DNA from: a virus
DNA length: 21,685 nt
Virus record (IMG/VR): IMGVR_UViG_3300017748_000173
Coordinates: 1-21,685 of that record
Strand: one strand, 5' to 3'
A program made the position numbers and the translations under genes. Numbering within the stretch: position 1 is the first letter of the stretch; every line of letters starts with the position of its first letter. Below are positions 1 to 21,685 of the stretch, piece after piece. The notes under the pieces are model-generated. The model made no database searches, was not told the DNA's origin, and saw only the letters and a list, made by a program, of their open reading frames with translations.

Positions 1-1
1 C

Positions 2-1297
2 CCAGGCCCACAACCATTGAGAGAATGTCTTGTTAAAATTGAAGGTATGCTTCAAAACATTCCTAATGGTTCTATGCTGAAACCTATTCAAGCACATGAC
101 ATTATGTGCCATATTGCTGATGCCGTTCTTAGTGGTGGTATTCGTCGTGCGGCTATGATTAGTCTATTTTCAGCAGATGACCATGAAATGATTGCGTGTA
201 AATCTGGCAATTGGTGGGAAAATAATGCTCAAAGAGGAAGAGCGAATAACTCTGCCGTTTTGCTACGACATCGTGTAAAAAAACCTTTCTTTATGGATTT
301 GTGGAGCAGAATCAAAGCCTCTGGTTCAGGGGAACCCGGAATTTACTTTAATAATGATAAAGACTGGGGAACAAACCCCTGCTGTGAAATTGCTCTACGA
401 CCCTATCAGTTCTGCAATCTTACTGAAGTAAATGCTTCAAATGTAATTGACCAAGCAGATTTAGAATCAAGAGTTTCAGCCGCCGCTTTCCTCGGAACAC
501 TTCAAGCAGGATATACTGATTTTCATTATCTTCGTGAAGTTTGGAGAAAGAATACAGAAAAAGATGCTTTACTTGGTGTTTCAATGACAGGTATTGCTTC
601 AAATGTTGTTGAGCATTTAGATTTAGAAATGGCCGCCTATGAAGTTAAGAAAGAGAATGAGCGTGTTTCTAAGTTAATTGGAATTAATCCTGCTTCACGA
701 ACAACCTGCGTTAAACCTGCTGGAACGACATCTCTTGTTCTTGGAACATCAAGTGGCATTCATGCTTGGCATGATGATTATTATATTCGCCGTGTTCGTG
801 TTGGTAAAAATGAAGCGATTTATTCTTATCTTTCAGAAAATCATCCTCAGTTAGTTGAAGATGAGTTCTTTAATCCTATTGAACAAGCAGTTATTAGTAT
901 TCCGCAAAAAGCCCCAGAAGGTGCAATTATGCGCCACGAATCGGTATTTGATTTGTTAGAGCGAGTTAAGAACTTTAGCATTCGTTGGGTTGGTGCAGGA
1001 CATAATGATGGTTTGAATACACACAATGTTTCAGCGACAGTTTCTATTAAAGAAGACGAATGGGAATCGGTTGCCGAATGGATGTGGATTAACCGACATT
1101 ATTACAACGGCCTATCTGTTCTTCCGTATGACGGCGGAACCTACAAACAGGCTCCCTTTGAAACCTGTGATAAAGAAACATTCAATGAATTAAGCAAGTC
1201 TCTTACAGAAGTTGATTTAACTCAAGTCTTGGAAACCCAAGATAATACCGACCTTTCAGGTGAATTGGCCTGTGCGGGTGGAGCGTGTGAAATCTAG
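2..1297 (+). CDS. Adenosylcobalamin-dependent ribonucleoside-triphosphate reductase (class II, monomeric), C-terminal part
   Basis: This gene is cut by the left edge of the window; the reading frame is open from base 2, so the true start lies outside. It reduces ribonucleotides to deoxyribonucleotides with a B12 radical. Catalytic residues are visible: Asn-Pro-Cys-Cys-Glu encoded around 374-388, in which the Cys at 380-382 matches the thiyl-radical Cys408 of the Lactobacillus enzyme and the Glu two residues on matches Glu410. The second redox Cys (413-415) follows at exactly the expected spacing of 11. A KPAGTTSLVLGTSSGIH stretch (from about 710) is typical of the monomeric RTPR type. The C-terminus ends CAGGACEI, giving the CxxxxC pair that relays electrons from thioredoxin. 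It supplies dNTPs for the replication genes further right. Assignment to the monomeric RTPR subgroup is from motif recognition only. Confidence 0.93.
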   Translation, partial: PGPQPLRECLVKIEGMLQNIPNGSMLKPIQAHDIMCHIADAVLSGGIRRAAMISLFSADDHEMIACKSGNWWENNAQRGRANNSAVLLRHRVKKPFFMDLWSRIKASGSGEPGIYFNNDKDWGTNPCCEIALRPYQFCNLTEVNASNVIDQADLESRVSAAAFLGTLQAGYTDFHYLREVWRKNTEKDALLGVSMTGIASNVVEHLDLEMAAYEVKKENERVSKLIGINPASRTTCVKPAGTTSLVLGTSSGIHAWHDDYYIRRVRVGKNEAIYSYLSENHPQLVEDEFFNPIEQAVISIPQKAPEGAIMRHESVFDLLERVKNFSIRWVGAGHNDGLNTHNVSATVSIKEDEWESVAEWMWINRHYYNGLSVLPYDGGTYKQAPFETCDKETFNELSKSLTEVDLTQVLETQDNTDLSGELACAGGACEI

Positions 1298-1305
1298 GTG
1301 AGAAT

Positions 1306-1677
1306 ATGACAACGCTTTTTAATTCCTATAAGGAATGTGAAAGTGTAATTATCCAAATGTGCGATTATAATGATAATGCGATTCTTGATAAGATAATGAT
1401 GGCTATTAATGTCTGTCATTCTCTTCAAGATGATAAAGAAAAAATATGGAGACTTTCTCAAACCTTTGTCAAATGTCTTTGGAATAATGATGATGCTATC
1501 CGTAAAGGGTTTCATAAATATTTTAGAGAAGAGGCAACAAAAATAAAACAAATGTTAGAATATCATGAAAAGAAATGCCCTAAACAAAACTGTAAAGTGT
1601 GTATTCATGAAAATAATATAAAAGAAAAAATGGTGAAAATGTATGAAAGAAAAAGACCCAGAGTATATTCTCAATAA
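1306..1677 (+). CDS. Unrecognised 123-residue protein with C-terminal Cys/His cluster
   Basis: I do not recognise this protein. It starts at an ATG eight bases after the reductase stop, with GGTGA as ribosome binding site in between. The first 85 residues look helical and mixed in charge. A Cys/His cluster follows (His87, Cys91, Cys96, Cys99, His101; C-x4-C-x2-C), suggesting a small metal site, probably zinc. The end is strongly basic (KMYERKRPR), which would suit nucleic-acid binding. The last 35 bases overlap the next small gene in another frame. Function is unknown; a DNA- or RNA-binding accessory protein is a guess. Confidence 0.7.
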   Translation: MTTLFNSYKECESVIIQMCDYNDNAILDKIMMAINVCHSLQDDKEKIWRLSQTFVKCLWNNDDAIRKGFHKYFREEATKIKQMLEYHEKKCPKQNCKVCIHENNIKEKMVKMYERKRPRVYSQ

Positions 1678-1804
1678 GAGAAAGAATAAACGGATTGCTA
1701 CTCGTTGTAGAATCTGTGGAAATCAATTGCTTTTAGCAGAAGAAATTGAAAAAGAAATGCACAATTATTGTGATAAAGATAATAAAAATATGTATGTGAT
1801 GTGA
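1643..1804 (+). CDS. Small zinc-finger-like protein (53 residues)
   Basis: A short open frame starting with ATG at 1643, seven bases after a GGTGA site at 1632-1636, inside the end of the preceding gene. The protein has Cys22-x2-Cys25-Gly and then His40-x2-Cys43 (MHNYC), a plausible single zinc site, with a basic N-terminal half. The same layout (CxxCG, then MHxxC) recurs in the 62-residue protein at 3789-3977, which supports both being real. The stop at 1802-1804 lies just before the next start at 1809. Function unknown; such viral microproteins often bind nucleic acid or host factors, but nothing here proves that. Confidence 0.6.
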   Translation: MKEKDPEYILNKRKNKRIATRCRICGNQLLLAEEIEKEMHNYCDKDNKNMYVM

Positions 1805-1808
1805 TTTA

Positions 1809-2945
1809 ATGTCAAAAATTTTAATTAAAAAACCCGATGATTCGGGTGAAAGATATACAACTGAAATTACCTGTGGAACTTATCATTTCGTGGAAGCAAC
1901 GATAACCCCAGATAGGTCAAAGAAAGACCCTGTTTTGGGGGGTATTGAATCCTATTGGAATCATTTGCTTTCAGCAAAGAAAATATATTCATACAATTAT
2001 GGAGGCAATGGATTCGGAGCCACCTTTAACCATTTAGTTAAAATTGGTTCTTGTCCTGTTCTGCTTTCTCGTTCAGGTATTCGTTATGAGATTAATGGCA
2101 AAGTTGCTAATAAAGCAGATATTGTTTCTGCTCTGGCTCGCTTAACATACAAATCATGTTTTGAAGACAGCCCTGAAAAACTATTACTAACTCTTTATTC
2201 AACTCTAAATCTCCCTACTGATGTAAAGTATTGTTTGGAAAATCGTATTCCTTTTTTCTTTTATGATTTTACTCAAGGGCGTGATAAAATTGAAGTCCGT
2301 CTTAATTGTCAGCAGATTAGCGATAAAGAAATCGCAGTTGAAATTAGCGACGGTCTTTGGGGAACAATGTCAGTCCGAGAACTAAATACTTTCTGTAATT
2401 TCTATCTTCATGGAAAGAAAGTAGGTTCTTGGGTCAATATTAGCCCAGATGAACTTTATTATCGTTTAATGGATGAAGAGGGTTCGGAATCAAGCATGAA
2501 GGTAATGAGGGCTTTTCTTGCCCAAAACCGAACGCAGGATATTGTTGAACAACGAGCAATTGAATTGGTTCAAGAACTTCTCAGACAATACCCTGATAGG
2601 CTCAAGGCTTCCTTTGATGTGGATGGCAACCTCTATTCTCTTTATGTGAAAGGTCAAGATTATGATTGGAAACTTACAGACACAAAGTTTAAGTCGGAAA
2701 TACAAATGGTTTCAACTTATGTTTGGCAACCAGTCTCAAAAAGTGAGTTAGAAGACATGGATTGGAGAGGCCCAATCTGTATTGACAATATGGCAAAGGG
2801 TTCTTCACTTGGCGACCAATTCGCCGCAAGAGCGTTAGCCTTATTAAATGACTCTTTTACTATACAAATTGTAAGCACCATCCGACGCTATCTTGTCGGT
2901 AATAAAAATGAAAATAGGTTTGATTTTAATGAAATTGAAATGTGA
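1809..2945 (+). CDS. Unrecognised 378-residue protein
   Basis: A long frame with ATG start behind GTGAT at 1801-1805. I recognise no family. The protein looks soluble and globular: no signal peptide or membrane segment, mixed alpha/beta composition, glycine-rich YNYGGNGFG near residue 63, and a helical acidic region around 215-270. No P-loop, metal triad or zinc site stands out. It overlaps the start of the TFB gene by 17 bases, so the two are probably translationally coupled and expressed together. Its size and its place between nucleotide metabolism and transcription genes suggest an early-expressed function, but this is inference. Confidence 0.8.
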   Translation: MSKILIKKPDDSGERYTTEITCGTYHFVEATITPDRSKKDPVLGGIESYWNHLLSAKKIYSYNYGGNGFGATFNHLVKIGSCPVLLSRSGIRYEINGKVANKADIVSALARLTYKSCFEDSPEKLLLTLYSTLNLPTDVKYCLENRIPFFFYDFTQGRDKIEVRLNCQQISDKEIAVEISDGLWGTMSVRELNTFCNFYLHGKKVGSWVNISPDELYYRLMDEEGSESSMKVMRAFLAQNRTQDIVEQRAIELVQELLRQYPDRLKASFDVDGNLYSLYVKGQDYDWKLTDTKFKSEIQMVSTYVWQPVSKSELEDMDWRGPICIDNMAKGSSLGDQFAARALALLNDSFTIQIVSTIRRYLVGNKNENRFDFNEIEM

Positions 2946-3795
2946 AGAATGCGGAAGCCGAAACAACGAATTTGATGAGTCTCTCGGAGAAACCGTCTGT
3001 TCGGAGTGTGGGCTTGTTCTTGATGTTGAAATCTTTGAACAAACCACTTTGGGAATCAAAGGAGGAGAAGCCTCCCATACTGCTAACTTAGATTTGTTCA
3101 ATCGTGGTCTGGGTTCATCTATTGGAGGAGACTTGAAAACATTAAAGTCTCCAACAGTTAGAAAGACAGTTAATTCTGTTTTACCTCCGCATATTATGGA
3201 AGGTTTGCATAACTGTAATATGGTCTTTGCTCCATTTAGTCATCTCTTGAATCAAGAAGAAATGCATAAACTGTATCTTGAATTATTCAATAAAGGTATC
3301 TTTTCAACTAGCGACACTTATGAAACAAGAGCAGTATCTATTGTTTATTTCATGTTATTGAATCAAGGCGTTCCTCATACCTATGAAGAAGTGGCTTTAG
3401 ATTTATCTTCAGAGATACCAAAAGCAAAAAAGGTTATCAAGAAAGTAAAGAAACATTTGGGCTTTAGGCCCATTCGTGAGAATTACTACTTCCTTTTAGA
3501 CAGAGTGCTTTCTAAGTTAAATGCTGGAAATGACTTCAACAAAGAAGCGGCCAAGACAATGGAATATTTTGAATCTATTCTTGAGGCAAACGATTTTAAT
3601 AAATCGGTTATACACTATGAGTGTATTTGTTGGATTACTGCAAATGTGATTCTTTCACACACAGAAATTACACAAAAATACATTTGTGAAAAAACAAATA
3701 GAAAAAGAGATAGTTTAATGAAAAACACTAAAACCCTATTATCCTATCTTAATCTGACGAAAGTCAAAGAAATACGGGGGAAAAAATTATGGTAA
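2929..3795 (+). CDS. Transcription initiation factor B (TFB/TFIIB homologue)
   Basis: A 288-residue homologue of archaeal TFB, which bridges TBP-bound promoter DNA and RNA polymerase. The N-terminal zinc ribbon is complete: Cys5-x2-Cys8 and Cys24-x2-Cys27. A reader/linker-like stretch follows (NRGLGSSIGG, about residues 58-67), matching the conserved 'kGLgt.IG' of TFBs. Two helical cyclin-like repeats then span roughly 85-185 and 190-285. The second repeat contains an HTH-like segment (about 244-275) that could contact a BRE element. I chose ATG 2929 because AGGTTTGAT precedes it and it places the ribbon at the N-terminus; an upstream in-frame TTG at 2893 would add 12 residues. A virus-borne TFB probably redirects host polymerase to viral promoters. 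Confidence 0.9.
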   Translation: MKLKCEECGSRNNEFDESLGETVCSECGLVLDVEIFEQTTLGIKGGEASHTANLDLFNRGLGSSIGGDLKTLKSPTVRKTVNSVLPPHIMEGLHNCNMVFAPFSHLLNQEEMHKLYLELFNKGIFSTSDTYETRAVSIVYFMLLNQGVPHTYEEVALDLSSEIPKAKKVIKKVKKHLGFRPIRENYYFLLDRVLSKLNAGNDFNKEAAKTMEYFESILEANDFNKSVIHYECICWITANVILSHTEITQKYICEKTNRKRDSLMKNTKTLLSYLNLTKVKEIRGKKLW

Positions 3796-3977
3796 GAACT
3801 AAAAACAACAAATTGGAAGTATATCATGCTATTACGAAGTGCGATAAATGTGGAACAGATATGAGCCGTCAAGAGGCGAGGCTTTGGGTAAATGATGGAG
3901 AAGTGTATGCTATGCACCAAAATTGTTTTCCAAGAAAAGTCCGTATTGAACGAGGATATATTGAGGTGAAACAATGA
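3789..3977 (+). CDS. Small zinc-finger-like protein (62 residues)
   Basis: ATG at 3789 overlaps the TFB stop and is preceded by a GGGGG run within the TFB end. The protein carries Cys18-x2-Cys21-Gly and His43-x2-Cys46 (AMHQNC), the same arrangement as in the small protein at 1643-1804, with a basic tail. This fits a single zinc-binding treble-clef or LIM-like knuckle. It lies between TFB and a MazG-like enzyme, with a 4-base ATGA overlap to the latter. Function unknown; a transcription-related partner of the adjacent TFB is possible but unproven. Confidence 0.75.
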   Translation: MVRTKNNKLEVYHAITKCDKCGTDMSRQEARLWVNDGEVYAMHQNCFPRKVRIERGYIEVKQ

Positions 3978-4300
3978 CATTTATTAGAGAATGGAATAAT
4001 ATAGCGAAAAAGGTCTACAAGAACGCTGTTAATCATGGCTTTTGGAAAGAAGAACCGAATGATGGTGAACGCATGGCTTTGATTCATGCGGAAATTAGCG
4101 AAGCACTTGAGGCGTTGCGTGATGGAAACCCATCATCTTCAAAGATTATGGAGTTTAGTAATCTTGAAGAAGAATTAGCCGATGCAGTAATTCGCATTAT
4201 GGATTATGCTTTCGGAAAAGATTTAGATATTGCAGGAGCAATTCTAGCAAAAATGGAATATAATGAAAGCCGTGAATTTATGCATGGCAAAACTTTTTGA
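3974..4300 (+). CDS. MazG-like nucleoside triphosphate pyrophosphohydrolase
   Basis: A 108-residue all-helical protein with the metal-binding pattern of the MazG/dUTPase-2 superfamily: Glu40-x2-Glu43 in HAEISEALEA, then Glu67-x2-Asp70 in EEELADAVIRI. These acidic residues hold magnesium for hydrolysis of NTPs to NMP and pyrophosphate. A single MazG domain of about 100 residues is usual in viruses. Start ATG 3974 overlaps the previous stop and is preceded by AGGTGA. The likely role is cleaning the nucleotide pool (for example dUTP or damaged dNTPs) or lowering host (p)ppGpp, as proposed for phage MazG; the substrate cannot be read from sequence. Confidence 0.85.
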   Translation: MTFIREWNNIAKKVYKNAVNHGFWKEEPNDGERMALIHAEISEALEALRDGNPSSSKIMEFSNLEEELADAVIRIMDYAFGKDLDIAGAILAKMEYNESREFMHGKTF

Positions 4301-4310
4301 GGTGAATAAG

Positions 4311-4493
4311 ATGAGAGAAGATAAATTAATAACAGGTTTTACTTGTATTTGCCTTGGTGATGTGCCTTTTGGTCATTGTCCAACGGTGGTTCAATGGAAA
4401 CCAACAGATAAAACAGCAGAATGTCTTGAGTGTCAGCGAGTCTGGGATTTAGAAGCAATTAGATATACAAAAGAAATGGGAGGATGGGATTAA
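4311..4493 (+). CDS. Cys-rich 60-residue protein ending Gly-Gly-Trp-Asp
   Basis: ATG 4311 follows GAGGTGAATAAG, a good ribosome site; an in-frame ATG at 4263 inside the MazG gene is less likely. Potential metal ligands are Cys12, Cys14, His22, Cys23 and a CxxC (LECQ) near residue 40. The C-terminus reads YTKEMGGWD. A di-glycine followed by two residues, in the gene immediately before an E1-like enzyme and with a JAMM protease downstream, is what a ubiquitin-like precursor could look like. Against this, the two glycine codons also form the Shine-Dalgarno site of the E1 gene, and the Cys-rich body looks more like a zinc ribbon than a beta-grasp. Function open. Confidence 0.75.
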   Translation: MREDKLITGFTCICLGDVPFGHCPTVVQWKPTDKTAECLECQRVWDLEAIRYTKEMGGWD

Positions 4494-5050
4494 TGAGAAA
4501 AATATTAGTGATTGGAGCAGGTGGAATTGGAAGTTTTCTAATTCCTCTTTTAGATAAAGTTGGTCTTTATGATATTAAAGTTGCTGACCCTGATTCAGTA
4601 GAGGAAAAGAATATACCTTATCAAAATTTTGATAAGGAACATATCGGAAAGAATAAAGCCGTAGTTATGGAAAAATCTTATGAATCAATCAATCATGGGA
4701 CTCAATATCCTATTTTAACCAAGAAGCAGATGCAAGGCTATGACCTTGTGATTTGTTGTGTTGATAACTTGAGCGTGAGGCGAACCTTATACAACACAAG
4801 TCTTAAATGGTTAGACCTGCGAGCGCAAGGCAGAAATGCCGCCCTTGTGTCGCACAAGGCCGACCCCAAAATGTATGATATGCTTTTAGCAGGTGAAGAA
4901 GGTTCTTTCAGTTGCCAAGGGGATTCATGGGATGGAACAAATAAAGGAGTTCATTTTATGCAAGTCGCAATCGCTGGATTAGGCGCACAATGGACGCAAA
5001 GGTTCTTCAACGGAGAAGAAGTAAAAGAATACACCGTATTAAATATGTAA
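4493..5050 (+). CDS. E1/ThiF/MoeB-like adenylyltransferase
   Basis: A 185-residue Rossmann-type protein of the E1/ThiF superfamily, whose members adenylate the C-terminal glycine of ubiquitin-like proteins or sulfur carriers. Seen: nucleotide loop GAGGIGS (8-14), acidic DPDSVEEKN (32-40), Asn40 and Gln44, Lys53/Lys55 in IGKNKA, and CCVDN with Asp91. A candidate catalytic cysteine is Cys141 (SFSCQGD). The Arg normally found in the NxxRQ motif is Tyr43. Length is short compared with MoeB (about 250), as in many phage ThiF proteins. I chose ATG 4493 over 4484 because GGGAGGAT overlaps the latter. The first base overlaps the preceding stop. A JAMM protease lies two genes on, suggesting a joint pathway. 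Confidence 0.88.
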   Translation: MRKILVIGAGGIGSFLIPLLDKVGLYDIKVADPDSVEEKNIPYQNFDKEHIGKNKAVVMEKSYESINHGTQYPILTKKQMQGYDLVICCVDNLSVRRTLYNTSLKWLDLRAQGRNAALVSHKADPKMYDMLLAGEEGSFSCQGDSWDGTNKGVHFMQVAIAGLGAQWTQRFFNGEEVKEYTVLNM

Positions 5051-5062
5051 GGAGGAATAAAT

Positions 5063-6205
5063 ATGCCAAAATATACCGCAGAAGAAATAGCCACGCTTGT
5101 TGTAATGAGAAGTGCAGGTAATACCTATCAAGAGATTAGTGATGTAATTTTCCAAAAGTTTGGAAACAGTCGCAAACCTAATCCCTTGCGAGTGAAATAT
5201 GAGTCTATTGTTTCAACAAAAGACTCGGTAAAGGACAAGATTACGAAGAATCTAAAAGTTCAGACTATCAGTAGTGAAAAGAACTGGCGTGGTGAAAATG
5301 CTACCCGTCGCCAATTGAGAACATTAGCGGCTCTTTCTTCTCCTGAATCTTCTCTTTCAGAAAGAATGATTTTAGCAGATTCCTTTGAACAGAAAGGGAT
5401 GACTAAAGGTGAAGCCTCTGACCTTATTCAATTGAATATGAATAAAGAAGAGCCTAAGGAAGAAAAACCAAAGCAAGTAGTTTTGACACCTAAAAAACCA
5501 AAACAAAACAAGAAAAAGAGACACTACGGGCGTTGGACTCCTGCACAAAAGATTCTTTTGTTTCAACTTAGAAGTTCTGATAAGAAATGGAACGAAATTG
5601 CTGAAGTTTTAGGTAGAACCGAAAAGGCTTGTGTTCTCAAGAGAAGTGAAATGCAAAAAATGGGTGTTTGGGATGAGATGAAACAGGCTCAAAAGAAGGC
5701 TAAAACTGAGAAGTATGACCAATCTATACCCGAACCAACTGCAATTGAAGCATTCGTTGAAAAGCATGGAAATCCACGCACTCGCCACATTTCAAAGGAC
5801 GAGAAGGAAATGCTTCTCAAGATTGATGAGAAGTTGAGTAAGCAAATTGAAAGGGAACTTGAAGAGTCTTATGAGCCTTCTTGGAGTCATTCTCAAGATA
5901 TGCAAATCTTGGTTAATTTCTATGAAATGTCCATTGATGAAGTTAGAGATGCATTTGCACGACCTTACTGGGTTGTTGCTCAAAGACTTGAAATGCTTTT
6001 TGATTCTTCAGAACCAGAGCATATTGCTATGCTTGTGGAGGCTTCGGACATCGTTATGAAGCGGAAGAGTCCACGAACCGAGAAGCCCCAAAAGCCTTCA
6101 CGAAAGGAACGCAGGGCGGCGAAAAAGGCCAATAAGCGAGCCGCTAAGGTTGCTCGCCTTGAGGCTAAACTGGAACAAAAATTGAACCGACTACGAGGTG
6201 AATAA
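5063..6205 (+). CDS. Three-repeat Myb/SANT-like DNA-binding protein with Lys/Arg-rich tail
   Basis: A 380-residue protein behind a strong GGAGG site. Three segments share one helix-turn-helix pattern with a leading aromatic residue: about 3-47 (YTAEEIATLVVMRSAG), 157-200 (RWTPAQKILLFQLRS then WNEIAEVLGRT), and 273-313 (SWSHSQDMQILVNFYEMS then VRDAFAR). This resembles Myb/SANT-type repeats. Linkers are lysine-rich (129-155) and the tail from about 333 is almost all Lys, Arg and Ala, partly a predicted helix or coiled coil. It very probably binds DNA, as a regulator or as a nucleoid-type architectural protein. It lies between the E1-like and JAMM genes, so it might be a target of that pathway, which is speculation. 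Repeat homology was judged by eye. Confidence 0.78.
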   Translation: MPKYTAEEIATLVVMRSAGNTYQEISDVIFQKFGNSRKPNPLRVKYESIVSTKDSVKDKITKNLKVQTISSEKNWRGENATRRQLRTLAALSSPESSLSERMILADSFEQKGMTKGEASDLIQLNMNKEEPKEEKPKQVVLTPKKPKQNKKKRHYGRWTPAQKILLFQLRSSDKKWNEIAEVLGRTEKACVLKRSEMQKMGVWDEMKQAQKKAKTEKYDQSIPEPTAIEAFVEKHGNPRTRHISKDEKEMLLKIDEKLSKQIERELEESYEPSWSHSQDMQILVNFYEMSIDEVRDAFARPYWVVAQRLEMLFDSSEPEHIAMLVEASDIVMKRKSPRTEKPQKPSRKERRAAKKANKRAAKVARLEAKLEQKLNRLRGE

Positions 6206-6207
6206 AC

Positions 6208-6792
6208 ATGGGAAGAATTAAAGATAAAATGATAAAAGACAATAATGAAGATAATGATGATGGTTATATTCATCATCAAATTGAACAAGCAGAATTGGAG
6301 TATTTCCGACAAAAAGCGATTGAAGACATCAAGAACCACTTTGAGATTCTTTTGGCTGAGCAACTTAGTTCTTGCGCTGGCTCAAGAGAAAAACTAGAAG
6401 GTGCTGCTATGCATCATTTAGAATTTCATGCAACTATTTGGAAGGCTTCAACAGAAACATTACCTCATCTTGAAGTGCAGGTTGTAATTGATGGAAAGAA
6501 CAATTGTTTCGTTTCTACCGGAAGTGCGGGCTATGTTGATTTCTTTCAACCACCAATCGGTATGACTCTTCCTATTCGTTGTTGGATTCATACTCATCCA
6601 TTTGGGGCCGCATATTTTAGTGGAACCGATATTCGGACTGTTTCTATTTGGGAACAAAATATGGAATGTGCTTATGTTCTTGGTGGAGACGGGCATTATG
6701 GCTTTTGGCAAAACAGTTTTAGTCCTAAGGCATTGGAAATTTATATGAACCATGAACCAGTTAAAATGCAAAAATGGGGTGAAGAAGAATGA
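6208..6792 (+). CDS. JAB1/MPN/Mov34 (JAMM) metalloprotease
   Basis: A 194-residue protein with a full JAMM zinc motif, CWIHTHPFGAAYFSGTD: His128-x-His130-Pro, then Ser138-x2-Asp141. Glu89 in HLEVQVV is a candidate for the upstream catalytic Glu. Such enzymes cut isopeptide or peptide bonds after the terminal glycine of ubiquitin-like proteins; phage versions also occur in tail-assembly modules. The N-terminal 50 residues are charged and helical. Start ATG 6208 follows GAGGTGAATAAAC. The nearby E1-like gene (4493) suggests a deubiquitinase-like or Ubl-precursor-processing role, but no recognised beta-grasp partner or E2 is in the window, and an unrelated substrate is possible. Confidence 0.88.
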   Translation: MGRIKDKMIKDNNEDNDDGYIHHQIEQAELEYFRQKAIEDIKNHFEILLAEQLSSCAGSREKLEGAAMHHLEFHATIWKASTETLPHLEVQVVIDGKNNCFVSTGSAGYVDFFQPPIGMTLPIRCWIHTHPFGAAYFSGTDIRTVSIWEQNMECAYVLGGDGHYGFWQNSFSPKALEIYMNHEPVKMQKWGEEE

Positions 6793-7106
6793 GGAAAACA
6801 ATTTCAACAGGACAAAAATTTAAGTCAATTAAAAGCGGATTAGATACTGCGGCAAAATATTCAGATAGGCCGAATCATTACTATGAGTCTATGCCTTTGA
6901 CGAAAAGGGCGGAACGCCATGCTAATAATCACCCTAATGATAAGAATGAACAAAAAACAGAAAAGGGCATTCAATGGGCTAAATCAAAGAAGACTGAGCG
7001 AGATAAGAAACTAAATGATTTTTACAAAACTCATGTTTATACATGGATTTCTCACGAAAGACGAGCATGGGTCGCTATTCCTCCAATGGAGGATGAGGAA
7101 GAATGA
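6789..7106 (+). CDS. Unrecognised basic 105-residue protein
   Basis: Starts with a 4-base ATGA overlap with the JAMM gene, using GGGTGA inside that gene's end. The protein is rich in Lys, Arg, His and Asn for the first 80 residues and ends in a short acidic tail (PPMEDEEE). A hydrophobic aromatic patch (VYTWISHERRAWVAI) sits at about 83-97. No known motif is seen. It is coupled to the GroES-like gene by another 4-base overlap, so it belongs to the same transcript. Basic composition suggests nucleic-acid or capsid-interior binding; this is only a guess. Confidence 0.75.
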   Translation: MRKTISTGQKFKSIKSGLDTAAKYSDRPNHYYESMPLTKRAERHANNHPNDKNEQKTEKGIQWAKSKKTERDKKLNDFYKTHVYTWISHERRAWVAIPPMEDEEE

Positions 7107-7324
7107 GAGCCATTGGTGAATATGTTTTAATTTCTGTTCCTCCTACTTTGGTAGGAGCAATTCAAATTAGAAATGATGGGTTTGGCTTGTGTGTTTCTGC
7201 ACCGAGTATGCCCGATATTGAAGGAAAGAAGGTTATGTTTGATTCAGACCAAAAATATCACGAACATGAAGATATGATTATTATTCATAAGAATTATCTT
7301 CTGCTTTGTTTGGAGGAAGAATAA
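7103..7324 (+). CDS. Minimal GroES-like co-chaperonin
   Basis: A 73-residue protein directly upstream of, and overlapping by one base, a GroEL gene. It can be aligned along GroES: IGEYVLISVPP matches the first strand (LHDRVIVKRKE), a short VGAIQI loop lies where GroES has its GroEL-binding mobile loop (GGIVL), GLCVSAP matches the GEVLAVG strand, KKVMFD matches DIVIFND, and the end MIIIHKNYLLLCLEE matches VLIMSESDILAIVE. The usual length is about 95, so the mobile loop and roof hairpin appear shortened, as if reduced. It would cap the viral GroEL ring. Position next to groEL is the strongest support; the sequence identity is low, so structure comparison is the proper test. Confidence 0.7.
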   Translation: MRAIGEYVLISVPPTLVGAIQIRNDGFGLCVSAPSMPDIEGKKVMFDSDQKYHEHEDMIIIHKNYLLLCLEEE

Positions 7325-8847
7325 TGATTATTAAAGGAAAGGAAGTAAAAGAAAAACTACTACAAGGAATTAACTTGGTTGCTGATACGGTTAAACCGAC
7401 TTTAGGGCCACAAGCAAAAACAGTTATTTTACAGGGTAATCCACCTGTTGTCATTAATGACGGCGTAACAATTACAAGATATGTTTCTCATGAAGACCCT
7501 TATGTTCAAATGGGAGTTCAATTAGTTCAAAATCTAGCAAGTAAAGCCCAAGAAGGTTCAGGTGATGGAACTACAACGGCTTGTATTCTTGCACAGGCTT
7601 TTTGTAATGAATTGATTAACAATGAAGATAACATGACAGCACATGACTTTAATCTATTAATGGAGAGTCTTCGCCAGCAGACAATTGATTTCTTGGATAG
7701 TATCTCAACTAAGGTTGAAAATTCAGATATTCTGAGTGTTGCTACGATTGCGGCAAATAATGATGCTTCTTTAGGTTCTTTGATTCAAGAAGCATTTAAT
7801 ACAGTTGGTCGTGATGGTGTTATTACTGTTGAAGAGTCTAACAACTATACCACAAAATTGATTCTCCGAGAAGGAATGGAAGTTCCTGAAGGATATATCA
7901 GTCATTTGATGTGTAATACTGAAAGTGGTAAGGTTGAATTTGAAAATCCTTTGATTTTCTTATCAAACATTCCTTTCCGTTCTTTCAAGGATTTATTGCC
8001 GATGCTTGAGTATTCTTCCCAGAATGGAAGACCTCTCTTGCTTCTATGTAAAGGCATGGAAAGTTCAGCGTTAAACAATCTATTGATGAACTTAATCAAC
8101 AAAACAGTAGAATGTGCGGCTATTCTTGCACCTAACTTTGGTGATGCACAGATTGATGAACTGTCTGATATTCAGGCTATTATCGGCGGCAAGGTATTTA
8201 ATCACGAAAGCAAAGATAATCCTCAACAGTTTGTTGTCTCTGATTTTGGGACTTGTGAAAGAGTTATTATCAGTAAAGAAAACACCACATTTATTGGCGG
8301 TGAGGGGAATGCTGATGAGAGAATAAAAACTCTTAAAGGAACTCTTCAAGAAATGAAAGGACATGATGCGGCAAGAATTAAATCTCGTATTACTCGTCTA
8401 AAAGGAGGAGTCGCTACAATTAAAGTTGGTGCTTCTTCATCTATTGAAATGCGAGAAAAGAAAGAACGGCTTGATGATGCTCTAAATGCTACAAAAGCGG
8501 CACTTGAAGAAGGTATTGTTGTTGGTGGCGGTATTCCTTTTGTTCGTCTTGCTCATGCACTTGAAGCACCGGAATGGTTTAGAAAGTCTGTTGTAAAGCC
8601 TTATCGTGTTCTTTTGGATAATGCCAACTATACTGAACAAACAAGGGTTGTTGGTTTTGAGATTGAAAAGACAATTGACGGAACAAATCCTAATTGGGGA
8701 TTCAATGCAGTTTCATGCCAGCATGAAGATTTAGCAGAAGCAGGGGTCTTTGACCCTGTAAAGGTTTCTAAGAACAGTTTCTTAGCGGCATTATCAATTG
8801 CTCAGTTGTTCTATTCAACAGATGTTGCAGTATTGGTGGAGGAATGA
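7324..8847 (+). CDS. groL: Group I chaperonin (GroEL-like)
   Basis: A 507-residue bacterial-type chaperonin, not an archaeal thermosome. Diagnostic stretches: VKPTLGPQAKTVIL (23-36), INDGVTITR (44-52), the ATPase loop GSGDGTTTA (78-86, Asp81 equal to GroEL Asp87), VGRDGVITVEE (161-171), the apical APNFGD (269-274), KGGVATIKVGA (360-370) and DDALNATKAALEEGIVVGGG (384-403, Asp385 near GroEL Asp398). It is about 40 residues shorter than E. coli GroEL; the flexible Gly-Gly-Met tail is absent and the protein stops after TDVAVLVEE. ATG 7324 was chosen for its GGAGGAAG site; an upstream TTG at 7306 lacks one. It probably folds viral proteins with the GroES-like protein encoded just before it. Host chaperonins of archaea are mainly group II. 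Confidence 0.95.
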   Translation: MIIKGKEVKEKLLQGINLVADTVKPTLGPQAKTVILQGNPPVVINDGVTITRYVSHEDPYVQMGVQLVQNLASKAQEGSGDGTTTACILAQAFCNELINNEDNMTAHDFNLLMESLRQQTIDFLDSISTKVENSDILSVATIAANNDASLGSLIQEAFNTVGRDGVITVEESNNYTTKLILREGMEVPEGYISHLMCNTESGKVEFENPLIFLSNIPFRSFKDLLPMLEYSSQNGRPLLLLCKGMESSALNNLLMNLINKTVECAAILAPNFGDAQIDELSDIQAIIGGKVFNHESKDNPQQFVVSDFGTCERVIISKENTTFIGGEGNADERIKTLKGTLQEMKGHDAARIKSRITRLKGGVATIKVGASSSIEMREKKERLDDALNATKAALEEGIVVGGGIPFVRLAHALEAPEWFRKSVVKPYRVLLDNANYTEQTRVVGFEIEKTIDGTNPNWGFNAVSCQHEDLAEAGVFDPVKVSKNSFLAALSIAQLFYSTDVAVLVEE

Positions 8848-8849
8848 AT

Positions 8850-8969
8850 ATGGACACTCTGATAGCCGTAATTAATGATGCTATGTCCATTATTTCAAAA
8901 ATGGGAAGGCCGGATGTTTCCAAGATTCTTCAAGAAAGAGTCAATAAAATCATGGGGTGGACTGATTGA
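8850..8969 (+). CDS. Small 39-residue protein
   Basis: A short frame filling the gap after groEL: ATG 8850 behind GGAGG at the end of groEL, stop at 8967-8969 overlapping the next start by four bases. The peptide is helical and amphipathic (MDTLIAVINDAMSIIS, then a basic half ending MGWTD). No motif is seen. The good ribosome site and the tight TTGA junction argue that it is translated. Function unknown. Confidence 0.5.
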   Translation: MDTLIAVINDAMSIISKMGRPDVSKILQERVNKIMGWTD

Positions 8970-9361
8970 AGAAAACAATTACAGTTGTTTTACCAGCACC
9001 ACATAAGGCTCAAATTAGATGCCCAATTTGTGAAGGAAATAAATGTAGAGTCTGCAAATTTACAGGTTCATTAAAGATAGATGTGGAACCAAAGATTCCT
9101 ATTCAAAGAGCACATATCATTAAATATATTGCTGAGAATATCCAGACAGTAGCAAACGAATTAACTAAAAAATATGGATTAAATCCTGAAGTTAATACTA
9201 TTGAAGTGCTAGAGATGAATGACGGGCAATATGAAGTTGTCCAAATATCTTCTCTTGGTGGTGTTTGTTGGATTGTTAATCGTCTTGATGAATTAGATAC
9301 GCCAAGATACTTTACATCAAAGCAGGAACTAGAAAGATTCAAACAGGGGTGGATGAATTGA
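8966..9361 (+). CDS. DnaJ-like zinc-finger protein (131 residues)
   Basis: Begins at TTG 8966, overlapping the previous stop as TTGA. The N-terminal part holds CPICEGNKCRVC (Cys19, Cys22, Cys27, Cys30), a compact four-cysteine zinc site reminiscent of the CxxCxGxG repeats of DnaJ but with only one such unit and no J-domain HPD. The remaining 100 residues are a mixed alpha/beta domain I cannot place. Lying just after GroES/GroEL, it could help deliver substrates to the chaperonin; it could equally be an unrelated zinc ribbon protein. It ends with a TTGA overlap into the next small gene. Confidence 0.75.
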   Translation: MKKTITVVLPAPHKAQIRCPICEGNKCRVCKFTGSLKIDVEPKIPIQRAHIIKYIAENIQTVANELTKKYGLNPEVNTIEVLEMNDGQYEVVQISSLGGVCWIVNRLDELDTPRYFTSKQELERFKQGWMN

Positions 9362-9510
9362 CCGAAGATGTTGTTATACATCACACACAATGCTGTGGTT
9401 CAGTTGTATTCATCTATACTGATTATAGAGAGGACGGAGAACTATTAATTCCCATTTGTTTCAAATGTAAACAAAGAGTCTCATTAGAAGGTGAAGTAGT
9501 TGACAGATGA
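9358..9510 (+). CDS. Small zinc-ribbon-like protein (50 residues)
   Basis: TTG 9358 overlaps the previous stop as TTGA, with GGGGTGGATG upstream as ribosome site. The peptide has HHTQCC near the start and CFKC at 34-37, a possible two-knuckle zinc ribbon (His/Cys-Cys ... Cys-x2-Cys) around a short beta hairpin. It overlaps the following PC4-like gene by 11 bases. Too small for the usual gene cut-off, but frame, spacing and cysteine pattern support it. Function unknown. Confidence 0.55.
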   Translation: MTEDVVIHHTQCCGSVVFIYTDYREDGELLIPICFKCKQRVSLEGEVVDR

Positions 9511-9712
9511 ATTAGAAGTAAAAGGAACAATTGTTCGTAATGCAAACCAAGATTGTAAAATTAAGATGGGTAAGTATTGGAACATAGAAGTAGTGGACAT
9601 TCGTTGGTATAACAGCGATAAACCTACAAACAAAGGCATACGCCTAAATAAAGAAGAAGCAAAAACATTATTAGATATATTAAGGAGGGAACTCAATGAC
9701 GGAGAGAACTAA
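9500..9712 (+). CDS. PC4/p15-like single-stranded DNA-binding transcription coactivator
   Basis: A 70-residue protein whose core fits the PC4 (YdbC-like) fold: strands DCKIKMGKYWNIEVVDIRWY (18-37), a loop with SDKPTNKGIRLNKEE (39-53) matching the conserved 'kptkkGIsLs.e' of PC4, and a C-terminal helix AKTLLDILRREL. PC4 proteins bind ssDNA as dimers and act on transcription or replication forks. The start is TTG 9500, preceded by GAAGGTGA; the ATG at 9507 is in another frame. It overlaps neighbours on both sides. With the viral TFB it suggests control of transcription, although a role in protecting ssDNA is equally plausible. Confidence 0.72.
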   Translation: MTDELEVKGTIVRNANQDCKIKMGKYWNIEVVDIRWYNSDKPTNKGIRLNKEEAKTLLDILRRELNDGEN

Positions 9713-9998
9713 GATAAGTGAACTACAAGCGAAGAAAGCAGTAAGAAAAGCCAACCCTGAAAGACAATGGGGCAATTCTCATGGTCAATCTCTAACAAAG
9801 TTTAGAGCGAAGGCTGGAGAATTGGTAGATTTATTTGCTTTATATATTGAACAAAGAATGCCTTTGCCTCCCAATACTGGAAGAGGTTGCCGTGTTCAAT
9901 TACCTCATGTTGAAATGGCATTTGGAAGAATGTATCAGGCTATGAGACAATTTATGGATGAAGAAGCAAATACAAAGAAAGGAGAGGAAGAAGAATGA
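9696..9998 (+). CDS. Unrecognised helical 100-residue protein
   Basis: ATG 9696 follows AAGGAGGGAACTCA, a very strong ribosome site inside the PC4-like gene. The protein is basic at the N-terminus (KISELQAKKAVRKANPERQW), has a long central helix (about 32-55), a PLPPNTGRGCRVQLP loop and a final helix (about 70-90), and ends with an acidic run. The helix-long helix-loop-helix order with an Arg-x-Gln in the loop recalls a histone fold only weakly. No confident family. It overlaps the next gene by four bases (ATGA). Confidence 0.75.
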   Translation: MTERTKISELQAKKAVRKANPERQWGNSHGQSLTKFRAKAGELVDLFALYIEQRMPLPPNTGRGCRVQLPHVEMAFGRMYQAMRQFMDEEANTKKGEEEE

Positions 9999-10351
9999 AT
10001 GAACTATATAATACAACCGTTGATGATACCGCATTTGAAGAATGGGCAAAAGAAACGAAGGGCTTAATTCCTAATGAATTAAACCTTGACCACTTTAACC
10101 AAGGGTATGCTGAATTGGCTGATGGTGCAAATTATTTAGCGAGAGCCAGTTTTGTTTGTTATTGGGAAATCTCAATGAACAATAGTCTTGCTAGGTTAGC
10201 ACCAGCAATTACTCAAGCAACGCTTATTCACATGATGCATCGTTTTATTGAACAAGGGCAAATTGAAGAGGCGCAAGTAGTTGAACAACTTATGATTAAT
10301 TTCTTGCGCCTTCTTCAAGCATTAGGCGGTGCAAATAATGAAGAAGAGTGA
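9995..10351 (+). CDS. Unrecognised acidic helical 118-residue protein
   Basis: Starts in an ATGA overlap behind GGAGAGGAAG. The sequence is acidic and almost wholly helical, with two or three helices of 20-25 residues (about 40-65, 68-85, 90-112) rich in Leu, Ala and Met. No motif, membrane segment or signal is seen. It ends NNEEE. The gene overlaps the next by 14 bases. It could be a helical-bundle scaffold or an inhibitor of a host protein; neither can be shown. Confidence 0.75.
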   Translation: MNELYNTTVDDTAFEEWAKETKGLIPNELNLDHFNQGYAELADGANYLARASFVCYWEISMNNSLARLAPAITQATLIHMMHRFIEQGQIEEAQVVEQLMINFLRLLQALGGANNEEE

Positions 10352-10580
10352 ATGGAACTATCTGGCGAAAGCCATGTGGGAATATTCAGAAAAACACGAA
10401 GGTAAAATCAGTCGCCTTCTAAAAGAACTGATAAGATTAATACACAACAATATGGAGATGATTGAAAATGACATGGGAAAATATGAGCAGAATGCTGCAA
10501 GCAACAGACCAATTGACACCGACTCAACAGATAAGTCGGATTTCACGGGACTTGGAAACATTCACGACGGAGAAGAGTAG
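10338..10580 (+). CDS. Unrecognised 80-residue protein overlapping the ligase start
   Basis: I chose ATG 10338, preceded by GGCGGTG; an in-frame GTG at 10329 is possible. The first 50 residues are helical and basic (KKSEWNYLAKAMWEYSEK, then ISRLLKELIRLIHNN). The last 33 residues are a low-complexity polar tail rich in Asp, Ser, Thr and Asn. This tail is read from the same bases as the ligase N-terminus in another frame, over 113 bases. Either the tail is dual-coding or this gene is a relic whose end has no selective value. Function unknown. Confidence 0.6.
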   Translation: MKKSEWNYLAKAMWEYSEKHEGKISRLLKELIRLIHNNMEMIENDMGKYEQNAASNRPIDTDSTDKSDFTGLGNIHDGEE

Positions 10581-12009
10581 TCCTTCTTTGGTTTTGCAGA
10601 TTCTTGATAAAGATAAACTTGAAGCAAATAGTCTTGGATTAACCAAGGCGAAGAAATGGATGGCTAAGATTTTTGGTATCTTTGATGATGAAATTGATGG
10701 ATTGATGTATGCTCACGATGATTTGGGCGAAGCAATCTATCATCTTGATTCATCGGCAGAAAAGCGAAGAAACTTTTCTGTTCAATATATTTATAGACTA
10801 CTGAACATGAACTGTGGAAAGATTGATTCTAATGAGTTTGAAATGATTGAAGAATCAATTTTGGCTATGTCTGCAAACGCACGACGCTGGTTCATTCGGT
10901 ATATGCTTAGAACACCACGAAACGGAATTAATGAAGGAACAGTTGCGAAGATTATCGCCAAGCACTACAATAAGAAGCAAGCAGATGTGAAGAAACATTT
11001 GAACTTCAATTCTGTTGAGGTAGTTTGTTATCACTACAATGCTGGTTCTAATCCTCCATGTAATCTAACCTATGGAAAATTCATTAAACCAATGTTAGCG
11101 AAGGAAGTTCCGATGAATAAATGGCCGACTGATTTTGTAGTTGATTACAAATACGATGGAAACAGATACCAAATTCATATTGATGGCGACAAAACTATGA
11201 TTTTTAATCGTAAGGGTAAAATCGTAACCCACCAATTCCCCGATGTTGTTGAATTGATTCAAGCCTATGATATTGAAAACGCTATTCTTGATGGTGAAAT
11301 CTATCCTATCTTGGAAAATGGCTCACCCGCACCTCATAAAACAATGGGAACGAGAGTTCATTCAAAGAATGTTCAAGAGGCTATGGAACGAGTCAAAGTT
11401 GAATGGGTTATTTTTGACTGTCTCATGCTGAACAATGAAACAGTCATGGATTTATCATATACGGAACGCCTAGAGAAGATGAAAGACTTGCCGAATCAAG
11501 CACACCGAATCTCCGAAGGAGACATTATGGCCTTTTATCACGATGCAATCAACGAAGGGTTTGAAGGAATCATCGTTAAAGATGCAAGCCAACCTTATCA
11601 ATCAGGAAAACGCTCCGTTTTCTGGGCTAAATATAAACCTCCGCAGATTAACCTTGATGTTGTTATCCTCTCCTCAAAATACGGGGAAGGTAAGCGGTCA
11701 AATGTTTTCGGCACTTACGAGTTAGGCGTGAAGGCTGATAATGGTTTTCATAGCGTTGGTTGGTGTGGAACAGGCTTCTCGGATAGCGATTTAATCAACC
11801 TCACCAATACGCTACGGCGTAATGTTGAGTCCTTTGACAACGGGCGATTCTTTGTTTCGCCTGTTGTTATTCTTGAAGTTAAGGCTGATTTGGTCAGCCG
11901 TGATGAAAAAGGCAACTTGGGTCTAAGGTTCCCAAGATGTGTCCGTATTCGTGATGATAAGTTCGTTGCTGATATAAATACCTTAAATGATGTGGAGAGA
12001 TTAGAATGA
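10468..12009 (+). CDS. ATP-dependent DNA ligase
   Basis: A 513-residue ligase of the archaeal/eukaryotic type that seals nicks, here presumably Okazaki fragments of the viral genome. All nucleotidyltransferase motifs are visible: I DYKYDGNR (226-233, nucleophile Lys228), III DGEIYP (275-280), IIIa VIFDCLM (314-320), IV EGIIVKD (366-372), V FWAKYKP (385-391). The N-terminal 200 residues fit the helical DNA-binding domain and the last 110 the OB domain. It is somewhat shorter than cellular archaeal ligases (about 560-600). Start ATG 10468 has GGAGATGAT five bases upstream. The gene overlaps the preceding one by 113 bases; the match to ligases from the first residues supports the long overlap. 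Confidence 0.95.
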   Translation: MTWENMSRMLQATDQLTPTQQISRISRDLETFTTEKSSPSLVLQILDKDKLEANSLGLTKAKKWMAKIFGIFDDEIDGLMYAHDDLGEAIYHLDSSAEKRRNFSVQYIYRLLNMNCGKIDSNEFEMIEESILAMSANARRWFIRYMLRTPRNGINEGTVAKIIAKHYNKKQADVKKHLNFNSVEVVCYHYNAGSNPPCNLTYGKFIKPMLAKEVPMNKWPTDFVVDYKYDGNRYQIHIDGDKTMIFNRKGKIVTHQFPDVVELIQAYDIENAILDGEIYPILENGSPAPHKTMGTRVHSKNVQEAMERVKVEWVIFDCLMLNNETVMDLSYTERLEKMKDLPNQAHRISEGDIMAFYHDAINEGFEGIIVKDASQPYQSGKRSVFWAKYKPPQINLDVVILSSKYGEGKRSNVFGTYELGVKADNGFHSVGWCGTGFSDSDLINLTNTLRRNVESFDNGRFFVSPVVILEVKADLVSRDEKGNLGLRFPRCVRIRDDKFVADINTLNDVERLE

Positions 12010-12410
12010 AATGGAAAGATTTAACTGGTGAAGAACAAGAAGAGTTGCTAAATGGTATGCGAGAAGCATGGCCCCGTTTTAAAAACGACCATCCTCGGCA
12101 AAAGAATAGCCCCGATTACAATACTTGGAGAGAACCCGACTTCATGGATTTCGTTGCCAAAATGAATAGAGGTCTTTTGTATTCTTGGTTTGAATTTGAA
12201 AAAGAATACAGTAAAGCCCGATTTAAAGAAATGGCAAAGGAAATAGAAATTTTCTTGGAGACATATAAACTAAGCCAACCAGTAGCGGCAGAATTTATTA
12301 TTGAGGTATTAAATAAACCTTCTCATTTTGAAGCGGCCCAACAAATAATTAATGATGTATTGTTTGCGTTTCCACCTGCTAATTGGCCTATTAATAGGGG
12401 TGATGAGTAA
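12006..12410 (+). CDS. Unrecognised 134-residue protein
   Basis: ATGA overlap with the ligase stop; ribosome site GGAGA inside the ligase end. The protein is mostly helical, rich in Trp and Phe in its first half (MREAWPRFK, DFMDFVAKMN, LLYSWFEFEKEY), with an amphipathic C-terminal half and a PPANWPINRG segment at the end. No known motif. Position directly after the ligase and one-base overlap with the following gene show it is in the same operon. Function unknown. Confidence 0.78.
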   Translation: MKWKDLTGEEQEELLNGMREAWPRFKNDHPRQKNSPDYNTWREPDFMDFVAKMNRGLLYSWFEFEKEYSKARFKEMAKEIEIFLETYKLSQPVAAEFIIEVLNKPSHFEAAQQIINDVLFAFPPANWPINRGDE

Positions 12411-12790
12411 TGAGTAAATCAGAAGCAAATGCTAAAGTAAATTATATTGCAGACTATACTGGTAAAGTTAGAAAAATTTCAGACATGAGTTTGAAACAGG
12501 TAAATACTCATTTATCCCATATTTCTAGAAAAACTAAATGGAATAGTAAAGTGCTTATTTATTTGTATGAACGAAGGTCGCAACTTCTTGGCTCTGATAA
12601 ACCAGAACCAAGAAAGAATCAACGCAAGATAGCGGAATGGGCCGGTATTAAAATACTACCTAAAGACGCAAAACCCGAAAATGAACAAAGATACAAACAG
12701 TTAATTTTGTTGTGTCTTTCTATGTTTGATAACGATACTGCTGACCTTCCCGTAATTGAAGCAATTCTAAGGCAGGTGATGGATGAATGA
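12410..12790 (+). CDS. Unrecognised basic 126-residue protein
   Basis: Starts at ATG 12410, sharing one base with the preceding stop; GGGGTGATG lies just upstream. The N-terminal two thirds are basic and helical (about 25-60), followed by a Lys/Arg/Pro linker near 65-75, and the last third is an acidic helical segment. No motif recognised. It overlaps the histone-fold gene by four bases. A DNA-associated role would suit its charge and neighbours, but this is inference. Confidence 0.75.
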   Translation: MSKSEANAKVNYIADYTGKVRKISDMSLKQVNTHLSHISRKTKWNSKVLIYLYERRSQLLGSDKPEPRKNQRKIAEWAGIKILPKDAKPENEQRYKQLILLCLSMFDNDTADLPVIEAILRQVMDE

Positions 12791-13233
12791 TTACTCAAGG
12801 CGATATGACAATTATTGGAACGACAACATACCGTTGTTTGAAAATTGAAGAAGGTATGGCTCACTTAAAGAATATTCTGCATGAACAGGGCAGACCAAAG
12901 ATTGTTGAGCAGAAATACTGCCCCTATATTTTAAATGGAGAACTTATTGTTCCTGAAAAACCAAAACCAAAACCAATACCCAGAGTTACGAAATTAAATA
13001 TAACTCAACTTATTAAGGAAACGACTGATTTAACAGTATCTAACGATGCAAAGTATTTCATTAGCGAGTGGGTTGAAACTGCTATTGCTAACTTGGTAAG
13101 CAACGCCGAGGAAAATGCTTTAATGATGGGACACTCTCGCTTAACTGCCGCCCACTTCTTTTGGCTTGAAACAAATACTGCTCCTAACGGATATTGGCCT
13201 GAAAATAAAGAATACATGGAAGAGAGTGAATAA
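12787..13233 (+). CDS. Histone-fold protein with N-terminal extension
   Basis: A 148-residue protein with two parts. Residues 1-55 form a small alpha/beta domain I cannot place, followed by a Pro/Lys linker (56-67). Residues 70-127 read as a histone fold: short helix NITQLIKETTD, loop and VSNDAKYF matching the VSDDAR start of archaeal histone helix 2, a long helix to about 113, then SRLTAAHFFWLE, whose Arg118-x-Thr120 equals the RxT pair of histone loop L2. Archaeal histones are about 67 residues with no extension, so this is a fusion, perhaps closer to TAF/NF-Y-type proteins. It may compact or organise viral DNA or compete with host histones. Start is in an ATGA overlap behind GGTGATGG. The call is by motif only. 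Confidence 0.72.
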   Translation: MITQGDMTIIGTTTYRCLKIEEGMAHLKNILHEQGRPKIVEQKYCPYILNGELIVPEKPKPKPIPRVTKLNITQLIKETTDLTVSNDAKYFISEWVETAIANLVSNAEENALMMGHSRLTAAHFFWLETNTAPNGYWPENKEYMEESE

Positions 13234-13234
13234 A

Positions 13235-13609
13235 ATGGTCAATGACCCTACACTACGAGAACTGGTCAATAAGTATGACCATGTTTTTAATTTTAATTTT
13301 CTTGTGTATGGTGATTTAAAAGACGAAGAAGTAGGTCTTTTAACTAAGGGATTAATTGTGATGATTTCAAGTCAATTAACAACAGCGCAACATGGAGAAG
13401 CAGTATTATTGTTTGACTCAATATCTGAAGAAACGGCTGTTCTTCATGGGACATTTCAAGGAACTAGTTTGAATGTTATTTACGCTAGTTCAGTAATCGT
13501 TGAAGAAAAGATTTTGAATTTAGTTGAAGCAACTATTTTGGATGGTTTATCGTTTTTGAGATACAAGGCAGACTTTCAAGGAATGACAAGGAGCGTTTCC
13601 TATGTATAG
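13235..13609 (+). CDS. Unrecognised 124-residue protein
   Basis: ATG 13235 was chosen because GAGAGTGAAT precedes it and it follows the histone-fold stop by one base; the frame is open further upstream to 13166 but would overlap that gene by 68 bases. The protein looks like an alpha/beta domain with alternating hydrophobic strands (FNFNFLVYGDL, GLIVMISSQL, EAVLLFDSI, SLNVIYASSVIV). No catalytic or metal motif is seen. It overlaps the LAGLIDADG-like gene by eight bases. Function unknown. Confidence 0.75.
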   Translation: MVNDPTLRELVNKYDHVFNFNFLVYGDLKDEEVGLLTKGLIVMISSQLTTAQHGEAVLLFDSISEETAVLHGTFQGTSLNVIYASSVIVEEKILNLVEATILDGLSFLRYKADFQGMTRSVSYV

Positions 13610-13997
13610 TAAGGATATGCTTATTGGTATTCTCCTTAGTCTTTCTAAAATGGACTTTACTTTAGAACGAAGCCCTGCATCAAAAATGGGTTATATCGTA
13701 AGACTTTCATTATCAATAAGAGGAGATGAAAAATTTCTTCTTGGGGTAAAAAGAAGTCTTTTACAACATGAAATAACTTCTTCTTACAAAGAAAAAGAAA
13801 GTAAAACAAGACCAAGGCCTATTCTTAAGATAGGCGGCATAAAGAATCTATACAAGATAGTTGAAATGACACCGAATCTTCCAGATGCAAAAAATGAATG
13901 GACGGTATTTAGAGAAGTGGTGAATTTGGTTTCTTACGGAGAACACCGTAATGCAGAAGGATTAGAAAGAATATTTGAATTAAAAGGGGTAATTTAA
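13602..13997 (+). CDS. Degenerate LAGLIDADG-fold (homing endonuclease-like) protein
   Basis: A 131-residue protein behind AAGGAG. Its second half follows the pattern of single-domain LAGLIDADG proteins: PRPILKIGGIKNLYKIVE (71-88), PNLPDAKNEW (91-100), then FREVVNLVSYGEHRNAEGL (103-121), where GEH...GL..I is typical. The first helix, MLIGILLSLSKMDFTLE (6-22), sits where LAGLIDADG should be, but the catalytic Asp is replaced by Leu. I infer a fold that has lost DNA cleavage and been recruited as a DNA-binding or structural factor, as happened in some cellular regulators. It lies one base from the PIP-box P-loop gene, suggesting work at the replication fork. Family call is moderate. Confidence 0.62.
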   Translation: MYSKDMLIGILLSLSKMDFTLERSPASKMGYIVRLSLSIRGDEKFLLGVKRSLLQHEITSSYKEKESKTRPRPILKIGGIKNLYKIVEMTPNLPDAKNEWTVFREVVNLVSYGEHRNAEGLERIFELKGVI

Positions 13998-14839
13998 TGG
14001 GATTAACCAATTACAATAAAGAAAGACCAATACTACTTACAGGAAAACACGGAACAGGTAAATCAACAAAAGCCAAGACCTTTGTAAATGACCCTGTGAT
14101 AATGTATGCAAATGACATTGATTTTGATGTAGGTTCCTTTCCAATTGAAAGGGGAATTATCATTGAAGATGTTCATTATAAGCCAGACAAAGAAGCGATT
14201 CTTGATATACTTCGCAGATTCAATGGTCAGATAGTTTTAACTTCTATTGACCAAAAATCCGTTCCAAAGAATATTGTAGCGATGTGTAAAATCAAAAGAG
14301 CCGGTAAAACCAACTTTCTATCTGAAAAATGTTCCAAGGTTGCTCCCAACTCCGAGCCTCCCTTTTCTTACGAGAGAGACACTTATTCTCTTTGTTATGA
14401 GTATTTGAAAGAGAGCAATCGTGATTTGATTAAAGACTTGCTTTTGTTCAATAAGCCAGCCGATACCCAGATTTTATCTTGGCTGTCGGAAAATATGCAC
14501 CCAAACAGGCTAATTTTTGTAGATGGTGTGGTTAAAAGGCGTTGGAGTCAGCGATATTTCTATGAAATGTTAGCATATTCCCATCAAGGAAACATGGCAG
14601 GTCGGCTAAATATGCCAAGAAGGAGACAGTATTCTAAAATACCGTTTCTTTCTCGCAAACTGGGTGTTAAAAACCCTGTTATACTGAATCAGTTATTAAA
14701 AGACCCAGAATTTAAAGAATGGGCAAAGAAAAAACTAACACACGCAGAGTGCCGACTTCTTAAAATCGGTGAAAAAAGAAAAAGAAAGAAAACAGACCCA
14801 ATAAGGGTTGAACAAAAATCTTTGGGGGATTATTTTTGA
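13997..14839 (+). CDS. P-loop ATPase with C-terminal PIP box; probable minimal RFC large-subunit analogue
   Basis: A 280-residue protein. Walker A GKHGTGKS is at 16-23 and a Walker B-like GIIIED at 53-58. The centre (120-260) is basic and helical. It ends with QKSLGDYF (273-280), an exact QxxLxxYF PCNA-interacting peptide at the extreme C-terminus, preceded by a KRKRKK linker. Archaeal RFC large subunits also end in a PIP box, and the RFC small subunit gene follows at 14984, so this may be a much shortened clamp-loader large subunit (cellular ones are about 400-550 residues). No SRC motif was seen, as expected for a large subunit. A clamp-tethered helicase or repair ATPase is the main alternative. 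Start ATG 13997 follows AAGGGGTAA. Confidence 0.7.
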   Translation: MGLTNYNKERPILLTGKHGTGKSTKAKTFVNDPVIMYANDIDFDVGSFPIERGIIIEDVHYKPDKEAILDILRRFNGQIVLTSIDQKSVPKNIVAMCKIKRAGKTNFLSEKCSKVAPNSEPPFSYERDTYSLCYEYLKESNRDLIKDLLLFNKPADTQILSWLSENMHPNRLIFVDGVVKRRWSQRYFYEMLAYSHQGNMAGRLNMPRRRQYSKIPFLSRKLGVKNPVILNQLLKDPEFKEWAKKKLTHAECRLLKIGEKRKRKKTDPIRVEQKSLGDYF

Positions 14840-14970
14840 AGCCTACCTGTAAAATGTATGAATGTCCTAATTGTTATACTGTAAGGATAGCATACACCAA
14901 AACATATTGTATGATTTGTAGAAGGTATTCCCATAAAGTAAAAATGCATGTAAAAGAATACATATTTTAA
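14836..14970 (+). CDS. Small zinc-ribbon protein (44 residues)
   Basis: Starts at TTG 14836 in a TTGA overlap with the preceding stop, with GGGGGAT upstream. The peptide has two knuckles, CPNC (10-13) and CMIC (25-28), about 12 residues apart, a classic minimal zinc ribbon, followed by a basic His/Lys tail. It sits between the putative clamp-loader subunits. Too short for usual gene cut-offs but well supported by the cysteine spacing and junction. A nucleic-acid-binding role is likely for this fold; the partner is unknown. Confidence 0.65.
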   Translation: MKPTCKMYECPNCYTVRIAYTKTYCMICRRYSHKVKMHVKEYIF

Positions 14971-14983
14971 AGGAGAGATATAA

Positions 14984-15895
14984 ATGCTATGGACAGAAAA
15001 ATATAGACCAAAAACAATTAAAGAATTAAAAGGACAAGAACATTTTGTCATGGATGCTAGAAGTTGGATTGAAGAAAAAGATGTTCCTAATCTTCTATTA
15101 TACGGAAATCCTGGAACTGGTAAAACAGGAGCAGGAATGGTTATAGCAAGAGAAGTATTAGGTGATAATTTCAATGATAACTTTATTGAAGTAAATGCTT
15201 CAGATGATAGGCGTTTAGAAACTGTGCGAACTACTATCAAGAATTATGCTCAAAGCGGAACTATCGGTGATGTTCCGTTTAGAATGATGCTTCTTGATGA
15301 GATGGATGGTATGACTACTGATGCCCAAAATGCTTTGAAGAGAATCATGGAGAGATATTCAAGCAATATTCGTTTTATCATTACTTGTAATGATAGAAAT
15401 AAAATCATATTTGCGCTTCAAAGCAGGTGTGCAAACTATCATTTCAAACCTCTATCTAATGAGGTCATGCTTGATGTATTACAATCAATTCTTAAGCGTG
15501 AAGAAATAACCCGATTTACCGCAGACGAGATGAAGCCCTTTATATACTCTCTTCACGGTGATTTAAGACGAGGGATAACCGAACTGCAAGCGGCTAAAGC
15601 AAGCAATTCCCCTCTATCAAAACAACTTGAAATCGGTTTGACTGAATATAACGAATTGTTAATTTTAATCACAAATAAAAATGCAAATGCTCTCAGCAAA
15701 GTTCACGATTTCTTGTATGATGGTAAGTCAGTAAGAGATATTTGTATTGGTTTGCACGACGCAGTTATTAATGCAGAAAATCTGGATTCAACAACGAAAT
15801 TTAAATTCCTACGGACATTAGGCGAAAGCGAATGGCGTTCTAACACAATGACCCCGAAAGTGTTGGTATCATGGATGATGGGTCAATTACTATAA
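14984..15895 (+). CDS. Replication factor C small subunit (clamp loader ATPase)
   Basis: A 303-residue AAA+ ATPase that loads the sliding clamp onto primed DNA. It opens with LWTEKYRPKTIKELKGQE, typical of RFC small subunits (RFC box II). Walker A is GNPGTGKT (41-48), Walker B LLDEMD (103-108), sensor 1 ITCND (133-137), the Arg-finger SRC motif at 147-149 and a sensor 2-like GDLRRG near 191. Cellular homologues are about 320 residues, so it is complete. AAAGGAGAGAT precedes the start. It would act with the clamp at 18280 and probably with the PIP-box protein at 13997. Confidence 0.95.
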   Translation: MLWTEKYRPKTIKELKGQEHFVMDARSWIEEKDVPNLLLYGNPGTGKTGAGMVIAREVLGDNFNDNFIEVNASDDRRLETVRTTIKNYAQSGTIGDVPFRMMLLDEMDGMTTDAQNALKRIMERYSSNIRFIITCNDRNKIIFALQSRCANYHFKPLSNEVMLDVLQSILKREEITRFTADEMKPFIYSLHGDLRRGITELQAAKASNSPLSKQLEIGLTEYNELLILITNKNANALSKVHDFLYDGKSVRDICIGLHDAVINAENLDSTTKFKFLRTLGESEWRSNTMTPKVLVSWMMGQLL

Positions 15896-15921
15896 AAAAA
15901 ACAAAAAAAAGGTGAAAAAAA

Positions 15922-17127
15922 ATGGATATGAAAAACCAAATTGAAGAAGGCGCAAAGGTCATTGGCTTGAGCGTTGAAGAAGCGACGAACAAATTGGAAG
16001 AGATTTGTTCTGAAAACGGCATTGAAACAACAAACCCTATCGCATTGGGTCTTTGGAGAAACTTTGTCGCAAATACCCGACGAGCGCAAAAGTCTGGTGA
16101 TGAGGCAAAAACAAATGATTCTTTCTACAAGAGTGCATTTGGATTCTTTGTTTCTCTTGATGCACCGAGAGATATGATGAGTTGGAACCGAAATCAAGCA
16201 AAAGAAGAATATCTTCGTGATGCTGATAATGCTCTTGAAAAGGGGATTGTAGCAGTAGCAACAGAAAACGCTCTTGGTAAATTCACAGTTTCCCGATTCT
16301 TTAAGGGAACCTATGAAGAAAAGATTGTTTCAAAGTTGCCTGACGGTGCAGAAACTCTTGAAGATGGAAGAGTCTATATTCCTCTTGATTCAACAGAAAC
16401 TTACATGAATGGTGGAAAGAACGATGCTTTCGGAAAGCCACTTCCAAAGGAACAGTTCCGCCGAACTGGTATTTTCTTTGGTCAAATAGGAAATGGTGAA
16501 ATGAAATCATATTTCTTTTCTTACAAGAATCAAGGTGGAGTTGATTTTGCACCAAACACTTTTGAATGGTGTCATTTCTTGTGTGTTCTTTCAAATGATG
16601 AAACCTCTCTTTACGGTGCAAAAGATTTGACTTTTAGTAGTCTTACTATGAATGCTGAAATGGAGAAGGAAAATGATTTGTATCGTGATATGGATTCATT
16701 TGACTTTGAAAGTTGCTTGCGAGATAACTTTGAAAAGCATCTTTATCCACTTGTTGAAATGGAAAGAGCGCATATTGAGATGCAATCACAGGCTTCAAGA
16801 GAGCGTTTCGTCATTACTGATGGAACGGTGTGCAATATGAACATGACTCCAACAAAGAACGGAAACCGAATTATCAACTTAACAGACTTGAATGCTGAAA
16901 TCTCTTATGATGATGATGCAATCACTACCTGTTGGATTCCTGAGCATTTGACTCTTGATTTCGGTATTGGTTCTTCTGTAATCGTTGTTGGCCGAACAAG
17001 CCAACGAACAACTGATGAAGGGGTTGAACCAATCACTATCAATGTAGCAGGTCTATATTGTGTGATTCGTCATGGTTCTGCTGTTGAAGTTGCTCAACCT
17101 GTTGAAGAGGACTTTGACTGGTTTTGA
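15922..17127 (+). CDS. Probable single-stranded DNA-binding protein (RPA-like, OB fold)
   Basis: A 401-residue protein placed between clamp loader and recombinase genes. The N-terminal 70 residues are helical; the middle is beta-rich; residues about 310-385 (NRIINLTDLNAEISY, WIPEHLTLDF, SSVIVVGRTSQ, INVAGLYCVI) look like an OB fold. The C-terminus is acidic and ends EEDFDWF, like the partner-binding tails of bacterial SSB, T4 gp32 and T7 gp2.5 that end in aromatic residues. I infer ssDNA binding at the viral fork; no clear signature motif makes this certain. The start has GGTGA in an A-rich leader (15896-15921). The only sizeable non-coding gap of the window follows, with RNA hairpins. Confidence 0.6.
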   Translation: MDMKNQIEEGAKVIGLSVEEATNKLEEICSENGIETTNPIALGLWRNFVANTRRAQKSGDEAKTNDSFYKSAFGFFVSLDAPRDMMSWNRNQAKEEYLRDADNALEKGIVAVATENALGKFTVSRFFKGTYEEKIVSKLPDGAETLEDGRVYIPLDSTETYMNGGKNDAFGKPLPKEQFRRTGIFFGQIGNGEMKSYFFSYKNQGGVDFAPNTFEWCHFLCVLSNDETSLYGAKDLTFSSLTMNAEMEKENDLYRDMDSFDFESCLRDNFEKHLYPLVEMERAHIEMQSQASRERFVITDGTVCNMNMTPTKNGNRIINLTDLNAEISYDDDAITTCWIPEHLTLDFGIGSSVIVVGRTSQRTTDEGVEPITINVAGLYCVIRHGSAVEVAQPVEEDFDWF

Positions 17128-17208
17128 TTGAGTTAGACTCAATTGTGTAGCCGTTGGCGTTAATGACGGTCAAAAAGGTGCGAAGCCTTTCCCTTTGGAG
17201 GGAAAAAT
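17126..17208 (+). promoter_or_regulatory. Structured intergenic RNA: four hairpins, the last overlapping a ribosome site
   Basis: In a window where genes otherwise touch, these 81 non-coding bases stand out. Seen: ATTGAGT-TAG-ACTCAAT (17127-17143, perfect 7-base stem); CCGTT/GACGG (17151-17155 with 17165-17169, one G-U pair); AAAGG/CCTTT (17174-17178 with 17186-17190); TTTCCC/GGGAAA (17188-17193 with 17200-17205). The last two share bases 17188-17190 and so exclude each other. The GGAGGG ribosome site of the next gene (17197-17202) lies in the loop and arm of the last hairpin, so a switch between the two could open or close translation. It could be a terminator-like 3' end of the ssDNA-binding gene, an autoregulatory leader, or a small RNA. 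No TATA-like element is seen inside. Confidence 0.5.
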
Positions 17209-17460
17209 ATGGAAAATTTATACAATAAAAGATATTTAATTAAAAGTAATAGTTATATGATTGATTTATTCAATGTTGATTTTATTACTTGGAAAGAAAA
17301 CGAAAATGAGACAGGAACCTATTGGGTTAAACTTCACATTGGAACGAAGGAAGCCCGATATGTCTGTTCGTCTTTAGAAGAACTACATGATTTGATTAAA
17401 TCATGGACTCGTCTAAGGGGAGAAGAAATTGAAATTGAAGAGGAAGACTTAATTTGGTGA
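17209..17460 (+). CDS. Unrecognised acidic 83-residue protein
   Basis: ATG 17209 lies seven bases after GGAGGG, which is part of the hairpin described for 17126-17208. The protein has several beta-like segments (RYLIKSNSYMIDLF, TYWVKLHIG, ARYVCSS) and one helix (LEELHDLIKSW), and ends with an acidic run (EEIEIEEEDLIW). It looks like a small single-domain alpha/beta protein. No family recognised. It is followed after four bases by the RecA-like gene, so it may be expressed with recombination or replication genes. Confidence 0.75.
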   Translation: MENLYNKRYLIKSNSYMIDLFNVDFITWKENENETGTYWVKLHIGTKEARYVCSSLEELHDLIKSWTRLRGEEIEIEEEDLIW

Positions 17461-17464
17461 TAAT

Positions 17465-18283
17465 ATGGGATTAACTAGTGGAAAAAAGATTGAAGTTGAT
17501 GAAGGAATGGTGAACAACGCAAGAGTTGTTGCATTCAAGAATAAGTTAGCAAAGCAAACAGAAGGAAGACTGGCTAGAAATAATCGTCTTATCTGTGGTA
17601 TTTGGGGAGAACCAAAAACTGTTAAAAGCGGTTTGGCTCTTGATTTTCCAGATAAGCAAATTTATGTTCTTGACTGGGATGATGGTTGCGAACCAACATG
17701 GCGACAAAACCATGAAATGACCGACAGGATTACTCTTTGGAATCCCGAAGTGCGAAACAAAAACGGTGAATTAGATATTCAAAAGTCGGAAGCAAATTCC
17801 GAAGATTTTGTTTTGTTTGTAAAGTCAAAGATTGAAGAGGGTGAAGATGTTCTTTTTGTTTTTGATGGTGTGGATAAATGGCTTGATTGTTGCACTTTGC
17901 ATGTGACGGGCTCTTCAAAAATTGGAAAGCCACAAAAGATGAAGTTTGAATGGGGTAAGAGAAATGCTCCCTTTTATTCTCTTTTGATGATGTGTAAGAA
18001 CCTTAACTGCGACCAAATCTACATTACTCATTCAAAGGCTGATTATGGAGCAACCGGAGAAGTAGTCGGTTCTAAACCAAATTGGCATAACTGGGGAGAC
18101 TATCTGCATCAAATCATTTCAACCCGAAGAACCCGCAAAAAGAACGATGTTGTGTATAAGGCTGAATTACTCAGCAGTAAAACCAATACGGCTCTTGTAG
18201 GAAAGTCTTGGGAATCATTGACCGTTGGTGGCGGAAATGTTTCTTGGGACGGTATTCCTGAAATGCGGGAGGGAAAGATTTGA
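17465..18283 (+). CDS. Sak4/RecA-like ATPase with altered Walker A
   Basis: A 272-residue RecA-fold ATPase of the phage Sak4 / AAA_24 type. The nucleotide loop is GEPKTVKS (48-55), Walker B is VLFVFD (129-134), and YITHS (186-190) is a plausible motif-3 strand end. Related enzymes have GPPKSGKT; here the Gly before Lys-Ser is Val53, while Lys54 and Ser55 remain. Sak4-type proteins support single-strand annealing recombination and work with SSB, and the gene for the probable ssDNA-binding protein lies two genes upstream. Start ATG 17465 follows TTGGTGATAAT. It overlaps the clamp gene by four bases (TTGA). Confidence 0.82.
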   Translation: MGLTSGKKIEVDEGMVNNARVVAFKNKLAKQTEGRLARNNRLICGIWGEPKTVKSGLALDFPDKQIYVLDWDDGCEPTWRQNHEMTDRITLWNPEVRNKNGELDIQKSEANSEDFVLFVKSKIEEGEDVLFVFDGVDKWLDCCTLHVTGSSKIGKPQKMKFEWGKRNAPFYSLLMMCKNLNCDQIYITHSKADYGATGEVVGSKPNWHNWGDYLHQIISTRRTRKKNDVVYKAELLSSKTNTALVGKSWESLTVGGGNVSWDGIPEMREGKI

Positions 18284-19044
18284 AATTTACAATAGATAGT
18301 GAACAATTAGAAAAAGCATTAACCAAAGTTCAAATGAAAGGAAAAGGTATTAGTGGAAGCGGATTCGGGAATACGAATCTTGGAAACTATGCTTCTCTAT
18401 ATTTGGAAGGTAATGTTCTTTCTATTTGGAACGGCAATAATACTGTTGCCGTTAAATTAAATTTGACAGTTGAAGGTGAAGAAGATGGTATTGTCGTCAT
18501 TGATACTACGAAAGTTGCTCCGTATCTTAAATCATTCAAGGATGAAGTAAAGTTTGTAGTTGGAGATTTTATTCAATTGACTACGGAAAACAGAAAAGCA
18601 TCTATTCCTTTGGTGGTTCGCCATCCTCAAGGAGATTCCATTCTAAGAATGCGTGGTCTATTGAATCATGTAAGTTATGAGGTTCAACCTCAAATGCTTT
18701 TTACTTTTGGTAAATCAAAGTTTGAAGCAGGTATTAGTCTTACGCAAAACCAATTGCTAAAAGCAATCAAGAATTGTGAGTTGGTAAAAACGGGAGTATA
18801 TAAATTCAATTACCATGAACAGATTCTTTCAGTATCATCAAGAGATGGAACGAGCAACAAATACGAAGAAACCGTTTCTCCTGTATTTCAATTAGGGGAA
18901 TCAGCAACCGTTGAATTTAGCGGGCCTTTGTATTCTTTGTTTGAGAAAGAACAAATGGTAAATGTTTATTTGAAAGATGACTTCCCTATTCTTATGGTAG
19001 CGGAAGATAGAATGTTAGTGAAAGCACCACAAATTAACGGGTGA
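18280..19044 (+). CDS. Sliding clamp (PCNA/DnaN fold)
   Basis: A 254-residue protein, the size of a PCNA monomer. It starts KFTIDSEQLEKALTKV, a typical first strand-helix of clamp domains, and ends with DFPILMVAEDRMLVKAPQ, matching the C-terminal strands of PCNA (usually ending in 'lAPri'). The middle has repeated beta strands and two helices facing the ring interior (TTKVAPYLKSF, TQNQLLKAIKNC). It would tether the polymerase and PIP-box proteins to DNA. The start is TTG 18280 in a TTGA overlap with GGGAGGG upstream. Neighbours (clamp loader, polymerase) strongly support the call, which is otherwise from fold-level similarity. Confidence 0.85.
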   Translation: MKFTIDSEQLEKALTKVQMKGKGISGSGFGNTNLGNYASLYLEGNVLSIWNGNNTVAVKLNLTVEGEEDGIVVIDTTKVAPYLKSFKDEVKFVVGDFIQLTTENRKASIPLVVRHPQGDSILRMRGLLNHVSYEVQPQMLFTFGKSKFEAGISLTQNQLLKAIKNCELVKTGVYKFNYHEQILSVSSRDGTSNKYEETVSPVFQLGESATVEFSGPLYSLFEKEQMVNVYLKDDFPILMVAEDRMLVKAPQING

Positions 19045-19049
19045 TAATA

Positions 19050-20717
19050 ATGATTGTTAATAAAATGAATGATGGAATGAGAATATACAAAGCATGGAGA
19101 GAGAACGATGAAAGAAAGTATGAAATGGTTAATTTCAGACCATATTTCTTTGTGGATGAAGAGGCTACTGAATTTCCTAGTTATTCGCCAAGTAAATATA
19201 TCACTAGGGATTTTGAGTATCTTCGTGGCAACTGGACTAATCTTGAAGGAAAGCCATTAAAGAAAGTCTTTGTTGAGAATGCAAACGATATTCGTAATGC
19301 AAAGAAGATGTGGAATGAAACCTATGAAGCAGATGTTCCTTTGCATTTTCGGTATTGTGTTGATGAGTTAGATGAAATGCCCGAATATAAACTGCGTAAG
19401 TGGTATTGGGATATGGAATGGCAACAGGGTGGAGAATACCACGATAAGATTACTACTATTGTAATGTATGATAATTACGATAAGGAATACTATCAATGGG
19501 TTTGGTTCCCCGACCAAGAACCCTATGATGGCTTCAAAGCCTCCACCGATAAAGCACAGCATCTATCGGTCTTTAATACAGAAAAAGAAATGCTTGAGTC
19601 TTTTATGACTACAATGATTGTAAAAGACCCAGATATGTTAATTGCTTGGTTTGGTCATTTTGCTGATTTACCGAAGTTATTTGAACGGGCGTGTGCCGTG
19701 GGTCTTGACCCCCGCATCATCTCTCCAATTGGCTCCGTTAAGGGCGTTAAGAAGGTCAAGGATGGCTTTTCTTTCGCTTATGGTGAAAGTGGATTCTCGC
19801 CCATTGAACAGCCCATAGGGGGCCGCATAACCCTCTCGTTAGACCTTGCTTTTGAAAGACAATGGAATGACAGCCAAAGAGGAACATTACCTTCTTTATC
19901 ACTTGATTACATCGGAGAGACTGTTCTTAACAAAAAGAAATTGGTTTCTGAGAAGTTTCCAGACGCTAACGAATTTTATCGTAAGGCTTGGTTAGAAGAT
20001 ACAGCAACTTATCTTAAGTATGCTTTGAGAGATGTTGAATTGATGGTTGAGATTGATGAAAAGAATTTTTGTAGTGAGGCGATTCTTTCACTTCAAAGGT
20101 TATTGAAAGCACCCTTTGATGCTTGTTTCTATGCTTCTCATATGGGTTCAATCTATTTTATGCGAAACGCTACTTGGAAAGCACCAACAGGAAAAAAGGT
20201 TGATGAACGCAAAGAATACGAAGGTGCGATGATTTATGACCCTCTTAGTGAAGAAACAAATGGATTACATTTGAATGTAGCCGCTTTTGATTTTGCTGGT
20301 CTATACCCTTCAATGATGATTGCTCGCAATATTAGTTGGGAAACAAAATCAAAACAACCAACAGAATTTGCTGTGAACATTCTTACACCAAGAGATTTTA
20401 GTGAAGTTAAATACCAAGATATGCTTTACTATAAGACAGATAAACTCGGACTCCTACCGAGAGCCGTTCTTGAATTGAAGGAGTTGCGAAATGAATATAA
20501 GCGACTTATGTATCAAGCACAAAAGGAGAACAATGGCGAGTATGCAAAGTGGTATAACAATCAAATGGCAGTAAAACGATTAATGGCTTCTTTCTATGGT
20601 ATTGTTGCCTTTCAAGGGTTTGGTTGGGCTGATGTAGATTTAGCCGCAAGTATTACAGCAAGTGCAAGAGAAGCAATTCGTTTAGCGGCATTTAAGGCTA
20701 AGGAGATGAAAGAATGA
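19050..20717 (+). CDS. polB: Family B DNA polymerase, N-terminal part (exonuclease, motifs A and B)
   Basis: A 555-residue N-terminal portion of a split replicative polymerase. Exonuclease site: WDME (Asp121, Glu123), WFGHFAD (Asp206; the usual Asn of Exo II is not evident) and YALRD (Tyr324, Asp328). Polymerase motif A DFAGLYPS (414-421) and motif B KRLMASFYG (509-517, Ala where Asn is common) are present. It stops after AAFKAKEMKE, exactly where a continuous polymerase would run on into KVVYGDTDS. Motif C is instead in a separate gene at 21645. The stop is clean, with no intein splicing motif. ATG 19050 was chosen over GTG 19041 because GGTGATAAT precedes it. The next gene overlaps by four bases. 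Confidence 0.95.
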   Translation: MIVNKMNDGMRIYKAWRENDERKYEMVNFRPYFFVDEEATEFPSYSPSKYITRDFEYLRGNWTNLEGKPLKKVFVENANDIRNAKKMWNETYEADVPLHFRYCVDELDEMPEYKLRKWYWDMEWQQGGEYHDKITTIVMYDNYDKEYYQWVWFPDQEPYDGFKASTDKAQHLSVFNTEKEMLESFMTTMIVKDPDMLIAWFGHFADLPKLFERACAVGLDPRIISPIGSVKGVKKVKDGFSFAYGESGFSPIEQPIGGRITLSLDLAFERQWNDSQRGTLPSLSLDYIGETVLNKKKLVSEKFPDANEFYRKAWLEDTATYLKYALRDVELMVEIDEKNFCSEAILSLQRLLKAPFDACFYASHMGSIYFMRNATWKAPTGKKVDERKEYEGAMIYDPLSEETNGLHLNVAAFDFAGLYPSMMIARNISWETKSKQPTEFAVNILTPRDFSEVKYQDMLYYKTDKLGLLPRAVLELKELRNEYKRLMYQAQKENNGEYAKWYNNQMAVKRLMASFYGIVAFQGFGWADVDLAASITASAREAIRLAAFKAKEMKE

Positions 20718-20953
20718 GTTCACAATTAAATAAATTACCGCCGCATGAAGGTCTAGGAGATATTGTATTACAAGAAGCCGAAGAAGAAACAGGCGATATT
20801 CCTTTTTACAGACCATGTTTATATCGTTGGAGTAAAGAAGAAATGTTGGCATACGAAACTAAAAATGATAGAAGTTATTTTGATTGGTGTGTTTATGGCT
20901 ATAATCCTATTTATGGGGTAAAGGCATGGATAGTAAAGGAGATGGAAATATGA
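20714..20953 (+). CDS. Unrecognised acidic 79-residue protein in the polymerase split
   Basis: First of five small genes between the polymerase parts. It starts in an ATGA overlap with the polB stop, behind AAGGAG. The N-terminal 30 residues are acidic and probably flexible; the rest is aromatic-rich (RPCLYRWSKEEM, SYFDWCVYGYNP), with two isolated Cys, and looks like a small folded domain. No motif recognised. Coupled translation with polB suggests co-production with the polymerase and perhaps binding to it, which is inference. Confidence 0.7.
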   Translation: MSSQLNKLPPHEGLGDIVLQEAEEETGDIPFYRPCLYRWSKEEMLAYETKNDRSYFDWCVYGYNPIYGVKAWIVKEMEI

Positions 20954-21174
20954 ATAAATTTTTACAAAAGTGGATTGATGAACTTATACCTGAAATGCAA
21001 GATGGATTCTCTGCAAATCAGATGAAAGACAGACTTCTTGACTATGGTAAGACTCTTAAGTATCTTGAGAATACTACCAGCATTGGTTCCTATTTATCTA
21101 AACATCGGAACCTTTTAACCGTCATTGACCAAAAAAATAAAAGAACTTATTGGAGGATTTTAGATGAAAACTAA
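20950..21174 (+). CDS. Small winged-helix-like protein (74 residues)
   Basis: ATG 20950 is preceded by GGAGATGG; an in-frame ATG at 20926 is less well placed. The order helix (MNKFLQKWIDELIPEM), FSANQMKDRLLDYG (helix 2), a likely recognition helix TSIGSYLSKHRNL, then a hairpin LLTVIDQKNKRTYWRI fits a winged helix-turn-helix. It probably binds DNA. It lies in the gap that splits the polymerase gene, so it may be cargo or a regulator. Fold assignment is by pattern only. Confidence 0.68.
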   Translation: MNKFLQKWIDELIPEMQDGFSANQMKDRLLDYGKTLKYLENTTSIGSYLSKHRNLLTVIDQKNKRTYWRILDEN

Positions 21175-21337
21175 ATATATTACAGTTAAGGTGTCTTATG
21201 ACACAGAAGAAACATGGGATATTACTATGCAAGAAGTGAAAGAGATATTTCAAATGATGAATAATCTTAAGCGCAACGCTATCATTGTTGATATAGAGCA
21301 AGGAGCGAATGAAAATGATGATGGACAGAACGAATGA
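21164..21337 (+). CDS. Small unrecognised 57-residue protein
   Basis: ATG 21164, seven bases after GGAGGATT, overlaps the winged-helix gene by 11 bases. The peptide has a beta strand (KYITVKVSYDT), a helix (MQEVKEIFQMMNNLKR), a second strand (NAIIVDIEQ) and an acidic polar tail. This could be a tiny beta-alpha-beta domain. No family recognised. It overlaps the next gene by 29 bases. Confidence 0.6.
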   Translation: MKTKYITVKVSYDTEETWDITMQEVKEIFQMMNNLKRNAIIVDIEQGANENDDGQNE

Positions 21338-21446
21338 ATTGCTGGAGGAATTGTTGATGATGATTAATAGAAGCAATAAGATTTTGATGATGGTGAATGT
21401 CGTCAATATCGCAACAATTATTACCTTACTGGTGGTGGTATTATGA
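21309..21446 (+). CDS. Tail-anchored membrane peptide (45 residues)
   Basis: ATG 21309 follows AAGGAG by about four bases; ATG 21315 is an alternative. The N-terminal half is a charged, Met- and Leu-rich helix (RTNELLEELLMMINRSNK) and residues 27-45 form a hydrophobic helix (MMVNVVNIATIITLLVVVL) reaching the C-terminus, so the peptide is likely membrane-anchored with most of it in the cytoplasm. This is the only clear membrane segment in the window. It overlaps the next start by four bases. Holin-like or membrane-tethering roles are possible but unsupported. Confidence 0.58.
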   Translation: MKMMMDRTNELLEELLMMINRSNKILMMVNVVNIATIITLLVVVL

Positions 21447-21640
21447 AAGAAGAAAAAATATATTTTGAAACACTAAAAGAAATTAAGAAAATGAAAGAAC
21501 AGATTGCTGATGAAATGGATTCTTTGTATCTTGACATACAAAATCTTAAGAATCTAAAATATCAAATTATGGAATTACAAGAAGAAGTAGCAAAATTAGC
21601 AGGTGTCCCTGTTGGAATGTTATTTGCATACCGAGCGTGA
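21443..21640 (+). CDS. Small coiled-coil protein (65 residues)
   Basis: Starts in an ATGA overlap behind GGTGGTGG. Residues 5-53 are one long amphipathic helix with a heptad-like pattern of Ile, Leu and Met among Lys and Glu (LKEIKKMKEQIADEMDSL, then LQEEVAKLAG), a probable coiled coil, ending VPVGMLFAYRA. It is the last gene before the polymerase C-terminal part, separated by four bases. A dimerising partner of the membrane peptide upstream is conceivable, by position only. Confidence 0.68.
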   Translation: MKEEKIYFETLKEIKKMKEQIADEMDSLYLDIQNLKNLKYQIMELQEEVAKLAGVPVGMLFAYRA

Positions 21641-21644
21641 TAAA

Positions 21645-21685
21645 ATGAAAGTGGTTTATGGACATACAGATTCTATTTATGTGCA
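21645..21685 (+). CDS. polB: Family B DNA polymerase, C-terminal part (motif C), cut by the window edge
   Basis: Only the first 13 codons are inside the window: MKVVYGHTDSIYV. This is polymerase motif C, which carries the catalytic Asp in DTD, here Asp9 of His7-Thr8-Asp9. It continues directly from where the N-terminal part ends at 20717, so the two proteins should assemble into one polymerase, as in the split PolB of Methanothermobacter. His stands where most family members have the first Asp. A GTGATAA just upstream can act as ribosome site. Palm remainder and thumb domains must lie to the right. Confidence 0.85.
   Translation, partial: MKVVYGHTDSIYV

Follow-up and report, generated by a model that had tools for sequence, protein, structure and literature searches.

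Magroviruses are tailed viruses, a group assigned to marine archaea, and have been described as having nearly their own replisome. On the ICTV magrovirus genome map only the small clamp-loader subunit is labelled (PMC10768690); an earlier annotation of a large subunit elsewhere is possible. Archaeal RFC is itself a two-protein clamp loader (PMC3331839, PMC3984812), and RFC-B is the RFC subunit of H. volcanii having a C-terminal PIP box (PMC7776575). The phage T4 subunit gp62 has no AAA+ module (PMC3331839). The Druskaviridae haloviruses are relatives of magroviruses (PMC10768690, PMC8651126), and RFC large subunits (RFC-L) of about 415-420 aa are annotated in them (HCTV-1 gp82, HVTV-1 gp87 and HCTV-5 gp85).

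The window analysed here is a whole stretch of 21,685 nucleotides (IMG/VR record IMGVR_UViG_3300017748_000173, positions 1 to 21,685). It carries GroEL-like chaperonin and ATP-dependent ligase genes, read from sequence, and genes for a Sak4-like protein, a sliding clamp, the N-terminal part of PolB and, judged by position, an SSB-like protein. This set corresponds to the magrovirus replication block as described in the literature (PMC10768690). From its gene content, its gene order and the many marine contigs found, the window is taken to be such a block. An earlier note, made from the letters alone, had pointed to a P-loop protein beside the RFC small subunit (RFC-S) and read it as a stripped-down clamp loader subunit. 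Translation of the ORF confirmed a 280-aa product with Walker A GKHGTGKS at residues 16-23 and a C-terminus reading ...VEQKSLGDYF before the stop codon, in which QKSLGDYF matches QxxLxxYF; the adjacent ORF begins 145 bases past the stop codon, and its identity as RFC-S was equally borne out by NCBIfam. The features referred to below are as follows.

13997..14839, + strand: candidate reduced RFC large subunit, 280 aa (ORF, homology, collar fold)
14042..14065, + strand: Walker A GKHGTGKS, residues 16-23 (with K22 kept by all 70 homologues)
14156..14170, + strand: Walker B-like strand IIIED, residues 54-58 (with E57 and D58 kept by all 70 homologues)
14282..14287, + strand: M96-C97, aligned with the SRC arginine-finger motif of RFC-S
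14366..14617, + strand: predicted helical collar domain, about residues 124-207 (AF2 of residues 103-280; clamp-loader collars in PDB)
14630..14764, + strand: four short helices, about residues 212-256, weakly suggestive of a small A'-like domain
14813..14836, + strand: C-terminal PIP-like box QKSLGDYF, residues 273-280, preceded by a basic linker
14984..15895, + strand: RFC small subunit, proposed partner, with SRC Arg finger (NCBIfam PRK00440, E 5e-76)
18280..19044, + strand: sliding clamp, proposed substrate (PHROG_947 and beta clamp 8dt6 matches)
19041..20717, + strand: PolB N-terminal part (relatives have a separate catalytic half with a QxxLxEWF tail)

Several other frames of the window were noted. 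Between the 280-aa gene and RFC-S lies a short cysteine-rich, zinc-ribbon-like frame (14836-14970) starting at TTG or an internal ATG. The SSB-like ORF (15922-17127, 401 aa) has a conserved acidic-aromatic end, EEDFDWF. A 148-aa ORF at 12787-13233 matched a histone fold (CBFD_NFYB_HMF) only weakly, with E 0.0018, under cut-off. By eye, the ORF at 4484-5050 resembles an E1/ThiF-type adenylyltransferase and that at 6208-6792 has a JAMM-like motif, HTHPFGAAYFSGTD; the two might be a magrovirus pair for ubiquitin-like activation and deconjugation.

Single-sequence scans of Pfam, PHROGs and NCBIfam gave mainly P-loop matches and no identification of the 280-aa protein, and a PDB sequence profile search with it gave nothing useful. 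Among its homologues, PHROG_168 (clamp loader) was the most frequent family (56 of 70, best E 2.4e-6). The family profile was compared by hhalign with a reference set of ten viral and haloarchaeal RFC-L proteins and matched over residues 9-98 with a probability of 96.7, E 4.1e-10 and a score of 77; diverse RFC-S sets scored 52-60 and the Sak4-like family 31.5. When residues 1-29, and with them the P-loop, were removed from the profile, the match to RFC-L was retained (score 39.2, E 1.3e-4; best of 100 shuffles, 22.7), whereas the score against RFC-S dropped to 19.1 and that match was lost. The P-loop-free match is the best sequence evidence for an RFC-L-like protein, as opposed to one that is just AAA+. 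With the NCBIfam RFC-L model, the best family member reached E 8e-4, far under the curated cut-off, and comparison of the family profile with T4 gp62 by hhalign gave no significant similarity (score 15.3).

The core is reduced in several respects. It comprises about 100 residues, and the N-terminal RFC box (WxEKYRP) is absent, Walker A beginning at residue 16 with no box upstream in the alignment. In the models only about 25 residues, approximately one helix, separate core and collar, and a full lid with sensor 2 is missing. Walker B is non-standard, with ED where DE is usual, and the aligned sensor-1 position 84 has no Asn. The SRC arginine is also absent, position 96 being Met in 62 of 70 homologues, and the lack of an Arg finger is expected for an A-position subunit. 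The earlier note's description of a reduced RFC large subunit is largely supported, by the RFC-L profile match, collar, missing SRC arginine, tail and RFC-S linkage; the protein falls under RFC-L cut-offs and has neither the RFC box nor a full lid.

Structural models were made of the C-terminal part and of the whole protein. Residues 103-280, folded alone by AF2 with 70 sequences, gave a pLDDT of 86.7. Clamp-loader chains made up 20 of 28 Foldseek matches of this part, with weak E-values of 1.5 and up, and in a VIA-align comparison with the PDB the first 35 entries were all clamp loaders, large subunits first. The Z-scores were 7.3 for Rad24 (5.6 A, 122 aligned), 7.2 for Ctf18 (2.7 A, 83 aligned), 6.8 for RFC1 (2.5 A, 80 aligned) and 6.5 for T4 gp44, and fell to 3.2 in the next rows after the clamp loaders; a Z of 6-7 alone has little meaning for a helical bundle, and the argument lies in the uniform identity of the matches and the gap below them. 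Structural alignments of Rad24 and RFC1 reached into the four-helix region (residues 212-256) at an rmsd of 5.6-6.5. Collar-only hhalign with a first, shallower alignment was not significant (3 of 60 shuffles higher); with a deeper alignment the collar profile beat 100 of 100 shuffles against the RFC-L collar, in register with the RFC-L PDxLxxWIxEN motif. Residues 103-280 are predicted from these models to form the clamp-loader collar fold. The full-length AF2 model had a pTM of 0.43, leaving the domain arrangement uncertain. Its first 16 Foldseek matches in the PDB were clamp loaders. Its VIA-align comparisons covered mostly the core and scored RuvB as high as gp44, so the core fold alone is no proof of clamp-loader identity.

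Viral contig scans yielded 155 loci with the gene's family and 113 unique complete proteins including the query, with identities to the window protein of 48-93%. One match came from a cellular record, contig L086 (NZMJ01000161.1, from a Maricaulis MAG); it is 4 kb long, has the same length and match as viral contig L001, and is most likely a magrovirus contig placed there by a binning error. A BLAST search of annotated phages, a set that did not include the reference magrovirus records, found no relative of the 280-aa protein. In all 150 of the 155 loci with at least 1.5 kb of following sequence, RFC-S adjoined the family gene, lying 3' of it in 148 and slightly overlapping its end in 2. All 81 loci that have 7.5 kb of downstream sequence also carry the clamp, PolB-N, SSB-like and Sak4-like genes. 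A scan of eleven magrovirus contigs of 75-97 kb (contig completeness not given) with the RFC-L model found no canonical RFC-L; the model matched one place per contig, with its AAA+ part only, and the frames matched, of 304-355 aa, are what RFC-S would give.

On the clamp side, 30 of 39 members of the 254-aa family matched PHROG_947 (processivity factor), and the family matched the N-terminal domain of a bacterial beta clamp (8dt6, E 1.3e-6); sequence searches with it gave no PCNA match. PolB was split just before motif C in loci L002-L240 (e.g. the catalytic half at L012:17860-18762). In all 61 matches motif C read YGHTDS, His replacing the first Asp; the Druskaviridae have YGDTDS.

The PIP box, called perfect in the earlier note, holds for the window virus and most relatives, Qxxhxx[YFW] being found within the last 16 residues of 72 of 113 homologues, but its Gln is not invariant. 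The note had counted homologues without the box against its reading, and this applies in part, the Gln being missing from 41 of 113 (36%); the hydrophobic core hxx[YFW] is never lost from the last 16 residues (113/113). A background set of 2,815 unique ORFs, each 80 aa or longer, was drawn from 151 magrovirus loci, and 122 of them ended in Qxx[LIM]xx[YFW]: 70 of the 280-aa family, 46 PolB catalytic halves and 6 others. Moving the motif 20 or 35 residues upstream of the ORF end left 8 or 5 matches, respectively. All 46 unique tails of the PolB catalytic half carried QxxLxEWF/W. The C-terminal Gln motif is thus above chance and essentially limited to the PolB catalytic half and the 280-aa family, a distribution that clamp-binding tails should show. 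Haloviral RFC-L ends in SQSVLDF, haloarchaeal RFC-L in QSGLSDFM and haloviral PolB in GVLSW. A clamp-docking peptide common to polymerase and loader would be the simplest reading.

Because of the RFC-L-specific profile match, the collar fold, the missing SRC arginine, the PIP-like tail, the RFC-S linkage and the lack of another RFC-L in the 75-97 kb relatives, the 280-aa protein is very probably the A subunit, a reduced and divergent RFC large subunit of the magrovirus clamp loader. Its computed basis is a core closest to RFC-L, a collar fold, constant pairing with RFC-S and a conserved C-terminal motif common with PolB. Against the A-subunit reading stand scores below RFC-L cut-offs, weak Foldseek E-values for the collar, a shallow collar test within shuffles, the missing box, lid and standard Walker B, and loss of the Gln in 41 of 113. 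In a clamp loader made of two virus-encoded proteins, it would be the large subunit, at the A position: a single copy would join about four copies of RFC-S via the collar, and its compact AAA+ core would bind ATP at the RFC-S interface, the arginine finger being supplied by RFC-S as the 280-aa subunit has none. The flexible QxxLxxYF tail would dock into a hydrophobic pocket of the viral clamp, and the loader would open the ring and set it on primer-template junctions, where the viral PolB, with its similar tail, would use it. The 1:4 stoichiometry, ATP binding, clamp docking and loading activity are what we infer.

A variant compatible with this A-subunit explanation is that the protein sits at the A position and binds the clamp without hydrolysing ATP. 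Its part would then be structural or ATP-sensing, close in function to that of T4 gp62 or bacterial delta. The IIIED Walker B, the lid of about one helix and the missing sensor-1 Asn fit such a subunit, as does the precedent of gp62 (PMC3331839); all 70 homologues nevertheless keep the Lys of Walker A and the two acidic residues, for which a dead site would have no need, and the A site of archaeal RFC-L is active (PMC3331839). We regard the variant as possible, if somewhat doubtful. Rad24 and Ctf18 are among the best collar matches, as would be seen if the protein acted in a Ctf18/Elg1/Rad24-like role, an alternative loader or unloader subunit beside host RFC-L and not replacing it. Those rows are tied with RFC1, however (Z within 1), and the virus has an RFC-S, a clamp and a polymerase of its own, with RFC-S always adjacent, so that this role is highly improbable. 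We give equally little credence to another clamp-bound P-loop NTPase, whether a helicase loader (DnaC/IstB) or a Sak4-type recombinase, using the PIP box for recruitment only: the weak matches to AAA_24/Sak4 and DnaC-like families that speak for it are confined to the P-loop region of the window protein, the Sak4 profile scored far below RFC-L, a clamp-loader collar follows the core, and the virus has a separate Sak4-like gene.

If the 280-aa protein is the A subunit, the half so far missing beside the labelled RFC-S, the magrovirus clamp loader would be complete, and independence from host RFC would be supported. The protein would also offer a natural minimal A subunit for asking which clamp-loader parts are dispensable. 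Tentatively, having lost lid and RFC box and kept a nucleotide-binding core, it may stand, in structure, midway from archaeal RFC-L to T4 gp62 with its lack of an AAA+ module; if so, it would illustrate one way in which the fifth ATPase is shed from viral clamp loaders.

Among known systems, the Druskaviridae RFC-L resembles the magroviral protein as an A-type subunit encoded alongside RFC-S and PolB in a replication block, without the SRC triplet and with a collar region and PIP-like C-terminus, but differs in its RFC N-terminal box, full lid and greater length, and BLAST gave no link between the two. Eukaryotic RFC1, Rad24 and Ctf18 provide the best fold matches of the C-terminal half, but are much larger, with extra domains. 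The earlier note's analogy with T4 holds loosely, in that gp62 with gp44 also pairs a small viral A subunit with one kind of ATPase subunit; gp62, however, has 187 aa and no AAA+ module, whereas in the magroviral protein the P-loop is intact and the AAA+ core is kept. Archaeal RFC-L (e.g. haloarchaeal RFC-B) likewise forms a two-protein loader with RFC-S and has an AAA+ core, collar and C-terminal PIP box, differing in its length of about 500 aa, complete AAA+ module and long acidic tail. The nearest model for the magroviral loader is archaeal RFC-S with RFC-L, not T4 gp44/gp62.
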